Shown here in pieces: positions 1 through 64,000 of a stretch of DNA of 64,000 nucleotides. This DNA is from Psychroflexus tropicus DSM 15496. GTDB taxonomy: Bacteria; Bacteroidota; Bacteroidia; Flavobacteriales; Flavobacteriaceae. Numbering within the stretch: position 1 is the stretch's first letter; the number at the start of each line of letters is the position of its first letter. The translations under genes were made by a program, and so were the position numbers. Under the pieces are notes generated by a model, which was not told the origin of the DNA, made no database searches, and worked only from the letters and a program-made list of their open reading frames with translations. The stretch covers positions 851,218-915,217 of the forward strand of contig NZ_KB905343.1 in assembly GCF_000378765.1 (NCBI RefSeq). The letters run 5' to 3'.

Positions 1-68
1 TAGATAATTTAAAAGTCGAAGTTGACCTTGTTAAAGAAATCGAAGAAGAAATTCATGAGGTTAAGTAA
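1..68 (+). CDS. parE: C-terminal tail of upstream gene, probably topoisomerase IV subunit B (partial)
   Basis: An open frame enters from the left edge (frame starting at base 3) and ends at TAA 66-68, giving about 21 residues of charged tail beginning DNLKVEVDLV. Type IIA topoisomerase B subunits of this phylum often end with a similar Asn-Leu-x-Val-Glu stretch, and parE commonly lies just before parC in flavobacteria. The next gene starts inside it (14-base overlap), so the two are probably co-transcribed. The fragment is too short for a secure call; the identity comes mostly from context. Confidence 0.5.
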   Translation, partial: DNLKVEVDLVKEIEEEIHEVK

Positions 69-531
69 TCACAGACTTGTTAAATTTATACCAGGTGTAT
101 ATTACTTTTCGGTGATATTTCTTCTCCTTGTAGTGTTTTTAAATCATCAACTTGGCTCTCAGCTATTCCCCTCAGATAAATACTTCTATACTGCAATCGT
201 TTTAATAGGATTGTGGCTTATTTACATTTACTTTGCAGGTAAATATTTTGAATATGATAGTGAGGGTACTTTGGTTTCGTTCTTAAATAGAGGTGCAATT
301 TTATCTGAATTCATCAATTATAGGACTAAGCTATTTGAAATAAAAAAAGAAAAAATAGAAACATATAAAATTTATAACTTACTGTTCTATAGACGTTTAA
401 AAATATATTACTCAAGTAAACATTCAGGCTCCAGTATCAATGTTAACATCAGTATGCTGAGTCCAAAACAAACTCGATTTTTAAAACTATCTCTGAATAA
501 AATTATTGAAAAAAACAATTCCAGCGCATGA
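55..531 (+). CDS. Small membrane protein with PH-like cytosolic domain, between parE and parC
   Basis: A protein of 158 residues from ATG 55; a TTG at 22 would add 11 residues. Two hydrophobic helices (about residues 11-34 and 45-62) form a hairpin and are followed by a beta-rich soluble part. Its pattern, a stretch ending YRRLKIYYSS and then INVNISMLSPKQ, resembles bacterial PH (bPH-type) domains. It overlaps the upstream parE-like tail by 14 bases and parC by 4 (ATGA), so it sits in a translationally coupled topoisomerase operon. Function is unknown. Membrane topology is well supported, the PH-like fold only weakly. Confidence 0.75.
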   Translation: MRLSNHRLVKFIPGVYYFSVIFLLLVVFLNHQLGSQLFPSDKYFYTAIVLIGLWLIYIYFAGKYFEYDSEGTLVSFLNRGAILSEFINYRTKLFEIKKEKIETYKIYNLLFYRRLKIYYSSKHSGSSINVNISMLSPKQTRFLKLSLNKIIEKNNSSA

Positions 532-3119
532 GTGACGATTTAGATTTACCTTCAGATTCTCAAGAAGAATTTAATCCAATGTCTAAAGATGAATCCATTA
601 AAGTTACTGGTATGTTTCAAGACTGGTTCCTGGATTATGCATCTTATGTGATTCTAGAAAGGGCAGTTCCCGCTATAGAAGACGGTTTCAAACCTGTTCA
701 TCGGCGCATCCTTCACTCGATGAAAGATTTGGACGATGGCCGTTACACCAAAGTGGCTAATATCGTTGGACATACCATGCAATATCACCCCCATGGCGAC
801 GCGAGTATTGGAGATGCCATAGTTCAGCTAGGTCAGAAGGATATTTTAATAGACACTCAAGGGAATTGGGGAAATATTCTTACTGGAGACAGTGCTGCAG
901 CTTCAAGATATATAGAGGCTCGTTTATCAAAATTTGCTTTAGATGTAGTATTCAATCCAAAAACTACAGCATGGCAAATATCCTACGATGGCAGAAAGCA
1001 AGAACCAGTGAATCTTCCTGTGAAGTTTCCAATGGTACTGGCTCAGGGCGCAGAAGGTATTGCTGTGGGATTGAGCACGAAAATTCTACCACATAATTTT
1101 ATTGAACTTATTGAGGCTTCTATCAAGCACTTACAAGGAAAGCGATTTAGTATATTTCCTGATTTTGCTACCGGAGGAATTGTAGATGTTTCAAATTATA
1201 ATGATGGCTTAAGAGGAGGCAAGCTAAGAGTAAGAGCTAATATTGAGATCAAGGACAAGAATCTGCTTGTCATCAATGAAATTCCCTACACCACCAATAC
1301 ATCATCGCTTATTGACTCAATTTTGAAAGCGAATGAAAAAGGTAAAATTAAAATTAAAAAGATCGAGGATAACACCTCTTCAGAAGTTGAAATTTTAATT
1401 CATTTACCAAATAATATTTCTCCGGACAAAACCATAGATGCTCTATTTGCTTTCACAAATTGTGAGGTTTCTATTTCACCACTTAGCTGTGTGATTATTA
1501 ATGATAAACCTCATTTCTTGGGCGTTTCAGAATTACTTAGAAGAAGTACAGATAATACCGTTAGACTCCTTAAAACGGAATTAGAAATAAAACTTGGTGA
1601 ATTACAGGAACAATGGCATTTTGCGTCCCTGGAAAAGATTTTCATTGAAAAACGGATCTACCGTGACATCGAGGAAGAAGAGACCTGGGATGGTGTTATT
1701 CAGGCCATAGATAAAGGATTGAAGCCCCATATAAAGCATCTCAAACGGGAAATAACAAGAGAGGATATTACCCGTCTTACGGAGATCAAAATCAAAAGAA
1801 TATCAAAGTTTGATTTAGACAAAGCAGAACAAAAAATACAAGCTCTTGAAGAGGATATAGAAAAGGTGAAGTACGACCTTGAACATTTAATTGAGTATTC
1901 AATCAATTATTTTAAGGGCCTTAAAAGCAAATATGGAGCTGGAAAGGAGAGGAAGACCAAAATACAATTGTTTGAAGATATTGAAGCTACAAAAGTGGTC
2001 ATTCGAAACACAAAACTTTATGTGAACAGAAGCGAAGGTTTTGTAGGTACTTCAATGAAAAAAGAAGAATACGTAACTGATTGCAGTGATATCGATAATA
2101 TAATTTGTTTTACTGAGGATGGGACTATGATGGTGACTAAGGTAGATCACAAGACCTTTATCGGGAAAAACATCATTTACGTCGGCATCTTCAAGAAAAA
2201 AGATAAAAGAACTATTTATAATTTGATATACAGAGATGGTAAGTCAGGTTATAATTATATGAAACGCTTTGCAGTGACTTCTATTACAAGAGATAGAGCA
2301 TATAGTGTTGGTAAAGACAAACCTGGTACGAAGGTGCTTTATTTCTCTTGCAATCCTAATGGAGAGGCAGAGCTTGTTACCGTATTTTTAAGACAAAAAA
2401 AAGGTTTAAAACGCTTAAAATTTGATATCGATTTTTCAGATTTAGCCATAAAAGGCAGAGGAGTGAAGGGAAATCTTGTTTCTAAAATGCCAATAAAGAG
2501 CGTTGAACTAAAAGAAGAAGGGGTGTCTACCTTAAAACCCCGTAAAATATGGTTTGATGAAACGGTAAGAAGACTAAATGTTGATGAACGCGGTGAGCTA
2601 CTTGGAGCGTTTAAGGGTGAGGACCGACTTTTGATCGTAAGACAGAATGGTTTGGTCAAAACAATTGTTCCAGAATTGACCACACGATTTGAAAATGATG
2701 TTATTGTATTAGAAAAATGGAACCCAAATAAACCACTTTCTGTTATTTATTGGGAAGGTGAAAAAGAAAGGTATTATGTCAAGCGGTTTTTAATCGAACA
2801 ACCAGATAAGGAGGAACTTATTATTACAGACCATCCAAACTCTCAACTCGAAGTAGTTTCAACAGATTATCTACCAAGAGTGGAAATTGAATTTAAAAAG
2901 GCAAGAGGGAAGGAGCGAAAAGAAAACGAAACTATTCATTTAGAAGAATTCATTGCAGTGAAAGGCATAAAAGCTCAGGGAAATCAATTAACCCCTGAAA
3001 ATGTAAAGCAAATCGATGTGTTAGACTCACTGCCCTACGAAGAGAATAATAATGATGATGTGGAAGAGGAAGAGCAAGAGGATAAATCTACAAACCAGCA
3101 GTCTTCATTGTTCGATTAA
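528..3119 (+). CDS. parC: DNA topoisomerase IV subunit A
   Basis: The 863-residue breakage-reunion subunit of the type IIA topoisomerase that decatenates daughter chromosomes with ParE. The winged-helix/tower core occupies about residues 20-480. The catalytic tyrosine is Tyr128 in AAASRYIEARL, and the quinolone-determining helix is HPHGDASIGDA (87-97), where Ala92 and Asp96 occupy the positions of E. coli ParC Ser80 and Glu84. A C-terminal beta-propeller-like region follows, then an acidic tail (about 835-863). The start overlaps the upstream stop (ATGA). Gene position and the lack of a clear GyrA box favour ParC over GyrA, though Bacteroidota annotations sometimes say gyrase. The stop codon shares TTAA with the convergent next gene. 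Confidence 0.93.
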   Translation: MSDDLDLPSDSQEEFNPMSKDESIKVTGMFQDWFLDYASYVILERAVPAIEDGFKPVHRRILHSMKDLDDGRYTKVANIVGHTMQYHPHGDASIGDAIVQLGQKDILIDTQGNWGNILTGDSAAASRYIEARLSKFALDVVFNPKTTAWQISYDGRKQEPVNLPVKFPMVLAQGAEGIAVGLSTKILPHNFIELIEASIKHLQGKRFSIFPDFATGGIVDVSNYNDGLRGGKLRVRANIEIKDKNLLVINEIPYTTNTSSLIDSILKANEKGKIKIKKIEDNTSSEVEILIHLPNNISPDKTIDALFAFTNCEVSISPLSCVIINDKPHFLGVSELLRRSTDNTVRLLKTELEIKLGELQEQWHFASLEKIFIEKRIYRDIEEEETWDGVIQAIDKGLKPHIKHLKREITREDITRLTEIKIKRISKFDLDKAEQKIQALEEDIEKVKYDLEHLIEYSINYFKGLKSKYGAGKERKTKIQLFEDIEATKVVIRNTKLYVNRSEGFVGTSMKKEEYVTDCSDIDNIICFTEDGTMMVTKVDHKTFIGKNIIYVGIFKKKDKRTIYNLIYRDGKSGYNYMKRFAVTSITRDRAYSVGKDKPGTKVLYFSCNPNGEAELVTVFLRQKKGLKRLKFDIDFSDLAIKGRGVKGNLVSKMPIKSVELKEEGVSTLKPRKIWFDETVRRLNVDERGELLGAFKGEDRLLIVRQNGLVKTIVPELTTRFENDVIVLEKWNPNKPLSVIYWEGEKERYYVKRFLIEQPDKEELIITDHPNSQLEVVSTDYLPRVEIEFKKARGKERKENETIHLEEFIAVKGIKAQGNQLTPENVKQIDVLDSLPYEENNNDDVEEEEQEDKSTNQQSSLFD

Positions 3120-3484
3120 TCTATTTTTACAACTCTGCCTTTCTGCTTTTCTGTTTTACCTACAATATTATACTCAAAAGTGTAGGAATTACCTGAAGTG
3201 GAAAGAATTTTCATATGAATAGGCTGTCTTTCAGCTCTATTCTTTGGGTTTAAGGATTTTAAGACGTACTCGCAGTCATTGATCCAACGAATGGAGGCAG
3301 AGTCTTTTTTATTATTATAAATTTCAACTTCTACCGAATCATTTCTTATAAAAATAGTCTTAACCAAGTCACCATCTAAGTAGGTTTCAAATTCGAAGCG
3401 TCCAGTTTTAAATTTTTTACAATTACGCTCAGGATTATAGCAAGAAACAAAAGCAAGACAAAGTAGAATTAAGAGATAACGCAT
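3116..3484 (-). CDS. Small lipoprotein next to parC
   Basis: 122 residues with a type II signal peptide: a hydrophobic stretch 4-13 and a lipobox with Cys15 (FVSC). The mature part is polar and beta-rich, with three Cys. It lies tail-to-tail with parC, sharing the 4-base stop overlap. Homologues beside parC in flavobacteria have often carried the label 'DNA topoisomerase IV', which I take to be transferred from the neighbour: nothing in this sequence resembles a topoisomerase. The likely site is the periplasmic face of the inner or outer membrane. Function is unknown. Confidence 0.8.
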   Translation of the reverse strand: MRYLLILLCLAFVSCYNPERNCKKFKTGRFEFETYLDGDLVKTIFIRNDSVEVEIYNNKKDSASIRWINDCEYVLKSLNPKNRAERQPIHMKILSTSGNSYTFEYNIVGKTEKQKGRVVKID

Positions 3485-3524
3485 TATTTTTTTTTACAAA
3501 AATAAATCAATTTAAGTGTCTTGC

Positions 3525-3953
3525 TTAGGTTTTATCAGTATTTTGGTAAGCTTCAAAACTTCCATCTGTATAAAACACAATAACCTTGCTGATGTGCTTA
3601 GAAGCTGAATTCTGATCTTTCTGTAGACCTTCAGCAAATAAGCTATCTTGAGGAGCTTTTTTAGCCTCCATAGATTCATTTAAGGGCTTTTCTAATGCAT
3701 TACTACTTTCACTGAATTGAGTAGGTGAGGGAGGAAAGTTTCCTTTACCATTTAATAACCAATATAGCTCAACATCCTCAAAAGCAGAAACAACCTTCAT
3801 TACAAAATCCAAACTTGGTTTATTCCTTCCTGAAAGTATATGAGATACAGAAGCTCTTCCTACATCGATTTTATCTGCAAATGAAGAAGCAGACAAGTCG
3901 TAGTGATCGAATATTTTTTTCAGTCGAGCGGAGAATTCAGTGCTGTTTATCAT
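3525..3953 (-). CDS. XRE-family helix-turn-helix transcriptional regulator
   Basis: 142 residues. Residues 8-60 form a Cro/C1-type HTH, with FADKIDVGRASVSHILSGR carrying the recognition helix and the typical follow-on PSLDFVMKVVSAF. A low-complexity linker follows. The protein ends in a short conserved-looking strand (KVIVFYTDGSFEAYQ, about 123-137) seen in many Bacteroidota members. No sensor domain or S24 peptidase is present. It is transcribed away from the M14 peptidase gene, and the intervening 239-296 bases hold several TACAnnTGTA-type palindromes, one over its own candidate -7 box, which suggests autoregulation. Confidence 0.85.
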   Translation of the reverse strand: MINSTEFSARLKKIFDHYDLSASSFADKIDVGRASVSHILSGRNKPSLDFVMKVVSAFEDVELYWLLNGKGNFPPSPTQFSESSNALEKPLNESMEAKKAPQDSLFAEGLQKDQNSASKHISKVIVFYTDGSFEAYQNTDKT

Positions 3954-3988
3954 TGTAAACTATTAGATTAATCAGATTAAATAAATAT

Positions 3989-4000
3989 TTACAAATGTAA
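3989..4000. promoter_or_regulatory. Palindrome overlapping the XRE regulator's candidate promoter
   Basis: TTACA-AA-TGTAA is a perfect inverted repeat. Read on the minus strand it contains TACATTTG (3992-3999), a match to the Bacteroidota -7 element TAnnTTTG, about 38 bases before the regulator's ATG. A protein bound here would block that promoter. No clear -33 TTG element was found at the usual distance. Confidence 0.45.
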
Positions 4001-4173
4001 CTAATTAAAGTGAAATATCCTATATAAGGTGTAAATCATAGGCAATTTTAATAAAGTATTACTTGAGTTGCATAAATATAATATGCTAAAAAACAATATT
4101 TTAAATATAAAAAATCAGATTTTAGGAAAAATTCCATAGCTTTTGTTTAGCGGTCAAGCCTTAGACAAGTCAA

Positions 4174-4247
4174 TTGTATACAAAAGTAAAATATGAGAGA
4201 ATTTATTTTGTTTACAAATGTATATTTATCTTTTTATACATTTGTAT
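4174..4247. promoter_or_regulatory. Cluster of palindromic sites before the M14 peptidase gene
   Basis: Three palindromes lie within 74 bases: TTGTATACAA (4174-4183), TTACAAATGTAT (4212-4223) and ATACATTTGTAT (4236-4247). The last two are also the arms of an 11-base inverted repeat (4214-4224 and 4235-4245, loop of 10). The last contains TACATTTG (4237-4244), a -7 match ending 5 bases before the preferred ATG at 4250. They share a TACAnnTGTA core with the site in front of the divergent XRE gene. Confidence 0.45.
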
Positions 4248-4249
4248 AC

Positions 4250-5398
4250 ATGAAATTAAACCACGAAGATTATTCTGAGCTTTTGAGCAGATATTCTGAA
4301 TTTAGAATCTCAAAGCTTCAGGGCCGATATTTACAAGAGCAACACGTATTAGACGTTTTTAAGTCATTGTCTCATAATTTTAAAATCATCAATGAAGGAC
4401 ATTCCGAAGAGGGCCGAATCATTTCTTCTTTTAAGATTGGATCGGGATCTCGTAAAATTTTGATTTGGTCGCAGATGCATGGCAATGAAAGTACAACTAC
4501 TAAATCTGTCGTTGATTTCATAAATTACTTGAGTCAAGGCCTAAAATACTCGCAATTTCTATTGGAGCGTTGTAGCTTCATTATAGTTCCTGTTTTAAAT
4601 CCAGATGGTGCCCATTACTACACAAGAGTTAATGCTAATGGTGTTGATTTAAACAGAGATGCTCTGCAACAAACTCAGGCAGAGAGTAAAGTTCTACAGG
4701 CTATTTATAAGAAGTTTCAACCTGATATTTGCTTCAACATGCATGATCAACGCACCATTTTTAGCGCTGGTGATGCAAAAAAACCTGCAACGGTTTCATT
4801 TTTGTCTCCTTCATATAATGAATCAAGAGACATAAATGAAGTAAGGAGGATATCCATGAGCTTGATATCCTCGGCAAACTCAGTATTACAGATGTTCATA
4901 CCAAATCAGGTGGGTCGATATGACGATGGTTTTAACATCAATTGCATAGGAGATTATCTTCAGGCAAAGGGAACACCTACTGTGCTTTTTGAAGCAGGGC
5001 ATTTTGCTAAAGATTATAAACGTGAGGAAACCAGAAAATACATTTTTATAGCACTGCTTCAAATGATAATGGATATTGCACAAGATGCCTCTATTCGTCC
5101 TGCAGAAGCATATTTTGATATACCAGAAAATAAAAAGCTTTTTTACGATGTTATTTTACGTAATGCTATTCTCAATGAGAAACCCACGGATATAGCTTTA
5201 CAATATAAAGAAGTTTTAAAAGGGGAACGTATAGATTTTGTTCCCGTTATAGAAAAAACAGAACACCTTCCCACTTACTATGGTCACAAGGAAATTGATC
5301 TAGAACATCAGCCTGTAAAAACAGAAGATCTTAAAAAATTAACAGTAGGCGATGTTTTGTCATCATTTAAAGTCAACGATAACGTTTTCGTTATATAA
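4250..5398 (+). CDS. M14-family zinc carboxypeptidase-like protein
   Basis: 382 residues from ATG 4250; an upstream ATG at 4193 adds a hydrophobic 19-residue stretch but lies before the candidate -7 element. The zinc triad reads as His77 and Glu80 (MHGNE, the HxxE motif) and His165 (NMHDQR). The substrate-binding Asn-Arg is NGVDLNRD (130-137), and the catalytic Glu is probably Glu248 in LFEAGHF. This is the M14 peptidase fold, acting on peptides or amidated amino-acid substrates; the substrate is not inferable. No signal peptide with the preferred start, so probably cytoplasmic. The divergent XRE gene and shared palindromes suggest linked regulation. Confidence 0.82.
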   Translation: MKLNHEDYSELLSRYSEFRISKLQGRYLQEQHVLDVFKSLSHNFKIINEGHSEEGRIISSFKIGSGSRKILIWSQMHGNESTTTKSVVDFINYLSQGLKYSQFLLERCSFIIVPVLNPDGAHYYTRVNANGVDLNRDALQQTQAESKVLQAIYKKFQPDICFNMHDQRTIFSAGDAKKPATVSFLSPSYNESRDINEVRRISMSLISSANSVLQMFIPNQVGRYDDGFNINCIGDYLQAKGTPTVLFEAGHFAKDYKREETRKYIFIALLQMIMDIAQDASIRPAEAYFDIPENKKLFYDVILRNAILNEKPTDIALQYKEVLKGERIDFVPVIEKTEHLPTYYGHKEIDLEHQPVKTEDLKKLTVGDVLSSFKVNDNVFVI

Positions 5399-5403
5399 TT
5401 AAT

Positions 5404-5430
5404 AAAGAATTTGTAGATTTGTTCTTTTTT
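5404..5430 (+). terminator. Weak hairpin after the M14 gene
   Basis: A short inverted repeat AAAGAA...TTCTTT followed by a run of T sits just after the stop codon. The stem is only six AT-rich pairs, so it would be a weak intrinsic terminator at best. Confidence 0.3.
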
Positions 5431-5485
5431 AATTATAAATATTGATTATTTTTGAATTTTATTTAAAATCAGAAGTTCATAACCT

Positions 5486-5968
5486 ATGAAAGTAAAACTT
5501 AAACTCGACGAAACAGACCACCAAATTCTCAATATGCTTATCGACAATACGAGAACTCCTTTTACCGATATCGCAAAGAAGTTGGATATTTCTGCTGGTA
5601 CAGTTCACGTAAGGGTAAAGAAGATGGAAGAGAGCGGAATCATAATTGGCTCTTCTCTTACTCTTAATTACAAGAAACTTGGCTACACCTTTATTGCTTA
5701 TGTTGGAATATTTTTGGAGAAAACATCTCAAACTCAATTTGTCCTTAATCGTATTGAAGAAATACCTAACATTACAGTGGCTCATGTTACCACGGGTAAA
5801 TTCAATCTATTTTGTAAAATAAGAGCCAGAAATACTGAGCATGCTAAAAACATCATTTTCTTAATCGATGATATCGATGGCGTGAGCAGAACGGAAACCA
5901 TGATTTCCATGGAGGAAAGCTTAAATGACAAAACCAGATTGATGAAATCTATCTTTGAAAATATGTAA
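5486..5968 (+). CDS. Lrp/AsnC-family transcriptional regulator
   Basis: 160 residues with the standard Lrp layout. The N-terminal winged HTH (about 8-60) includes TDIAKKLDISAGTVHVRVKKM. A RAM ligand-binding and oligomerisation domain follows (about 70-150), starting at the typical YTFIAYVGIFL strand. Members bind amino acids and form octamers or discs that regulate amino-acid metabolism. A -7-like TATTTTTG (5447-5454) lies upstream; the nearest TTTG (5418-5421) is 25 bases away, longer than usual. The gene stands alone and ends at a clear terminator. Ligand and targets cannot be inferred. Confidence 0.92.
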   Translation: MKVKLKLDETDHQILNMLIDNTRTPFTDIAKKLDISAGTVHVRVKKMEESGIIIGSSLTLNYKKLGYTFIAYVGIFLEKTSQTQFVLNRIEEIPNITVAHVTTGKFNLFCKIRARNTEHAKNIIFLIDDIDGVSRTETMISMEESLNDKTRLMKSIFENM

Positions 5969-5989
5969 AAGATCTAAAAAGGATTATTC

Positions 5990-6023
5990 AAAAGGGCTAG
6001 TAGATTTTACTGGCCCTTTTTTT
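5990..6023. terminator. Bidirectional terminator between lrp and yebC
   Basis: Stem AAAAGGGC / GCCCTTTT (5990-5997 and 6013-6020) with a partly paired loop, T-rich on the plus strand and A-rich at the left arm, so it can serve both convergent genes. Confidence 0.75.
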
Positions 6024-6732
6024 ATTCATTCATGGTGTGAAATACGTTCTGAACATCATCATCTTCTTCAATTTTTTCCAAAAGTTTATTTACATCTTCT
6101 TTTTGCTCTTCCGTTAGTGTCTTAGTAACCTGTGGTATTCTATCAAATCCTGAAGATTCTATAGAAATGTTGCGTTCTTCCAGAAATTTTTGAATATCTC
6201 CAAAACTCTGAAATGGGGCATAAATCATAATCCCATCTTCATCTTCAAAGACTTCCTCGGCACCAAAATCAATCACCTCTAATTCTAATTCTTCTACATC
6301 TATGCCTTCAGAAGCAATCCTGAAATTACAAGTATGATCAAACATAAATTCTACCGAGCCAGAAGTTCCCAAATTACCATCACACTTATTAAAATAGGAC
6401 CTAATGTTCGCGACAGTTCTATTGGTATTATCTGTAGCGGTTTCTACTAAAATAGCAATACCATGCGGTGCATAACCTTCGTATAAAACTGTCTTATAGT
6501 CACCTAAACTTTTGTCTGAGGCCCTTTTTATAGCTCTTTCGACATTGTCCTTAGGCATATTGGCAGCCTTGGCATTCTGGATAACAGCCCTTAATTTAGC
6601 GTTGGTTTCCGGATCAGGACCACCTTCTTTAACAGCCATTACGATATCTTTACCCAATCGGGTAAAAGTTTTGGCCATTGCAGACCATCGCTTCATTTTT
6701 CTGGCCTTTCTGAATTCAAATGCTCTTCCCAT
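6022..6732 (-). CDS. YebC/PmpR (TACO1) family translation regulator
   Basis: 236 residues, the usual family length, beginning MGRAFEFRKARKMKRWSAM, close to the YebC N-terminus. The three-domain YebC fold is recognisable from MPKDNVERAIKRA, YEGYAPHGIAILVE and TDNTNRTVANIR. Family members were first described as DNA-binding regulators; recent work on YebC/TACO1 places them on ribosomes, easing synthesis of proline-rich stretches. The acidic C-terminus (EEDDDVQNVFHTM) is typical. It starts 9 bases after the small acidic gene upstream, so the two form an operon. Confidence 0.93.
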   Translation of the reverse strand: MGRAFEFRKARKMKRWSAMAKTFTRLGKDIVMAVKEGGPDPETNAKLRAVIQNAKAANMPKDNVERAIKRASDKSLGDYKTVLYEGYAPHGIAILVETATDNTNRTVANIRSYFNKCDGNLGTSGSVEFMFDHTCNFRIASEGIDVEELELEVIDFGAEEVFEDEDGIMIYAPFQSFGDIQKFLEERNISIESSGFDRIPQVTKTLTEEQKEDVNKLLEKIEEDDDVQNVFHTMNE

Positions 6733-6741
6733 ACTTAATGT

Positions 6742-7125
6742 CTAATCAGCAAATGCTTCCATTTTACGGTTATACTCTCTGATTTCAGCCTTGTTCGCTG
6801 GATTTTCAGACTTTTTGATCAAGTTGATCAAATACAAGAGGCTTTCTGAACCTGTAATGATTTCAGAGTTTTCAGTTTCCAGTTCTTCTCCAGTTTCTTC
6901 GTCAACAAGTGGTTCATCCTGTGGGATTGGAATAGCGAAAACTTCATTTTCTTCAATGTGTTCGTATACCAATCTCAAAGTTTTGGCAACTACTGGAAGT
7001 TTTTCTTCCACAGCAAATGGTCTTAATTCTTTAACCATCTCTACAACTTCGTCTGTTATAATTTGATTAGATTCAAGTGATTTTACAATTGAATCTATAA
7101 GTTTTATGGCTTTTTTATTTTCCAA
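6742..7125 (-). CDS. Small acidic conserved hypothetical protein upstream of yebC
   Basis: 127 residues, strongly acidic, mostly predicted helix, with a central acidic linker (about residues 60-90). No membrane segment, signal peptide, Cys cluster or known motif is visible. A -7-like TATTTTTG lies on the minus strand at 7149-7156, about 24 bases before the ATG, so the transcript probably begins here and runs on into yebC (9-base gap). A role connected with YebC or translation is only suggested by the operon. Confidence 0.7.
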   Translation of the reverse strand: MENKKAIKLIDSIVKSLESNQIITDEVVEMVKELRPFAVEEKLPVVAKTLRLVYEHIEENEVFAIPIPQDEPLVDEETGEELETENSEIITGSESLLYLINLIKKSENPANKAEIREYNRKMEAFAD

Positions 7126-7347
7126 GGATCTAAGGTTTTGATGTTATGCAAAAATAATTTTTAGTTTATATATAAAGGTCGATGTTGGTACTATTTTTCG
7201 AAATATAATTAAAACCGCTTATTATTAGACGCTTATGAAGCTTAGATTTTGACTTATAATTTCTTAAATAATTTCAATAAACCCTTTTATCTGTGTATTT
7301 TTGCGAATCTTAATTTTTCTAATTCATCTCTCAACTCAAGGAAGTTT

Positions 7348-8847
7348 ATGCTTGAAAATACTACAGAAAAAAGCCTTTATGATTATCAAGAAAAAGATTT
7401 GCAAAAGATCTTTGATAAAATTGAAAACTCTCCAGATAACTTTAATTTACTTTATCAGCTTCCTACTGGAGGGGGAAAAACAGTTGTTTTTTCTGAAATT
7501 GTAAGACGATATATAGAGAAAACAGGAAAAAAAGTCATCGTACTAACCCATAGAATTGAGTTATGTAAGCAAACTTCAGATATGCTGGAGGGCTTTGGTG
7601 TTCAAAACAAAATCATCAATTCGAAAGTCAAAGAGCTGTCAGATGATAATGACTATATGTGTTTTGTGGCCATGGTTGAAACTCTCAATAATCGATTGAA
7701 TGAAGAGAAGTTAAACATGAAAAATATTGGCCTCGCCATCATCGATGAGGCTCATTACAATTCTTTTACCAAACTATTTGGTTACCTTAGAAATGCTTTT
7801 ATACTTGGTGTGACAGCTACTCCTTTAAGCTCAAACATCAAATTACCGATGCATAGGAACTATGAAGAATTGATCGTTGGTAATTCCATTTCATCTCTTA
7901 TCGAAAAAGGCTTCTTAGCAGAAGCTAAAATGTACAGCTACGATGTCGGGTTGGGAACACTCCAGGTAGGAATCACGGGAGATTATACCGTTAAATCCTC
8001 AGAGGATTTATATACCAATCTGGATATGCAGGAAAAACTAATCCAGGCCTACGAAGAAAAATGTAAGGGTAAGAAAACCTTAATCTTTAATAATGGTATC
8101 AATACCTCCTGGTATGTTTATCAAACCTTCAAAGATGCAGGTTACGATATTAAACATTTAGACAATACGCACAACAAAAAAGAAAGAAAAGCTATTCTAA
8201 AATGGTTTAAAGAAAAACCTGATGCCATTTTAACCTCTGTAAGTATTCTTACTACCGGCTTTGATGAGCCTACTGTTGAAAATATTATTCTCAACAGAGC
8301 AACAAAATCGCTCACTCTTTACTTTCAAATGATTGGTCGTGGATCTCGTAAGCTTCCCAACAAGGATACCTTCAATGTAATAGACCTTGGTAATAACATT
8401 GCTAGATTTGGCCCCTGGGATGCACCGGTAGACTGGCAGCTAATTTTTGAGAATCCAGATTACTTCCTTGATAACATGGTGTCTGACGAAGAAATTGAGC
8501 TCAATTTCAAATATGAAATGCCCGATGAAGTTAGAGAAATGTTTAAAAACTCAGAAGATATTGAATTTGATATTCGAAGGCGATATAACGAGACCGTAAA
8601 TAATGGAGAAAAATCTAAGCTCGTTCTTGAAGAATCTATTGCTCAACATGCCCGTATGTGTGCAGAAAATTCTGAAGATGTTTTTGATGCACGTATTCTT
8701 GCCCGAGAGCTTAAAGACGATATTAAAGATAGAATTAAGCGGTATTCGAATTGTATTATCAACAATACAAAGAATTACAGAGACTGGCTTTATGAAGATT
8801 ATGTAAGGAAACTTAGAGTCAAAATCAATGAACACTTTATGGAGTAA
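7348..8847 (+). CDS. Superfamily 2 DEAD/DEAH-box helicase
   Basis: 499 residues from ATG 7348, preceded by a purine-rich AAGGAAG. A candidate -7 element TATTTTTG (7296-7303) lies downstream of the longer possible start at 7249, which argues for 7348. Walker A is PTGGGKT (39-45), motif II DEAH (133-136), motif III TAT (156-158), and motif VI contains QMIGRGSR, so both RecA-like domains are complete. The layout resembles ssl2/RAD25-like or type III restriction-type helicases without a partner nuclease gene. Nucleic-acid substrate unknown. A strong terminator follows. Confidence 0.88.
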   Translation: MLENTTEKSLYDYQEKDLQKIFDKIENSPDNFNLLYQLPTGGGKTVVFSEIVRRYIEKTGKKVIVLTHRIELCKQTSDMLEGFGVQNKIINSKVKELSDDNDYMCFVAMVETLNNRLNEEKLNMKNIGLAIIDEAHYNSFTKLFGYLRNAFILGVTATPLSSNIKLPMHRNYEELIVGNSISSLIEKGFLAEAKMYSYDVGLGTLQVGITGDYTVKSSEDLYTNLDMQEKLIQAYEEKCKGKKTLIFNNGINTSWYVYQTFKDAGYDIKHLDNTHNKKERKAILKWFKEKPDAILTSVSILTTGFDEPTVENIILNRATKSLTLYFQMIGRGSRKLPNKDTFNVIDLGNNIARFGPWDAPVDWQLIFENPDYFLDNMVSDEEIELNFKYEMPDEVREMFKNSEDIEFDIRRRYNETVNNGEKSKLVLEESIAQHARMCAENSEDVFDARILARELKDDIKDRIKRYSNCIINNTKNYRDWLYEDYVRKLRVKINEHFME

Positions 8848-8858
8848 TCCATTATCGA

Positions 8859-8884
8859 CAAGGGCTATTAGTAGCCCTTGTTTT
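8859..8884 (+). terminator. Intrinsic terminator after the SF2 helicase gene
   Basis: A perfect 9-base stem CAAGGGCTA / TAGCCCTTG with a 4-base loop, followed directly by TTTT. Confidence 0.9.
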
Positions 8885-8902
8885 ATTTTAAATCAGAGAT
8901 AA

Positions 8903-10513
8903 ATGCCTCAAAAAATAAAGCGAAGTGATGAAAAGGAATCCATTTTTGGGTTGAAATTGAACGGTAATGTGTTTTTCACCTCTGCTTTATTTATTTTAAT
9001 TTCTATAGTTCTCACGTTGATCTTTAAGGATTCTGCTTCAGAATTTTTTAATACCACCCAGGAAAGTGTTTCCAGACATGGAGGATGGTTTTATATTCTT
9101 GGAGTCAATTTTTTCTTATTATTTGTCTTGTATCTGGCCTTGAGTAAATACGGTAACCTTAAAATCGGAGGACCTGATGCAGAACCTGAATTTAAAAAGA
9201 TCTCTTGGTTTTCCATGCTGTTTAGCGCGGGGATGGGAATTGGTCTTTTATATTTTAGCATATCGGAACCACTCACACATTTTTCTAATCCTCCTTTCGG
9301 CGAAGGCGGAAACGCTGAAGCCGCCAGGGAGGCTATGAAATACACCTATTTACACTGGGGAGTTCATATTTGGGGTATTTACGCTCTGGTAGGTTTATCG
9401 CTTGCCTATTTCACTTATACCCGGGGTCTTCCATTGACCTTAAGATCTGTATTTTATCCCTTCTTAGGCAAACGCATTTACGGAATTTGGGGAGACTTAA
9501 TCGATATATTTGCCGTTATAGCCACATTATTTGGCCTGGCTACATCACTAGGTTACGGTGTTACTCAAATTTCTGCAGGTCTCAATTATATCTTTGATCT
9601 TCCGGATAGCATCACCTCTCAAGTTCTCATCATTGCATTCATTACTCTCGTGGCAACGGTTTCTGTAGTATCAGGAATTCATAAAGGGGTCAAGTTTTTA
9701 AGTGAGTGGAATATTCGGGTAGCCGCCATACTTCTTCTTTTGATCCTAATTTTAGGGCCAACGATGTTTATCTTTAAGTCTTATGTTCAAAATGTAGGGG
9801 CTTACATCGGTAGTTTTTTTGAAATCTCAACCTGGACTGAAAGTTATTCTCAGGACAATTGGCAGATGCCATGGACGATCACCTATTGGGGATGGTGGAT
9901 AGCTTGGTCTCCATTTGTAGGAATGTTCATTGCTAGAATCTCTAAAGGCAGACAAGTTAGAGAATTCATTTTAAGCGTTCTCTTTCTACCCACTATCGTG
10001 ATTTTTTTCTGGATGACCGCTTTCGGAGGTACTGCAATCAATGATGCTTTATTGGGTGAAACCTCAGTGATGGAAGCTGTAAATACAAATGCAGATATTT
10101 CTTTGTTCGTCTTTTTTGAAAATTATCCATTCACAATAGTATTGAATCTTGTGGCTATTGCTTTGGTGGCCAGCTTCTTTGTGACTTCTTCAGATTCAGG
10201 GTCCTTAGTCATAGACAGTTTGACAAGTGGAGGCAAAATTGATGCTCCAAAAGGACAACGGGTATTTTGGGCTGTTACGGAAGGTACTATCGCTGCAGTT
10301 TTATTAATTGGTGGTGGGCTTGAAGCTTTACAGACAGCTTCTATTGTTTCGGCATTGCCATTTACGGTCATTCTATTTATTATGTGTTATTCCTTATACC
10401 TAGGACTCAAAGAAGATCATAAAAAGCAACAGCTTCAATCTGATGAAGACAAATACGAACAAACACTCAAAAGAATTATAGAAAAGCGTAAACAAAAAGA
10501 TACAGAGAAGTAA
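8903..10513 (+). CDS. BCCT-family betaine/choline/carnitine transporter
   Basis: 536 residues, about 12 membrane helices and a charged cytoplasmic C-terminal tail rich in Lys and Glu. The family signature is clear in WGWWIAWSPFVGMFIARISKGR-type residues (Trp-rich TM8), and GMGIGLLYFSISEP matches the TM3 betaine-binding segment. BCCT proteins import glycine betaine or similar trimethylammonium solutes, driven by sodium or protons, usually as osmoprotectants. The basic C-terminal tail resembles the osmosensing tails of BetP-type carriers. It begins just after the helicase terminator and ends 3 bases from the convergent VTT gene. Confidence 0.93.
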   Translation: MPQKIKRSDEKESIFGLKLNGNVFFTSALFILISIVLTLIFKDSASEFFNTTQESVSRHGGWFYILGVNFFLLFVLYLALSKYGNLKIGGPDAEPEFKKISWFSMLFSAGMGIGLLYFSISEPLTHFSNPPFGEGGNAEAAREAMKYTYLHWGVHIWGIYALVGLSLAYFTYTRGLPLTLRSVFYPFLGKRIYGIWGDLIDIFAVIATLFGLATSLGYGVTQISAGLNYIFDLPDSITSQVLIIAFITLVATVSVVSGIHKGVKFLSEWNIRVAAILLLLILILGPTMFIFKSYVQNVGAYIGSFFEISTWTESYSQDNWQMPWTITYWGWWIAWSPFVGMFIARISKGRQVREFILSVLFLPTIVIFFWMTAFGGTAINDALLGETSVMEAVNTNADISLFVFFENYPFTIVLNLVAIALVASFFVTSSDSGSLVIDSLTSGGKIDAPKGQRVFWAVTEGTIAAVLLIGGGLEALQTASIVSALPFTVILFIMCYSLYLGLKEDHKKQQLQSDEDKYEQTLKRIIEKRKQKDTEK

Positions 10514-10516
10514 GTA

Positions 10517-11137
10517 TTATAATGCCCCAAATATCAGGGCTCCATAAATAGCAAATCTCGCTAACCTCAAAATACCATAGAGCAAATAGCTACCAAATGG
10601 AAATTTAATGATTCCTGCAGACATGCTCGCTATAGCAAAAGGTAAGGGTAGGAGAGCACCTGCAATGATAAGAATGCCTCCCCATTTTCTCATGTTCTTT
10701 ATGTGCTTTGCCATCTTTACTTCCAAGAAAACAAATACAGAAGGTATACTCGCAATTCCTCGACCAACAAAGTAAGAGATTACTCCACCTAAATAGGATA
10801 GCACTGCTAGTATAGATAGAAACCCCCAAGGTGAAACTGATTTATCACACCAGGCGATAAATATTTCTGGAGGAATAAGACCTAAAATTGATTCTGAAGC
10901 AAAAAAGATAGCAAAAACCCCAACGGGTGGAAAATTTTCAGTGACATAGATCAACATCGTGTTGACATCGATAACAAAAAAGTGAATGCCTAAAAGAATG
11001 GCAATGAAAATTAAAATAGGGGGAGCTGCTTTGATAAGGCTCCTTCCTAAAAAACTATAAAACCCAGTATAAGTATAATACTGATGTAACAGTCTCAGAT
11101 GAGACTTTCGATTAGGATTTTTCTTTTTCTTACTCAT
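10517..11137 (-). CDS. VTT-domain (DedA/YqaA-like) membrane protein
   Basis: 206 residues from the ATG at 11137. A longer start at 11149 would lie inside the candidate -7 box TATTTTTG (11147-11154, minus strand), so the shorter start is preferred. After a basic N-terminus come about five hydrophobic helices. The central SESILGLIPPEIFIAW and the Gly-rich GGVISYFVGRGIAS are typical of the YqaA/VTT (SNARE-associated Golgi) family. Relatives include DedA proteins and eukaryotic VMP1/TMEM41B, which scramble or flip lipids such as undecaprenyl phosphate. Exact substrate unknown. Confidence 0.83.
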   Translation of the reverse strand: MSKKKKNPNRKSHLRLLHQYYTYTGFYSFLGRSLIKAAPPILIFIAILLGIHFFVIDVNTMLIYVTENFPPVGVFAIFFASESILGLIPPEIFIAWCDKSVSPWGFLSILAVLSYLGGVISYFVGRGIASIPSVFVFLEVKMAKHIKNMRKWGGILIIAGALLPLPFAIASMSAGIIKFPFGSYLLYGILRLARFAIYGALIFGAL

Positions 11138-11292
11138 AATAGACCACAAAAATAAGGCGAAACATGCATTACACCATGTTTTTAAGAGATCAAATCAATT
11201 AAGAATTTGTTAAATAGATATCGTGGATAGATTCAGTTGAATTTTCAAGTAAATATTGATTGCTAGTGCAAAAATTCCGATGCTTGTTAGCT

Positions 11293-12498
11293 TTATATGT
11301 TTATGGTTGGAATATTTTTAATTCGCTGAGCGTTTAAAGCACACACTCCAACAAAAACAAATAGGCTTATCATAATGGTTTCAATGCTATAATTCGCATC
11401 TATCATAAGACCTATAAGCCATGGACCTAGTGCTGTGCTTATGACCATGAACATTGTAAATAAACTTCGAATAGCGCCCAGTTTTTCGATTCCGTAAACT
11501 TCTGCCAAAATGGAAGACTTTACTGTACCAGACATTCCAACGGTAACACCCATGAGTAATAAAAAAATTAAAGCTCCAACTATGCTGTTGATAAAAGCAA
11601 AGGCCAAAAGCCCTAAACTTATAGGAATCAGGTATATTCTAAACATTTTTTTTGCAGTGAACTTATCGACCCACAACCCGCCAGCCAGAGAAAATATTAG
11701 TCTGGTTATAGCATAACCAGTAAAGAAAGCTGCATAGAGTTGCGGAGACCATCCTTTTTGGGCTACAAAAACATATTGATAAAATATCACAGCTGTAACG
11801 CTAAAGCTAATACAAAAGCTAGTAGGCATTAGAATTAAGAACCGCTTGTCATTAATGATACTTCCGAAATCTTTTAATAGGCTTATCGATGATTGCCTCC
11901 CTCGATTCAATTGTTTGTTGAAATGATCTAAATCTGTTAAAAAAAGACGTATCAAATAGAGGAGAAGAAACAGTCCGGATAAGATCATTCCCCATCTCCA
12001 GTCGAGCCAATCAATGATGAAAGTAAGCAACAGGGGAAGAACGATTTCACCAGAAGAATAACCTAAAGAAGAAAAACTTAAAGCTTTCCCTCTGTTTTTA
12101 TCATAGAATTTAGACAAGATGGTCATGCTGATATGACTCAACATACCCTGGCCGGTTAATCTAAGCCCTACCAAACTTATAAAAACAAGAGCGATATGAT
12201 GAGACACTCCCATAAGTATAGAAGAAAAGGCGAGGCAGATTATCGTAAAGGCAGTGACTTTTTTAACAGAAATATGATCGACAGTATGACCAACAGTCAA
12301 CATTATAAAGGATGCAAGAACAGTACATACTGCATAGATGGCTCCAAATGTCCCTTCAGTAATTGCAAATTCTGAAGATATTTCAGTGACGTATAAGGAA
12401 ATCAAATACGTCTGTCCAAAACTGGATAAAAACGTAAGGGTCCAACCAAAACTTAATTTTTTAAAATTGCCTTTTATGAAGTTTAAAAAGTCCTTCAT
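11293..12498 (-). CDS. Major facilitator superfamily transporter
   Basis: 401 residues with 12 predicted membrane helices in two halves and a central cytoplasmic loop (about 185-215). The first loop carries a motif-A-like VGHTVDHISVKK, and the second half has a matching GGLWVDKFTAKK. The length and spacing fit a 12-TM MFS permease. Nothing identifies the substrate. The ATG overlaps the stop of the upstream MscS-type gene (4 bases), so the two are translationally coupled, unusual partners that may both serve export or osmotic relief. Confidence 0.85.
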   Translation of the reverse strand: MKDFLNFIKGNFKKLSFGWTLTFLSSFGQTYLISLYVTEISSEFAITEGTFGAIYAVCTVLASFIMLTVGHTVDHISVKKVTAFTIICLAFSSILMGVSHHIALVFISLVGLRLTGQGMLSHISMTILSKFYDKNRGKALSFSSLGYSSGEIVLPLLLTFIIDWLDWRWGMILSGLFLLLYLIRLFLTDLDHFNKQLNRGRQSSISLLKDFGSIINDKRFLILMPTSFCISFSVTAVIFYQYVFVAQKGWSPQLYAAFFTGYAITRLIFSLAGGLWVDKFTAKKMFRIYLIPISLGLLAFAFINSIVGALIFLLLMGVTVGMSGTVKSSILAEVYGIEKLGAIRSLFTMFMVISTALGPWLIGLMIDANYSIETIMISLFVFVGVCALNAQRIKNIPTINI

Positions 12499-13796
12499 TC
12501 TGAATCTGAAGATTCAGAGGTTTTTTCAATCAAATGGCCTGATAAGGATTTTACGTCTTGACCTGATGGATATTCAAAGCATTCTAAATCAAAATAAGGT
12601 ACAGCAGCCAGGAGATGATCAAAAATTCCTGCCAAAATTCTCTCGTAATTAGACCAGACTTTGTCTTTCGAAAATGCATAAATTTCTAAGGGAATGCCTT
12701 GAGGTGTTGCAGGTAATTGTCTGGTCATCATCAGCATTTCTTTATTAACATCAGGATGTTGTTCCAGGTAATGATCGATATAAACTCTAAACGCCCCTAA
12801 ATTGGTTTGATTGCGTCCATTGATCTGCATAGATTTATCAATATTATGTCTTTCATTATGGTCCTGAATTTCCTGTTGCTTATCTTTAATATAACTTGAA
12901 ATTAGCTTGATTTTCTCAAACTGTTTAATATCAGTTTCAGTTAAAAATTTTATGCTGTTAGCTTTGATAAGAATAGATCGTTTCATACGTCTTCCTCCAG
13001 AAACACTCATTCCTCTCCAATTGATGAATGAATCTGAAATCAAATAATAGGTGGGGATGGTCGTAATGGTTTTATCGAAGTTCCTCACTTTCACAGAGGC
13101 TAAATTAATTTCAATCACATCTCCATCGGCTCCATATTTCTGCATTGTAATCCAGTCGCCAAGTCTTACTGTATCGTTTACAGTAACTTGTATACTAGCC
13201 ACAAATCCAAGTATAGTATCCTTAAAAATTAATAGTAAAACCGCCGAAAAAGCTCCCAAAGCAGTCAAAAACTTGAGCAGAGGCTTACCTGTGATTGCAG
13301 AAAATAAAAAGATGACACCAACAAGCCAAATTACAATCATAAACACCTGTATATAGCTTTCAAGTGGTTTGTCTTTGAAGGAATCGTAGGTACGCAAGAA
13401 GTCTTTTATCGTTAATAAAATACTTCTAATGATCATGATGCCGATGAAAATCATGGCTATTTGAAAGATCTTTTCCAAATAAATTTCAAAATCAGGAAAG
13501 TCAATCAAGATAGCTGGAATAGTTTCATAAATGATAAAAAGGACAATCAAATCTGTCAGATATACAAACACTTTATTTTTAACAAGTAAATCGTCAAAAC
13601 TTGTTCTTGTTCTTTTTGCGAGTTGATGTATTATGGTTAATGCTATATATCTCAAAAGTTTATACAAAACAAAACCGATGATAACGGCAATGATTAAGTT
13701 ACCAATCGCATTAATAAATTTTGCGGTTTGCTCTGAAGCATAATTATTAGATACCAAATAATGGTAAATCGTTTTTGCAAAAGAATTGACGTCCAT
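12495..13796 (-). CDS. MscS-family mechanosensitive channel, YbdG type
   Basis: 433 residues: about five N-terminal membrane helices, then the MscS pore helix and beta domain (roughly 165-280). The stretch containing LGDWITMQKYGADGDVIEI, then TTIPTYYLISDSFINW and SGGRRMKR, is very close to E. coli YbdG, a low-abundance mechanosensitive channel linked to miniconductance activity. It would release solutes on hypo-osmotic shock, complementing the BCCT importer 2 kb away. A -7-like TAGATTTG lies at 13811-13818 (minus strand). The 4-base overlap with the MFS gene indicates an operon. Confidence 0.9.
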   Translation of the reverse strand: MDVNSFAKTIYHYLVSNNYASEQTAKFINAIGNLIIAVIIGFVLYKLLRYIALTIIHQLAKRTRTSFDDLLVKNKVFVYLTDLIVLFIIYETIPAILIDFPDFEIYLEKIFQIAMIFIGIMIIRSILLTIKDFLRTYDSFKDKPLESYIQVFMIVIWLVGVIFLFSAITGKPLLKFLTALGAFSAVLLLIFKDTILGFVASIQVTVNDTVRLGDWITMQKYGADGDVIEINLASVKVRNFDKTITTIPTYYLISDSFINWRGMSVSGGRRMKRSILIKANSIKFLTETDIKQFEKIKLISSYIKDKQQEIQDHNERHNIDKSMQINGRNQTNLGAFRVYIDHYLEQHPDVNKEMLMMTRQLPATPQGIPLEIYAFSKDKVWSNYERILAGIFDHLLAAVPYFDLECFEYPSGQDVKSLSGHLIEKTSESSDSE

Positions 13797-13864
13797 GTTG
13801 GAAATTTTTACAAATCTAAGTATTATCTTACAGCTTAAGCCTAAGACTAAAATGTTAAAATAAC

Positions 13865-14725
13865 ATGAAAGATAAATTCATAGTAGCTGCAATTGTAGTT
13901 GGAATTTTGACTTTTGCTGGTGTAATTTATTGGATGACCAAGACCGATGTTGAATATTCTAATCGTCTTAAAATTTCACAGAGTTGGGATTTACCTTTTG
14001 AGCTTAGAGAGGTTTCTGGTATCAGTCATGTCGATGATCATCGCTTAGCCTGTGTGCAAGATGAAAAGGGAGTCATTTTCATCTATGATTTGAATAAAGA
14101 TAGCCTTACTCAACAAGTTAAGTTTGGGCCTCGTGGCGATTATGAAGCGATAAGAGTAAAAGATTCCACAGCCTACATTCTACAAAGCGATGGCCAAATC
14201 TATGAAGTTATTGACTTTCAATCTGAGAACAGGAAAGTCAATCGTTTCCAAACAGAATTTTCTTCGTTTAATGATATGGAGAGCTTTGATTTTATCAAAC
14301 ACACAAATGAGGTAATAACCATTCCAAAAGAAAATAACCTACTAGAAAACAGGGATGAATTTATTATCTATAAATTGTCCTCAAACGATTTTTCATTACA
14401 AGATGAACGTTTTATTTCATTGAACTATAATGACCCTGTGTTCAAAATCGACACCAATAATTGGCTCAGGAATCAGGGCTTTCTAGCTTCAGAGCTTACT
14501 GTACATCCTCATACACAAGAGATCTACATTCTGGATTCAAGAATCCCAAAATTGATGATTTTAAGCCCTGATGGAACTCCAAAACAGCTATTTCTATTAA
14601 ATCCGGAGCAATTTCAACAGCCTGAAGGTTTGTCCTTTGATTCAAAAGGAAGACTCTACATTTCTAATGAAGAAAAAAGTTTTATAAAACAAAACCTTCA
14701 TCTGGTAGAACTACGATCAAATTAA
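13865..14725 (+). CDS. SdiA-regulated-type (YjiK-like) beta-propeller protein
   Basis: 286 residues with an N-terminal signal anchor (about 6-25). The rest is a beta-propeller with repeating strands; REVSGISHVDDHRLACVQDE and QQPEGLSFDSKGRLYISNE fit the SdiA-regulated family (E. coli YjiK type), related to NHL and strictosidine-synthase-like propellers. Probably periplasmic and anchored in the inner membrane. Molecular function is unknown; propeller sites in this family often bind calcium or small ligands. It is convergent with PBP1A, sharing a TTAA stop overlap. Confidence 0.8.
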   Translation: MKDKFIVAAIVVGILTFAGVIYWMTKTDVEYSNRLKISQSWDLPFELREVSGISHVDDHRLACVQDEKGVIFIYDLNKDSLTQQVKFGPRGDYEAIRVKDSTAYILQSDGQIYEVIDFQSENRKVNRFQTEFSSFNDMESFDFIKHTNEVITIPKENNLLENRDEFIIYKLSSNDFSLQDERFISLNYNDPVFKIDTNNWLRNQGFLASELTVHPHTQEIYILDSRIPKLMILSPDGTPKQLFLLNPEQFQQPEGLSFDSKGRLYISNEEKSFIKQNLHLVELRSN

Positions 14726-17040
14726 TTCTCTTTATTCCCAAATAAGCGTTTAAAAAAGCCTTTTTTTTCTTCATCATCCTCTTTATCATCATCGAATTCT
14801 TTTTCTCTTTTATCTTTTGAAAATAATCGCTTAAAGAATCCATCTCGTTTTTGATTTTCACAAGTTAGCAATTCTTTCTGCTGAGGCGTAAGTTTGGAAA
14901 ACTTTGCCTTAGTGATATGCTCAAATTCGTTTAAGTTGGCCATTTTTTGATACATTCTCGCAAATATGGGAAGTGCAGTATTAGCCCCTTGGCCAATCCT
15001 GGTCGATTTAAACCCTATGCGCTGGTCGTTGTTACCTACCCATGAAATGTTAACTAAATTTGGCGTTACTGCGGCAAACCAACCGTCTCTATTATTTTGA
15101 GTGGTACCAGTTTTTCCTGCGATATCACCTTCAAATCCATAAACTGATCTAAGTCGTTTTGCAGTACCTTCATTCACCACATTTTCAAGCATGGCTAAAA
15201 GCAGTCGATTGTGGTCAACACTTAAGTCTGAAGTTTTATTATGTTTTTTATCGTTTTCAAAAATCACTTCTCCGGAGCTATTAGTTATTTTCTGAATCAC
15301 ATGAAGCTCGGGAACCAAGCCAGCATTGACGATACTGGAATAGACTTTGGCTAGCTCTTTCATACTTAATTCTGCTGCACCAAGGGCAAGTGATGGCTCA
15401 TCTTTTAGGGCCGAACTTATGCCCATACTCTTCGCTAAGTCGATGGTATTAGAAATACCAGACTCTTCCAACACTTTCACACTTACTGTATTGATAGAGT
15501 TGGTAAGGGCGTATTTTAAGGAGTAATTGAGGTAAGGATCGTCTTCATCTCCTTTAGAAGCATTCTTAGGATTCCAGTTGTCAGCATTGGTATAAGTAAT
15601 CTCCTTTGCCGAGATGTAGTCGCAAGGTTCCATGCCGTTTTGCAATCCGCTTGCGTAAACGATGGGTTTAAAGGTAGAACCTACTTGCCGTTTGGCATTT
15701 TTAATAATATCATACTGAGATAATCGGTAATCAGCTCCACCAACATAAGCCAAAATTTCACCAGATCCTGGGTTAATACTTAAACTTGCGGCATTAAGTT
15801 GTTTTAAAGAATAGCTTAAGCTATCCAGTATCGATAGTTGTAAAACAGTACTTTTTCCCTGCTTAATCACTTCTACAGGCTTTATTACAGTTAGGCTGTC
15901 TTCGATTTGACTTGGAGATAATTTTGCAGAGGTCCATCGTTTATAATCACGAGTGTTTTTAGCCATTTCCATTAGCAATTCTTCATTCTCCCAAGGCTTG
16001 TTATTATTATACTCATCTTCAAAGAGTGGCTGTAAATATTTAATTTGATCTACAATTGCTTCTTCCAACAGCAATTGTTGTTTCAAGTCTATTGTTGTAT
16101 GAATTTTCAATCCATCCTCTTCGATGATGTATGCTGATCCATCAGGTTTTTTTAAGTCCTTTAGGATATTGCCTGCTTTTGTTTTTAGCAGGTCGACCAG
16201 GTATTGCCTTTGATACGTATTCGATTCAGAAATATCCAACTGAATAGACTCAGACATAGCTTTATCAGCTTCATTTTTAGAAATATAACCGTATTTCTGC
16301 ATTTGTGATAATACCACATCTCTTCTTAATTGACTCCGTTCTGGAAACAACCTGGGGTTATAAGAATGATTTGCTTTTAATGTACCTACTAAGGTGGCAG
16401 CCTCCTGAAGGTTTAAATCTGATGCAGACTTATTAAAAAATAGCTGAGAAGCGCTTTCAATGCCATAAGTATTTCCGCTAAATGGAACTGTGTTCAAGTA
16501 CAATTCCAAGATTTCCTGTTTGGAGTAAAACGACTCAAAACGTTTAGCAACAATACTTTCTTTAAGTTTATTGACGGGAATGCTCATCAATCCGTAGGAT
16601 GTTCTGCCATAGATATTTTTAGCTAACTGCTGGGTAATCGTACTACCGCCACCAGAAGACTTATCACCGGAAAGTATAGTCTTGAAAAAAACCCTTAACA
16701 AACTGTAGTTATCCACACCGTCGTGCTCATAAAATCGCGCGTCTTCAGTAGCGACTAGGGCATCTTTTAAATGCTCTGGGAAATCATCATAAGTAATGGA
16801 TTGACGGTTGAGTTGGTATATTTTATCGATTGTTCGACCTTGAAAATCCAATAGTTCAGAAGCTTCAGACTGCTGTATGTCAGCTAAATCGTCTTCAGTT
16901 GGAACTTTCCCCCACAATCCAATATATATACTCCCAAAAAATAGAAAGAAGAGCAGAAGAAAAGATAAAAGTCCAAACGATAAGACTTTGATTATTTTAT
17001 TCCTTTTTTTCTTTTTTTGTTTTGATTTGGGCATATTCAA
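14722..17040 (-). CDS. Penicillin-binding protein 1A, bifunctional peptidoglycan synthase
   Basis: 772 residues. A basic N-terminus is followed by one membrane helix (about 18-42). The GT51 glycosyltransferase domain holds catalytic Glu99 in TEDARFYEHDG and STITQQLAKN (133-142). The transpeptidase has Ser455-Lys458 (GSTFKP), Ser515-Ile-Asn517 and KTGT 643-646, so both active sites are intact. It polymerises and cross-links peptidoglycan in the periplasm and is the beta-lactam target. The C-terminal tail (about 725-772) is a charged Lys/Asp/Glu segment with a repeated FFKRLF motif, probably a protein-contact site. A -7-like TACTTTTG lies at 17051-17058. Confidence 0.95.
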   Translation of the reverse strand: MNMPKSKQKKKKRNKIIKVLSFGLLSFLLLFFLFFGSIYIGLWGKVPTEDDLADIQQSEASELLDFQGRTIDKIYQLNRQSITYDDFPEHLKDALVATEDARFYEHDGVDNYSLLRVFFKTILSGDKSSGGGSTITQQLAKNIYGRTSYGLMSIPVNKLKESIVAKRFESFYSKQEILELYLNTVPFSGNTYGIESASQLFFNKSASDLNLQEAATLVGTLKANHSYNPRLFPERSQLRRDVVLSQMQKYGYISKNEADKAMSESIQLDISESNTYQRQYLVDLLKTKAGNILKDLKKPDGSAYIIEEDGLKIHTTIDLKQQLLLEEAIVDQIKYLQPLFEDEYNNNKPWENEELLMEMAKNTRDYKRWTSAKLSPSQIEDSLTVIKPVEVIKQGKSTVLQLSILDSLSYSLKQLNAASLSINPGSGEILAYVGGADYRLSQYDIIKNAKRQVGSTFKPIVYASGLQNGMEPCDYISAKEITYTNADNWNPKNASKGDEDDPYLNYSLKYALTNSINTVSVKVLEESGISNTIDLAKSMGISSALKDEPSLALGAAELSMKELAKVYSSIVNAGLVPELHVIQKITNSSGEVIFENDKKHNKTSDLSVDHNRLLLAMLENVVNEGTAKRLRSVYGFEGDIAGKTGTTQNNRDGWFAAVTPNLVNISWVGNNDQRIGFKSTRIGQGANTALPIFARMYQKMANLNEFEHITKAKFSKLTPQQKELLTCENQKRDGFFKRLFSKDKREKEFDDDKEDDEEKKGFFKRLFGNKEN

Positions 17041-17157
17041 AAATTTGGTTCAAAAGTAATTTTAAAATTACTAGGGGGGACGTTAAAAGTATTTAAAATA
17101 TGAAATGACTGAATTTATAGACTGTAACTTTAAATTCAAACAAAAATTATATTTAGA

Positions 17158-17871
17158 ATGAAAAATAAAGTCGCATATATTACAGGAGGAAGTAAAGGTA
17201 TAGGATTTGGCGTTGCTGAAGCTTTGATGCAGCAAGGAGTGAACGTGGCCATTACCAGTCGGTCACAATCCTCAGCAGATGAAGCTGCTGCAGTACTTAA
17301 TGCATCTAATACTGAAGCTAAAGCTATTGGTATTGAAGCCGATGTGAGACAAATGAGCCATCAAATTAGTGCTGTACAACATATCTTAAAGGAGTTTGGC
17401 CAATTGGATTATGTGATTGCCAACGCTGGTTTGGGTCACTATCATAGTATTGAAGATTTGACAGAGGAACAGTGGAAAGAAACGATTGATACTAACCTTA
17501 CTGGAGTGTTTTTCAGCATTAAAGCTTCAGTAGATGCACTTAAGAAAAGCAAGGGCTATTTTATTACGATATCCAGCTTGGCAGGAACAAATTTCTTTGC
17601 TAAAGGCTCTGCATACAATGCCAGTAAATTTGGTGTCACTGGGTTTACTCAGGCTGTGATGCTCGACCTTAGAGATTATGGAGTTAATGTCTCAACCATT
17701 ATGCCTGGTTCGGTAGCTACACACTTTAATGGCAATACCCCAGACGATAGTGATGCCTGGAAAATTCAGCCAGAAGACTTAGGCGAGTTGGTTGTAGATC
17801 TTTTTAAAATGAATCCAAGATCTTTACCAAGTAAAGTAGAAGTAAGACCATCTCAACCTCCGAAAAAATAA
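17158..17871 (+). CDS. Short-chain dehydrogenase/reductase
   Basis: 237 residues of classical SDR. The dinucleotide motif is TGGSKGIG (9-16), NAG at 89-91, and the catalytic triad Ser139/140, Tyr153 and Lys157 (SAYNASKFG). The Rossmann fold is complete and cytosolic. Arg36 after the second strand (ITSRSQ) suggests a preference for NADP. The substrate cannot be told; annotation pipelines often call this type 3-oxoacyl-ACP reductase, but it is not in a fatty-acid gene cluster here. A strong terminator separates it from rpoD. Confidence 0.88.
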   Translation: MKNKVAYITGGSKGIGFGVAEALMQQGVNVAITSRSQSSADEAAAVLNASNTEAKAIGIEADVRQMSHQISAVQHILKEFGQLDYVIANAGLGHYHSIEDLTEEQWKETIDTNLTGVFFSIKASVDALKKSKGYFITISSLAGTNFFAKGSAYNASKFGVTGFTQAVMLDLRDYGVNVSTIMPGSVATHFNGNTPDDSDAWKIQPEDLGELVVDLFKMNPRSLPSKVEVRPSQPPKK

Positions 17872-17888
17872 GTCGAGATTCACTCATT

Positions 17889-17922
17889 AAAAAAGCCATT
17901 CAAATTGAATGGCTTTTTTAAT
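17889..17922. terminator. Bidirectional terminator between SDR gene and rpoD
   Basis: A long symmetrical hairpin AAAAAAGCCATT / AATGGCTTTTTT with a short loop, flanked by A and T runs, able to end transcription from both sides. Confidence 0.9.
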
Positions 17923-17941
17923 ATTAATCAAACATTGGAAA

Positions 17942-18808
17942 TTATCCCAAATATTTTTTTAGCATCTTATTTTTAGACTGATGCTTAAGGCGTCTGATGC
18001 CTTTTTCTCTAATTTGTCTTACTCGCTCTCTACTTAAATCGAACGTATCACCAATTTCCTGAAGTGTCATCGCTGGTTGATTGCCAATACCATAATTTAA
18101 TCGAATGACATCAGCTTCTCTTTGAGAAAGAGTTTCTAAAGCTCTGTTGATTTCAATACTTAAAGAATCTCTCATCAATTGATCATCTGGAGTAGGGGAC
18201 TCGCCAGAACTCAACACGTCATACAAGTTGGAATCGTTTTCACCCTCTTTAAATGGAGCATCCATAGAAAGGTGTCGTCCCGAATTTTTAAGAGCTACTT
18301 TCACCTGAGATTCACTCATATCCAATTCTTTAGCAATTTCAATTGCAGAAGGTGGACGTTCATTTACTTGCTCCAGGTGTGAAAATGTCTTATTGATTTT
18401 ATTGATGACTCCAATTTTATTCAATGGTAATCTTACCACACGAGATTGTTCTGCTAGAGCCTGCAGGATAGATTGTCTGATCCACCATACGGCATAAGAA
18501 ATAAATTTAAATCCACGTGTTTCATCAAAACGTTTGGCAGCTTTCACAAGCCCAACATTACCTTCATTGATTAAATCTGGTAATTTTAATCCTTGATTTT
18601 GATATTGCTTAGCAACAGAGACGACAAATCTTAAATTAGCATTAGTTAATTTTTCCAAAGCCACCTGATCGCCTTCTCGAATACGCTGAGCTAACTCCAC
18701 CTCTTCCTCAGCCGTAATTAAGTCAACCTTACTAATATCCTGGAGATATTTATCTAAGGACTTCGATTCACGATTAGTGACTTGTTTGGTAATTTTAAGC
18801 TGTCTCAT
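17942..18808 (-). CDS. rpoD: Primary RNA polymerase sigma factor, Bacteroidota type
   Basis: 288 residues. Region 1.2 ([15 protein letters not shown]) starts near residue 18, so region 1.1 is absent. Regions 2.1-2.4 follow with [31 protein letters not shown] and [12 protein letters not shown]. Regions 3 and 4.2 ([20 protein letters not shown]) are complete. This is the short housekeeping sigma of Bacteroidota, which reads -33 TTG/-7 TAnnTTTG promoters; such elements precede many genes in this window. Its own upstream region instead carries TTGACT-17-TATTAT. It is a single transcription unit with a terminator downstream. Confidence 0.96.
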
Positions 18809-18848
18809 ATATAATTTTTATATAATAGTTAATAACTGTAATCTCGCC

Positions 18849-18877
18849 ATAATACGACATTAAACCGAGAAAGTCAA
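18849..18877 (-). promoter_or_regulatory. E. coli-like -35/-10 promoter before rpoD
   Basis: On the minus strand TTGACT (18872-18877) and TATTAT (18849-18854) are separated by exactly 17 bases, one or two mismatches from the enterobacterial sigma-70 consensus. The start would fall near 18842, leaving a leader of about 34 bases before the rpoD ATG. This differs from the TAnnTTTG elements found elsewhere in the window. Confidence 0.5.
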
Positions 18878-18924
18878 GTCTTATTGTGATATAAAGGTTT
18901 AAATCTTAGTTTTTTATAAAAATC

Positions 18925-19353
18925 TTAAGAAGATAGAAAGCTTAATCCAAAAATGAACACTACTGTCCATTGAAAAGCCCTGTATAAATTCCCACGACTA
19001 AGCTTTTCTGCGGAAACTTCGATGTGTTTTTGACTTTCAATATTTTGATGTAAGGGCACAAAAAATAGAAATGTACTTATCCAGATAGAAACCACCAATA
19101 GGGTGTAAATTAAATGTAGTAGAGAAAACTCTATGATTACAAGATATAAGGCCACTGCTGCCTGAATAAACATAAGCGGAGCCACTATTATTGTTATTCT
19201 AGGAGTATAAACTTTATGCCATGTAATGAGGTCCTTTTCTTGATAAAATAAAAACCCAGGGTAAACAATGAGTTGCACCATCCAAATAAGGACGACCAAT
19301 CCAAAATCAATAACTAATCGAAGCGTTGTGATGTGATCCAGTAAACTTTGCAT
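18925..19353 (-). CDS. Four-helix membrane protein of unknown function
   Basis: 142 residues with about four hydrophobic helices (roughly 12-32, 50-70, 75-98, 122-142). There is a conserved-looking polar loop between helices 3 and 4 (PLHQNIESQKHI) and a Tyr-Pro-Gly motif (VYPGFLFY). It belongs in the inner membrane. I do not recognise a named family. Its ATG shares one base with the stop of the upstream membrane gene (TAATG), so the two are translationally coupled and may form a complex. Confidence 0.7.
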   Translation of the reverse strand: MQSLLDHITTLRLVIDFGLVVLIWMVQLIVYPGFLFYQEKDLITWHKVYTPRITIIVAPLMFIQAAVALYLVIIEFSLLHLIYTLLVVSIWISTFLFFVPLHQNIESQKHIEVSAEKLSRGNLYRAFQWTVVFIFGLSFLSS

Positions 19354-19739
19354 TATTCAGTTAGTTTCCAGTTGTACTCTTGATGTACCTTTTTCAGAAT
19401 CAAAAAGAAGGGGATCCACCACACAAAATCATTGGTAATCAAAGTGTAAAAAAATTCGAAAGGCACTTTTCCTTCAACATAATTGAACACGAAACCCAGT
19501 GGTCCAAATAGTTTGCCAAGGAAACCTACTGCCACTATGGGCCAATGCCTTAAGGGATCGTAAGAAGCCCACCAATAGCCTAGACCGTAAACTCCAATCA
19601 CCATCCCCATACCTTGCCAAATCATGGGCTGGGTAGGAAGTTCCATACCTACAAGTTGAAAAAAATGATTGGGGAAAATAACCACCCAGGCTCCCCAAAG
19701 TATATTATAAACTGCAGCTAGTTGTAATGTTAATTTCAT
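19353..19739 (-). CDS. Small Trp-rich membrane protein, partner of the next gene
   Basis: 128 residues with four hydrophobic helices and many Trp and Pro at helix ends. A Gly-rich second helix (MGMVIGVYGLGYWWAS) and a C-terminal basic tail are present. Flavobacterial homologues are sometimes labelled 'alkyl hydroperoxide reductase', but no peroxiredoxin motif or Cys exists here, so that label should not be used. It is translationally coupled (TAATG) to the downstream membrane protein. Function is unknown. Confidence 0.68.
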   Translation of the reverse strand: MKLTLQLAAVYNILWGAWVVIFPNHFFQLVGMELPTQPMIWQGMGMVIGVYGLGYWWASYDPLRHWPIVAVGFLGKLFGPLGFVFNYVEGKVPFEFFYTLITNDFVWWIPFFLILKKVHQEYNWKLTE

Positions 19740-19797
19740 GAGGCAAAAATAGCTATACGGCTGTGAACAAGTTTAAATATTATTAAAATTAATGCAT

Positions 19798-19829
19798 AAA
19801 AAAAGCCACTCGTTAAAGTGACTTTTTTT
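19798..19829 (-). terminator. Terminator of the FKBP gene
   Basis: A hairpin of about 12 pairs with one mismatch (AAAAAAAGCCACT against AGTGACTTTTTTT), placed just after the FKBP stop on the minus strand. Confidence 0.75.
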
Positions 19830-19846
19830 GATACTATATAACTAAA

Positions 19847-20281
19847 TTAGCTTTTGATTTCGACTAATTCTAATTCGAAAGTCAAATCATGACCAGCAAG
19901 CGGATGGTTAGCATCTACTACAATATGGTCATCATTTACTTCTGCAACTCTTAATTGACGCTCAGTTCCGTCAGGATTTTGAGAAACTAATCCCATTCCA
20001 ACTTCTGGCTTAATTTCTTCAGGAAGTTGATCTTTACCTACTTGCTGGAAAAGCTCTTTTCTTACTTCTCCGTAAGCCTCTTCTTTAGGGATTTCTATGG
20101 TTTTCTTTTCTGCTTCTTTCATATTAAGTACACCAGTTTCAAATCCTGGAATAATAGTTCCTTCACCTAATGTAAATTCAATAGGTTCTCTTTCTAAAGA
20201 ACTATCGAAGACTTGACCTGTAGAGGCTAATTTTCCAGTGTAATGAACTTTTACGGTGTCTTTTTCTTTAACTTGACTCAT
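19847..20281 (-). CDS. SlyD-like FKBP peptidyl-prolyl isomerase
   Basis: 144 residues. The FKBP N-terminus KVHYTGKLASTGQVFDSS and the GTIIPGFETGVL loop (about 41-52) are clear. The insert-in-flap domain (about 65-125, containing KEEAYGEV) makes it SlyD-like. The His- and Cys-rich metal-binding tail of E. coli SlyD is missing; the protein ends shortly after LTFELELVEI. It is a cytosolic folding catalyst and chaperone for proline-limited folding. The promoter is well formed: TTGG at 20359-20362 and TACCTTTG at 20333-20340 (minus strand, 18-base spacer). Confidence 0.92.
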   Translation of the reverse strand: MSQVKEKDTVKVHYTGKLASTGQVFDSSLEREPIEFTLGEGTIIPGFETGVLNMKEAEKKTIEIPKEEAYGEVRKELFQQVGKDQLPEEIKPEVGMGLVSQNPDGTERQLRVAEVNDDHIVVDANHPLAGHDLTFELELVEIKS

Positions 20282-20332
20282 AATTTTAAATTATTGATTT
20301 CTAATTAATTAGATTTCGTTGTTAATTCTGTG

Positions 20333-20362
20333 CAAAGGTAGAATTTAGAATTCCAATCCCAA
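20333..20362 (-). promoter_or_regulatory. Bacteroidota-type promoter of the FKBP gene
   Basis: Minus strand: -33 TTGG (20359-20362), 18-base spacer, -7 TACCTTTG (20333-20340). A leader of roughly 45 bases precedes the ATG. Confidence 0.65.
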
Positions 20363-20461
20363 TTTTATCTACAACAAATTCAGCATTTTAAAGGAATTTT
20401 AACCTTAGCGAAGAGGTAAATTGAAAGAATAGAATTTAATTTCGTCTCATATTTAATAATT

Positions 20462-20896
20462 ATGGGAGAAAATTCAAAAAAGCCAGATCAGGTTGTGTAT
20501 AATGAAGACACTGGAAAATACGATGCCAGTTTATTACCTTATGCAACGAATTCTGCGGCTCCCAAAATCACATCGACAGATTTAACCGGTTGGAAAAACT
20601 CAAATGTGAGTAAGGTAAATCATCAGATCAAAACTGAATATGATGAGTTAAGATCTAAATATGAAAAGCTAATTGCTCAATACGAGTATAACAACCTTAT
20701 ATATAGTGCAGAATTTAGTTTTGAACCCATTGTAGGTGAAGTTTATCATCTTTATGAGAAAAAAAGTGGAACTATATTTTTATCTATAATCTCTCCCAAT
20801 GAATGTAATTTTAAATTCAAAGGGAGTTTCAAACTCAATGAAGATAAAATGTGGATCCGTCTCGATAACCCTAAATCTAAATTAGAAAATAATTAA
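20462..20896 (+). CDS. DUF2452 family protein
   Basis: 144 residues, no signal peptide or membrane helix. The N-terminus (KKPDQVVYNEDTGKYDASLLPY) and the central INTEYDEL-like helical stretch with FEPIVGEVYHLYEKKSG fit DUF2452, a family found in Bacteroidota and some eukaryotes with no assigned biochemical function. It is probably cytosolic. The stop lies 1 base before the start of the dienelactone hydrolase gene, so the two are likely one operon. Confidence 0.8.
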   Translation: MGENSKKPDQVVYNEDTGKYDASLLPYATNSAAPKITSTDLTGWKNSNVSKVNHQIKTEYDELRSKYEKLIAQYEYNNLIYSAEFSFEPIVGEVYHLYEKKSGTIFLSIISPNECNFKFKGSFKLNEDKMWIRLDNPKSKLENN

Positions 20897-20897
20897 T

Positions 20898-21743
20898 ATG
20901 AACGGATTGAAAAGTTTAAGTTTTTTATTCATAGCAATTTCGCTATTAAGTTGTAAATCTGAAGGAGAAAAGGCTTCCACGAAACAAGTGGAGCAAATCC
21001 AGACCGAAGAAGTTGAAATCATAGGAAAGGAAATCTCCTATAAATCAGATTCTACTGTTTTGAGAGGTTATATCGCTCACAATGAATTGATTGACCAGAA
21101 AAGACCTGGGATTATCGTCGTTCATGAATGGTGGGGTCACGATGAGTTTGCCAGAGAAAAAGCCGATGAGTTGGCAGAAATGGGTTACGTTGCCTTAGCG
21201 GTAGACATGTATGGAGAAGGTAAGCAAGCAAATCATCCTGATGAAGCTATGGCATTTTCCAGTAATGTGATGAAAAATTTTGACACGGCAAAGCAACGTT
21301 TTATGGCTGCTGTAGAAACTCTTAAAGCTGATAAAAATGTTAATCCAGATCAAATATCTGCCGTAGGTTTTTGCTTTGGCGGAAGTGTAGCCTTGTCTAT
21401 GGCTAATGCTGGTGTTGATTTAGATGCAGTGGCAGTCTTTCATAGTGGATTAGGTCTTCCTGTTATGCCAAGTGAAAAATTAAAGGCCAAACTTTTAATC
21501 CAAAACGGTGCTGAGGATATGATGATTACCGATGAACAGGAAAAAGCATTTAAAAATCAATTAGAAGCCGTGAATGCAGATTATGAATATATAGCTTTCG
21601 ATGGTGTAAAGCATTCATTCACTAACAAAGATGCTGATAGCTTAGCTAAAAAACACGATTTACCATTAGCTTATGATAAGGAAGCATCCGAAAAATCTTG
21701 GGAGAATATGACTGAATTATTTGAAAAAGTTTATAGCAACTAG
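20898..21743 (+). CDS. Dienelactone hydrolase family lipoprotein
   Basis: 281 residues. The signal peptide ends in a lipobox with Cys19 (SLLSC), so it is a membrane-anchored periplasmic lipoprotein. The alpha/beta-hydrolase carries the DLH-type Cys nucleophile, Cys159 in VGFCFGGS, with Asp207 (NGAEDMMI) and His239 (VKHSFT) completing the triad. HEWWGHDEFARE (76-87) is the oxyanion region typical of the family. Such secreted DLH proteins act on small esters or lactones; the substrate is unknown. It follows DUF2452 by 1 base and is closed by a bidirectional terminator. Confidence 0.9.
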   Translation: MNGLKSLSFLFIAISLLSCKSEGEKASTKQVEQIQTEEVEIIGKEISYKSDSTVLRGYIAHNELIDQKRPGIIVVHEWWGHDEFAREKADELAEMGYVALAVDMYGEGKQANHPDEAMAFSSNVMKNFDTAKQRFMAAVETLKADKNVNPDQISAVGFCFGGSVALSMANAGVDLDAVAVFHSGLGLPVMPSEKLKAKLLIQNGAEDMMITDEQEKAFKNQLEAVNADYEYIAFDGVKHSFTNKDADSLAKKHDLPLAYDKEASEKSWENMTELFEKVYSN

Positions 21744-21762
21744 AGTTAAGTTTGTTGCAAAG

Positions 21763-21798
21763 AAAAAGCCTGCTTAGATCAACTAGGCAGGCTTTTTT
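21763..21798. terminator. Bidirectional terminator between DLH and OmpA genes
   Basis: Hairpin AAAAAGCCTGCTTAG / CTAGGCAGGCTTTTTT with one mismatch and a 5-base loop, flanked by A and T runs. Confidence 0.88.
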
Positions 21799-21819
21799 GA
21801 TTTTGAGAGTTTAAGAGTT

Positions 21820-22665
21820 TTACTTTTTTAAGATTTCCATATATCTCTCAACTTTAGGAAGCAAAAGAATGGTTGTTCTTCTATTTTTTGCTCGACCTTC
21901 TGCCGTAGAATTATCAGCCACTGGCATAAAATGCGAACGACCAGAGGCGATTAAACGATCTCCTCCAACCTGAAATTTATCTTCCAGAGTTCTTACTACA
22001 GAAGCAGCCCTTCTAATACTCAAATCCCAGTTGTCTACAATGTAAGAAGATTCCGCAATTTTCATATCATCGGCATGACCTTCAACTCTAACATCCATAT
22101 TGGGTTCAGAATTGATGACTTCTGCAATCCTAGCCAGTAAATTATAGGCCTTTTTATCTACCCAATAGCTTCCGCTTTTAAACAGTACCTGATCGGTAAG
22201 AGTGATTCTAACGACAGGATCTAAAACCTTAACATTGATGGCAGCATCGGCAACTCTATCCTCATCTTTCATTTGCTTAAGCAAATTAGATTTGATATTA
22301 TATGCTACTGCTAGATTAATAGAATCTTCCAGAGTCATGGCCTGAGAGCGTTGTTCTGCAGGCATCTTAGAAAAGACTCTTCTTAAATTTGCTTTTGCTG
22401 ATTCTGAAACTAACTGGCCACTGTTAGTCAGTTCGATCCTGTTTTCAGAACTCCCCTGAAGCTCAGCAATTTTTTGCTTGTAGGAGGTGACTTCACTTTC
22501 AAGTTGCATGTAGCTTTCGTTACAAGACTCTTTTTCAGATTTCAGCTCAGAAAGTTCTTTCTCAAGAGCTGTTTTTTGATTTTCAACTTGGTTCAGTTGC
22601 TTTTTAGAGACACATGAAGTTAATAATACTGCAAATAAAACTGTAATTGTAGCAATTTTAGTCAT
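21820..22665 (-). CDS. OmpA-family peptidoglycan-binding lipoprotein
   Basis: 281 residues. The lipobox Cys is Cys18 (LLTSC). A coiled coil covers about 20-70, rich in Glu/Lys heptads. The OmpA/MotB C-terminal domain spans about 150-275, with DVRVEGHADDMK, the helix NWDLSIRRAASVVRTLE, and the terminal GRAKNRRTTILLLP carrying the NRR arginine that contacts diaminopimelate. It tethers the membrane to peptidoglycan. A middle section (90-140) is unassigned. This coiled-coil plus OmpA layout is common in Bacteroidota. The gene is monocistronic. Confidence 0.9.
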   Translation of the reverse strand: MTKIATITVLFAVLLTSCVSKKQLNQVENQKTALEKELSELKSEKESCNESYMQLESEVTSYKQKIAELQGSSENRIELTNSGQLVSESAKANLRRVFSKMPAEQRSQAMTLEDSINLAVAYNIKSNLLKQMKDEDRVADAAINVKVLDPVVRITLTDQVLFKSGSYWVDKKAYNLLARIAEVINSEPNMDVRVEGHADDMKIAESSYIVDNWDLSIRRAASVVRTLEDKFQVGGDRLIASGRSHFMPVADNSTAEGRAKNRRTTILLLPKVERYMEILKK

Positions 22666-22710
22666 AAGTAGTTAGTTTTAAGATAAATGTAAAAATATTT
22701 TCAAAATAAA

Positions 22711-23370
22711 CTACAATTTTTTTCCAAATGCTAAATCTCCTGCATCTCCCAAACCTGGCATGATATAGCCCTTTTCATTTAGATCATCATCAATATCAGC
22801 AATCCATAAGTGAGCATGGTCTGGCAAGTATTGATCAATAAGACCTACTCCTGCTTGAGCGCCAACTACAGAGAGGATGTGAGTAGATTTAGGCTTACCT
22901 AATTTTTCTAAAGCCTTTAATACATGCAACATCGATAAGCCAGTGGCCAGCATAGGATCTGCTAATAGGAGAGTTTTACCTTCCAAGCTTGGAGAAGAGA
23001 GGTATTCTACAACAATATCGAACTCTTCATCAGCGCCAGACTCAGCCTGCTGTCTATAGGCAGATACATAAGCGCTATCCGCCTCATCAAAATAATTTAG
23101 AATCCCGTTATGTAAAGGAATGCCCGCCCTTAAAATAGAACAAATCACAAGGTCTTCATCTACAATTTCAGAAGCAGATGGACTAAGTGGAGTTTCAAAC
23201 TCATGTGATTTGTAATTGAGAGTTTTACTCATTTCGTAACACAATACTTCGCCAATACGTTCAATATTACGTCTAAATTTCATTCTGTCTTTCTGAATGG
23301 TCTCATCACGAATTTGATGTAAAAAATGATTGAGTACTGAATTGGATTGACTTAGGTTGTGAATATGCAT
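22711..23370 (-). CDS. upp: Uracil phosphoribosyltransferase
   Basis: 219 residues from ATG 23370. A TTG at 23385 would lie inside the -7 box TACTTTTG and is unlikely to be the start. The PRPP-binding loop is ADPMLATGLS, with the upstream motif ICSILRAGIPLHNGI and the C-terminal uracil-binding YIMPGLGDAGDLAFG. The enzyme converts uracil and PRPP to UMP for pyrimidine salvage in the cytosol. The canonical loop has Gly-Gly-Ser; here it reads Gly-Leu-Ser. The promoter overlaps the gene start, so the mRNA leader must be very short. Confidence 0.94.
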   Translation of the reverse strand: MHIHNLSQSNSVLNHFLHQIRDETIQKDRMKFRRNIERIGEVLCYEMSKTLNYKSHEFETPLSPSASEIVDEDLVICSILRAGIPLHNGILNYFDEADSAYVSAYRQQAESGADEEFDIVVEYLSSPSLEGKTLLLADPMLATGLSMLHVLKALEKLGKPKSTHILSVVGAQAGVGLIDQYLPDHAHLWIADIDDDLNEKGYIMPGLGDAGDLAFGKKL

Positions 23371-23382
23371 GATGTTTTTTTT

Positions 23383-23415
23383 CAAAAGTAATGGATTTCA
23401 GTAAGAGAATCCAAG
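23383..23415 (-). promoter_or_regulatory. Bacteroidota-type promoter of upp
   Basis: Minus strand: -33 CTTGG (23411-23415), about 20 bases, then -7 TACTTTTG (23383-23390). It lies only about 13 bases before the ATG at 23370, implying a nearly leaderless transcript and fixing the start codon choice. Confidence 0.65.
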
Positions 23416-23498
23416 GCCTTATAAGAGTTTAATCTTTGTTAATTTTATTTTGAATTGTTTTAATATTAGTACTTTAAAAGTTCTAATCTAAAAGCATA

Positions 23499-25463
23499 AT
23501 GATGGCTAAAAATGTAACTCAAAAATTGATAGAATCTCATCTCATAGAAGGAAAAATGACGCCAGGTGAGGAGATAGGGTTAAAAATTGATCAAGCTTTG
23601 CTTCAGGATGCAACGGGTACTTTGGTCCAGCTAGAACTTGAAGCTATGGGACTAGATCGAGCTAAAACTGAAGTGGCGGTTCAATATGTAGATCATAACT
23701 TACTCCAAACGGACTTTAAAAACGCAGATGATCATAAATTTTTAAAATCAGCAGCGCAGCGGTTTGGATTATGGTTTAGTCGACCAGGGAATGGTGTAAG
23801 TCACCCTGTCCATATGGAGCGTTTTGGGAAACCTGGTAAAACGATGGTAGGTTCAGATTCGCATACCTGTGCTGCTGGATCACTGGGAATGCTTGCTATT
23901 GGAACTGGAGGTCTAGATGTGGCGGCAGCCATTGCAGGACAGCCTTATTTTGTAAAAATGCCAAAGGTAATGGGCGTAAAACTCACCGGAAAATTACCAG
24001 ATTGGGTCAGTGCCAAAGATGTGGTTCTGGAAATGCTAAGACGACACGATGTAAAGGGCGGGGTTGGAAAAATCATCGAATATTATGGAGATGGTTTAAA
24101 TGAATTGAGTGCTATGGACCGCCATGTTATCGCCAATATGGGAGCAGAACTTGGAGCAACAACGACTGTGTTTCCAAGTGATCATGAAACCAAACGCTTT
24201 TTAAAGTCTCAGGAGCGCGAAGCAGACTGGAGTGAGCTACTAGCCGATGAAGGTTGTGATTATGATTTTCATGAAGAGATTATTTTAGATGATTTGGTCC
24301 CTCTTATAGCCTTACCTACAAGCCCTGGTAATGTAGTGTCAGTAAGTGAAGTAGCTGGTAAAGAAATTAGCCAGGTGGTGATAGGTTCTTCTGCCAATCC
24401 TGGGTTACGTGATTTTTGGGTGGCCAGTGCCATTGTAAAAGATAAAAGTGTAAGCCCGGAAGTAAGTTTTGATATCAACCCTACCTCAAGGCAAATCATG
24501 CAAAATATGATCGAAAATAAAACCTTTGGGAATCTGATTAAGTCTGGGGCCAGGTTTCACCAATCGGGTTGTATGGGCTGTATTGGTATGGGTCAGGCCC
24601 CAGCCAGTGGCACTATCAGTTTAAGAACCATGCCCCGTAATTTCCCAGACCGAAGTGGAACCAAAGACGATCAGGTGTATTTATGCAGTCCGGAAACTGC
24701 AGCAGCATCAGCTTTAATGGGCAAGATTACTGACCCCAGAGATCTAGAGAAAGAATTCAATATGAGCTATCCAAAGTTTGAATATCCAACTTATGAAATC
24801 ATCAACACCGATATGCTTATAGCTCCAGTTGAAAACAATCAGGAAGTCAACTTAGAAAAGGGACCAAACATCAAAACCTTACCAGAAATACCTGAGCTTG
24901 GGCATACTTACAAGGTTCCAATTCTCCTAAAAATGGGAGATAACATATCTACCGATGAAATTTTAAAAGCAGGAGCAGAGGTGTTGCCGTTTAGAAGTAA
25001 CCTCCCTGAAATCAGTAAGTATTCGTTTACCGTGATAGATAAAACTTTCTACGATAGAGCCATGGAAAGTAAAGATTCTCATGGTGGACATGTTGTGGTA
25101 GCGGCCCATAATTACGCCCAGGGATCCAGTCGGGAACACGCAGCTTTAGCTCCAAAATATCTGGGTCAAGTCGCAGTTCTGGCTAAAAGCTACGCCAGAA
25201 TAGCCTGGCAGAATCTAGTTAATTTTGGAATATTGCCACTCGAATTTATAGAAGAGGCCGATTATGATAAATTTGATCAAGGCGATGAAGTAGAATTAAA
25301 AGACGTAGTTAACTCGGTGAAATCTAAAGAAGATATCAAGGTCGTTATTCATAAGCCAGACGGCAGTACTCATAGCATCAAAGCGAAGCACTCCTTGAGT
25401 GATCGCCAGATCAATGTGCTCGTAAAAGGTGGTATCATCAATGATTTTAAAGAAAAGCTTTAA
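23499..25463 (+). CDS. Aconitate hydratase, short Aquifex-type
   Basis: 654 residues, the length of the short Aquifex-type aconitases rather than the 750-900 of common AcnA/AcnB. Domains 1-3 include GSDSHTCAAGSLGM (118-131) and GCMGCIGMG (357-365, Cys358 and Cys361 for the [4Fe-4S] cluster). The swivelling C-terminal domain has GSSREHAALAPKYLG with the catalytic Ser. At the place of the first cluster Cys (SCTNS in standard aconitases) it reads GSSANPGLRD, so Ser298 stands where Cys is expected. It probably interconverts citrate and isocitrate; a homoaconitase-like substrate is possible. A perfect terminator follows. Confidence 0.88.
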   Translation: MMAKNVTQKLIESHLIEGKMTPGEEIGLKIDQALLQDATGTLVQLELEAMGLDRAKTEVAVQYVDHNLLQTDFKNADDHKFLKSAAQRFGLWFSRPGNGVSHPVHMERFGKPGKTMVGSDSHTCAAGSLGMLAIGTGGLDVAAAIAGQPYFVKMPKVMGVKLTGKLPDWVSAKDVVLEMLRRHDVKGGVGKIIEYYGDGLNELSAMDRHVIANMGAELGATTTVFPSDHETKRFLKSQEREADWSELLADEGCDYDFHEEIILDDLVPLIALPTSPGNVVSVSEVAGKEISQVVIGSSANPGLRDFWVASAIVKDKSVSPEVSFDINPTSRQIMQNMIENKTFGNLIKSGARFHQSGCMGCIGMGQAPASGTISLRTMPRNFPDRSGTKDDQVYLCSPETAAASALMGKITDPRDLEKEFNMSYPKFEYPTYEIINTDMLIAPVENNQEVNLEKGPNIKTLPEIPELGHTYKVPILLKMGDNISTDEILKAGAEVLPFRSNLPEISKYSFTVIDKTFYDRAMESKDSHGGHVVVAAHNYAQGSSREHAALAPKYLGQVAVLAKSYARIAWQNLVNFGILPLEFIEEADYDKFDQGDEVELKDVVNSVKSKEDIKVVIHKPDGSTHSIKAKHSLSDRQINVLVKGGIINDFKEKL

Positions 25464-25482
25464 GCTAGAACCTTAGAACATT

Positions 25483-25514
25483 AAAAAAGCGCTCACCAGA
25501 GCGCTTTTTTATTA
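25483..25514. terminator. Bidirectional terminator after aconitase
   Basis: A perfect 12-base stem AAAAAAGCGCTC / GAGCGCTTTTTT with loop ACCA. Confidence 0.93.
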
Positions 25515-25530
25515 TATAAAATAAATTTTA

Positions 25531-25947
25531 TTATGGAAGCTTAGCATCCTTAGAATCCATTTCCTGTAGCTTCATCAGATCGTTAATGCCCTTGACTTCA
25601 ATCACCTTTTTACCCCGCATGGCTATGGAATGCTTTAAGACCTGCGGATCTCGTACTAGAATTTTTAAAGCCTGATTTTCATCGAGTTTAGGATGATCAC
25701 TCAGCTTTTCTTTTATAAATGGGTGATCGTTATTGATCAGATCTGATGGGTTTTTATCAAGTAATCTTGAGATCTCTCCCCACTGGGTTTCTGTCAATTT
25801 CACTTCAGCTAGATTGATTAGTACTTTTTCTGCTTTAGTTGCTTCTGCAACCGCTATGCTTTGTTTAGCTATTCTATTATCTGGATGATAATATAGTTTT
25901 AATTCATTTCTATTTTTGGCGATAACTCCCATATCTTTGTTGCTCAT
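25531..25947 (-). CDS. ArsC/Spx-like thioredoxin-fold protein lacking cysteine
   Basis: 138 residues from ATG 25947. The arrangement (KLYYHPDNRIAKQS at the N-terminus, then HPFIKEKL and LKILVRDPQVLKHSIAMRGKKVIEV) follows the arsenate reductase ArsC/Spx fold, where the first loop normally holds the catalytic CX5R Cys. Here that loop is Asp-Asn-Arg and the whole protein contains no Cys. It is therefore unlikely to be an arsenate reductase; a binding or Spx-like regulatory role is possible. It is cytosolic, with no operon partner. Confidence 0.7.
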   Translation of the reverse strand: MSNKDMGVIAKNRNELKLYYHPDNRIAKQSIAVAEATKAEKVLINLAEVKLTETQWGEISRLLDKNPSDLINNDHPFIKEKLSDHPKLDENQALKILVRDPQVLKHSIAMRGKKVIEVKGINDLMKLQEMDSKDAKLP

Positions 25948-26066
25948 GATTACTATTAATTTTTTTTCTAAAATAATCATTAATCGAAGGGTTCAGAAAC
26001 ATTTAGGAATATTTTGAGGTTTAAATAGTACAAGATTAGCGACCTTGAAGCAAAAGAAAAATTACA

Positions 26067-27311
26067 ATGCCGGAACATAAAATTGCAATAATTGGAGCGG
26101 GGTTAAGTGGACTTGTGGCTGCAATCAACTTAGAAAACGCAGGATTTAAACCAGACATTTTTGAAGCTACAGATCGGGTAGGAGGTCGTGTCAAAACTGA
26201 CTATCGAGAAGGCTATAGTTTTGATCATGGTTTTCAGGTTCTCCTTACCCAGTATCCTGCAACAAAGAAATATCTAGATTACGATCTGCTCGAGTTACAA
26301 AAGTTTTACCCTGGAGCTATTATCTACAAGAATAAAAATCAGGATAAAATCGGAGATCCCTTAAGGCAGTTAAGTTTACTGTGGCCAACCCTAACTTCAA
26401 AAATCGGTAGCATTGCCGATAAATTAAAGGTACTGAAGCTGAATACAGAATTGAAAAAGAAAAGCTTTGATGATATTTTTTTGGCTGAAGAAAAAACAAC
26501 GCATCAGTATTTAAAAGATTATGGCTTCTCGGATGAGATCATTCATAATTTCTTCAAGCCTTTTTTCACTGGTATTTTTTTAGAACACGAATTAAAGACC
26601 TCTTCCAGAAAATTTGAGTTTGTCTATAAAATGTTTGGAGAGGGGAGTGCAAGCATACCTAAAAAGGGCATTCAGGCAATTCCTAATCAATTAATGGCTC
26701 AACTCAAGCACACGAAGTTTCACTTTAATTCACCGGTTAAATCCATTCAGGACCAGAAGGTTACTTTTAAAGATGAAAGCACCAAACATTACGATTATGT
26801 CATAATTGCGACGGAAGCCTCACATCTCATCTCCAATCTTAAAAATCAGCATTCCACCTGGAAAAGTGTCGACAATTTTTATGTTACCGTAAAAAATCGA
26901 GCTTTTAGTGAACCTATGATTGGTCTTATTTCTGAGGAAGAGGCATTGGTGAATAACTTCTATTATGTAAGTGAACCTCATGCCAAAGAGCATTTACTCT
27001 CAGTAAGTGTTGTCAAACCACATGACTTGTCTCAGGAAGAACTTAAAACCAGAATCACTAAAGATTTAAAAGATCACGTTGATATAGAAACTCTTGAGTT
27101 TATTAAGTTTTACCATATTAAAAAAGCCTTACCGATCATGCAATCTGTAAATTATATGTTGCCGAAATCGGAAACACAGTTGAAAGATCAAATCTTTTTA
27201 GCTGGAGACCACTTAGCCAACGGTTCTTTAAACGCAGCGATGCTTAATGGTGAATCAGCTGCTCAGGCTGTGATTTCTAAAATTAAGGATGGAATAATTA
27301 ATGTAGGCTAA
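26067..27311 (+). CDS. FAD-dependent amine oxidase/desaturase-like oxidoreductase
   Basis: 414 residues. The N-terminal dinucleotide motif GAGLSGL (10-16) is followed by Glu at the end of strand 2 and DRVGGRV (36-42), the arrangement of the amine-oxidase, protoporphyrinogen-oxidase and phytoene-desaturase superfamily. The C-terminal FAD motif is FLAGDHLANGSLNAAMLNGESAAQ. The central substrate region does not point to a specific substrate. It has no signal peptide. The gene stands about 50 bases before DUF4251 and may be co-transcribed with it. Confidence 0.85.
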   Translation: MPEHKIAIIGAGLSGLVAAINLENAGFKPDIFEATDRVGGRVKTDYREGYSFDHGFQVLLTQYPATKKYLDYDLLELQKFYPGAIIYKNKNQDKIGDPLRQLSLLWPTLTSKIGSIADKLKVLKLNTELKKKSFDDIFLAEEKTTHQYLKDYGFSDEIIHNFFKPFFTGIFLEHELKTSSRKFEFVYKMFGEGSASIPKKGIQAIPNQLMAQLKHTKFHFNSPVKSIQDQKVTFKDESTKHYDYVIIATEASHLISNLKNQHSTWKSVDNFYVTVKNRAFSEPMIGLISEEEALVNNFYYVSEPHAKEHLLSVSVVKPHDLSQEELKTRITKDLKDHVDIETLEFIKFYHIKKALPIMQSVNYMLPKSETQLKDQIFLAGDHLANGSLNAAMLNGESAAQAVISKIKDGIINVG

Positions 27312-27358
27312 ATATGATTTGGCATTAAAGTTGGTCTAAAGTATTAAAACATAGAATT

Positions 27359-27916
27359 ATGAATATTAGATCCTTGTTTTCCTTAGTCTTAACACTACTC
27401 GTCAGTAGCAGTGTTCTGATCTCCTGTGGTACATCTAAAATAGCTTCAGACGAAGAGATTAAACAGTTAGATCAACTTGTAGAAGAAAGGCAATTTGAAT
27501 TCGATCTTCAGTTTGCCAGACCATTAGTTACCAATAGTCTTAATCAACTCGACAATGCAGGCTTTTTTATGCCAGGCGATAATGCTTCAAGGATTAATCT
27601 AAGTGGTTTTTCTACTCGCTTCGAATTCAAAGGGGATAGTGTGGTGGCTAATCTTCCTTATTTTGGAGAACGCCAAATGGGCGGTGGATTTAATTCTGAT
27701 ACGGGTATCAACTTTGAAGGGATTGCTAAAGACCTCAATCTGGTTAAAAAAGAAAGCCAATATCAGCTCAAATTCAATATTAAGGGAGAAGGGGTTGAAA
27801 CTTATCGGGTCACTGTCACGCTATTTCCAGGCTTTTCTGGCACGATCAATATCAATAGCGCTCAGCGATTCCCCATTCGTTACGATGGAAATATTAGTAT
27901 GAACACTGAAGATTGA
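27359..27916 (+). CDS. DUF4251 lipoprotein
   Basis: 185 residues. The lipoprotein signal peptide ends at ISCGTSK (Cys near residue 23). The remainder has the DUF4251 pattern: a helical start (DQLVEERQFEFDLQFARPL), then an all-beta region with INLSGFSTRFEFKGDSVVANLPYFGERQ-type residues and GSADGGIN-like loops. DUF4251 proteins are abundant in Bacteroidota and uncharacterised. It probably sits in the periplasm or on the outer membrane. Whether it belongs with the upstream oxidoreductase is open. Confidence 0.82.
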   Translation: MNIRSLFSLVLTLLVSSSVLISCGTSKIASDEEIKQLDQLVEERQFEFDLQFARPLVTNSLNQLDNAGFFMPGDNASRINLSGFSTRFEFKGDSVVANLPYFGERQMGGGFNSDTGINFEGIAKDLNLVKKESQYQLKFNIKGEGVETYRVTVTLFPGFSGTININSAQRFPIRYDGNISMNTED

Positions 27917-28082
27917 TTTCTTAAGGAGAAGAAACTCACTTCTCATCGTGTTCGATTGATTTTAAATCATTAATTGACCGCCAAAAGACTAAATACTAAA
28001 AAAATCAACTTATTTATGAGTTTGATTACTAGAGTATTGCACAAAATGAGTTATCTTTATAATCATCCTAAGTCTATTGATT

Positions 28083-28775
28083 ATGAGATATCTGTGCATT
28101 TTTATGCTGGCGATATTGACTTCATGCGTGAGCATACCCCACGAAACTCTGGTCTTATCCAAAACTTTAGGTGAGGATTTGAAAGAATTGAAACGTTCGC
28201 ATCTCAGTACCATCAACATTTATTACACGAACTTAGAATCTAAAATCGATCGATTTATAGATGAAGTCTACAGCCCGTTTATTATTCAATTTGTATTGGA
28301 ACGTGAATTTGATAGTTTTGAAGCTAATGAGCCTTCGATAATTAGCACTTTAGAACGCGCTTCCAGACCAGAAGCTACTCAGGACGATACTGAAAAAGCT
28401 TTAAAGGCCATGGTCGACTTTCAAACCTATGCCACCCAGCAAATCGCTAAGAAACGTGCTGAATTGCTGCAACCTATTAAAAGCGAACGATTAGAACTCG
28501 TCAGCGCTCTTACCAACTCTTACGACAATGCTATAGCTGCCAATGCCACACTCACTGGTTATTTGGCCTCTGTAAAGGATGTGAAACAAGCTCAAACCGA
28601 GTCCTTATCGATCATTGGCATTGATAGAGCAGAGGTGGACCAAAACCTGCTAAGAGCCTCAGAGGTTCTGGATCAAATCATCACCAAAGGTAAAGCCATT
28701 GATGTTGAAGCTGAAGATGCCAGAAGCCAAATCAATGCTTTAATAGAAGAAATCAAACGTTTGACTAACCGATAA
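28083..28775 (+). CDS. Helical lipoprotein, first gene of the patatin operon
   Basis: 230 residues from ATG 28083 (a TTG at 28077 is the alternative). The lipobox Cys is about residue 15 (ILTSC). The mature protein is almost entirely helical with long amphipathic stretches (about 30-110 and 115-228) and no aromatic-rich or enzymatic motif. The family is not recognised. It lies 11 bases before a 96-residue helical protein and then a patatin phospholipase. A membrane-anchored helical partner next to a phospholipase could be an immunity, sensing or localising factor; this is inference from the operon. Confidence 0.72.
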   Translation: MRYLCIFMLAILTSCVSIPHETLVLSKTLGEDLKELKRSHLSTINIYYTNLESKIDRFIDEVYSPFIIQFVLEREFDSFEANEPSIISTLERASRPEATQDDTEKALKAMVDFQTYATQQIAKKRAELLQPIKSERLELVSALTNSYDNAIAANATLTGYLASVKDVKQAQTESLSIIGIDRAEVDQNLLRASEVLDQIITKGKAIDVEAEDARSQINALIEEIKRLTNR

Positions 28776-28786
28776 AACCTAATCCT

Positions 28787-29077
28787 ATGAGCAACAGATT
28801 AAAACGATTATTTGATGAAGCCGATGCAGCCTTCGATGGATTATACGCCAGGGAGGTAGAGGAGCTTAACGGACTCTCAAGAGCGGAGATCAATGAGATC
28901 ACACCAGACACCACAGACCTCAAAACCTATAATGTGTTGGTGAAACTGGTGGAAGAAGCTTCCAGAGAAAACATGAAAAAAGCAGAGCTAATCCAGCAAA
29001 TCAAAGAGATTGGCGATGTCGGCGTAAGCATTGCCAAAAGAGTCAGTGGATTTTACGAAGACCTTAAAGATTTTTAG
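28787..29077 (+). CDS. Small helical protein, second gene of the patatin operon
   Basis: 96 residues, without signal peptide or membrane segment, mostly helix and acidic. The N-terminus (RLKRLFDEADAAFDGLYA) and C-terminus (DVGVSIAKRVSGFYEDL) are amphipathic. Family not recognised. The gene is tightly packed, 11 bases after the lipoprotein gene and 2 bases before patatin, so it is almost certainly co-transcribed and probably a cytosolic partner or regulator of the phospholipase. Confidence 0.7.
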   Translation: MSNRLKRLFDEADAAFDGLYAREVEELNGLSRAEINEITPDTTDLKTYNVLVKLVEEASRENMKKAELIQQIKEIGDVGVSIAKRVSGFYEDLKDF

Positions 29078-29079
29078 TA

Positions 29080-30108
29080 ATGAGTAAAATAAGAATCCTT
29101 TCGATAGACGGCGGTGGCATTCGGGGTATTTTGCCTGGGGTGATTTTATGCCGACTGGAGGAGAAGCTTCAAAAATTTAGCAACAATAAATCTGCAAAGC
29201 TGGCCGATTACTTTGATTTCTTTGCGGGCACCAGTACCGGTGGAATTCTGACGCTTTCGTATTTAATACCAGACCAAAGTGGAAGACCTTTATTAACCGC
29301 AAAGCAGTCTGTGGACTTGTATTTACAACGCGGAAAAGACATTTTTGATGTCAATCTCTGGCAGAAACTCAGTAGTGGATTTGGCATCGCTGATGAAAAA
29401 TACGACGAACAAGAATTAGAAAAGGCTTTACAGGACACCTTTCAGGAATACTGGCTCAGCGACTTGATAAAGCCTTGTATCATCAGTGCTTATAATGTCC
29501 AACAAGGAAGGCCACACTTCTTTAAACAGCATAAATCAAACAAAAACATTTATAATTTTCAACTCAAGGACGTCGCAAGGGCGACCTCTGCAGCACCTAC
29601 ATATTTTGAAGCTGCCTGTATTGAAAATCAAACAGGAGCAGCATTTCCATTGGTCGATGGTGGTTTATTTGCCAACAATCCTGCCATGGTAGCCTATTCT
29701 GAAGTTCATAATATGGAATTTCAGGGCATGCCCACCAAACCAACGGCTAAGGACATGATGATTGTGTCGATTGGGACTGGCAGTAAAAGTAAGTCTTACG
29801 AGTATAAAAAAGTAAAAAACTGGGGACAGCTGGAATGGATCAAACCCGTGATTGACATTATGATGTGCGGAAGTTCTGTGAGTACAGATTATCACTTAAC
29901 TCAAATCTTTGATGGTTTAGAACCAACCGATAAATCGGCGTATTACAGACTGGAGCCTAAAGTGATCACAGCAGACAGTGCTATGGATAATGCCAGCTTC
30001 AAAAATTTACAACGCCTGGAAGCCGATGCCTTAAGTTATATAGCTAATGAAGCAGTGGATCTGAAGCTTACAGAAATCGCCAATCGATTAATAGCTAAAG
30101 GAGGATAG
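29080..30108 (+). CDS. Patatin-like phospholipase
   Basis: 342 residues. The oxyanion motif is DGGGIRGILPG (9-19), the nucleophile elbow GTSTGG (about residues 50-55, Ser52), and the catalytic Asp lies in VDGGLFANNP. It is a Ser-Asp dyad lipid acyl hydrolase, without signal peptide, so cytosolic and acting on the inner leaflet. It is similar in overall form to plant patatins and to the phospholipase effectors of CBASS defence (CapV-type). However, no cyclic-nucleotide synthase gene is nearby. It is the last gene of a three-gene operon (2-base gap). Confidence 0.9.
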   Translation: MSKIRILSIDGGGIRGILPGVILCRLEEKLQKFSNNKSAKLADYFDFFAGTSTGGILTLSYLIPDQSGRPLLTAKQSVDLYLQRGKDIFDVNLWQKLSSGFGIADEKYDEQELEKALQDTFQEYWLSDLIKPCIISAYNVQQGRPHFFKQHKSNKNIYNFQLKDVARATSAAPTYFEAACIENQTGAAFPLVDGGLFANNPAMVAYSEVHNMEFQGMPTKPTAKDMMIVSIGTGSKSKSYEYKKVKNWGQLEWIKPVIDIMMCGSSVSTDYHLTQIFDGLEPTDKSAYYRLEPKVITADSAMDNASFKNLQRLEADALSYIANEAVDLKLTEIANRLIAKGG

Positions 30109-30284
30109 GACTATATTTAGAAACGAATATAAAATGATATGTGATGATACAATACAAATTCTAAATATTTCTATTTTACATAATATAAATTATGAGACAG
30201 AATAATCTACTTTAGAACGTTACGTGTAGAACTCTTAGAATTTTACCATTACATCGTTACAGATATAACTCCCTTTAAGCAAAT

Positions 30285-31007
30285 TCACTCCTTTCCAAAA
30301 ACCATACAATGCTGCCAGGGCAAATTATCAATGTTTTCAATTAAGGTAAATCCTGCAGCCTTCATTTCTTTTACCGCTTGAGCTTCGCTCATTTTATGTA
30401 AACGTTTAATGGGTACTTGTGGATCTTCGGCTCTGTATTCGATTAAATAAACTTTTCCGTCAGAGTTTAAACCTTTTTTGATGGAAGCCATCATTTCTAC
30501 CGGATACTCAAATTCGTGGTACACATCCACCATCAGAACCTTATCAACCGTGTTTTCAGGAAGTTGAGCACTTTGTTCTGTCCCCCGAATCAATTCCACA
30601 TTTTCAACTCCTTGTTTCTTCTTTTTGTCTTTCATGGCCTGAAGCATTTCCGGCTGTATGTCTACAGCGTAGACTTTTCCTTCTTTTACCTGAGGAGCTA
30701 TTTTAAACACATGATAACCCGAACCGGCGCCGATATCGGCCACTACATCAGTTGATTGAAAATTCATATTGTCTAAAAGTGTACTGGTGTTTTCTTCCTG
30801 TTCGCGATCTGAACGTTCGAGCCAGTTCATACCCTGATAGCCCATCACATGGGAAATCTCACGACCCATATACCATTTACCAATGCCTGAGTAATCTCCT
30901 GGTTTGTACTCGTATACAGCCTCATCCGACTGGCTTTGACTTTGGCAGGCGGTTAATGGCAATAAAATAAGTAGTGAGAGTATATAAAATGCTTTAGTTA
31001 GGTTCAT
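30285..31007 (-). CDS. Lipoprotein with a class I SAM methyltransferase domain
   Basis: 240 residues from ATG 31007. A clear lipoprotein signal peptide has Cys21 (PLTAC). The mature protein has a complete SAM-binding motif I (VVADIGAGSGYHVF), motif II with Asp (VYAVDIQPEML) and a post-motif (DKVLMVDVYHEFE). A stretch near residue 50 (GREISHVMGYQGM) also looks conserved. A SAM enzyme exported as a lipoprotein is odd because SAM is cytosolic, but secreted-looking members of this family recur in Bacteroidota. The acceptor substrate is unknown. Confidence 0.85.
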   Translation of the reverse strand: MNLTKAFYILSLLILLPLTACQSQSQSDEAVYEYKPGDYSGIGKWYMGREISHVMGYQGMNWLERSDREQEENTSTLLDNMNFQSTDVVADIGAGSGYHVFKIAPQVKEGKVYAVDIQPEMLQAMKDKKKKQGVENVELIRGTEQSAQLPENTVDKVLMVDVYHEFEYPVEMMASIKKGLNSDGKVYLIEYRAEDPQVPIKRLHKMSEAQAVKEMKAAGFTLIENIDNLPWQHCMVFGKE

Positions 31008-31096
31008 AATCCTCAAATTTTAAGTGAGTTACTAAGTTAGCGACTCAGTCACAAACGTTTACTAAGCTGAGCTTAAATTCAGTTGTAGTTTTTTTG

Positions 31097-31125
31097 CTCA
31101 CCGCAGAGACGCAGAGAGCGCAGAG
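31097..31125 (+). repeat. Dispersed CACCACAGAG-type repeat, copy 1
   Basis: Begins CTCACCGCAGAGACGCAGAG and ends GCGCAGAG. The same family recurs at 31183-31211, 32986-33014, 33496-33523, 33547-33572 (inverted) and 33602-33630. Each copy is about 26-29 bases with a core of CAC-AGAG-CAC-AGA spacing. Confidence 0.7.
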
Positions 31126-31182
31126 GAAAATACACTGCTGATCTTCCCCATGCATTTCACTTTTGAGTTACAGTTCCTAGTA

Positions 31183-31211
31183 TTCACCACAGAGACACGG
31201 AGAACACATAG
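31183..31211 (+). repeat. Dispersed CACCACAGAG-type repeat, copy 2
   Basis: Reads TTCACCACAGAGACACGGAG followed by AACACATAG, and lies 57 bases after copy 1 in the same orientation. Confidence 0.7.
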
Positions 31212-31232
31212 TTTTCTTTGCGATCTTAGCAT

Positions 31233-31462
31233 CCCTGCCTTCCTGTGTGAAACGCAGGCAGGTTTGCGGTTAATATTATATATTAAGTATTTCAAGAGTT
31301 GTTAAATCGAACCAAACATTAAATTCAATGTATGGCAAAGGCGAAGAGTGCGCTGAGTTATAGCATCAGATAACTCTAAATACTATCCACAATGTAAAAT
31401 AGAAGAATTTTTAGTCGTTTGAAACCCTGCCTTCCTAAGTGAAACGCAGGTAGGTTTGTGGT
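31233..31462 (+). repeat. Pair of 38-base direct repeats with hairpin potential
   Basis: 31233-31270 and 31425-31462 are near-identical, both starting CCCTGCCTTCCT and containing GTGAAACGCAGG followed by GTTTG.GGT. Each holds an internal inverted repeat (CCTGCC...GGCAGG, or CCTGCC...GGTAGG). The gap of more than 500 bases between the methyltransferase and Crp-family genes (31008-31561) contains only these and the copies above; I see no gene in it. Confidence 0.7.
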
Positions 31463-31561
31463 GAAATGAAATAACCTCAAACAATGCAGTAAATTTGTTA
31501 ACAAGTTACGACTATAGTCTGGGTTCTTTTATATTCGTGTTTATAATTAAGGCACTTACTA

Positions 31562-32131
31562 TTGGAACAAATCAAAGCGTATTTAGAGCAACTCGTTGAC
31601 ATTTCACCAGAGGATTGGGCCTATTTCACTTCTAAACTCCAGCCTCGCTCCTTCCCTAAAAAATCAAAATTACTGGAGCTTAACCAGGTCGAAAACCATA
31701 TTTCATTTATCCAACAAGGAACGGTTCGGCTTTATATACCCAAAGAAGATCCCGAGAAAGAAATCACTTTTGGATTTTGTTTTAAGAATGAGTTTGTGAG
31801 TGCTTACGATTCGTTTTTAACTCAAAATCCTTCGGCTTATGAGCTTGAAACCCTTACGCCTACAACGATGATGAGTATCACTTATGAAGATTTGCAACTG
31901 GTGTACGCCAAAACTAAAATCGGTAATTTAATTGGTCGACTTACCGCTGAACGGCTTTTTTTAATTAAATCCAGGCGTGAGCAGGATCTGCTTCACCTGT
32001 CGGCTGAAGAGCGTTATCTCAATTTGTTTAAGCAACGTCCCGAACTATTAAAGGAAGTTCCACTCAAATATATCAGTTCCTATATCGGCGTGACTTCACA
32101 GGCCTTAAGTCGTATTCGTAAGCGATTGTAA
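31562..32131 (+). CDS. Crp/Fnr-family transcriptional regulator
   Basis: 189 residues. An N-terminal cyclic-nucleotide-binding-like beta-roll (about 25-115, with ISFIQQGTVRLYIPKED) is followed by a long helix and a C-terminal HTH (YISSYIGVTSQALSRIRKRL). No ATG is available: the frame is stopped at 31544-31546 and the best start is TTG 31562. The cAMP-contact motif of Crp and the Fe-S Cys of Fnr are missing, as in most Bacteroidota members. It lies just upstream of an acyl-lipid desaturase in the same direction and may control it. Confidence 0.85.
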   Translation: MEQIKAYLEQLVDISPEDWAYFTSKLQPRSFPKKSKLLELNQVENHISFIQQGTVRLYIPKEDPEKEITFGFCFKNEFVSAYDSFLTQNPSAYELETLTPTTMMSITYEDLQLVYAKTKIGNLIGRLTAERLFLIKSRREQDLLHLSAEERYLNLFKQRPELLKEVPLKYISSYIGVTSQALSRIRKRL

Positions 32132-32156
32132 GCCCTCATTTATTGATTTGGGTTCA

Positions 32157-32187
32157 TTGTTTCGGTATGAATCGCCCGCTACCTTTG
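32157..32187 (+). promoter_or_regulatory. Bacteroidota-type promoter of the desaturase gene
   Basis: -33 TTG (32157-32159), 20-base spacer, -7 TACCTTTG (32180-32187). Its position, about 15 bases before ATG 32202, rules out the longer TTG start at 32148 and shows the desaturase has its own promoter. Confidence 0.65.
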
Positions 32188-32201
32188 CAAAGAAAAAAGC
32201 T

Positions 32202-32942
32202 ATGTGGATTATTCTTTTCGTTCTGACCTTGTGGTACGGAGGTTTGTTTTTTCAGTCTTTCTTTTTACACCGCTATGCCGCTCATCAGGTGTTTAGCATG
32301 TCAAAACCTATGGAGCGTGTCACTTACGTCCTTACTTGGATATTTCAGGGACCAAGCTATTTAAGTGCATATGGCTACGGGATCATGCACCGCATGCATC
32401 ACGCTTATACCGATACGGAGAAAGACCCCCACTCCCCTGCTTACGATGCCAACTTATTTGCGATGATGTGGAAAACCAAAAAGATTTATCACCAGATCAA
32501 TACGCAGGCAGTTGCTGTTGATCCGAAATTTACCAGAAATGTGCCACAATGGAAGTCCTTCGATTTATTTGCAAGTTCTAGAATATCACGTTTGTTATGG
32601 GTGATGGCTTACATTACGTTTTTTGCTTTTTTCGCTACCACCTGGTGGGAATGGGTTTTATTGCCAATTACGTTTTTGATGGCGCCTATTCATGGGGTAA
32701 TCATCAACTGGTTTGGACATATTTTTGGTTATGTGAATCACCAAATGAAAAACACCAGTAAAAACCTGTTTAGATTTGACTTTTTAATGATGGGTGAAGG
32801 CTATCATAACAATCACCATAAACACGCAAGTCGAGCCAATTTTGGAGAGAACTGGTATGAAATCGATGTGACTTACTTGATCATAAAAATCCTGGATGCT
32901 TTGGGTCTAATCCAACTGAAACCGATAAAAGTTAGAGATTAA
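32202..32942 (+). CDS. Acyl-lipid/acyl-CoA delta-9-type fatty acid desaturase
   Basis: 246 residues from ATG 32202. Four hydrophobic helices and the three His boxes of membrane di-iron desaturases are present: HRYAAH (23-28), HRMHH (63-67) and HNNHH (202-206), plus the extra conserved His in NWFGHIFGY. It introduces a double bond into membrane acyl chains using oxygen, raising fluidity in the cold. The family usually has 250-300 residues, so this is short but complete in motifs. The Crp-type gene upstream and the desaturase promoter suggest regulated lipid unsaturation. Confidence 0.9.
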   Translation: MWIILFVLTLWYGGLFFQSFFLHRYAAHQVFSMSKPMERVTYVLTWIFQGPSYLSAYGYGIMHRMHHAYTDTEKDPHSPAYDANLFAMMWKTKKIYHQINTQAVAVDPKFTRNVPQWKSFDLFASSRISRLLWVMAYITFFAFFATTWWEWVLLPITFLMAPIHGVIINWFGHIFGYVNHQMKNTSKNLFRFDFLMMGEGYHNNHHKHASRANFGENWYEIDVTYLIIKILDALGLIQLKPIKVRD

Positions 32943-32985
32943 ATAATTTAAACCTAGTATTAGTCTAATAATTGATGAAGTTTGT

Positions 32986-33014
32986 ACCAGCACGGAGGCA
33001 CAAAGAACACTGAG
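32986..33014 (+). repeat. Dispersed CACCACAGAG-type repeat, copy 3
   Basis: Starts ACCAGCACGGAGGCACAAAG and ends AACACTGAG. It sits 8 bases after the stop of the GxxExxY frame, in the same family as copies at 31097 and 33496. Confidence 0.65.
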
Positions 33015-33022
33015 AATTAAAA

Positions 33023-33397
33023 TTACAAATACCCATTTAAAATTCTTTTTAGTCCGTTTTTGAGCAGTACCTCGTTGAAATTTATTAGTAATCCTAATTT
33101 CAGATCTTTTAATTTTAAATAAGTCAGCAATTGAGCTGTATGAATATCAGTAAGTGCCTCAATACTTTTAATTTCTATAATAACTTTTTGGTCTACCAAA
33201 ATATCAATTCTATAGCCCGCATTGAGCTTGACATTTTTATAAACAACTGGCAATGCGAGTTGTTGTTCGACTTTTAACCCCAATTCCTTAAGTTCATATG
33301 CTAAACAGGTTTCGTAAGTACTCTCCAAAAGTCCTGGACCAAGTTGTCTGTGAACTTCTATAGCCGCACCTATAATTTTCGTAGCAAGATCATTTTC
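33023..33397 (-). CDS. GxxExxY protein (PD-(D/E)XK fold) with no usable start codon
   Basis: The coding frame runs from TAA 33023 back to an in-frame TAA at 33434-33436. Translation of 33397 onward gives ENDLATKIIGAAIEVHRQLG, then GLLESTYE, which is the family hallmark Gly-x-x-Glu-x-x-Tyr. Beyond it come YRIDILVDQKVIIEIKS, a D-ExK nuclease-like motif, and a helical end. No ATG, GTG or TTG lies upstream of the conserved N-terminus; the first usable start is TTG 33328, which would delete it. Either a non-standard start is used or the gene has lost its start. Family function is unknown. It is flanked by dispersed repeats. Confidence 0.65.
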   Translation of the reverse strand, partial: ENDLATKIIGAAIEVHRQLGPGLLESTYETCLAYELKELGLKVEQQLALPVVYKNVKLNAGYRIDILVDQKVIIEIKSIEALTDIHTAQLLTYLKLKDLKLGLLINFNEVLLKNGLKRILNGYL

Positions 33398-33495
33398 ACG
33401 TACAATTGAAAATATTGGAAAAGAATACTCAATTTACGAATTTATCAACAATAAAATTTTTAATTAATTAACCATTTCGTTAATACATATAAACT

Positions 33496-33572
33496 CACCA
33501 CAGAGGCACAAAGAACACCGAGTTTTTAATCAAAAGCTCGTTTTCTCTCCGTGCACTTTGTGACTTTGTGGT
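33496..33572. repeat. Inverted pair of CACCACAGAG-type repeats
   Basis: 33496-33523 (TCACCACAGAGGCACAAAG, then AACACCGAG) faces a reversed copy at 33547-33572 (CTCCGTGCACTTTGTGACTT, then TGTGGT), with about 23 bases between. Together they can fold into a long imperfect hairpin. Confidence 0.65.
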
Positions 33573-33601
33573 AAATAAATTTATAATTTACACCGATCAA
33601 A

Positions 33602-33630
33602 TTCACCAAGAAGGCACAAAGTATACAGAG
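33602..33630 (+). repeat. Dispersed CACCACAGAG-type repeat, diverged copy
   Basis: TTCACCAAGAAGGCACAAAG then TATACAGAG, a degenerate member of the same family, 32 bases before the end of the ABC permease gene. Confidence 0.5.
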
Positions 33631-33661
33631 AATCAATAATTACAATTTGACTCATTACACC

Positions 33662-36187
33662 TTAGGCTTCCTTCCTAAGCACCTCAAGTGGTGAGCTTCT
33701 AAGCACGCTTTGGATGTTGCTCAGACCAATCAAAACCACTAAAAGGCTAATTCCAGGCAGGAACATACCAAAGGGAATCCAGGATGGAACAAAGGCCTGT
33801 TCAAACACAAATAAAGCCAGGCATAAACTACTCACCAGAGCCAAAACAATACCTACCAGACTTCCCAGCAGTCCCAAGAAGACATACTCCAAGGCTGATA
33901 TTTTTAAGATCTGAGTATTTTTAGCGCCGAGTGTTCGTAAAAGCACACTCTCTTTTATACGCTGGTATTTGCTGGTCCTTACCGATCCAATTAAAACGAT
34001 AATACCCGTTAGAATACTAAAAAAGGCCATGAAATTGATCACCCAGGACACTTTATTCAGAATATCTTCGATTATGCTGTAAACCTGTCTCAAATCGATT
34101 ACCGTAAGGTTAGGGAATGCAGCGACTAAATCTCTCTGTAGGTTTGCAGAGGCTTCTTCATTAGCCACAGCGGTCGTGATTACATCAAACTGCGGTGCCT
34201 TTTCCAGTACACCCGAGGGAAAAAGAATATTGAAATTAGGCTTTAAAGCGCCCCAGTCAATTTTACGTATACTTTTAACCTGAGTCTTTTTTAAAACGCC
34301 CTGAACATTAAAAACCAAGGCATCACCTACTCCCACTTTGGCATCTTCAGCAAAGTTTTCTGAGATAGAAATAGGCACTGTTTCTCCCTCTGAAAAGGTC
34401 GAAACCCACTCTCCTTTTACAACTTCTTCTGAATCTGTAAGCTGATCCCGGTAAGTGGTTCTAAATTCATGATTCAGGACCCATCCCCTGATGGTACTGG
34501 TGGTGTCTTTACGAATTGCATTTGCTGTCTTGTCATTGATTTGCTGCACACGCATGGTCACAATGGGAATATTGTCTAAAATTGGAGCTTCATTCTCAGT
34601 TAGAGTTTCAGCCACTGCATCACGCTGATCCGACTGGATATCCAGTAAGATTAAGTTGGCGTTTTGAGTCGATTGCTCCACATTGGTTTTCTCTAGTAAA
34701 ATATCTTTCGTAAAATATAGAGTACTGATAAGGAAAGTCCCCAGGCCTATGGTCACGACTAAAACCACCGTTTGATTGTTAGGACGAAATAAATTAAGTA
34801 AACTTTGACGCGTGGTGTATCCAAAGCCCTTAGGGAAATAGTTCCGAATAAGATTCATCACTCCGATTGCAATTCCTGCCAAAATGGAAAAGGTAACCAA
34901 AGTACCACCTATAAAACCTAAAGCATATAAGGCATCGTCCAACAGCCAGAATGAAAAGAAATACAGAAAAACAAGAATGGTACTAAAGACTAATATTCGA
35001 GCCTTTTGAGGCTGAGGCAGCTTATTTTCAGTAACTCTTAAAACTTCCAAAGGGGAAACGTACCAGGTGCTTAATAAGGGTAATAAAGCAAATAACACCG
35101 ACATCAATACCCCTAAAATAACTCCCATCAGGATGGGTGCAAAGGCTATTGAAATTTCTACGTCGAAGGGCAAAAATTCTTGCAAAATAATAGGGAAAAG
35201 CTTCTGAAGCCCGACCCCAATTATAGAACCAATAAGCCCCCCGATAAAGCCAATGCCAGCGATTTGCAGGAGAAAAATGATAAAGCTCTGTCGTCGAGAG
35301 GCGCCCATGCATTTTAAAACGGCAATGGACTTCAATTTTTCTTTGATGTAAATATGTACGGAGCTAGCAATCCCAATACAACCCAATAATAAAGCAATAA
35401 AAGCAGCTAAATTCAGGAAATTACCTACATTTTCATAGCGTCGACCCAAACGCTGGCTGGTGCTGGTGTGCGTGTCCAAGTCGGCTTCTTCCGCATCCAG
35501 CTGCGGATCTATTTGGTCTTCAAAGGCTTCTAAATCCAGACTGTCTGAAACTTTAAAGAAATATTGATATTCTTTTCGGCTTCCAAATTGAATTAATTCG
35601 GTCTGATCAATAAGATTTCTGGGCATGAGCACTGGTGGAGCTACTGATGTTGAAATCGCTGTACTACCGGGTATAGCTTTTAAAGCACCTGCAATGGGAA
35701 GTGTCAACTCCCCTATCTTAATCGAATCTCCTGGCTGAATGTCAAATTGAAGCATCAGTGTGGCATCAACCAGCGCTCCTCCTTGCTTCTGATAGACTTC
35801 TGCAGCCGATTTCGGTTCAGTGTCGATACTTCCATAAAATGGAAACTCTCCTTCCAGACCTCTTACCTTAACTAATTTGGTGTTACCGTTTTTAGGGAAG
35901 GCTACCATCGACACAAAATTTACTTCTGAAGCTTGAGGTTGAAGAGAATCAATAATTTCCTGTGCGCGTTCGTTGGGCAGATCGTCACTATCAATAATAT
36001 AATCGGCACCCATCAAGGCTTTGGATTGTTTCTGAATATTATCCTTGAGATTGGTTCCAAAAAGCTGAATAGATACCACCGCAGCGATACCTAAAACGAT
36101 GGAAGCCATAAATAAAAAAAGTCTTACGCGGCTGGCTCTGGCATCACGCCAGGCCATTTTGAACAACCATTTCGTCGTCTGTTTCAT
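33662..36187 (-). CDS. YbbP-like ABC transporter permease (FtsX/MacB family)
   Basis: 841 residues with the YbbP/MacB double layout: TM1 (about 22-45), a large periplasmic domain, a first FtsX block (about 255-400), a middle helical bundle (about 395-490), a second periplasmic domain, and a last FtsX block (about 715-835). Two FtsX repeats place it with YbbP rather than single-block MacB. It acts with the YbbA-type ATPase encoded 13 bases upstream, moving or extracting lipophilic or lipoprotein substrates rather than classical export. The tesA-type esterase gene is divergent from the pair. Confidence 0.92.
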   Translation of the reverse strand: MKQTTKWLFKMAWRDARASRVRLFLFMASIVLGIAAVVSIQLFGTNLKDNIQKQSKALMGADYIIDSDDLPNERAQEIIDSLQPQASEVNFVSMVAFPKNGNTKLVKVRGLEGEFPFYGSIDTEPKSAAEVYQKQGGALVDATLMLQFDIQPGDSIKIGELTLPIAGALKAIPGSTAISTSVAPPVLMPRNLIDQTELIQFGSRKEYQYFFKVSDSLDLEAFEDQIDPQLDAEEADLDTHTSTSQRLGRRYENVGNFLNLAAFIALLLGCIGIASSVHIYIKEKLKSIAVLKCMGASRRQSFIIFLLQIAGIGFIGGLIGSIIGVGLQKLFPIILQEFLPFDVEISIAFAPILMGVILGVLMSVLFALLPLLSTWYVSPLEVLRVTENKLPQPQKARILVFSTILVFLYFFSFWLLDDALYALGFIGGTLVTFSILAGIAIGVMNLIRNYFPKGFGYTTRQSLLNLFRPNNQTVVLVVTIGLGTFLISTLYFTKDILLEKTNVEQSTQNANLILLDIQSDQRDAVAETLTENEAPILDNIPIVTMRVQQINDKTANAIRKDTTSTIRGWVLNHEFRTTYRDQLTDSEEVVKGEWVSTFSEGETVPISISENFAEDAKVGVGDALVFNVQGVLKKTQVKSIRKIDWGALKPNFNILFPSGVLEKAPQFDVITTAVANEEASANLQRDLVAAFPNLTVIDLRQVYSIIEDILNKVSWVINFMAFFSILTGIIVLIGSVRTSKYQRIKESVLLRTLGAKNTQILKISALEYVFLGLLGSLVGIVLALVSSLCLALFVFEQAFVPSWIPFGMFLPGISLLVVLIGLSNIQSVLRSSPLEVLRKEA

Positions 36188-36200
36188 AAAATTCTCTGGC

Positions 36201-36890
36201 TTAATGAGCGATTGAAGATTCCTCAGTTAAAATTTGTCCGCCTTTAAGACGAAGAATATGCTGAGTTTTTCTGGCGAGTTCCAAATCATGAGAAATAATG
36301 ACTAGGGTTGTCCCCGCTTCTCTATTCAATTCAAATAAGAGCTCGATGACTTTATTGCCTGTCTCTTCATCTAAATTTCCCGTAGGCTCATCAGCAAATA
36401 AAATGGAAGGCGCATTGGAAAATGCACGAGCTAAAGCGACACGCTGTTGCTCTCCACCAGACAATTGTGAAGGATAATGATCCAGGCGGCTTCCTAAGCC
36501 TACTTTTTCCAAAAGAGCTTTACTTTTTGCTTCGGCTTGCGGATTGCCTTGAAGCTCCAGAGGCACACTTACGTTTTCTAAGGCGCTCAGAGTTGGTAAA
36601 AGTTGAAAGTTCTGAAAGATAAACCCTACTTCTTTATTTCTAAGTTGAGCACGCTGATCTTCATTGAGATCTGATAGATTTTGACCGCATAATTCTACCT
36701 GACCAGCACTGGGCTGATCGAGTCCGGCACAAAGTCCGAGTAAAGTCGTTTTTCCGCTACCTGAGGGACCTATGATAGAAAAGGTTTCTCCCTTCTGAAT
36801 TTCAAAATTGATATTTTTTAAAACTGTTAATTCTTTGCTTCCACTGTTATAGGTCTTTTCCAGACCAGTAATCTTTAATATATTGGGCAT
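36201..36890 (-). CDS. YbbA-like ABC transporter ATPase
   Basis: 229 residues. Walker A is GPSGSGKTT (about 40-48), the Q-loop follows, the signature is LSGGEQQRVALARA, and Walker B reads ILFADEPTGNLD, with an H-loop ISHD. It is the MacB/LolD/YbbA subfamily. Its stop lies 13 bases before the permease start, and only 25 bases separate its start from the divergent esterase gene. The YbbA-YbbP-TesA trio is a conserved neighbourhood in many bacteria, so a shared role in processing of acylated or lipid substrates is likely. Confidence 0.94.
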   Translation of the reverse strand: MPNILKITGLEKTYNSGSKELTVLKNINFEIQKGETFSIIGPSGSGKTTLLGLCAGLDQPSAGQVELCGQNLSDLNEDQRAQLRNKEVGFIFQNFQLLPTLSALENVSVPLELQGNPQAEAKSKALLEKVGLGSRLDHYPSQLSGGEQQRVALARAFSNAPSILFADEPTGNLDEETGNKVIELLFELNREAGTTLVIISHDLELARKTQHILRLKGGQILTEESSIAH

Positions 36891-36915
36891 TGTTTTCTCA
36901 ATTTAAACTTAACTT

Positions 36916-37665
36916 ATGCTAAAGTTTCAAAGTAATCAATCCTTCTCAATCTCAAAAGCTTACACCTCGAAGAGCCTCATAAAGTTTTGTTATTTTACAT
37001 GTTGTTTGCTGCTCTTGTCTTGCGGTGAATCTAAAAATGAAAAACCTAAGTCTTCAGAACCTATAAATAACCAAAAGGAATCCAACACTGAAGAATCTAA
37101 AGAAGATACCAAAACCATTTTATGTTTTGGAGACAGCATTACTGCTGGCTATGGACTGGAAGACACTAAAGATGCCTATCCGAATTTACTACAGCAAAAG
37201 ATAGATTCGCTTGGACTCAATTACACAGTGATCAATTCAGGATTGAGCGGAGAAACAACTGCCGGTGGAAAAAGCAGAATTTCATGGGTCCTCAACCAGG
37301 AAGTGGATATTTTTCTTTTAGAATTAGGGGCTAATGATGGACTACGCGGAGTTGCCATAAGCGAAACCCGATCGAATTTACAATCCATAATCGATAAGGT
37401 GCAAACTAAAAGCCCTTCGACGCAAATCATATTAGCTGGGATGCAGCTGCCACCCAATATGGGGCAGGATTATACAAGTGACTTTAAGCAGGTCTTTTCT
37501 GAATTAGCTTCAAAAAATAACATTGAATTTATCCCATTTATCTTGAAAGACGTTGGTGGTATTGAAGAATTAAATCAAAATGATGGCATACATCCTAACG
37601 TTGAAGGACATCAGATTGTCGCTGAAAATGTCTGGGACGTCCTCAAACCAATGATTACGAAGTAA
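36916..37665 (+). CDS. TesA-like SGNH-hydrolase lipoprotein (arylesterase/thioesterase)
   Basis: 249 residues. An unusually long N-region (about 25 residues) precedes a hydrophobic segment with the lipobox LLLSC (Cys near 41); a later start is possible. The GDSL/SGNH blocks are FGDSITAGYG with the nucleophile Ser, Gly in SGLSGETTAGG, Asn in GANDGLRG and DGIHPN with the catalytic Asp and His. It hydrolyses acyl esters or thioesters in the periplasm. It is divergent from the YbbA/YbbP transporter genes and ends 2 bases from the convergent ABC exporter gene. Confidence 0.9.
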   Translation: MLKFQSNQSFSISKAYTSKSLIKFCYFTCCLLLLSCGESKNEKPKSSEPINNQKESNTEESKEDTKTILCFGDSITAGYGLEDTKDAYPNLLQQKIDSLGLNYTVINSGLSGETTAGGKSRISWVLNQEVDIFLLELGANDGLRGVAISETRSNLQSIIDKVQTKSPSTQIILAGMQLPPNMGQDYTSDFKQVFSELASKNNIEFIPFILKDVGGIEELNQNDGIHPNVEGHQIVAENVWDVLKPMITK

Positions 37666-37667
37666 TA

Positions 37668-39476
37668 TTATCTATAGCCTTCAGCTTGCAACTCATACAA
37701 TTCTGCATACAACTGAGGAGAAGCTAATAATTCCTCGTGGGTTCCGATTTCTAGAATTTCACCACCCTGTAAGACCAAAATACGATCGGCCATCCTAACG
37801 GTGGAAAAGCGGTGTGAAATAATGATGCTGGTGCGATCCTCGGTAAGAGCGATGAATCGCTGAAAGACTTCAGACTCCGCTCTGGCGTCTAAGGCTGAGG
37901 TAGGCTCGTCTAAAATAATGATAGGCGCATCAGACATATAAGCTCTGGCGAGTGCTATTTTTTGCCACTGTCCTCCAGAGAGCTCTGCTCCTTTTCTAAA
38001 CCGTCGACCTAGACCCTGCTCATAGCCTTCAGGTAAACGCTCTATGACGTCATTAGCAAGACTTTGTACCGCTGCATTTTTAATTTTATCCAGATTTTGT
38101 TCTTCTTCAATATTTCCAACGGCAATGTTGATTTTAGCAGTGAGGTAATACTTCACAAAATCCTGAAAAATAGCACCAAGCATTTTTTGATAGTCTTGTT
38201 TCCTATACTTATGAACAGGAACACCATCCATTAAAATTTCACCGCTAGTAGGTTCATACAATCTGAGTAAAAGCTTAATCAGTGTAGTTTTACCTGCTCC
38301 GTTTTCCCCTACTAAAGCTAACTTTTCTCCTTTAATCAATTCGAAAGAAATGTTATTCAGTACGTTTTTCTCTGACTGTGGATAGCGAAAGCTTACATTT
38401 TTAAATACAATACTTTGCTTGAATTCTTGAGGCGCTTCAAGATACTGCTCCGGATGATCACCACTGAAATCCATATCAATAAATTCAAAGTAATCCTGAA
38501 GATACATCGCACTTTGCGTGATGTTGGAGAATCTTGAAAAAACGGTTTGCAACTGTCCCCGAAGTCGACTAAAAGATCCAGCAAGAAACGTAAGATCCCC
38601 TATAGTTACTAATCCTGCAACGGCTTTAAGAACGATAAAGACGTAAGCACCATAATAAGCCAAATCGCCAAAAATGTGAAAGGTGCCGCCCCACAAACTT
38701 TTATTTATCGATAGACGCTTATTGGCCTTGTAATATTTATCAGAAATGCGCTTAAAAGTGTTGCTTATAAAATCAGCCAGACCAAACAACTTAATTTCTT
38801 TAGCGGTTATGTCACTTGCGCCAATCATTCGCATATAATCCAATTCCCGACGCTCCGGCGTCCAGCTTTTTTGCAATGAATAGGTCGACTGACTGTATTT
38901 CAGCTCATTGATAAAGGAGGGAATGATAGAAATCACCAACAGAACAATCAATATCGGGTAAAAATATATCAATCCTGAGATCAGAGAAATAATAGTGATA
39001 ATGTCCTGAATCTGAGACAAGACATTAGACATCAAGGAAACTCGACTGGTGGTTTGTTGACGAGCACGTTCCAGTTTATCGTAAAACTCAGAGTCTTCTA
39101 AGCTGGCTAATTCCACTTTAGCTGTTTTTTGAATCAATTCTATAGACGATGCATTAGAATATAAATCGCCAAGAAGTCCATCGGTTAGACCGATTAACCT
39201 GTTGAATACATCACTGAGTATGGCCAATCCTAATTCAATACCGATAAGCCAGTATAGACGAGTTAGATCTTTAGTCTCCAAATCGACCTGGAAAATCACT
39301 TCATCGATGATTTCCTTCCCTACCCATAACAAGGCAATAGGGATCAAAGATTTTAAAAGTCTCAGTAGCACATTGGCAATAAATAGTCCAGGATGCGTAT
39401 GATAAACTTTAGATAAAAAGCGTGGAACATATTTTAAAGAAGAGAAACTTGCTTTTTTCTCGCGAGGTCGAGCCAT
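37668..39476 (-). CDS. MsbA-like ABC exporter (fused permease-ATPase)
   Basis: 602 residues: six membrane helices (about 25-320), then a complete nucleotide-binding domain with Walker A GENGAGKTT, signature LSGGQWQKIALARA, Walker B PIIILDEPTSALD and switch His (ISHRFST). The fused half-transporter would work as a homodimer, exporting lipids, peptides or drugs. The signature continues with Trp (GGQWQK) rather than the commoner GGQ-Q/R, a variant frequent in this subgroup. A -7-like TATCTTTG is at 39496-39503 (minus strand). Substrate unknown. Confidence 0.9.
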   Translation of the reverse strand: MARPREKKASFSSLKYVPRFLSKVYHTHPGLFIANVLLRLLKSLIPIALLWVGKEIIDEVIFQVDLETKDLTRLYWLIGIELGLAILSDVFNRLIGLTDGLLGDLYSNASSIELIQKTAKVELASLEDSEFYDKLERARQQTTSRVSLMSNVLSQIQDIITIISLISGLIYFYPILIVLLVISIIPSFINELKYSQSTYSLQKSWTPERRELDYMRMIGASDITAKEIKLFGLADFISNTFKRISDKYYKANKRLSINKSLWGGTFHIFGDLAYYGAYVFIVLKAVAGLVTIGDLTFLAGSFSRLRGQLQTVFSRFSNITQSAMYLQDYFEFIDMDFSGDHPEQYLEAPQEFKQSIVFKNVSFRYPQSEKNVLNNISFELIKGEKLALVGENGAGKTTLIKLLLRLYEPTSGEILMDGVPVHKYRKQDYQKMLGAIFQDFVKYYLTAKINIAVGNIEEEQNLDKIKNAAVQSLANDVIERLPEGYEQGLGRRFRKGAELSGGQWQKIALARAYMSDAPIIILDEPTSALDARAESEVFQRFIALTEDRTSIIISHRFSTVRMADRILVLQGGEILEIGTHEELLASPQLYAELYELQAEGYR

Positions 39477-39550
39477 ATACTAAATGAATTGAATACAAAG
39501 ATAAGGGAATAGTTTGGAGGTAGTCTTCGGTTAACAGTTATGAATTTTCT

Positions 39551-39589
39551 GTAGTCGTGTAGTCGTGTAGTCGTGTAGTCGTGTAGTCG
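39551..39589 (+). repeat. Tandem repeat of the octamer GTAGTCGT
   Basis: Five consecutive copies, the last missing one base. It lies in the 236-base gap between the ABC exporter start and the end of the DbpA-like gene; the rest of that gap is AT-rich with no gene visible. Repeat number could vary by slippage. Confidence 0.9.
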
Positions 39590-39712
39590 AAAAATAAATA
39601 ATATCGACGCAATAGCTTTAATTAATAATTATGAATTTAAAATTAAGATCATTAAAGAGTCTTTAACCATTTTACTTTTTGACTCTTAATAATAAAAGTT
39701 CAGAAATACTTA

Positions 39713-41029
39713 TCATTCTAATACTCTGATACGTACTTTTTTAGTCTTTAATCTGGAGTTGTTTAAATCAGCGACTAAGGCTTCGGCTAAACTTGAAGGT
39801 ACAGCCACGAAGGCACAGTCTGGTTTCAGTTCAATCCTTCCAAGCTGATCTTTATTGAGTTTTCCCTGTTTAAAAAATAAGCCAGCGATGTCTCCCTTAG
39901 AAATTTTATCTCGTCTTCCTCCTGAAATGAACAAGGTTTTCCAATACCTGGGTTTAAGGGATGCTTTTGTGGAGATGTTAGCCTCTTGAGCTCCTTTTAT
40001 AAAGTCTGGTAGGGATTGACCTTTACTTTGAAGCAGATAGGCTGTTCCCTTAGCATTCACTCGCGCAGTTCTCCCATTTCTATGGATAAATTCTTCTTCG
40101 TGAATCGGCAATTCGTAATGAATGATAAATTGCAGCTCTGGGATGTCGATTCCTCTTGCAGCAAGATCGGTAGCTACCAAAAGTTGTGAACTGCCATTTC
40201 TGAATTTGATCAAAGCCTGCTCTCTATCTTTTTGCTCCATCGTCCCAAAAAAACAGAAATGACTGATCTCATGATGACTCAAATAATCACTCACCTCTTG
40301 TATACTGTTTCTTAGATTACAAAACACAATGCCTTGCTGGTTTCCTAGATGCTGAATGAGCTCCACCAGTGTATCCAATTTATTTGGAGAAGGAGAACTC
40401 ACCGTTTTGAGGCTTAGCTTGGGGTTTAGCTTTTGATCCAGGTAATTAACAATCGTAGGTTGAGCTAATCCAACAAATCCTGGGATTTTTACACTCTGAG
40501 TCGCAGAGGTTAGTATACGTTTCTCGAGATTGGGAAGCTGATCTAAAATTGATTTCATATCCTCTTCAAAACCGACTTCCAGTGACTTATCAAACTCATC
40601 CAAAATAAGCGTTTTGATACTTGCTTTTGAGAATCGTTCAAGGTTAAAGTGATCTAAAATTCGACCTGGAGTACCAATCAGAATAGCTGGGTTATGCTTA
40701 ATTTCAATTTTATCCTTAGATACAGGCCGTCCTCCATACACGGCATTGACTTTATAGCCTGAACCCATCGAACGAATTACCTGCTCAATTTGAATAGCCA
40801 GTTCTCTGGAAGGTACTAATATAAGGGCTTGAACCTCTTCAGATTCAGGATTCAACATATCTAGTAAGGGCAACGAAAAAGCCAGCGTTTTTCCTGTTCC
40901 CGTGGGAGATAACAATAAAGTATTATCATGTTGTTCAATCAGAGGAATCGCTTCTTCCTGCATTGGATTAAGCAGCTGAATATTCAGCTTTTGCAAAATC
41001 TCTTCCTGTGATTTTATTGGATTGGCCAT
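39713..41029 (-). CDS. DbpA-like DEAD-box RNA helicase (motif II is DEFD)
   Basis: 438 residues. The Q motif (QEEAIPLIEQH), Walker A SPTGTGKT, PSRELA, TPGR, motif II LDEFDKS and SAT are in the N-half; HRNGRTAR is in the C-half. Motif II is Asp-Glu-Phe-Asp rather than DEAD. The C-terminal about 75 residues (LFISGGRRDKISKGDIAGLF) are the DbpA RNA-recognition domain that binds a 23S rRNA hairpin. Its role would be large-subunit ribosome assembly in the cytosol. The gene stands alone. Confidence 0.91.
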   Translation of the reverse strand: MANPIKSQEEILQKLNIQLLNPMQEEAIPLIEQHDNTLLLSPTGTGKTLAFSLPLLDMLNPESEEVQALILVPSRELAIQIEQVIRSMGSGYKVNAVYGGRPVSKDKIEIKHNPAILIGTPGRILDHFNLERFSKASIKTLILDEFDKSLEVGFEEDMKSILDQLPNLEKRILTSATQSVKIPGFVGLAQPTIVNYLDQKLNPKLSLKTVSSPSPNKLDTLVELIQHLGNQQGIVFCNLRNSIQEVSDYLSHHEISHFCFFGTMEQKDREQALIKFRNGSSQLLVATDLAARGIDIPELQFIIHYELPIHEEEFIHRNGRTARVNAKGTAYLLQSKGQSLPDFIKGAQEANISTKASLKPRYWKTLFISGGRRDKISKGDIAGLFFKQGKLNKDQLGRIELKPDCAFVAVPSSLAEALVADLNNSRLKTKKVRIRVLE

Positions 41030-41178
41030 AGGGCGTTACATTATAAATTATGAATTGATAGGTTAACCCTAAGCTAGCTCAAACCGAAAGAGCTGTTATC
41101 AGTTATCGGTTTTTATTATCCGACAAGTTCACTATTCACTAAAAACTAATTACCAGTCACTAGTCGCTAATGTCTATT

Positions 41179-42273
41179 CTAAACATTAAACCTAAAATTC
41201 ATGATGTCACCATCCTGCACGATATATTCTTTACCTTCTACATTGAGTTTCCCTGCATCACGGACTTTAGCTTCACTGCCGTAGCTTACAAAATCATCGT
41301 ATTTTATAACTTCTGCACGAATAAATCCGCGCTCAAAATCGGTGTGAATCACACCAGCTGCCTGAGGAGCCGTTGCTCCCACTTTTACAGTCCAGGCCCT
41401 TACTTCTTTTTTCCCAGCCGTAAAATAAGTCTGCTGATTCAGCAATCGATAAGCCGAACGAATTAATTTTCCGGCACCTGGTTCTTCTAGACCAATATCC
41501 TCTAAAAACATTTGTCGTTCCTCATAATCGTCTAATTCTGCAATATCTGCTTCAATGCCAACTGCCAATACCAATACTTCTGCATTTTCATCCTTTACCG
41601 CTTCTCTTACGCGATCTACATGCGTATTTCCCTTTACAGCAGAGCCTTCATCCACGTTACAGACGTACATCACTGGTTTATCGGTGATAAATTGCATAGG
41701 CTTAACAAAATCTGCCCGATCTTCGTCAGAAAATGTTAACGCACGAACAGAAGTTCCACTTTCTAAACCAGTTTTCAAAGTTTCCAGTACGCTCATTTCA
41801 CGCTGTGCCTCTTTATTTCCGGTTTTAGCTGCTCGCTTGGTTTTTTCCATCTTCTTCTCTACCGATTCCAAATCTTTCAATTGCAATTCGATATCTATGG
41901 TTTCCTTATCCCGAATCGGGTCGATGTTTCCATCCACGTGCACCACATTATCGTCATCAAAACATCGCAATACGTGTAAAATCGCATCGGTTTCTCTTAT
42001 GTTTCCAAGGAATTGATTACCCAGTCCTTCTCCTTTACTAGCCCCTTTTACAAGACCGGCAATATCTACAATCTCCACAGTTGCAGGGACTACACGCTCT
42101 GGATTCACCAAAGATTCCAGCTTTTCCAATCGTGGATCTGGGACGTTCACCACCCCGATGTTGGGCTCTATCGTACAAAACGGAAAATTGGCGCTCTGCG
42201 CTTTTGCATTGGAGAGCGAGTTAAATAAAGTCGATTTTCCTACGTTGGGTAAGCCTACAATTCCTGCTTTCAT
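41179..42273 (-). CDS. ychF: YchF/OLA1 redox-regulated P-loop NTPase
   Basis: 364 residues, the full family length. G1 is GLPNVGKST (7-15); the G3 DIAGLVKGASKGEGLGN is standard. The base-specificity motif is Asn-Val-Asp-Glu (VCNVDEGS) instead of NKxD, typical of YchF, which prefers ATP. The C-terminal TGS-like domain closes with the characteristic EYIVQDGDIMNFRFNV. It is a ribosome-associated stress and translation factor. A -7 element TAACTTTG is on the minus strand at 42303-42310. This is a highly conserved housekeeping gene. Confidence 0.97.
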   Translation of the reverse strand: MKAGIVGLPNVGKSTLFNSLSNAKAQSANFPFCTIEPNIGVVNVPDPRLEKLESLVNPERVVPATVEIVDIAGLVKGASKGEGLGNQFLGNIRETDAILHVLRCFDDDNVVHVDGNIDPIRDKETIDIELQLKDLESVEKKMEKTKRAAKTGNKEAQREMSVLETLKTGLESGTSVRALTFSDEDRADFVKPMQFITDKPVMYVCNVDEGSAVKGNTHVDRVREAVKDENAEVLVLAVGIEADIAELDDYEERQMFLEDIGLEEPGAGKLIRSAYRLLNQQTYFTAGKKEVRAWTVKVGATAPQAAGVIHTDFERGFIRAEVIKYDDFVSYGSEAKVRDAGKLNVEGKEYIVQDGDIMNFRFNV

Positions 42274-42527
42274 ATTGAGTAATCTTCAAATTTTAAAAGC
42301 TGCAAAGTTACAGTTTTTTGAACAGATTACCTCTTCTTTATCAGAGTGTAATTATGTAGAGTTTTTTATTCGGATTTTGATGTCGTAAGGCTTTAAGAGT
42401 TTTACCTGTTAGCTTAAACTTTCCCGTTTATCTTTTCACTCGTCTGGGGTGTTCAGTTTCCACTGAAGGACTTGTAGCAAATTAGTCCTTTCTTCTCAGA
42501 ATTTTTAAACCTTGGTAATTCGATGTA

Positions 42528-42553
42528 TATTTGGTGTAATTTTGCACCAAATA
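42528..42553 (+). promoter_or_regulatory. parDE promoter inside an inverted repeat (operator)
   Basis: Arms TATTTGGTG (42528-42536) and CACCAAATA (42545-42553) are perfect complements, and the 8-base loop is TAATTTTG, a match to the -7 box TAnnTTTG. A TTGG (42512-42515) lies 21 bases upstream as -33. ParD-type antitoxins bind such repeats to repress their own operon. Confidence 0.65.
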
Positions 42554-42560
42554 ATTAATC

Positions 42561-42800
42561 ATGAGCAGACAAAGTATTTCATTGACAGAACCAAATGACG
42601 ACTGGTTAAAAGATCAGGTAAAGAGTAATGAGTACTCGAGTAAGAGTGAGCTCATCAATGATTTGATTCGCCAGGCTAGACACCAGCAAGTTCAAATCGA
42701 CTGGATTCGCGCTAAGCTCGAAAAGGCTGAAAGTAGTGGATTCACCAATAAGTCGAAAGCAGAAATATTAGCAGAATCCAAGTCTTTACTTAATGGCTAA
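42561..42800 (+). CDS. parD: ParD-family antitoxin
   Basis: 79 residues. The N-terminal ribbon-helix-helix (QSISLTEPNDDWLKDQVKS, then YSSKSELINDLIRQA) binds DNA. The C-terminal half (about 45-79) is the helical toxin-binding part with a charged stretch (KAESSGFTNKSKAEILAES). It neutralises the downstream ParE-type toxin and represses the operon through the inverted repeat 8 bases before its start codon. The ATG is well placed, about 16 bases after the -7 element. The 3' end overlaps the toxin gene by 8 bases. Confidence 0.9.
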   Translation: MSRQSISLTEPNDDWLKDQVKSNEYSSKSELINDLIRQARHQQVQIDWIRAKLEKAESSGFTNKSKAEILAESKSLLNG

Positions 42801-43077
42801 TTATAAATTAAGTCGTGTTGCAAAAGATGATTTGATAAGAATACATCATTATGGCGTTCAAAAGTTTGGGCTTTTACAAGCAGATCACTACTTTGAAACC
42901 TTCTTTGAATATTTTGATATTATTGCTCAACAACCCTTTTCGTTTGAGTCTGTAGATCATATTAAAAAAGGCTATAGACGATGTGTTTTTGGATCAGATA
43001 GTATTTATTACAAAATAAATAATGCTACTGTTGAAATCATGACCATCGTTGGTCAACAAGATCTGAGCAGCATTTAA
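42793..43077 (+). CDS. parE: ParE-family toxin (RelE/ParE superfamily)
   Basis: 94 residues of the RelE/ParE fold: KLSRVAKDDLIRIHHYGVQKFG at the N-terminus, YRRCVFGSDSIYYKIN in the beta-sheet and a C-terminal VEIMTIVGQQD strand. ParE toxins inhibit DNA gyrase; other members cut mRNA on the ribosome. The Arg-rich loop YRRCVFG fits the ParE branch better. It overlaps the antitoxin by 8 bases. The name shares a symbol with topoisomerase ParE but is unrelated. It stands beside the umuDC genes. Confidence 0.88.
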   Translation: MANYKLSRVAKDDLIRIHHYGVQKFGLLQADHYFETFFEYFDIIAQQPFSFESVDHIKKGYRRCVFGSDSIYYKINNATVEIMTIVGQQDLSSI

Positions 43078-43085
43078 GTCTATTT

Positions 43086-44390
43086 TCACAATGCCCTAAG
43101 TTTTGGGGAGCCCTTATTTTTCTTGGCCTTACCCACTTTCACTTCAATCACATGATTCAGGCTTGTCGTATAGGCCTGGGAAAGTCGCTCTCTTCTCATT
43201 TTCCAAACCCTTCCCAGATCCTGGCTTCCCAAACGCACTGCACCTGTGCCATATACTCCATTTAGCCGGTCAATTTTATGCATCAATTCCTTATGTTTAG
43301 GATTTTCTGCGGTAAAAAAGGCCAATTGCCTTTCATTCTCAGGAACCAGTCCCATCACAATGACTCCTGCCTTTTTATAATAATAGTCAGGGTGGTAAAT
43401 CTTTTTTAGCCCTTCTACAGCAAACTTGACCAGATCTATGCTGGAATTGGTAGGATATCCTGTTTGCACCACAATGCTATTCTGGTACTGAGGCAGGTCC
43501 TGACGAAACTTATTGGTTTTTAGGAAGACGTACACCATCTGGCAACAACTCCCCTGGCGTCGTAATTTCTCTGCCGATTTGATTGCAAAACTACTCACCC
43601 GTTCTCGTACATAATCAAAGTCTTTATACTGCTTATCGAATGAACGGGTGGTAGCGATGGCTTTTTTATTGGCTGGGGTTTCCAGCTCTAAGGTCCGCCG
43701 ACCCTGCAGCTCTTTCTTAAGACGCAAGCCCACAACACTCATTTGCTTTCTTACCCATTCGTCTGGCAATTCAGAGAAATCATAAGCGGTATGAATGTTA
43801 TGTTTTTTGAGACGTAGCGCGTGTTGGCGACCTATGCCCCAAACGTCTTCAATTTTAAGCCACTTCAAAGCTTTTATACGTGCAGTATCATCCTTCATGA
43901 TGAAAACACCCTTAGTACGATCGGGAAATTTTTTAGCAATACGATTGGCGATTTTACTCAGCGCTTTCGTAGGAGCTAGACCTATACTGATAGGAATGCC
44001 CGTCGATTTTTCAACCACATACTTCATTTTCTCGCAATAGCTTTGCATATCATAATTACCGAACCCGCTGAACTCCAAAAAGGACTCATCAATGCTGTAG
44101 ATTTCAATATCTGGAGTAAAGGTAGAGAGGATATTCATCACTCTGGCACTCATGTCGCCGTACAGGGCATAGTTAGAGGAAAACACCCGGATGTTATGCT
44201 TTTTAAATAGAGTCTCAAATTTATGGGTAGGTGCTCCCATGGGTATTCCCAGAGCCTTAGCTTCGTTACTTCTGGCAATCACACAACCATCGTTATTGGA
44301 GAGAATCACCACAGGTTGATCTCGCAAGCTAGGATTGAATACTCGCTCGCAGGACGCATAAAAATTATTACAGTCTACCAGGGCAAACAT
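43086..44390 (-). CDS. umuC: Y-family DNA polymerase V subunit
   Basis: 434 residues. The palm motifs are [17 protein letters not shown] (2-18) and [10 protein letters not shown], with catalytic Asp and Glu residues, followed by the little finger domain. An HhH region ([17 protein letters not shown]) follows. It performs error-prone translesion synthesis with the UmuD-type protein. Its ATG overlaps the umuD stop by one base (TGATG). It ends 9 bases before the convergent ParE-type toxin gene. The basic C-terminal tail ([13 protein letters not shown]) is typical. Confidence 0.95.
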
Positions 44391-44842
44391 CAGTCTACTT
44401 TTTTAATCACGGTAGTGACTACCCCCCAGATAATAAACTCATTGTCGGCAGTCACTCTTATTGGTTCGTATTCTTTATTTTCGGGCATAAGCCAAATGAT
44501 CTCTTTTTCTTTTTTGATCCGCTTCACCGTGAATTCACCGTCGATAAAACAAACAGCTATTTTTTTGTTCCCGGGTTCAAGGCTTCTATCAATAATAAGC
44601 AAGTCTCCGTCGTTGAGCCCCGCTCCTATCATACTCTTTCCCCTTACGCGAGCGTAAAAGGTAGCGTTTGGGTTTTTGATGAACTCTCGGTTTAGATCGA
44701 TTTTGATATCCAGGAAATCGTCAGCTGGACTTGGAAATCCTGCACTAATCCCTTGATTTACAAATGGTAAATCCAAGCTTCTGGATAGATCTGGAGGATA
44801 AATTTCCAAGGCTCGATTGGCCTGATGAACCAAATGTAGCAT
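44390..44842 (-). CDS. umuD: UmuD-type S24 peptidase, translesion regulator
   Basis: 150 residues. The autocleavage site is Ala34-Gly35 in [11 protein letters not shown], the same motif as E. coli UmuD. The Ser/Lys dyad is Ser70 ([10 protein letters not shown]) and Lys107 (FTVKRI). There is no HTH, so this is UmuD and not LexA. After DNA damage, self-cleavage would give UmuD', which activates the UmuC partner. A long palindrome (44863-44896) is just upstream of the start, abutting a -7 element TAAATTTG (44857-44864). The gene is coupled to umuC by one base. Confidence 0.94.
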
Positions 44843-44856
44843 ACTTACTTTTTCTA

Positions 44857-44896
44857 CAAATTTAGGATATATTCCAATTTATTGGAATATATCCTA
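44857..44896 (-). promoter_or_regulatory. 34-base palindromic operator at the umuDC promoter
   Basis: Arms AGGATATATTCCAAT (44864-44878) and ATTGGAATATATCCT (44881-44895) are exact complements around TT, and one further T-A pair extends each end. On the minus strand, TAAATTTG (-7, 44857-44864) overlaps the edge of the palindrome, about 15 bases before the umuD ATG. No typical -33 element was seen. The arrangement is that of a repressor site occluding the promoter. Confidence 0.7.
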
Positions 44897-44989
44897 GTTA
44901 ATTAACATTCGTCCAATCGACAAAATCATATCTCCTGAAGAGACAATGCATTGCACATCGAAAACAGTAAACTAACTCAACAAAAAAAG

Positions 44990-46312
44990 CTATTGCTCCT
45001 CAGTATTTAAAATATGATGACTCCGGCTGCGCATATCTTCTAGGTCATGGCTGTCTTCGAAGGAGTCTTCTGCTACCTTTAGAATCATCTGAGCGTGCTC
45101 TTTAACTGCGTTTTTATGTGTAGAAAAGGTTGTAAAATTGTGGATTTTGATCATGGCCTCCATAAGACGAATGACCACTGCAGGACTACCTTTAGAAAAC
45201 TGTCTGATTTGTAAAAAAGCAGCATCCAGCATACCCTGATAAGTCAAAGGAATGTAAGCGTATCTCAGCTGGTCTTCTTCATCAAATTTATATTTGGAAG
45301 GAAACTTAACGTGGGTGAGGTAACACATGGTGGAGGTAAGATTATCGATACAGGAAATCGCCGTAAAAGGATCATTAACCCCTGGTGATAAGGCTCTACA
45401 GGCGATCTCCACCATCTGATGAATAGAATGCTCGGCGTCCTGCTGACGCGTTCTGGCATTTCCAATCACAAAATTATCTCCAAAATCCATGACAGACTCT
45501 TCTGTAAATTCAGATTTAGAGTATAACTTTAACATCGACTCTCCTTTTACAAGGTAACTTCCCACCCGATGCAAGGACACGATGATATAATCATTGGCTT
45601 TGGCCGCTTCAAAAAGGGATTGGCTATGCAAATATTGCAAATAACCGCTTTGGGGAGCTAGAAGGGTTTTAACATTCGGGAAATCTTCAAGGTAATGATC
45701 CAAATCTTTACTGTGCTCTGTAGGTTCTTCATCACCTTCAAGTTCCTCGGAGAAAATGCTTTCTATGTTTTTCATCAAGGCTGTAGAAATATCAGAAATA
45801 ACCTTTTCGGCCTGTATACTCGTCGAAATAAAGTGAATAAAAATAATCAACAGGACAATATTTCCTATGGCAATGAGAATAGCGACCAGAATGGATAAGG
45901 TAGGGATAAAAGTCTCAGTTTCATTTTCTTTTACCACATTTAGCACAATAAGACAGTACACGTATGTAGAGACATATGTACCAAGCACCACCTGATTAAG
46001 GCGTTCGTGCATAAAATTCTTGAGCAAGCGAGACCCAAATTGTGAGGAGGCCAGAGTAAGAGCCACCAGGGTAATTGAAAAGACAGTTCCGGCCACTCCT
46101 ATCATCGCACCAGAAATAGTAGACAAAACGCTTCTGGCCGAATCTGCACTTTCTGTAATGATAAAACTGAAGTACTTCAAAGAGGCGATGTCCACAGAGC
46201 GATCTATGACGATAAGTCCTGAAGCCAAAGCGATTGAAAATAAAATAATAAGTACAGGAACAAACCAAAAGCTACCTGCCACCTCTTTCAATAAAAAACG
46301 AATTTTACCCAT
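44990..46312 (-). CDS. DUF2254 membrane protein
   Basis: 440 residues. Four hydrophobic helices in the first 165 residues (about 15-35, 55-85, 108-128, 138-165) are followed by a large soluble domain. RSVLSTISGAMIGVAGTVFSITLVALTLASSQFG is the DUF2254 signature region (residues about 60-93). The soluble part carries GVNDPFTAISCIDNL, also typical. The family is widespread and uncharacterised, presumed an inner-membrane protein with a cytosolic domain. It is a single gene, 78 bases divergent from the methyltransferase gene. Confidence 0.87.
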   Translation of the reverse strand: MGKIRFLLKEVAGSFWFVPVLIILFSIALASGLIVIDRSVDIASLKYFSFIITESADSARSVLSTISGAMIGVAGTVFSITLVALTLASSQFGSRLLKNFMHERLNQVVLGTYVSTYVYCLIVLNVVKENETETFIPTLSILVAILIAIGNIVLLIIFIHFISTSIQAEKVISDISTALMKNIESIFSEELEGDEEPTEHSKDLDHYLEDFPNVKTLLAPQSGYLQYLHSQSLFEAAKANDYIIVSLHRVGSYLVKGESMLKLYSKSEFTEESVMDFGDNFVIGNARTRQQDAEHSIHQMVEIACRALSPGVNDPFTAISCIDNLTSTMCYLTHVKFPSKYKFDEEDQLRYAYIPLTYQGMLDAAFLQIRQFSKGSPAVVIRLMEAMIKIHNFTTFSTHKNAVKEHAQMILKVAEDSFEDSHDLEDMRSRSHHILNTEEQ

Positions 46313-46390
46313 AAATTACCTTTTAGAATCTAAATGTAAACTTTTTAAGGCGTTTATCCGTACATCTTCATAGATTGCGAAAAAAGTGAT

Positions 46391-46960
46391 ATGTCTTTCT
46401 ACAGATTCATTTCTACCCTTAAAGATAAGCGGAGGTCGATTTTCAAAGCGAAATTGTTAGGTGATTTTATCGACCATAGAGAGACTGTTTTGGATATTGG
46501 CACCGGTAGCGGGAGTTTTGCCAATTACCTGATAAAAAATGGTTTTGATGTGAGTACTGTAGATGTGGTGGATAAAACAACCCATTCCCAAATTAATCCT
46601 ATTATTTATAACGGTAGGGATCTTCCTTTTGAAGATCATAGTTTTGAGGCCTCCATGCTGATTACGATTTTACACCATTGTCAAGACCCTGATCAGGTGT
46701 TTGCAGAAGCGGTTCGTGTCTCTAAACATAAAATAATCGTTCTGGAAGATGTGTATTCCAACTGGGTCATGAAACGATTAACCTGGTTTATGGATTCGCT
46801 TGTGAATATGGAGTTTAGAGTTCATCCCCATACCAATAAATCTGAGGCTGAATGGGAGGCATTGTTCGAAAAGCATCAGTTAGAGGTTAAAAAAAAGACC
46901 AAAACTAAGGTTTTGGCCATTTTCACTCAAGTGATGTATCATTTAGAAAAGAAAGATTAA
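46391..46960 (+). CDS. Class I SAM-dependent methyltransferase
   Basis: 189 residues. Motif I VLDIGTGSGSFANYL (about 34-48), the acidic strand-2 end DVVDK and motif post-I (ASMLITILHHCQDP) define a class I (UbiE/Methyltransf_11-type) enzyme. The N-terminal 30 residues are basic. No signal peptide. The acceptor cannot be told; it is short for a full UbiE and lacks an insertion that would mark a specific family. It ends 1 base before the convergent murA stop. Confidence 0.86.
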   Translation: MSFYRFISTLKDKRRSIFKAKLLGDFIDHRETVLDIGTGSGSFANYLIKNGFDVSTVDVVDKTTHSQINPIIYNGRDLPFEDHSFEASMLITILHHCQDPDQVFAEAVRVSKHKIIVLEDVYSNWVMKRLTWFMDSLVNMEFRVHPHTNKSEAEWEALFEKHQLEVKKKTKTKVLAIFTQVMYHLEKKD

Positions 46961-46961
46961 A

Positions 46962-48275
46962 CTAATCGTAGCGATTGATTTTAGCGCCTATGGCTTTCAA
47001 TCTACCATCAATATTTTCGTATCCTCTATCGATCTGTTCAATATTGTGAATCGTAGACGTTCCTTTAGCAGAAAGTGCAGCTATCAATAATGAAATTCCA
47101 GCTCTAATATCGGGACTGGTCATCGTTGTAGCTTTGAGTTGAGACTCAAAGTCGTGCCCAATCACTGTGGCCCGATGCGGATCGCAAAGGATAATTTTTG
47201 CACCCATATCGATGAGCTTATCCACAAAGAACAATCTGCTCTCAAACATTTTCTGATGAATCAAAACACTTCCTCTGGCCTGAGTGGCCACAACCAGCAT
47301 AATACTTAATAAATCTGGAGTAAAGCCAGGCCAAGGCGCATCACTGATGTTCATGATAGAACCATCGATAAACGAAGCGACTTCGTATCCATCTTCATGT
47401 GCAGGAATATAGATGTCATCGCCTTTACGCTCAAGTTGAATCCCAAGTTTTTTGAAAGTCACAGGAATTATACCTAAGTCATCCCAGCTTACATTTTTTA
47501 TGGTAATTTCACTTTTGGTCATGGCTGCCAGTCCAATCCAGGAGCCAATTTCAATCATATCTGGCAAAACCCGATGTTCGCATCCAGTTAAAGCTTCAAC
47601 ACCCTTAATTTTCAGCAGATTGGATCCAATCCCTTCAATTTTAGCTCCCATAGACACTAGCATTTTTGATAGTTGCTGAATATAGGGCTCACAGGCCGCA
47701 TTATAAATCGTGGTAGTTCCTTCAGCAAGTACTGCTGCCATCAAAATGTTAGCCGTCCCCGTAACAGAGGCTTCTTCCAGAAGCATATCTTTACCTTTAA
47801 GACCATCAGGGGCCTCAACACCGTAAAAGCGCTCTTCTTTGTTGTATCTAAATTTGGCTCCGAGTTCAATAAAACCACCAAAGTGAGTATCCAAACGTCG
47901 ACGGCCAATTTTATCGCCTCCTGGTCTGGGAATATATCCTTTACCAAAACGACCTAAAAGTGGACCTACAATCATGATTGAACCTCTAAGGCTACTTCCC
48001 TCCTCTTTAAATTTCTGACTTTCTAAGTACTCCAGATTCAATTCATCTGACTTAAAGGAATAGCTTCCTTTACCCAACTTTTGAATCTTTACACCGAGGT
48101 TGCCTAAAATCTCAATCAGTTTATTGACATCTCGAATGTCTGGAATGTTATGAATTTTGATTTCATCGGAGGTTAGTAATACTGCACAAAGAATTTGTAA
48201 AGCTTCGTTTTTCGCCCCCTGAGGCTGGATTTCACCTTTTAGCTGATGTCCTCCTTCAATCTGAAAAGTTGCCAT
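46962..48275 (-). CDS. murA: UDP-N-acetylglucosamine 1-carboxyvinyltransferase
   Basis: 437 residues, complete. It catalyses the first committed step of peptidoglycan synthesis, adding enolpyruvate from PEP to UDP-GlcNAc. Catalytic residues seen include Lys22 (QGAKNEAL) and the loop IPRPGGDKIGRRRLDTHF. In E. coli this loop has Cys115, the fosfomycin target; here Asp121 stands at that place (codon at 47913-47915), as also described in Mycobacterium and Chlamydia, giving natural fosfomycin insensitivity. The upstream DUF4290 gene ends immediately before its start, a common Bacteroidota pairing. Confidence 0.96.
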   Translation of the reverse strand: MATFQIEGGHQLKGEIQPQGAKNEALQILCAVLLTSDEIKIHNIPDIRDVNKLIEILGNLGVKIQKLGKGSYSFKSDELNLEYLESQKFKEEGSSLRGSIMIVGPLLGRFGKGYIPRPGGDKIGRRRLDTHFGGFIELGAKFRYNKEERFYGVEAPDGLKGKDMLLEEASVTGTANILMAAVLAEGTTTIYNAACEPYIQQLSKMLVSMGAKIEGIGSNLLKIKGVEALTGCEHRVLPDMIEIGSWIGLAAMTKSEITIKNVSWDDLGIIPVTFKKLGIQLERKGDDIYIPAHEDGYEVASFIDGSIMNISDAPWPGFTPDLLSIMLVVATQARGSVLIHQKMFESRLFFVDKLIDMGAKIILCDPHRATVIGHDFESQLKATTMTSPDIRAGISLLIAALSAKGTSTIHNIEQIDRGYENIDGRLKAIGAKINRYD

Positions 48276-48917
48276 TTAATACTTGCGTTTGCGATTGCGA
48301 TTATTATTCTTAAAGTTTTTCTTTTGAGGCTTCGAGCGTTTATTAGCTTGTTTTACCAAAGTGTTCGCATCGCTCAACTCATCTGTATCTGCTTTTAAAT
48401 CCAGTTTACCATTACTAAGCTCTCTAAGATGGTCGAATATTATCTTATCTGAAACTGAATCTTTATTCCAGTTCAAATAACATTTTTTCATGTGGTTGGC
48501 AATATTATACATCAAGCCCTCTTTCATTTCACCATCTTCAATTTTAATGGCCTCATCAATCATCCGTTTTATATTATTCCCGTAAAACCTATATTTTGGA
48601 AAATTTTGTGGATAAGCTAGAGGCTCTGGTCTTGAGTAAAGTTCCTCTCGGGATGGTTTCGGGAAAGGAGAATCTACATCCAGTTCAAAATTACTTATGA
48701 TAAATAACTGGTCCCAAAGTTTATGCTGAAAATCTGGTACATCTCTAAGGTGAGGATTCATATTCCCCATGACATCGATAATGCTTTTTGCGGTTTTGTT
48801 TCGCTTTTCATCATCTTCAATAGTTTTGGCATACTCTACCATTTTCTGAATGTGCCTTCCGTATTCTGGTATTTTAAGATCGTTTCTTTCAGAATTGTAT
48901 TCTAAGTAAGTTATCAA
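48276..48917 (-). CDS. DUF4290 family protein
   Basis: 213 residues, no signal peptide. The N-terminus LEYNSERNDLKIPEYGRHIQKMV and the PFPKPSREELYSRPEPL stretch match DUF4290, a Bacteroidota-restricted family nearly always beside murA. The C-terminus is a low-complexity Asn/Lys/Arg tail (about 190-213). It is predicted cytosolic. Its stop abuts the murA start with no gap, indicating co-transcription and a possible role with cell-wall synthesis; there is no direct functional evidence. Confidence 0.88.
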   Translation of the reverse strand: MITYLEYNSERNDLKIPEYGRHIQKMVEYAKTIEDDEKRNKTAKSIIDVMGNMNPHLRDVPDFQHKLWDQLFIISNFELDVDSPFPKPSREELYSRPEPLAYPQNFPKYRFYGNNIKRMIDEAIKIEDGEMKEGLMYNIANHMKKCYLNWNKDSVSDKIIFDHLRELSNGKLDLKADTDELSDANTLVKQANKRSKPQKKNFKNNNRNRKRKY

Positions 48918-48969
48918 TGGTCTTTGTTTTAAATAAGATTTGCAAAATAAGCATTTAATTTCAGTCTCG

Positions 48970-49266
48970 TTATAGAGATATCACATTCTCTATCTTTTCA
49001 CCTACTTCTTTATATTTTTCAATCACAATATCTGGAGAATTTAGCGTGACATTTATTGAAACGCTGGTATATTTGCCCTTTGAAGATTTTTTTGTTGAAA
49101 TAACAGCTCCTAGATTATCAAAAATAGAGATTAAATGATCTAAATTTTCTTGATCTGAAGAAGGAACAATGAATTTATAAAGGTAAGGTGCAGGCCAGTC
49201 ACTTGTTTTCTTTAGCCTTTTACGCAATTTTATATAAAATTCCTCTGAAGATTTATCGGACATCAT
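48970..49266 (-). CDS. DUF493 (YbeD-like) family protein
   Basis: 98 residues with the ACT-like DUF493 fold: an N-terminal helix, a strand pair with WPAPYLYKFIVPS, a helix, then SSKGKYTSVSINVTLNSPD and a last helix. E. coli YbeD is a small protein of unknown function linked to lipoate and cell-wall genes. The start is one of two adjacent ATGs. A -7 element TATATTTG at 49283-49290 (minus strand) lies about 17 bases upstream. It precedes DUF4290-murA by 52 bases and may share its transcript. Confidence 0.82.
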   Translation of the reverse strand: MMSDKSSEEFYIKLRKRLKKTSDWPAPYLYKFIVPSSDQENLDHLISIFDNLGAVISTKKSSKGKYTSVSINVTLNSPDIVIEKYKEVGEKIENVISL

Positions 49267-49331
49267 GATCTGTTATTTTATGCAAATATACTGTTATTAC
49301 CTATTTTTATAAATTCTATCACTATTAATCT

Positions 49332-49883
49332 ATGACCAAATTTAAGCCCGTTAAAAACCTATTAATCGGTGGTCCGAGTACCGGGAAATCTTCAGTTTTA
49401 GAAGCCTTAACCGATAAAGGCTATTGGTGTTTTCCAGAAATATCTAGAGAAGTCACTCTTGAAGCAAGACAACTGGGTATTGATCATCTTTTCCTCGACA
49501 ATCCTCTAAAATTTAGCGAAATGTTACTAAAGGGAAGAATTAAGCAATTTGAGGAGGCTGAAAATTTATCTGCTCAACATGTTTTCATAGATAGAGGCAT
49601 CCCGGACGTCACTGCATACATGGATCATTTTGGACAAGATTATCCTAAAGCGTTTAGAGAAGCGAATAAAAGTTACGTTTATGACAAGGTCTTCTTGTTC
49701 CCCATATGGAATTCGATTTATACTACAGATAGTGAAAGATTTGAAGGTCTGGAGTTAGCAAAGCAACTACAAGATGTTCTTATTTCAACATATAAAGAAT
49801 TAGGATACAACTTAATTGAGGTTCCTAAAACCAGAGTTGAAGATCGAATCAACTTTATATTGAATGAAACTCAATACGCATGA
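49332..49883 (+). CDS. AAA_28-type P-loop NTPase
   Basis: 183 residues. The P-loop is GGPSTGKSS (13-21), with an HVFIDRGIPDVTAY (about 83-98) Walker-B-like strand ending in a catalytic Asp and an Arg-rich lid. It belongs to the AAA_28 family of small nucleotide or nucleoside kinase-like NTPases, related to NadR/ribosylnicotinamide kinase-type folds. The substrate is unknown. Its last four bases overlap the RecQ start (ATGA), so the two are coupled in one operon with fmt. A link to DNA repair is only contextual. Confidence 0.84.
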   Translation: MTKFKPVKNLLIGGPSTGKSSVLEALTDKGYWCFPEISREVTLEARQLGIDHLFLDNPLKFSEMLLKGRIKQFEEAENLSAQHVFIDRGIPDVTAYMDHFGQDYPKAFREANKSYVYDKVFLFPIWNSIYTTDSERFEGLELAKQLQDVLISTYKELGYNLIEVPKTRVEDRINFILNETQYA

Positions 49884-51790
49884 ATATCTCTCCTCGGGAC
49901 ATCTTAAAGCAATACTGGGGTTTTGAAGACTTTAAATCTTCCCAGAAAATTGCAATTCAATCTGTCCTGGAGAGTCAAGACACTTGCGTTTTCCTTCCTA
50001 CAGGTGGTGGGAAATCTATTTGCTTTCAAGTTCCAGCTTTAGCAATGCCGGGCATCTGCATCGTTATTTCTCCATTGGTAGCATTGATGGAAGACCAGGT
50101 AGAAAATTTAAAGACAAAAGGAATTAAGGCTCAACTCTTAAAAAGCGGGATGTCCTTCAAAGAAATAGATCAAAAACTAGATAATTGTGTATATGGTAAT
50201 TATAAGTTTTTATATCTGTCGCCAGAACGCCTTCAGCAGGAACTAGTTCAACAGCGCATTTTGAAAATGAATGTCAATTTGATAGCAGTTGACGAAGCCC
50301 ATTGTATTTCTCAATGGGGTCATGATTTTAGGCCAGCTTACAAAGAAATTCATAAATTAAAAGAATTACAACCCAAGGTTCCTATAATAGCACTAACGGC
50401 AACTGCAACAAAACAGGTTAAGAAAGACATTCAGGAAGAACTTGAACTTCACCAGCCCAAAATTATTGAGGAGAGTTTTAAACGAGAAAATATAGCTTTT
50501 CTAAAGCGGTATTCCTATGATAAAATCAATGAGCTCTACTCCTCTTTAAAATCATCTAATTCCAGCAGTATTGTTTATGTTCGTAATAGGTCAACCTGTC
50601 AAGAATTATCTAGCTTCTTAAATAAAAAAGGACTCAAGGCCACTTTTTATCATGGTGGTGTCTCTACAAACGATAAACAAAAGCGTTTGGTCTCATGGCT
50701 AACAGAGGAAACTCCTGTAATGGTAGCCACCAATGCCTTCGGAATGGGGATTGATAAATCCAATGTAAGGCTCGTTATTCATTATCATCTGCCAGAAAGC
50801 CTTGAAAGTTACTATCAGGAAGCCGGAAGAGCTGGAAGGGATGGTAAGGCCGCTCAAGCTATGATGCTTTATAACGATAGCGATAAACAACGGCTTACCA
50901 ATCAATTTATAAAGACCATTCCTCAATTTGAAACCGTTCAGGTTGTCTATAAATCGATGATGAAGCATTTCAGAATCGCCTATGGAGAGGGTCAAGAGAC
51001 TACTCATGATTTTAATTTTCATGAATTTTGCTCAAAATATAAGCTTCATACTATTCTCACCTTCAATACATTAAATTTATTGGATCGTCTAAGTGTGATA
51101 AGTTTAGATAAGTCCTTTCAAAAAAAAACCAGGCTAAAATTTTTGGTATCCAGCGAGCGATTAATCGACTTTATAAACCATCATACCCAATTCGCTTTAT
51201 TAATAAGAACACTACTTAGAACTTATGGAGGGGTCTTCGAGCAGGAATTGAATATCAATACACAATTGCTTCAGAAAAAAACGGGATATAACGAGAAAGA
51301 AGTCATTGCTCAACTGGAAGCTTTGGAAAAACATGGGTTGCTTGAAGCTGACTTTATAAAACAAGATCTAAGCATTACTTTGATCAAACCAAGAGAAGAT
51401 CAATATACCTTAAATCCACTTCGAAAATATATTTTTCAATATCAAGAAAATAAGCTTGGAAAAGCAAGGAGTGTTTTGGAGTATGTAGAGGAACATTATA
51501 ACTGTCTTCAAAATTTCATACTCAACTACTTTGGTGAACAAAATCATTTGGATTGTGGTCAATGTAGTAATTGTATGAATAAAAAGGAGAAAAAAATAAA
51601 TAAACCAAATAATGAACAGGGGAAAATCATCCAGAATTTTATAATGACCCAACTTGCTCAATCCGATTTAAATTCAAGAGATATTATTGAAAAGAGTGAT
51701 TTTCCTAAAGAAGCAATTTTAGAAACCCTTCAACTCCTGATTGAGAAAGGACAAATCAAGTTAACACAAAAAAACACCTATAGTTTATGA
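49880..51790 (+). CDS. RecQ-family DNA helicase
   Basis: 636 residues. Walker A is PTGGGKS (40-46), DEAH is at 138-141 with the RecQ aromatic-rich loop ISQWGHDFRP, and motif VI contains QEAGRAGRDG. The zinc-binding domain Cys set is NC...DCGQCSNC (about residues 540-560). The C-terminal HRDC domain is missing: the last about 60 residues look like a winged helix (SRDIIEKSDFPKEAILETLQ). It unwinds forked DNA in recombination and repair. It is coupled by ATGA to both neighbours. Confidence 0.93.
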   Translation: MNISPRDILKQYWGFEDFKSSQKIAIQSVLESQDTCVFLPTGGGKSICFQVPALAMPGICIVISPLVALMEDQVENLKTKGIKAQLLKSGMSFKEIDQKLDNCVYGNYKFLYLSPERLQQELVQQRILKMNVNLIAVDEAHCISQWGHDFRPAYKEIHKLKELQPKVPIIALTATATKQVKKDIQEELELHQPKIIEESFKRENIAFLKRYSYDKINELYSSLKSSNSSSIVYVRNRSTCQELSSFLNKKGLKATFYHGGVSTNDKQKRLVSWLTEETPVMVATNAFGMGIDKSNVRLVIHYHLPESLESYYQEAGRAGRDGKAAQAMMLYNDSDKQRLTNQFIKTIPQFETVQVVYKSMMKHFRIAYGEGQETTHDFNFHEFCSKYKLHTILTFNTLNLLDRLSVISLDKSFQKKTRLKFLVSSERLIDFINHHTQFALLIRTLLRTYGGVFEQELNINTQLLQKKTGYNEKEVIAQLEALEKHGLLEADFIKQDLSITLIKPREDQYTLNPLRKYIFQYQENKLGKARSVLEYVEEHYNCLQNFILNYFGEQNHLDCGQCSNCMNKKEKKINKPNNEQGKIIQNFIMTQLAQSDLNSRDIIEKSDFPKEAILETLQLLIEKGQIKLTQKNTYSL

Positions 51791-52740
51791 ATAAATTACG
51801 CGTACTTTTCATGGGTACACCAGAATTTGCAGTCGGCATATTAGACCAATTAATTAATGCCGAAGTTAACATTGTGGGAGCTGTAACCGCCCCAGATAAA
51901 CCAGCAGGGAGAGGTAAACGTTTATCATCTTCTGCCGTAAAACAATATGCTGTAAAACATCAGCTTGAAGTTCTACAGCCCACAAATTTAAAATCTGAAG
52001 ACTTTCAAAACGATCTTAATCGGCTTAATCCCAATTTAATTATTGTCGTAGCCTTTAGAATGCTTCCTAAAGTAGTATGGAGTTATCCATCCTACGGAAC
52101 CTTTAATTTACACGCCTCTCTACTGCCACAATATCGTGGAGCAGCACCAATAAACTGGGCAATCATCAATGGTGAAAAGGAAACTGGTGTAACGACCTTT
52201 TTCATCGACGAAAAAATCGATACTGGAAATATCATCGGCTCTAAACGGATTTCTATTTCAGACGAAGATAACGTCGAAAGCCTTCATGATAAATTAATGT
52301 CACTTGGTGGAGAACTTGTTGTTGAAACCGTAAGGAAAATAGAAAGAAATGAGCTTAAGGAAATCCCTCAGCCTAATGATCAGTTTTTAAAACCTGCTCC
52401 AAAGCTAAACAGAGAAAACACTAAAATTAATTGGAATGCTAATGGTAAAGATATCGTAAATTTTGTGAGAGGCCTTACTCCATTTCCCACAGCCTGGACC
52501 GAGCTAAATGTAGGTAATGAATCACTAAAAGTTAAAATATTCAAGGTAGAGCATGTCAATAAAATACATTCTTTAAATATTGGGAGTAGTTTTTATGATA
52601 AAGAGCATAAGAGTATTGGAGTAGCTGTTAATGATGGGTTCGTTTACCTTAAGGAGTTACAATTGCCAGGAAAAAAACGAATGCAAGCCCTGGCGCTAGT
52701 AAACGGCATGGGCTGGAAAAATCATTTTTACTTTGTTTAA
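51787..52740 (+). CDS. fmt: Methionyl-tRNA formyltransferase
   Basis: 317 residues. The formyl-THF binding and catalytic set is visible: Asn107 and His109 in FNLHASLLPQYRGAAPINW and Asp145 in FIDEKIDTGNI. The C-terminal OB-like domain (about 205-317) binds tRNA. It formylates Met-tRNAfMet so that initiation can proceed. It overlaps recQ by four bases (ATGA), a common Bacteroidota arrangement. It has no own promoter that I can see. A promoter for HU follows about 90 bases downstream. Confidence 0.96.
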   Translation: MNKLRVLFMGTPEFAVGILDQLINAEVNIVGAVTAPDKPAGRGKRLSSSAVKQYAVKHQLEVLQPTNLKSEDFQNDLNRLNPNLIIVVAFRMLPKVVWSYPSYGTFNLHASLLPQYRGAAPINWAIINGEKETGVTTFFIDEKIDTGNIIGSKRISISDEDNVESLHDKLMSLGGELVVETVRKIERNELKEIPQPNDQFLKPAPKLNRENTKINWNANGKDIVNFVRGLTPFPTAWTELNVGNESLKVKIFKVEHVNKIHSLNIGSSFYDKEHKSIGVAVNDGFVYLKELQLPGKKRMQALALVNGMGWKNHFYFV

Positions 52741-52824
52741 GAGGCTTTGGTATGATAAAAAATTGTTTTTTTTTACTAAAGCGCTGTTTTTTGCCCATTC
52801 TGCAAGGATTTTATGGGTAATTTC

Positions 52825-52854
52825 TTGCACAGTAATAATTTACATATAAATTTG
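52825..52854 (+). promoter_or_regulatory. Bacteroidota-type promoter of the HU gene
   Basis: -33 TTG (52825-52827), 19-base spacer, -7 TAAATTTG (52847-52854). A leader of about 40 bases precedes the ATG. Confidence 0.72.
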
Positions 52855-52901
52855 TAATGTGTTAATAAAATGTTTAATCAACAAACTTTAAAATTTACAT
52901 T

Positions 52902-53174
52902 ATGAACAAAACGAATTTAATTGATGCCATGGCAGAAGATGCTGGTGTTACTAAAGCTGAAGCTAAAAAAGCATTAGAGTCTTTTCTAGAAAACGTAGAA
53001 GGTGCTCTTAAAAAAGGTGACCGTGTTTCTCTAGTTGGATTTGGATCTTGGTCTGTGTCTAAAAGAGCTGCTCGTGAAGGTAGAAACCCACAAACTGGGA
53101 AGACTATCAAAATCGCTGCAAAAAATGTAGTTAAATTCAAAGCTGGTTCTGATCTTCAAAAAGCAGTCAACTAG
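52902..53174 (+). CDS. HU-type histone-like DNA-binding protein
   Basis: 90 residues, standard HU length. Helices 1-2 (NKTNLIDAMAEDAGVTKAEAKKALE), the beta arm VSLVGFGSWSVSKRAAREGRNPQTG with the Arg-Asn-Pro tip that intercalates DNA, and the C-terminal helix are all present. It dimerises to bend and compact the nucleoid. The promoter is close to ideal and a strong terminator follows, so the gene is a single, probably highly expressed unit. Confidence 0.97.
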   Translation: MNKTNLIDAMAEDAGVTKAEAKKALESFLENVEGALKKGDRVSLVGFGSWSVSKRAAREGRNPQTGKTIKIAAKNVVKFKAGSDLQKAVN

Positions 53175-53199
53175 TCTGAAATTTTACATTTCAAAACAT

Positions 53200-53229
53200 A
53201 AAAGACCTTTACAAAAAGGTCTTTTTTTA
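53200..53229 (+). terminator. Intrinsic terminator of the HU gene
   Basis: A 10-base stem AAAAGACCTT / AAGGTCTTTT with a 6-base loop and a trailing run of seven or more T. Confidence 0.92.
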
Positions 53230-53279
53230 TTATAATTTTTTATACATTTAATTAAATTGTTAAATCTAAACCATTATCA

Positions 53280-53843
53280 ATGGAAAAACTTCAACTAAAC
53301 CGAGGTGACTTATTGGTTTCTGAGCCCTCCACGATTGGTGATTTGACGTTTAATCGCTCTGTAATTCTTCTTGCCCACTCAGATCATGATGGAGCTGTTG
53401 GATTTATCATCAACAAACCACTGGATTTTAACCTGGAAGAATTGATTCCCGAAATTGAAGAAAATTTCAAGATTTTCAATGGTGGCCCCGTTGAGCAAGA
53501 GAATTTATATTTTATACATGATGTCCCGCATTTGATTACAGATAGCGTTAAGATTAAAGATGGAATTTACTGGGGAGGCTCTTTCGATCGCATTGTTGAT
53601 CTAATCAATAGTAAAAAAATTACCTCGGCAAACATTAAATTTTTCCTGGGCTATTCGGGTTGGGATGCAATGCAATTAGAGTCAGAGATCGATTTAAATA
53701 CCTGGATAATCGATTCTACAACTGCTTCAGATGAAATTTTAAACTCTCTGAAAGATGGTCAATACTGGCAAGAAAAAATGAAAGATTTGGGAGGTGAATA
53801 TCTTTTATGGTCTACAGCGCCAGAAAATCCAAACCATAATTAA
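53280..53843 (+). CDS. YqgE/AlgH (UPF0301) family protein
   Basis: 187 residues. The family start GDLLVSEPSTIGDLTFNRSVILL, with GAVGFIINKPL and FFLGYSGWDAMQLE, is diagnostic. The structure is a compact alpha/beta fold of unknown biochemical role; it was named AlgH in Pseudomonas. Cytosolic. The stop shares TTAA with the stop of the convergent aminotransferase gene. No operon partner is visible on the plus strand. Confidence 0.93.
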   Translation: MEKLQLNRGDLLVSEPSTIGDLTFNRSVILLAHSDHDGAVGFIINKPLDFNLEELIPEIEENFKIFNGGPVEQENLYFIHDVPHLITDSVKIKDGIYWGGSFDRIVDLINSKKITSANIKFFLGYSGWDAMQLESEIDLNTWIIDSTTASDEILNSLKDGQYWQEKMKDLGGEYLLWSTAPENPNHN

Positions 53844-54694
53844 ACTTCAACCAGTCTTGCTTTAGCATTTAATTTACCAATAAGATTCTTGGCTACAGCA
53901 TTGGTATAAGTTTTCTTTCTGTATTTTGTAATAGACTGAATCCCTTGGATTGCGTTGGTATAAAAAATTTCATCTGCTTTTTGCAATTCAAATGGAGAGA
54001 TAGATTCTTCTTTTAAAATAAAATCTTCAGATTTTTCCATTATTTCTATAAGTTGCTTTCTTATCACACCATTTAGACAGCCATCAGATAATGGAGCCGT
54101 TTTTATTTCGTTACCTTTAACAATAAATACATTTCCATTGGTAACTTCTAAAACGGATTTCTTTTCGTTAATTAAAAAGCAGTTATCAAAACCGTTTTCT
54201 TTAGCGTAAACTCCAGCAAGGATATTGACTAATTTGTTGTTGGATTTAATGGAAGATAACATTCCAGATAAAATGTAATGATCTTTAAATAACTCTACCT
54301 CATAAGGTGAGTCGTTATGTGTAAAAAAAGCAGAATCCAAAGGGGAGGTAGATATGATATAACCAACAGAGTTATCTTCTGGGGTATAATATCCTCCACT
54401 TTTTCTGTGAATATTGATTTTTACTCTTACTGCGTCTTTTTCTAACTGATTGACTTGTATGAGTTCAATTATTTTTTCTTCTAAAAATTCTGGAGAAAAA
54501 TTCATGGGAATATCCATCCTTAAAATTCTCATAGATGACATCAACCTAAAGTAATGGGTTTCCCAAAACATAATTTTAGAGTTGATTACTCTCAGAGTTT
54601 CAAATAAACCATCACCATAATTGTAACCACGGTTATCTAATTGCAAGGATGCATTTTCTTCTGCTTGTAATTCTCCGTTAATAAAAACGTTCAT
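53840..54694 (-). CDS. Class IV aminotransferase, probably 4-amino-4-deoxychorismate lyase type
   Basis: 284 residues from ATG 54694; a TTG two codons earlier is the alternative. It is a fold type IV PLP enzyme: LDNRGYNYGDGLFETLRV at the N-terminus, the Lys loop in SSIKSNNKLVNIL, and the C-terminal cofactor region LEVTNGNVF, PLSDGCLNGVIR. It could be PabC (folate synthesis), a branched-chain or a D-amino-acid aminotransferase. Single-gene annotations in flavobacteria usually choose PabC or 'class IV aminotransferase'. It shares an overlapping stop with yqgE and precedes nothing in its own direction. Confidence 0.85.
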   Translation of the reverse strand: MNVFINGELQAEENASLQLDNRGYNYGDGLFETLRVINSKIMFWETHYFRLMSSMRILRMDIPMNFSPEFLEEKIIELIQVNQLEKDAVRVKINIHRKSGGYYTPEDNSVGYIISTSPLDSAFFTHNDSPYEVELFKDHYILSGMLSSIKSNNKLVNILAGVYAKENGFDNCFLINEKKSVLEVTNGNVFIVKGNEIKTAPLSDGCLNGVIRKQLIEIMEKSEDFILKEESISPFELQKADEIFYTNAIQGIQSITKYRKKTYTNAVAKNLIGKLNAKARLVEV

Positions 54695-54708
54695 AGTCAA
54701 TTAAATAA

Positions 54709-55107
54709 TTATGAGGATCCTAAAATTTGTTTGAGGTCAGACACCATATTTTCCCAAAGCATTTTTCCTTCTTCTACTTCATCTTCTTCAGCAAAATCTG
54801 TAATCATTAAAGAAACGTCTTTAGTTATTTCATCCACTTGGATTTTCATTTCAAAAAAATAACTCAGTCCATCTTCGTCATCAGCGACCCATCTTAGCTT
54901 GATACGATCATCTGCCTTTTTCGAAAGCAATTTAGCCTGCTCTTCACTGCCTTCCCAAATGAATGTAAAAAGTTCACCTCTGGAGTTAACATTGTCTGCG
55001 AACCATTCGCTTAATCCAGATGGTGTAGATATATATTGATATAATAATGATGGAGAAACTTGAATAGGAAACTCCATTTCGTATTTGACTTTATCACTCA
55101 TTGTCAT
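54709..55107 (-). CDS. START-like (SRPBCC-superfamily) domain protein
   Basis: 132 residues. EFPIQVSPSLLYQYISTPSGLSEWFADNV is the AHSA1/START-like entry of the helix-grip fold; the acidic middle (VADDEDGLSYFFEM) and final helix complete it. ATG 55107 or 55101 could be used. Members bind hydrophobic ligands; this Bacteroidota subgroup is uncharacterised and is often beside the class IV aminotransferase, as here (14 bases upstream of it). Cytosolic. Confidence 0.85.
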   Translation of the reverse strand: MTMSDKVKYEMEFPIQVSPSLLYQYISTPSGLSEWFADNVNSRGELFTFIWEGSEEQAKLLSKKADDRIKLRWVADDEDGLSYFFEMKIQVDEITKDVSLMITDFAEEDEVEEGKMLWENMVSDLKQILGSS

Positions 55108-55184
55108 GAATTTTAGATTGAAAGCAATATATGGATAAATGAGTGAAGTATAAAAACTTTAGTTGAAATAATTCTATAAACAAA

Positions 55185-55215
55185 TTTGCGTAAGCAAAAG
55201 ATAATATTATCTTTG
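55185..55215 (+). promoter_or_regulatory. Textbook Bacteroidota promoter of tRNA-Met
   Basis: -33 TTTG (55185-55188), 19-base spacer, -7 TATCTTTG (55208-55215). The tRNA begins 13 bases later. This is the clearest housekeeping promoter in the window. Confidence 0.78.
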
Positions 55216-55228
55216 CAAACCGAAAAAT

Positions 55229-55302
55229 GGCGTGGTAGCTCAGTTGGTTAGAGCGTCGGATTCATAACCCGGAGGTCACGAGTTCAACTCTCGTCCACGC
55301 TA
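55229..55302 (+). tRNA. tRNA-Met (anticodon CAT)
   Basis: 74 bases. The acceptor GGCGTGG (55229-55235) pairs with CCACGCT (55295-55301) with a G-T end pair. D-arm AGCTCAGTTGG, anticodon loop TTCATAA with CAT at 55263-55265, and T-arm ACGAG-TTCAACT-CTCGT are all present; CCA is not encoded. The anticodon stem lacks the three G-C pairs of initiators (31-39 reads A-C), so elongator Met is favoured, with a lysidine-modified Ile tRNA as the alternative. Confidence 0.96.
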
Positions 55303-55323
55303 CAACATCAACGATTTCCTTTC

Positions 55324-55352
55324 AACGGATTGTGCCTCACAATCCGTTTTTT
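55324..55352. terminator. Terminator after tRNA-Met
   Basis: A perfect 11-base stem AACGGATTGTG / CACAATCCGTT with loop CCT, followed by a T run; also suited to the convergent cbpM side. Confidence 0.9.
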
Positions 55353-55380
55353 TATGTTCACATTTTAATAAGTGGTCTGT

Positions 55381-55677
55381 CTAAAAAGATTCGTAAGTTC
55401 TTAGTTTGTTTTTCAATACCTGATTTTCCTTTTGGAGTTCTTCCACTTTTTTTAATAAATGATAGATTGCATCTATACCTTCAAGATTAATATTGAGATC
55501 ATAATGCAGGCGAATCATTTTCTCTACAATGTGAAGATGCTGTGTATAAATGTATTCGTCCTCATCTTCAATCACAATTTCGATTAAATCAAAATCTTTA
55601 AGTGCACTAATGAATCGCAGTGGGACTTCATTGTGATTACAAAATTGTTTAATTGATATGAGCTGATTAGATTCCAT
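55381..55677 (-). CDS. cbpM: Chaperone modulator CbpM
   Basis: 98 residues. A MerR-like helical protein with the CbpM signature [12 protein letters not shown] and the repeated charged heptads at the C-terminus ([17 protein letters not shown], coiled coil). In E. coli CbpM binds and inhibits the J-protein CbpA. The gene overlaps the 3' end of cbpA by 11 bases, as in other Bacteroidota pairs, so modulator and co-chaperone are co-produced. Cytosolic. Confidence 0.9.
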
Positions 55678-56563
55678 GTGACCTGAGTTTTGATAATTCC
55701 TTGACTAATTCCTTTTCTTTTGCTGAGAGGTTTGTAGGTATTTTTACATTGAAATTAACAAAGAGATCTCCAAATTGCCCCTCTTTTTTGTACTTGGGAA
55801 AGCCTTTGCCTTTCAATTTAATTTTGGTTCCGTTTTGAGTTTCTGGCTTTACGCTGATCTTAACCTTACCATCAAAAGTGTCTACCATCAATTCACCACC
55901 AAGCAAAGCTTTATAAAGATCTATATCTTTGGTGACATAAAGGTTGTGCCCGTCTCGCTTAAACTCCGTACTATTTGTGATCGAAAATTCAATATATAAA
56001 TCGCCATTAGGCCCTCCATTTGCTCCGCCTCCTCCATGCCCTTTGATTTTAATAATTTGCCCATTTTCCACACCTGCTGGAATGGTAATCCGAATTTTTT
56101 TATTATTTACTGTAAGAGTTCGCTTGTGAGTTGAATACACCTCTCTCAGGTCTAATTGTAATTGAGCATTAAAATCTTGACCTCTAAATTTGACCTGGCT
56201 GCGAGAACCTCTGGAGGATTTACCACCAAACATCTCACTAAAAAAATCTGAAAACTCGTCATCAGAATAATTTCCATAAGAAGAGCTATATGCCTTTTGT
56301 TGAGATTGCTGTTGTTTTGCTTTCTCATAATCTTCTGCATGCTGCCAATGCTCCCCGTATTTATCGTACTTTTTTCTATTTTCAGGGTTGGCCAAGACTT
56401 CGTGGGCTTCATTAACTTTTTTAAATTTCTGTTCTGCCTTCTTATCATTAGGATTGAGATCTGGATGGTATTTCCGCGCCAGTTTTCTATAAGCTTTTTT
56501 AATGTCACTTTCTGATGCATTTTTAGAAAGCCCAAGGATATTGTAATAATCTATGAATGCCAT
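55667..56563 (-). CDS. cbpA: DnaJ-family co-chaperone CbpA
   Basis: 298 residues from ATG 56563 (a TTG two codons earlier is the other option). The J domain covers residues 1-70, with HPD in [11 protein letters not shown] Gly/Phe/Ser-rich linker (about 80-120) is followed by two beta-sandwich client-binding domains with [35 protein letters not shown]. There is no zinc finger, so CbpA rather than DnaJ. It recruits DnaK. It is partnered with cbpM by the 11-base overlap. Confidence 0.95.
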
Positions 56564-56612
56564 AATCAATCAAAAGTTATAAAATGAGACAATCAAAAAA
56601 TAAAATTTATAT

Positions 56613-57221
56613 CTAATCTTCAATTTTTCTTATTAGCCAGCGCTTCGACTTATTCATTTTAGCAAATAAAGATGGAGATAATGGCTTAAAAGTAATTGGA
56701 GGAGGATTTCTTAAATAGTCTTTATCCAGCACAATATTTTTGGCCTCTTTGCTGAGGAATGCTATAATTTCACCTTCAGGATTGATAAGCACCTCATTAT
56801 ATTCATAAAAGACAACATTTTTACCAAGCGCGTCATTTTGTCCAGCAATGATTTTATCTAGTTTTAAAACTATTGCTCTACCATTTATAAAATTGGTTGC
56901 ATTTAAATACTGAGGTTCAATAACTGTCGACCCAGTTTCGTTTATAAATCCAAAATAAGTAATACCGTTTTTTTGACGAGTGATTAAAGAGCGGTGATCT
57001 TTAGAAATAGGATAATTTCTATTGTCAGAACTCAATGCCAAGTCACTTCAGAAATTGATGACGAGTTCTCCATTGGTGTTTATAAATCCCCATTGATTGT
57101 TTTTTTGTACCGCTGCCAAACCTTCATTAAAAGGAGCTATGTTGTCCAAATTCTCTAAAGTCTGAGCACTTGCAAATACGGAGAGCATTACAAATATTAT
57201 GCTAAATTTAATAGATCTCAT
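56613..57221 (-). pseudogene. WG-repeat protein interrupted by an in-frame TGA
   Basis: From ATG 57221 (minus strand) a frame gives a signal peptide (MRSIKFSIIFVMLSVFASAQ), then WG-repeat sequence ending NTNGELVIN at codon 57. Codon 58 is TGA (57048-57050), and the same frame continues with 144 further codons of recognisable WG repeats (FGFINETGSTVIEPQYL) to TAA at 56613. A single-base change (TGA from CGA, GGA or AGA) would restore a full 202-codon gene. The first usable start after the stop is a TTG at 57041. Sequencing error remains possible. Confidence 0.75.
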
Positions 57222-57482
57222 AATTATAGATTTTTAAGGTTTACTCTAAAATTAAGACCAAAACGAGAATAGCAAAATGATATAAATCATACTTACGATA
57301 AAAACCTAACTTCTATTAAGAAAGTTATCAGGTTAAAAAATATTTTCTGTAATTGATTTTCTGAATGACGATTAGAATCGTTTTTAATAGTATTTAACGC
57401 AAATACTGTAAAGCTTAGGCTTATATTAAAATAGAAACAGAGCTAAATAAGTTAATTTGTACCTAATTAAAAAAAACATATA

Positions 57483-58031
57483 ATGGAAAAAAGAATTGCA
57501 ATATTAGCGACAAATGGATTTGAAGAAAGTGAATTGAATTCGCCACTAGAAGCATTGAAAAATGAAGGGTTTGAAGTAGATGTCGTAAGTTTAAGTAAGG
57601 AAAATATTAGAAGCTGGACTGATGGAAACTGGGGTGAAAGTTTTAAGGTAGACAAAACTTTAGATCAAATTTCAGCCAAAGATTATAATGCATTAGTTTT
57701 ACCTGGAGGGGTAATTAATCCAGATTTATTACGAGTAGAAGAAAGGGCTTTGATTTTTATTAGAGATTTCTTCAAACAAAGTAAGCCTGTAGCTGCCATT
57801 TGTCATGCAGCTTGGTCGCTTATTAGTGCAGAAGTTGTTGATGGTAGAACTATGACATCTTATCCATCAATTAGAAAAGACTTAGAAAATGCAGGAGCCC
57901 TTTGGATTGATAAAGAAGTCGTAGTAGATGAGGCTTTGGTCACTAGTAGAAATCCTGGAGACTTAAAGGCTTTCAACGCAAAATTGATTGAAGAAATTAA
58001 GGAAGGTAAACACGAGTATCAAACTGCATAA
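57483..58031 (+). CDS. DJ-1/PfpI family protein (glutamine amidotransferase-like)
   Basis: 182 residues. The nucleophile elbow is AICHAAW (Cys107, His108) and the Glu that protonates the Cys is Glu15 in GFEESEL. NALVLPGGVINPDLL is the DJ-1/PfpI fold start. E. coli YhbO-like members protect against glyoxal and general stress; the same family has been called a deglycase or intracellular protease. Cytosolic, single gene, with an excellent terminator 18 bases after it. Specific activity is not inferable. Confidence 0.9.
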   Translation: MEKRIAILATNGFEESELNSPLEALKNEGFEVDVVSLSKENIRSWTDGNWGESFKVDKTLDQISAKDYNALVLPGGVINPDLLRVEERALIFIRDFFKQSKPVAAICHAAWSLISAEVVDGRTMTSYPSIRKDLENAGALWIDKEVVVDEALVTSRNPGDLKAFNAKLIEEIKEGKHEYQTA

Positions 58032-58048
58032 TTAATTTTATTCACGTT

Positions 58049-58098
58049 AAAAATCCGTTTCGAAATAGTTAACCACTATTCTGAAACGGATTTTTTTT
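58049..58098 (+). terminator. Terminator of the DJ-1/PfpI gene
   Basis: A long hairpin AAATCCGTTTC...ATAGT / ACTAT...GAAACGGATTT closed by an 8-T run. It covers the first part of a 250-base gap before hpf; the rest of the gap shows nothing recognisable. Confidence 0.9.
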
Positions 58099-58281
58099 GT
58101 TTAGGGTTGCCTACTTCTATTTAATTTTTAGTGTCATACAATTTAATGCTCATTTATCATCATTCATTATTACTTCTTGTCTTAACCTGCGAATAAAAAA
58201 TTATTTGAAAGCTGATTTTTATCATTTGATAAGCCTCTTATATGCTTTAATTTTAGGTGAATGAATTAAAAACTCAATACT

Positions 58282-58584
58282 ATGGAACTAGGTATTCAAT
58301 TTGTCAACATGGACACCAGCGAGAGTTTTGAAGCTTACGCCACAAAAAAGTTAAATCGATTATATAAAAAATACGAAAGCATAATTCGTGCAGAAGTTTA
58401 TATCAAAAAAGAAAACGACCCTAAAGGTCTCGGATGCATTTGCGATATAGAGTTGAGTCTATCTGGACCTAGAATATTTGCTTCTTCAAACGAAAAAAAT
58501 TATGAGTTAGCATTAAAAAATACAATAAGCGACCTGGAGGACCAATTAGAAAAGCGTAAGGGAAAACTTAAGCCTTATCACTAA
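58282..58584 (+). CDS. Short ribosome hibernation factor (HPF/RaiA family)
   Basis: 100 residues, the short HPF length. The beta-alpha-beta fold: IQFVNMDTSESFEAYATKKLNRLYKKY (helix 1 region), RAEVYIKKENDP and CDIELSLSGPRIFAS strands, then a C-terminal helix with DLEDQLEKRKGKL. It binds the decoding centre of 30S subunits to silence ribosomes in stationary phase or stress. It opens a plus-strand cluster with Usp, ATP-cone nuclease and beta-CASP RNase genes (about 110 bases before usp). Confidence 0.9.
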   Translation: MELGIQFVNMDTSESFEAYATKKLNRLYKKYESIIRAEVYIKKENDPKGLGCICDIELSLSGPRIFASSNEKNYELALKNTISDLEDQLEKRKGKLKPYH

Positions 58585-58693
58585 CTATGATATGTTCTGT
58601 TTCGTTTTTTCGAATGTTTTTTTTAATACAGGAATCTAAAGTCCATGATACTATAAATAGACGTGAATTTTTCACTTTTAAAACCTCAATACT

Positions 58694-59533
58694 ATGAAAC
58701 AGATCCTTTTACCAACCGACTTTTCAGATAACTCATGGAATTCTATCGCTTACGCTATTCATCTATTTAAAGATGAGGATTGTACGTTTCATATTTTTAA
58801 TACTTATACACCCACTATATACAAGATAGATTATAATCTTGAGTATCCTTCAGATTACGGATACTATGATGCTGCAGAAGAGGAATCCAAAAATGAGTTA
58901 GAAACTCTTGAAGCAAAGATTTCTGAAAAGAAATTAAAGTTCAGTCCACACACATTTAAGACCTATGCAAGATTTGAATCGGTAACCACTCTCATCAAGG
59001 AGTTTATAAAATCTTCTAAAATAGACTTAATCGTAATGGGTACGCAAGGAGCCACTGGAGCTAAAGAGGTTCTTTTTGGGTCGACCACAGTAAGAGTAAT
59101 CAAATCCGCTTCTTGTCCCGTCATGGCAATTCCAGCTCGGTTTTCTTATGAAAATCCTCATGAAATTTTGTTTCCAACAGATCTTGCTATCCGTTTTAAT
59201 GCTTCTCAGCTATCCTTATTGAAAGAGATTGTTGAACAACATCATGCCAGGCTTAATGCTATGCACGTCTCTGATGCACATACGCTAAGTGAAAGGCAAA
59301 AGTCTAACTTACAAGAGCTTGAAGATATTTTTAAGGGCAACGCCTTTTTATTTCATGAAGTGAAATCGATGAAAATAACTGAAGCTATCGATGAATTTCA
59401 AATCAAAAACAAGATCAATCTGCTTGTCATGCTCAATAATAAACATTCCTTTTTTGAAAATGTGTTCTTTAAAAATACTATTCATCAGATTGGCTTTCAT
59501 ATTAAAATTCCTTTCTTGGTGATGCCATCCTAG
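58694..59533 (+). CDS. Universal stress protein, tandem-domain (first)
   Basis: 279 residues with two Usp domains (about 1-145 and 150-279). The ATP-binding motif Gly-2x-Gly-9x-Gly-Ser is intact in domain 1 (GTQGATGAKEVLFGST, about 115-130), while domain 2 lacks it, the usual pattern of two-domain Bacteroidota Usp. Cytosolic dimers that bind ATP and signal stress. It lies between hpf and the ATP-cone nuclease in one direction. A second protein of the same type is encoded 2.4 kb away on the other strand. Confidence 0.9.
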   Translation: MKQILLPTDFSDNSWNSIAYAIHLFKDEDCTFHIFNTYTPTIYKIDYNLEYPSDYGYYDAAEEESKNELETLEAKISEKKLKFSPHTFKTYARFESVTTLIKEFIKSSKIDLIVMGTQGATGAKEVLFGSTTVRVIKSASCPVMAIPARFSYENPHEILFPTDLAIRFNASQLSLLKEIVEQHHARLNAMHVSDAHTLSERQKSNLQELEDIFKGNAFLFHEVKSMKITEAIDEFQIKNKINLLVMLNNKHSFFENVFFKNTIHQIGFHIKIPFLVMPS

Positions 59534-59620
59534 CAAAGCAACTTCATTTTACAAGTGAAAAATACATCTGGAGCAACAAAATTTAAGTTCGTAATATTTT
59601 TAACTGATTTAAGCTGAAGT

Positions 59621-60457
59621 ATGGAGCCACATATAGACATTATCAAATCATCCGGCGAGAAAGTGAAGTTTTCTTTAACTAAGCTGAGAAACTCACTTAA
59701 AAGTACCGGCGCAGATGACAAAACCATCAAACAGATACTGGATAAAGTAAGAGATGAACTTTATCAGGGAATTTCAACTAAAGAAATTTACAATCGTGCT
59801 TTTGCTATGCTTAAAGAAAAAAAACACGTTTTTGCGTCTAAATACAAGCTCAATAAAGCGATTTACGAGTTAGGCCCCACCGGATTTCCTTTTGAACATT
59901 TTATCAGCGAAGTATTAAAGCATTCTGGCTATACAACTAAAGTCGGTTCGGTTTTGCAGGGAAAATGTGTCTCTCATGAAGTGGATGTCATTGCTCATAA
60001 AGCTTCTCAAACTTCTTTAATCGAGTGCAAGTTTCATGGTGAACAAGGTTTTAATTGTAATGTAAAAGTCCCGTTATATATCAATTCCAGGTACCAGGAC
60101 ATCAAGGAGAACTGGCATCAATTATCAAAAAATGGTAATTCTCTAGAACCCGGATGGTTGGTTACCAACACAAGATTTACCGAGGATGCATTAAACTATG
60201 GAAAATGCTGTGGCCTATACTTGGTCAGTTGGGATTATCCATCAAAAAACGGTTTAAAAGATAGAATAGACCGATTAGGCCTCTACCCCATTACAGTTTC
60301 TACCCTGCTTACTCAACGTGAAAAGCAATTTCTCATCAGCAGATCTGTTATCTTGTGTAAAATGCTAATTAATGACAAGTTTTATTTAGATCACCTCGGA
60401 ATTTCAGACTCCAGAAAGACAAGGATTTTAAACGAAATAGAAAACTTATACCACTAA
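59621..60457 (+). CDS. ATP-cone domain fused to a PD-(D/E)XK (Mrr-like) nuclease
   Basis: 278 residues. Residues 1-85 form an ATP cone, the (d)ATP-sensing module of ribonucleotide reductases and NrdR: KVKFSLTKLRNSLKSTG, then YNRAFAMLKEKK. Residues about 90-200 are a restriction-endonuclease-like core with Asp122 (HEVDVIAH) and Glu135-Cys-Lys137 (LIECKFHG), the catalytic D...ExK triad. A helical C-terminus follows. I infer a nuclease gated by nucleotide level. It is followed 12 bases later by the beta-CASP RNase gene. The function of the combination is not described to my knowledge. Confidence 0.87.
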   Translation: MEPHIDIIKSSGEKVKFSLTKLRNSLKSTGADDKTIKQILDKVRDELYQGISTKEIYNRAFAMLKEKKHVFASKYKLNKAIYELGPTGFPFEHFISEVLKHSGYTTKVGSVLQGKCVSHEVDVIAHKASQTSLIECKFHGEQGFNCNVKVPLYINSRYQDIKENWHQLSKNGNSLEPGWLVTNTRFTEDALNYGKCCGLYLVSWDYPSKNGLKDRIDRLGLYPITVSTLLTQREKQFLISRSVILCKMLINDKFYLDHLGISDSRKTRILNEIENLYH

Positions 60458-60469
60458 GCTTTTTAATCC

Positions 60470-61843
60470 ATGGAAAATAAAGCTAACATCAGATTTTTAG
60501 GAGCCGCAAGAGAAGTGACGGGATCTAAATTTTTAATAGAAACTCCAGAACGACAGTTGCTCATCGATTGTGGTTTATTCCAGGGATTAAAAGAATTAAG
60601 GCTTCTCAATTGGCAAGACTTACCTATTGGAGTGTCAAAGATAGACGTGGTTTTACTCACACATGGACATTTGGATCATGTTGGTTATTTACCGCGTTTG
60701 GTCAAACAGGGGTTTAAGGGTAAGATCATAGGGACATCCCCAACGCTAGCTATTGCAGAAATCATATTAAAAGATAGTGCTAAAATTCATGAAGAAGACG
60801 CTAAAAAAGCCAATGAGGAAGAGTACACCAAACACAATCCTGCAAAGCCATTCTACAGCTTGTTAGAAGCTGAACTCACGATCAAACAGTTTGAAGCTGC
60901 AAATGAAAACCAATGGATTCATCTCTCAGATCACATTTCTTATCGATTTCAGTACAACGGCCATATTCTTGGAGCAACCTTTATAGAATTAGATATTTTT
61001 GAGAAGCGATTTGTCTTTTCAGGCGATATTGGGCGTCAGCATGATTATTTACTCGACCCGCCCAAACAACCTGAATGGGCGGATGTTTTAGTACTAGAGA
61101 GTACGTATGGCAATAAATTGCATCCTGAAGAATATCTGGAAGAGACCCTTACTCAAACTATTATGGAGACTTTCAATAAAAAAGGAACTCTTGTTATACC
61201 GAGTTTTGCTGTGGAGCGGCTACAAACGTTGATGTATATACTTTGGAAATTATATCAAAAAAATAAAATCCCAAACATTCCAATGGTTATAGATAGTCCA
61301 ATGGGTAATAATGTTCTCAATCTATTTAAGCAGTTTCCTGATTGGCATAAGTTATCCACAAAAGATTTCAAAGCTATGTGTCATCAATTCAGGATTATTC
61401 AATCCTACAAAGAAACCTGGGAGGTTATTGATGATAATCGACCTAAAATTATAATTGCAGGAAGTGGAATGGTGACGGGAGGAAGAGTTTTGACTTATTT
61501 ACAACAGCTTATAGATAACCCAGCAACTACCATTTTACTGGTAGGCTATCAAGCCGAAGGTACACGTGGAAGACAGCTTTTGGAAGGAGTTCATGAAATC
61601 CGCTTTTATGGTAAATATTATCCTGTAAAAGCACAGGTCAAAAACATAGAAAGTCTTTCTGCACACGCTGACCAGGCAGAAATTATTGAATGGTTAGGAA
61701 AAATAAAAAACATTCCAGAACAGGTGTATTTAGTCCATGGAGAGGCCTCTAGTCTGGATGCTTTAAGGCTAAAAATTAAGCAAACTTTTGGCTGGACTAC
61801 CTGTATTCCAAAACTCAACGACTCGTTTGAGGTTGTGCCATAA
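60470..61843 (+). CDS. MBL-fold beta-CASP ribonuclease
   Basis: 457 residues. The metallo-beta-lactamase motifs are LIDCGLFQG, THGHLDHVGY (HxHxDH at 65-70), GHILGATFIEL and FSGDIGR. Beta-CASP motif A is LESTYGN, motif B TLVIPSFAVERLQTLMY and motif C SAHADQAEIIEW. The RNA-specificity C-terminal segment is present (QVYLVHGEASSLDALR). It should be an RNA endo/exonuclease of the CPSF73/RNase J relatives, with two zinc ions. It is co-transcribed with the ATP-cone nuclease gene (12-base gap). Cytosolic. Confidence 0.92.
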   Translation: MENKANIRFLGAAREVTGSKFLIETPERQLLIDCGLFQGLKELRLLNWQDLPIGVSKIDVVLLTHGHLDHVGYLPRLVKQGFKGKIIGTSPTLAIAEIILKDSAKIHEEDAKKANEEEYTKHNPAKPFYSLLEAELTIKQFEAANENQWIHLSDHISYRFQYNGHILGATFIELDIFEKRFVFSGDIGRQHDYLLDPPKQPEWADVLVLESTYGNKLHPEEYLEETLTQTIMETFNKKGTLVIPSFAVERLQTLMYILWKLYQKNKIPNIPMVIDSPMGNNVLNLFKQFPDWHKLSTKDFKAMCHQFRIIQSYKETWEVIDDNRPKIIIAGSGMVTGGRVLTYLQQLIDNPATTILLVGYQAEGTRGRQLLEGVHEIRFYGKYYPVKAQVKNIESLSAHADQAEIIEWLGKIKNIPEQVYLVHGEASSLDALRLKIKQTFGWTTCIPKLNDSFEVVP

Positions 61844-61891
61844 TTGACATTTTGAATAAAAATAGGTGTATTTTAAATTTAATGAATTGAT

Positions 61892-62728
61892 CTAGTTTGG
61901 AAACACCATTAGAGGAACTCTAAGGTCATTGGTGATTTTATTTGTTGATGAGCCCATAAAAAAACGCTTAAAAAATCCTTCAGATTTGACTAATAAGAGT
62001 ATTAAATCTATATCGTGCGTCTGTATAAAACAATCCACGACGTATTCTAAAGGAATATTGTGCACAGCATGATACTCAAAAGGGACTGGATCGAGAAATG
62101 AAGTTAAAACTTTTTCATCGGTTCTGGCTTCTAATGGAGCCTCCCCCTTTGGGCAAATCCTTAAGGCGTGAACCTTACCGCCTACTTGCTTTATAAACTT
62201 CACAATATCCCTAAAAGAGTTATCGCTCATTTTGTCATAATCATGCAAAGGTAAGACTGTATTTTGAATAGGATTGAACTTAAACTCTGAAGGAATGGCC
62301 AAGATAGGATGTGTAATATTTCTTATCATTTTTACCGTATTGCTCCCAAACACGACTTCTTTGGCATTGGTGACTCCATTGGTCCCCATGACAGATAATT
62401 GGATATCCTTTGACTCTATGACGCTTTTTACCGCATCGGTCAAGCTATCGTAAGCAACAAGAGGGTGAAAGGATACGGATTTTATATTGTAATCTAGCTT
62501 TAACTTAGAAATTAGCTCATCGAGTTGTTGTTTAACTTCTTTCAATAAGGAATCATAAAAACTTTCATTTCCAGATGCTATGACTTCAACCGTAGAGTAA
62601 GTGGAATCTGGTTCTTTACAATGAAGTATATAAAAGCTTAGAGAATCTCCTTCAAACAGTTGCAAAGCATAATGAATCGCATTTAGGGAGTTTTCAGAAA
62701 AATCAGTAAGGGCTAAGATGTTTTTCAT
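61892..62728 (-). CDS. Universal stress protein, tandem-domain (second)
   Basis: 278 residues, two Usp domains, homologous in layout to the protein at 58694-59533. Domain 1 keeps the Gly-2x-Gly-9x-Gly-Ser ATP motif (GTNGVTNAKEVVFGSN). The C-terminal domain is diverged. It is convergent with the beta-CASP gene, 48 bases apart with no clear terminator between. A paralogue pair bracketing two nuclease genes suggests that the whole block serves one stress programme. Confidence 0.9.
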   Translation of the reverse strand: MKNILALTDFSENSLNAIHYALQLFEGDSLSFYILHCKEPDSTYSTVEVIASGNESFYDSLLKEVKQQLDELISKLKLDYNIKSVSFHPLVAYDSLTDAVKSVIESKDIQLSVMGTNGVTNAKEVVFGSNTVKMIRNITHPILAIPSEFKFNPIQNTVLPLHDYDKMSDNSFRDIVKFIKQVGGKVHALRICPKGEAPLEARTDEKVLTSFLDPVPFEYHAVHNIPLEYVVDCFIQTHDIDLILLLVKSEGFFKRFFMGSSTNKITNDLRVPLMVFPN

Positions 62729-62769
62729 AAGTTTTAATTTACCCTCTAAGATAAAAACAATACCAATAA

Positions 62770-62793
62770 AAAAAACTGACTCTCGTCAGCTTT
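62770..62793 (-). terminator. Terminator of the small basic protein gene
   Basis: Read on the minus strand, the stem GCTGAC / GTCAGT-type hairpin with loop GAGA is followed by a run of seven T. It looks at first like an FNR-type palindrome (CTGACtctcGTCAG) but the adjacent T run fits termination. Confidence 0.7.
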
Positions 62794-62826
62794 CTTTAAT
62801 CTTGGAATTAGAAAAAACCTTTAAGA

Positions 62827-63024
62827 TTAAAGGCTTTTCCTGTTGTTTTTCTTTCTCTGTGCTTTTTGTCTTTTTTCTTCAGCTATCTGTTTATTTCTTT
62901 TGGCTTTAGCTAACATTTCACGATTAAAATGAACTCCGTCACCGTGCATATCGGCTAAATGAACTTGCTCTTCCGTTTTAGCTGCATCTTCAAAAGGTCT
63001 AAATTTATGGTTTTTACTGCTCAT
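62827..63024 (-). CDS. Small basic conserved protein of unknown function
   Basis: 65 residues. The N-terminal half has an acidic and aromatic patch (KFRPFEDAAKTEEQVHLADMHGDGVHF), the C-terminal half is a Lys/Arg/Gln-rich helix (about 37-65). The terminator directly after it supports a real gene. No membrane segment. The basic tail could bind nucleic acid; that is a guess. I do not recognise the family. Confidence 0.6.
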   Translation of the reverse strand: MSSKNHKFRPFEDAAKTEEQVHLADMHGDGVHFNREMLAKAKRNKQIAEEKRQKAQRKKNNRKSL

Positions 63025-63093
63025 GTTTTTTATTTAAATATAAAACGAATTTCACATCTACACTATCTAATGAAGCGTTAAATACTTAAAATT

Positions 63094-64000
63094 TTAGGTA
63101 GTCTTCAGTTTTTTAGTTAATTCCTCAAGCTGATATGATTCCTGCTCCCCCGTCTTCATGTTTTTTAGATTGTATACTCCGTTCTGCATCTCTGTGCCTC
63201 CTGCTAGTATTACAAAAGGAATGTTCCTTCTGTCGGCATAGGTCATTTGCTTTTTCATCTTAGCCGCATCAGGATATAATTCCGTAGGTATAGAATGAGT
63301 TCGTAGTTGAGTTATAGCCTTTAAAGCATATAGAGCTTCATCATTTCCGAAGTTAATAAACAAAGCTTTCGTCGTTTCCTTAATTTCCTCAGGAAATAAA
63401 TCCAGCTCTTCAAGGACCAGGTATATTCTGTCCAATCCGAATGATATACCAACTCCACTCATATTCTTTAATCCAAAAATACCAGTAAGATCATCATATC
63501 GTCCACCACCACCTATCGAACCCATTTTCACACCTTCTGGTGCAGAGATTTCAAAAATAGCACCTGTGTAGTAATTTAAACCACGAGCCAGAGTGACATC
63601 AAGATCTAAACTTGCAGTACTTAGCGGAATTTCGTTTAAGGCCGTTTGTATAACTTCAAGTTCTTCTATGCCTTTTAATCCAATTTCAGAATGAGCCAGT
63701 AAAGATTTTAAAAGACTTTTTTTGGTTCCGAAATCTCCACTAAAATTGAAGATAGGTTTGATATTTTCAATCGCTGTTGCAGATATACCTTTCTCCAACA
63801 TCTCCTTAACGACCCCTTCCTCACCGATTTTATCCAACTTATCCAGAGCTACCGTAAAATCGATCAATCTATCGCTTTCTCCAATCACTTCAGCCAGACC
63901 AGATAAAATTTTACGATTATTCATCTTAATAGTTACACCTTCCAACTTTAAACTGCTAAAAACCGCATCATATAATTGGATAAACTCTACTTCCTGCCAT
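63094..64000 (-). CDS. hisS: Histidyl-tRNA synthetase, C-terminal part (cut by window edge)
   Basis: About 300 residues of the C-terminal two-thirds; the 5' end lies beyond base 64000. The frame is open through the right edge (WQEVEFIQLYDAVFSSLK). Class II motifs of HisRS are visible: LARGLNYYTGAIFE (His-binding loop), SIGGGGRYDDLTG (about 150 residues from the end) and GVGISFGLDRIY (motif 3). The anticodon-binding domain (ALFINFGNDE...LYPDAAKMKKQMTYADRR, VILAGGTEMQNG) completes the protein. It charges tRNA-His. Confidence 0.96.
   Translation of the reverse strand, partial: WQEVEFIQLYDAVFSSLKLEGVTIKMNNRKILSGLAEVIGESDRLIDFTVALDKLDKIGEEGVVKEMLEKGISATAIENIKPIFNFSGDFGTKKSLLKSLLAHSEIGLKGIEELEVIQTALNEIPLSTASLDLDVTLARGLNYYTGAIFEISAPEGVKMGSIGGGGRYDDLTGIFGLKNMSGVGISFGLDRIYLVLEELDLFPEEIKETTKALFINFGNDEALYALKAITQLRTHSIPTELYPDAAKMKKQMTYADRRNIPFVILAGGTEMQNGVYNLKNMKTGEQESYQLEELTKKLKTT

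Follow-up and report, generated by a model that had tools for sequence, protein, structure and literature searches.

A conserved nuclease gene pair in a probable low-oxygen survival island of Psychroflexus tropicus

Introduction

Bacteroidota are a major phylum of the sea and the gut and, to our knowledge, the way in which they shut down RNA use and translation as oxygen falls has been little studied. In mycobacteria, an oxygen sensor controls the DosR dormancy regulon, whose products include Usps, a small heat shock protein and proteins of ribosome hibernation. We know of no counterpart in that regulon to the gene pair considered here, an ATP-cone/nuclease fusion and a beta-CASP RNase. ATP-cones are best known for controlling dNTP supply.

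Similar parts, by annotation, are induced under microoxia in Bradyrhizobium diazoefficiens. The induced set includes Usp, Hsp20, phosphoketolase and host-attachment proteins, together with a run of MBL-hydrolase, PRPP-synthetase and thymidine-phosphorylase-family genes (PMC6515984). Some members are direct targets of FixK2, a Crp/FNR-type regulator, yet the MBL/PRPS/TP genes, though induced, are not listed there among the direct targets (PMC6515984). With such a set published, the preliminary description went too far in stating that no described system joins these parts. The likeness is nevertheless partial. The B. diazoefficiens protein bll3115 is, by annotation, a putative counterpart of the beta-CASP protein of our locus, the organism belongs to another phylum, and the excerpted text notes no ATP-cone nuclease in the set (PMC6515984). 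Our literature search likewise found no ATP-cone nuclease within a microoxia-induced set of this kind. Of the relatives of the individual nucleases, TTHA0252 of Thermus is a beta-CASP RNase whose disruptant is reported to have 207 altered mRNAs in log phase and fewer (77) in stationary phase (PMC4229858).

Here we describe a gene cluster in a 64,000-nucleotide stretch of the genome of P. tropicus, referred to throughout as the window. The gene set is probably co-regulated, parking ribosomes and cutting RNA when oxygen is short. With a probability of roughly 0.6, we regard it as belonging to a group of related islands that serve survival at low oxygen in Bacteroidota and bring together a sensor pair, FNR-type promoters, ribosome parking, RNA turnover and cone control. 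At its centre is a conserved and apparently unstudied nuclease gene pair, one member of which has a domain of a nucleotide-sensing type.

Gene content and arrangement of the locus

Open reading frame and domain searches of the window recovered all five genes of the preliminary description:

58282-58584, + strand: HPF (PF02482, NCBIfam yfiA/TIGR00741)
58694-59533, + strand: tandem-domain Usp with two PF00582 stretches
59621-60457, + strand: fusion of an ATP-cone (residues ~1-80) and a predicted AF1548-like PD-(D/E)XK nuclease (residues ~85-278), from Pfam, model and fold search
60470-61843, + strand: TTHA0252/CPSF73-like beta-CASP metallo-beta-lactamase RNase (PF10996, PF07521; motifs intact)
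61892-62728, - strand: second tandem-domain Usp, convergent, with two PF00582 stretches

The HPF, Usp, fusion and beta-CASP genes follow one another in this order on the + strand, and the coordinates bear out the 12-base gap reported between the last two. Both Usp genes are of the tandem-domain design attributed to them, but the second is encoded on the - strand, convergent with the RNase gene, and is therefore outside the transcript of the latter. The HPF (100 aa; PF02482, 58.3 bits; TIGR00741, 43.9 against a cut-off of 40.9) is a short HPF/YfiA-type ribosome hibernation factor and the second copy in this genome, the other being found at G000:C2:956916.

The nuclease pair

We assign the 278-aa fusion protein as an ATP-cone joined to a predicted AF1548-like PD-(D/E)XK nuclease. 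The ATP-cone profile PF03477 (30.3 bits, cut-off 25.8) and Mrr_cat, PF04471 (23.6 bits, cut-off 21), both score over their cut-offs, while the C-terminal domain PF22357 reaches 23.3 bits against a cut-off of 23.9; 16 of 198 genomes of the phylum were over this cut-off in a survey that counted the window's genome as no match. In the predicted model (pLDDT 92.6, pTM 0.87), residues 1-79 superimpose on NrdR over 78 residues with an rmsd of 1.8 (Z 11.3). The predicted fold is that of the NrdR and RNR cones, with a nuclease as the output domain instead. When the cone part was searched by itself against PDB sequences, its profile matched only designed helical proteins, via biased hits, so that the cone assignment rests on Pfam and the model fold.

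Within the cone, Lys9 and Gly12 are invariant in 61 rows and Lys21 is kept in 60 of 61. Conservation at these positions is no proof of a ligand, be it ATP or dATP. The fusion has Ser10, as do 49 of the 61 rows at this position, in contrast to the Arg found in this genome's own RNR cone (KRNG). Loss of the Arg beside Lys9 was considered as an argument against nucleotide binding and then dropped, because E. coli NrdR is likewise not known to have an Arg next to the cone Lys.

Residues 85-278 of the model match AF1548 (PDB 1Y88) with Z 22.5 (181 residues, rmsd 3.0). The triad Asp122, Glu135 and Lys137 had been picked out correctly from the start: it does not vary among 36 aligned sequences (the window and 35 relatives) and falls, at a constant offset of 13 in the alignment, on D38/E51/K53 of AF1548. 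AF1548, a predicted nuclease from Archaeoglobus, shares with the fusion the fold and the D, E and K published as its predicted catalytic residues (PMC1821046), but its aligned 184-residue chain is without the ATP-cone that the fusion has.

The partner protein of 457 aa contains PF10996 and PF07521, with the RMMBL domain present, and matches TTHA0252 with E 1.5e-66. In motifs 2-4 and A, B and C, the His, Asp and Glu residues are retained in 60 or 61 of 61 rows. Intact catalytic motifs are likewise found in TTHA0252 and the CPSF73-like RNases, whose genomic partner differs. Cas14 of type VII CRISPR was rejected as an identity, the NF045584 score of 389 bits being far under the cut-off of 800.

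Conservation of the neighbourhood

The fusion is common, with matches in 170 of 397 family genomes, yet a literature search found no functional study of it, nor expression or biochemical data. Its surroundings were followed in 60 family loci (one per genus, 60 of the 170 matching genomes, among the matches listed by score, where weaker matches are absent) and in 80 named loci (the best 80 of 139). The latter were retrieved with patterns from the window protein and so lean to close relatives; they partly overlap the family loci, as contigs of equal length show (e.g., L072/L136). The overlap filter removed the fusion gene of L049.

The fusion adjoins the beta-CASP gene in 57 of 60 family loci (among the matches listed) and 69 of 80 named loci (best 80 of 139), and this pair is the conserved core. 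Within 6 kb of the fusion, family loci among the matches listed have a Usp gene (49/60), Hsp20 (30/60), a protein with a predicted eRF1-middle-domain fold (27/60), a receiver-Crp regulator (26/60) and a PAS kinase (18/60). Usp genes are present in 42 of the 80 named loci (best 80 of 139), many Flavobacterium loci having the pair without Usp. By these counts the clustering of the parts exceeds chance. Related genera keep the fusion, beta-CASP and Usp genes together, which runs against the loss of neighbourhood that had been named beforehand as counterevidence; the full five-gene order was found again in one sister species. HPF, counted earlier as part of the unit, is present here but is near the fusion in 3/60 family loci (among the matches listed), 3/80 named loci (best 80 of 139) and 2/10 genus loci, and these counts rule it out as a core island member. 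Among the 32 fusion loci fetched from beyond the family, 9 have the beta-CASP gene, and even within the genus the distribution is patchy (beta-CASP in 10/27).

The fold predicted for the eRF1-middle-domain protein is akin to that of Balon, a hibernation factor.

Putative oxygen sensing and promoter architecture

Many sister islands contain a FixL-like PAS kinase and a receiver-Crp regulator; in a Flavobacterium johnsoniae strain (L202) the kinase, receiver-Crp, fusion and beta-CASP genes directly follow one another. FixL is the best PDB match of the PAS part of one such kinase (L104; E 2.7e-12). Of 30 rows, 7 have a gap at the position aligned to the FixL heme histidine, and 22 of the remaining 23 have His there. 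In the window's genome, kinase and regulator genes are adjacent, near two Usp genes and ~890 kb from the cluster, and this kinase also has His at the putative heme position. Unlike in B. diazoefficiens, receiver and Crp output are combined in one protein in the Bacteroidota islands. The candidate promoter elements in the window are as follows:

58213-58224, + strand: FNR/CRP-type box TGATTTTTATCA, centre ~63 bp before the HPF ATG
58248-58255, + strand: -7 promoter element TAATTTTA, beginning 30 bases from the box centre
62777-62788, - strand: variant box TGACGAGAGTCA, a weak candidate, ~54 bp before the second Usp; matrix rank 48
57278-57289, - strand: box TGATTTATATCA, followed by TAATTTTA at the spacing seen before HPF and directed towards a broken WG-repeat gene on that strand

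With the window left out, the box precedes 102 of 249 island genes as opposed to 8 of 102 genes situated over 2 kb away from them; its frequency is intermediate (44/202) for unlabelled genes at up to 2 kb from an island gene. Ranked by ratio, a palindrome search put the AT-rich GATATATATC (22 sites) above TGAT-N4-ATCA (108 sites), and the latter was chosen for its larger number of sites. In the island promoters of relatives, 68 of 99 boxes are accompanied by a -7 element at a single, fixed distance, against 0-7 boxes at each of 15 other tried offsets (criterion, at most one mismatch to TANNTTTG). The form TANNTTTA was admitted beside TANNTTTG, with the window's own element already in view, because it is commoner in relatives (46/99 versus 36/99); the element before HPF has zero mismatches to this commonest form.

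A weight matrix for which relatives alone, and not the window, served as training set ranks TGATTTTTATCA as the top site across both strands of the 64 kb window (21.05 bits). Second is TGATTTATATCA (18.06 bits), the sole other zero-mismatch box and -7 pair in the window; DJ-1 is not favoured as its target since the -7 element points the other way. By itself, the exact box does not exceed chance in the window (4 occurrences, 2.2 expected), and only the matrix rank and the box with its -7 element stand out there. When box and -7 element together were allowed a total of up to two mismatches, the window had 12 matches compared with 0-9 in 20 Markov copies, and for this reason only zero-mismatch pairs were used. 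In the window, the first Usp, the fusion and the beta-CASP gene have no exact box in front of them, and TGACGAGAGTCA is absent from the window's box and -7 matches. In the sister species (L239) the same box lies 58.5 bp before HPF, the HPF promoters of both species being full matches for box and -7, and the convergent Usp has box TGACGGACGTCA and, again at the fixed spacing, TAATTTTA.

The FNR-type box before HPF is positioned for activation. Together with the kinase and regulator of the sister islands, this box and its -7 element make oxygen limitation, a trigger already suggested, the best-supported candidate. Kinase, Crp-type regulator and promoter architecture also speak for one stress cluster with a common regulatory logic, as first proposed. 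Judged by these sequence features, the island seems akin to a FixL/FNR-type low-oxygen regulon that contains an uncharacterised nuclease pair.

Proposed mechanism and alternatives

In the mechanism that we favour, the FixL-like PAS kinase, acting with the receiver-Crp regulator, would respond to a drop in oxygen by activating the FNR-type promoters. One of these would drive HPF, probably with the first Usp, the fusion and the beta-CASP gene as a single transcript, and the convergent Usp would perhaps be under its own weaker site. HPF would then park ribosomes, the beta-CASP RNase and the ATP-cone/AF1548-like nuclease would turn over RNA that has dropped out of translation, and adenine nucleotide state, sensed by the ATP-cone, would govern how active the second nuclease is. 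A testable regulon can be named, with a sensor, a regulator, a DNA site whose spacing within the promoter is exact, and targets coupling ribosome hibernation with RNA decay. Counting against the low-oxygen island are the rarity of HPF in it, the distance of the regulator pair here and the patchy distribution.

A more specific version, which we hold only tentatively and with the odds against it, is that the cone gates RNA destruction. The change in nucleotides at low oxygen would free the AF1548-like nuclease to join the RNase in removing untranslated RNA, with HPF, or in sister islands the eRF1-domain Balon-like protein, shielding the ribosomes. If true, this would be a gated nuclease like Card1/Can2 that reads the cell's own energy state rather than a CRISPR signal. 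These CARF-PD-(D/E)XK proteins, CRISPR ancillary nucleases, likewise join a ligand sensor to a nuclease that falls in this fold class, with Z 9.6-9.9 for the nuclease part, but the ATP-cone of the fusion replaces CARF and the fusion is not a member. The similar layout, the patchy distribution and two plasmid copies could instead point to defence, in which nucleotide-sensing nuclease, RNase and ribosome shutdown would abort phage infection. This we consider very improbable: the best PADLOC matches are weak (E 0.00038 for the MBL part, 0.0013 for the fusion), without a clear defence-family match that would make it a known anti-phage system; no homologue appeared among 50,697 phage records, against both phage attack as a trigger and a phage origin; and the neighbours and promoters belong to a low-oxygen stress set. 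Somewhat less remote, though still unlikely, is a role in DNA maintenance, with the fusion cutting DNA rather than RNA, ATP/dATP sensing linked to replication or repair, and the beta-CASP protein acting apart. The nuclease part has restriction and repair nucleases among its fold relatives, including AspBHI (4oc8, Z 11.4), a Pyrococcus repair endonuclease (2vld, Z 10.7) and EndoMS (5gke, Z 10.3), and the established link of cones to dNTP supply would fit; the constant partner, however, is of an RNase group, and ribosome-directed proteins are often nearby.

RNA as the common substrate of both enzymes, as the favoured low-oxygen island would have it, might also serve energy supply. Both nucleases would cut RNA to nucleotides, AMP-phosphorylase-like and PRPP-synthetase-like enzymes would process the ribose phosphates, and phosphoketolase and acetate kinase would yield ATP without oxygen. 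We find this doubtful in general and reject it for the window's genome, because the phosphorylase is missing (one TP-family match of 40.6 bits, none over cut-off). TP or PRPS genes at E 1e-10 are found in 0/60 family loci (among the matches listed) and 0/80 named loci (best 80 of 139), the AMP_phos model was narrowly missed (506 and 480 against 535) although TIGR02645 passed, and plasmid L229 is without TP-family and PRPP-synthetase genes. On the other side, a 2-hydroxyacid-dehydrogenase-like gene is within 6 kb of the fusion in 12/60 family loci (among the matches listed), and four of the five Pseudomonadota plasmids opened (L227, L228, L230, L231) have a beta-CASP gene with TP-family and PRPP-synthetase genes. 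All four genes, fusion included, are present in class loci L035 and L046. They stand in the order fusion, beta-CASP, TP-family phosphorylase and PRPP synthetase in a Pontibacter and on a Criblamydia plasmid, the latter with phosphoketolase, glgP and acetate kinase alongside.

The Cluster and Its Conservation

The five genes of the cluster, encoding HPF, a Usp protein, an ATP-cone nuclease (the fusion), a beta-CASP protein and a second Usp protein, are present where the preliminary description had placed them.

58213-58224, + strand: FNR/CRP-type box (TGAT-N4-ATCA) of the HPF promoter
58248-58255, + strand: -7 element of the HPF promoter
HPF, Usp, fusion (59621-60457, 278 aa) and beta-CASP genes, + strand: intergenic gaps of 109, 87 and 12 bases
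Second Usp gene, - strand: converges on the + strand genes

One sister species (locus L239) repeats this succession: HPF, Usp, fusion and beta-CASP genes, (147-aa protein), the convergent Usp gene and, three genes on, HisS. Within the genus, 10 of 27 genomes have the beta-CASP gene, and HPF lies near in two of the ten loci inspected (L239 and L240). This is, as had been proposed, a real conserved stress cluster, and oxygen limitation, one of the triggers originally named, is now the best-supported reading. A better description of the unit is a low-oxygen regulon of FNR type built on a pair of nucleases, the fusion and beta-CASP, with HPF as a local recruit.

The fusion was found in 170 of 397 family genomes and in 36 of 198 class genomes (two matches partial). 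When one family locus per genus was taken, beta-CASP was directly downstream on the same strand (gap of -60 to 300 bases) in 57 of 60; two of the others also have it next in line (gaps of -109 and 454 with mechanically called starts), and the last, L098, has it upstream. It is downstream in 69 of the best 80 of 139 named loci, and present in 9 of the 32 class loci fetched from outside the family, some on short contigs (seven directly downstream, one upstream, one divergent). Fusion and beta-CASP distances correlate with r 0.84 (61 loci); in the 31 loci bearing Hsp20, r is 0.83 between these two and 0.66 between fusion and Hsp20.

The proposal that all five parts belong together held for fusion, beta-CASP and Usp, and HPF is seldom part of the unit: the fusion has Usp within 6 kb in 49 of the 60 family loci and HPF in three, while in the 80 named loci they are near in 42 and three, respectively. 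Because genomes have 5-24 Usp matches each (18 genomes), finding Usp so often in such a small stretch would not be expected by chance. Within the same 6 kb, the family loci also have Hsp20 (30), a receiver-Crp regulator (26), a PAS kinase (18) and a 2-hydroxyacid-dehydrogenase-like gene (12). A 147-aa protein without a Pfam match (e.g., L104:11845-12288) occurs in 43 of the 60, some islands having two copies, one each side of Hsp20.

The Two Nucleases

Pfam identifies an ATP-cone and an Mrr-type nuclease in the fusion, the AF1548-like C-terminus being slightly below cut-off. In the AlphaFold model (36 sequences; pLDDT 92.6, pTM 0.87), residues 85-278 match AF1548 (1Y88; Z 22.5), and residues 1-79 match NrdR with Z 11.3 and, over 78 residues, an rmsd of 1.8. 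Asp122, Glu135 and Lys137 are invariant, and align with the predicted catalytic residues reported for AF1548 (PMC1821046). In 61 family sequences, cone residues Lys9 and Gly12 are constant, Lys21 differs in one, and 49 have Ser at position 10; at that place the RNR cone of the window's own genome has Arg (KRNG). Such conservation fits a putative nucleotide site without proving one. Nucleotide gating of the fusion, as first put forward, would be an attractive possibility.

For the beta-CASP protein, whose catalytic motifs are intact, the closest solved structures by sequence are type VII CRISPR Cas14 (E 3.6e-68) and the Thermus RNase TTHA0252 (E 1.5e-66). Membership in the Cas14 family was considered and rejected (389 against 800 for the family). 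TTHA0252 is reported to degrade RNA; when it was disrupted, 207 mRNAs changed in log-phase cells and 77 in stationary-phase cells (PMC4229858).

A Shared Promoter Architecture

In a palindrome search of 254 upstream regions, TGAT-N4-ATCA had the most sites among the enriched forms; Markov copies of these regions gave a mean of 1.2 and a maximum of 4. With the window left out, the box stands before 102 of 249 island genes; of the unlabelled genes no more than 2 kb from these, 44 of 202 have it, and of genes farther off, 8 of 102. It is found before Hsp20 (22/29), PAS kinase (12/20) and Usp (53/110) genes, more rarely before the 147-aa protein (8/37) and the fusion (2/21), and is absent before receiver-Crp (0/4) and beta-CASP (0/6), as would follow if the latter are transcribed from upstream promoters. 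Of 99 boxes, 68 have a Bacteroidota-type -7 element (TANNTTTG, up to one mismatch) whose start is exactly 30 bases away from the centre of the box, against 0-7 for each of the 15 other offsets tried. Such a spacing would place the box at about -42, the position of class II activators.

Counted alone, the exact box shows no enrichment across the 64 kb window, with 4 copies found and 2.2 expected. Only two sites there combine box and -7 element (TANNTTTG or TANNTTTA) with zero mismatches, one before HPF, the other before a broken WG-repeat gene; a weight matrix trained without the window also ranks these highest (21.05 and 18.06 bits, the next distinct site at 13.2). The HPF site recurs in L239, and both species have a weaker variant, TGAC-N4-GTCA, upstream of the convergent Usp. 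The WG-repeat gene (56613-57221, - strand), which faces the full promoter, has an in-frame stop at about 57048-57050, and L239 has two longer relatives, one each side of the cluster.

A Putative Oxygen Sensor in Sister Islands

The best solved relative of the PAS part of an island kinase (L104) is FixL (E 2.7e-12). At the position corresponding to the heme histidine of FixL, 22 of the 30 aligned rows have His, one has Glu and seven have a gap. The partner gene encodes a receiver fused to a cNMP-binding fold and a Crp-type HTH. In the window's own genome, a PAS kinase adjoins a receiver-Crp gene with two Usp genes near (G000:C2, about 19.5-21.8 kb), the nearer Usp having a one-mismatch box and TACATTTG at the island spacing. 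In four Flavobacterium loci (L190, L194, L197 and L202, the last F. johnsoniae), a FixL-like kinase and receiver-Crp gene are directly upstream of fusion and beta-CASP, and a cation P-type ATPase adjoins the pair; L197 and L202 have an 804-aa gene upstream, presumably PEP-synthase-like.

Possible Ribosome-Directed Partners

In 27 of the 60 family loci, a protein of about 135 aa (e.g., L134:8515-8919) is encoded no more than 6 kb from the fusion, directly upstream in 20 of these. This stand-alone protein is predicted (model pLDDT 82.5) to have a fold like that of the eRF1 middle domain (best E 1.7e-07), and it also matches Balon, a hibernation factor (E 1.1e-04). Sequence comparison puts Pelota first among PDB entries (E 0.0094), and Pfam gave sub-cut-off matches only. 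HPF-linked release-factor-like proteins have been described (PMC6514570). This protein is absent from the window's cluster, which has HPF. With HPF in some islands and the eRF1-fold protein in others, a ribosome-directed partner, as two different proteins, may be a recurrent island theme. HPF and Usp genes are within 1 kb of each other in at least five of 18 genomes (G253, G403, G496, G310 and the window's own, G000), some of these sites being outside the fusion island.

Related Gene Sets in Other Phyla

The fusion occurs in two of 72,556 plasmid records, from Pontibacter and Criblamydia, both with the run fusion, beta-CASP, TP-family phosphorylase, PRPP synthetase; phosphoketolase and acetate kinase genes adjoin it in Criblamydia. 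Beta-CASP relatives are found in 270 plasmid records. TP-family and PRPP-synthetase genes are near beta-CASP in four of the five Pseudomonadota plasmids opened (L227, L228, L230 and L231); in the fifth, Usp adjoins beta-CASP, and genes for a Crp/Fnr regulator and a PAS protein are nearby. In these four loci and in L225, L226, L035 and L046, beta-CASP is near an AMP-phosphorylase-like enzyme and PRPP synthetase, some with phosphoketolase. Such sets possibly form an RNA-to-fermentation route across phyla.

By annotation, these plasmid genes can be likened to bll3115-3117 of B. diazoefficiens, which encode an MBL hydrolase, a PRPP synthetase and a TP-family protein. These neighbouring tags are not among the direct FixK2 targets as listed in PMC6515984, where they are reported as induced in microoxia, with log2 protein changes of 2.9, 4.4 and 2.1 and RNA fold changes of 15.4, 7.7 and 5.1 (Table 2 there).
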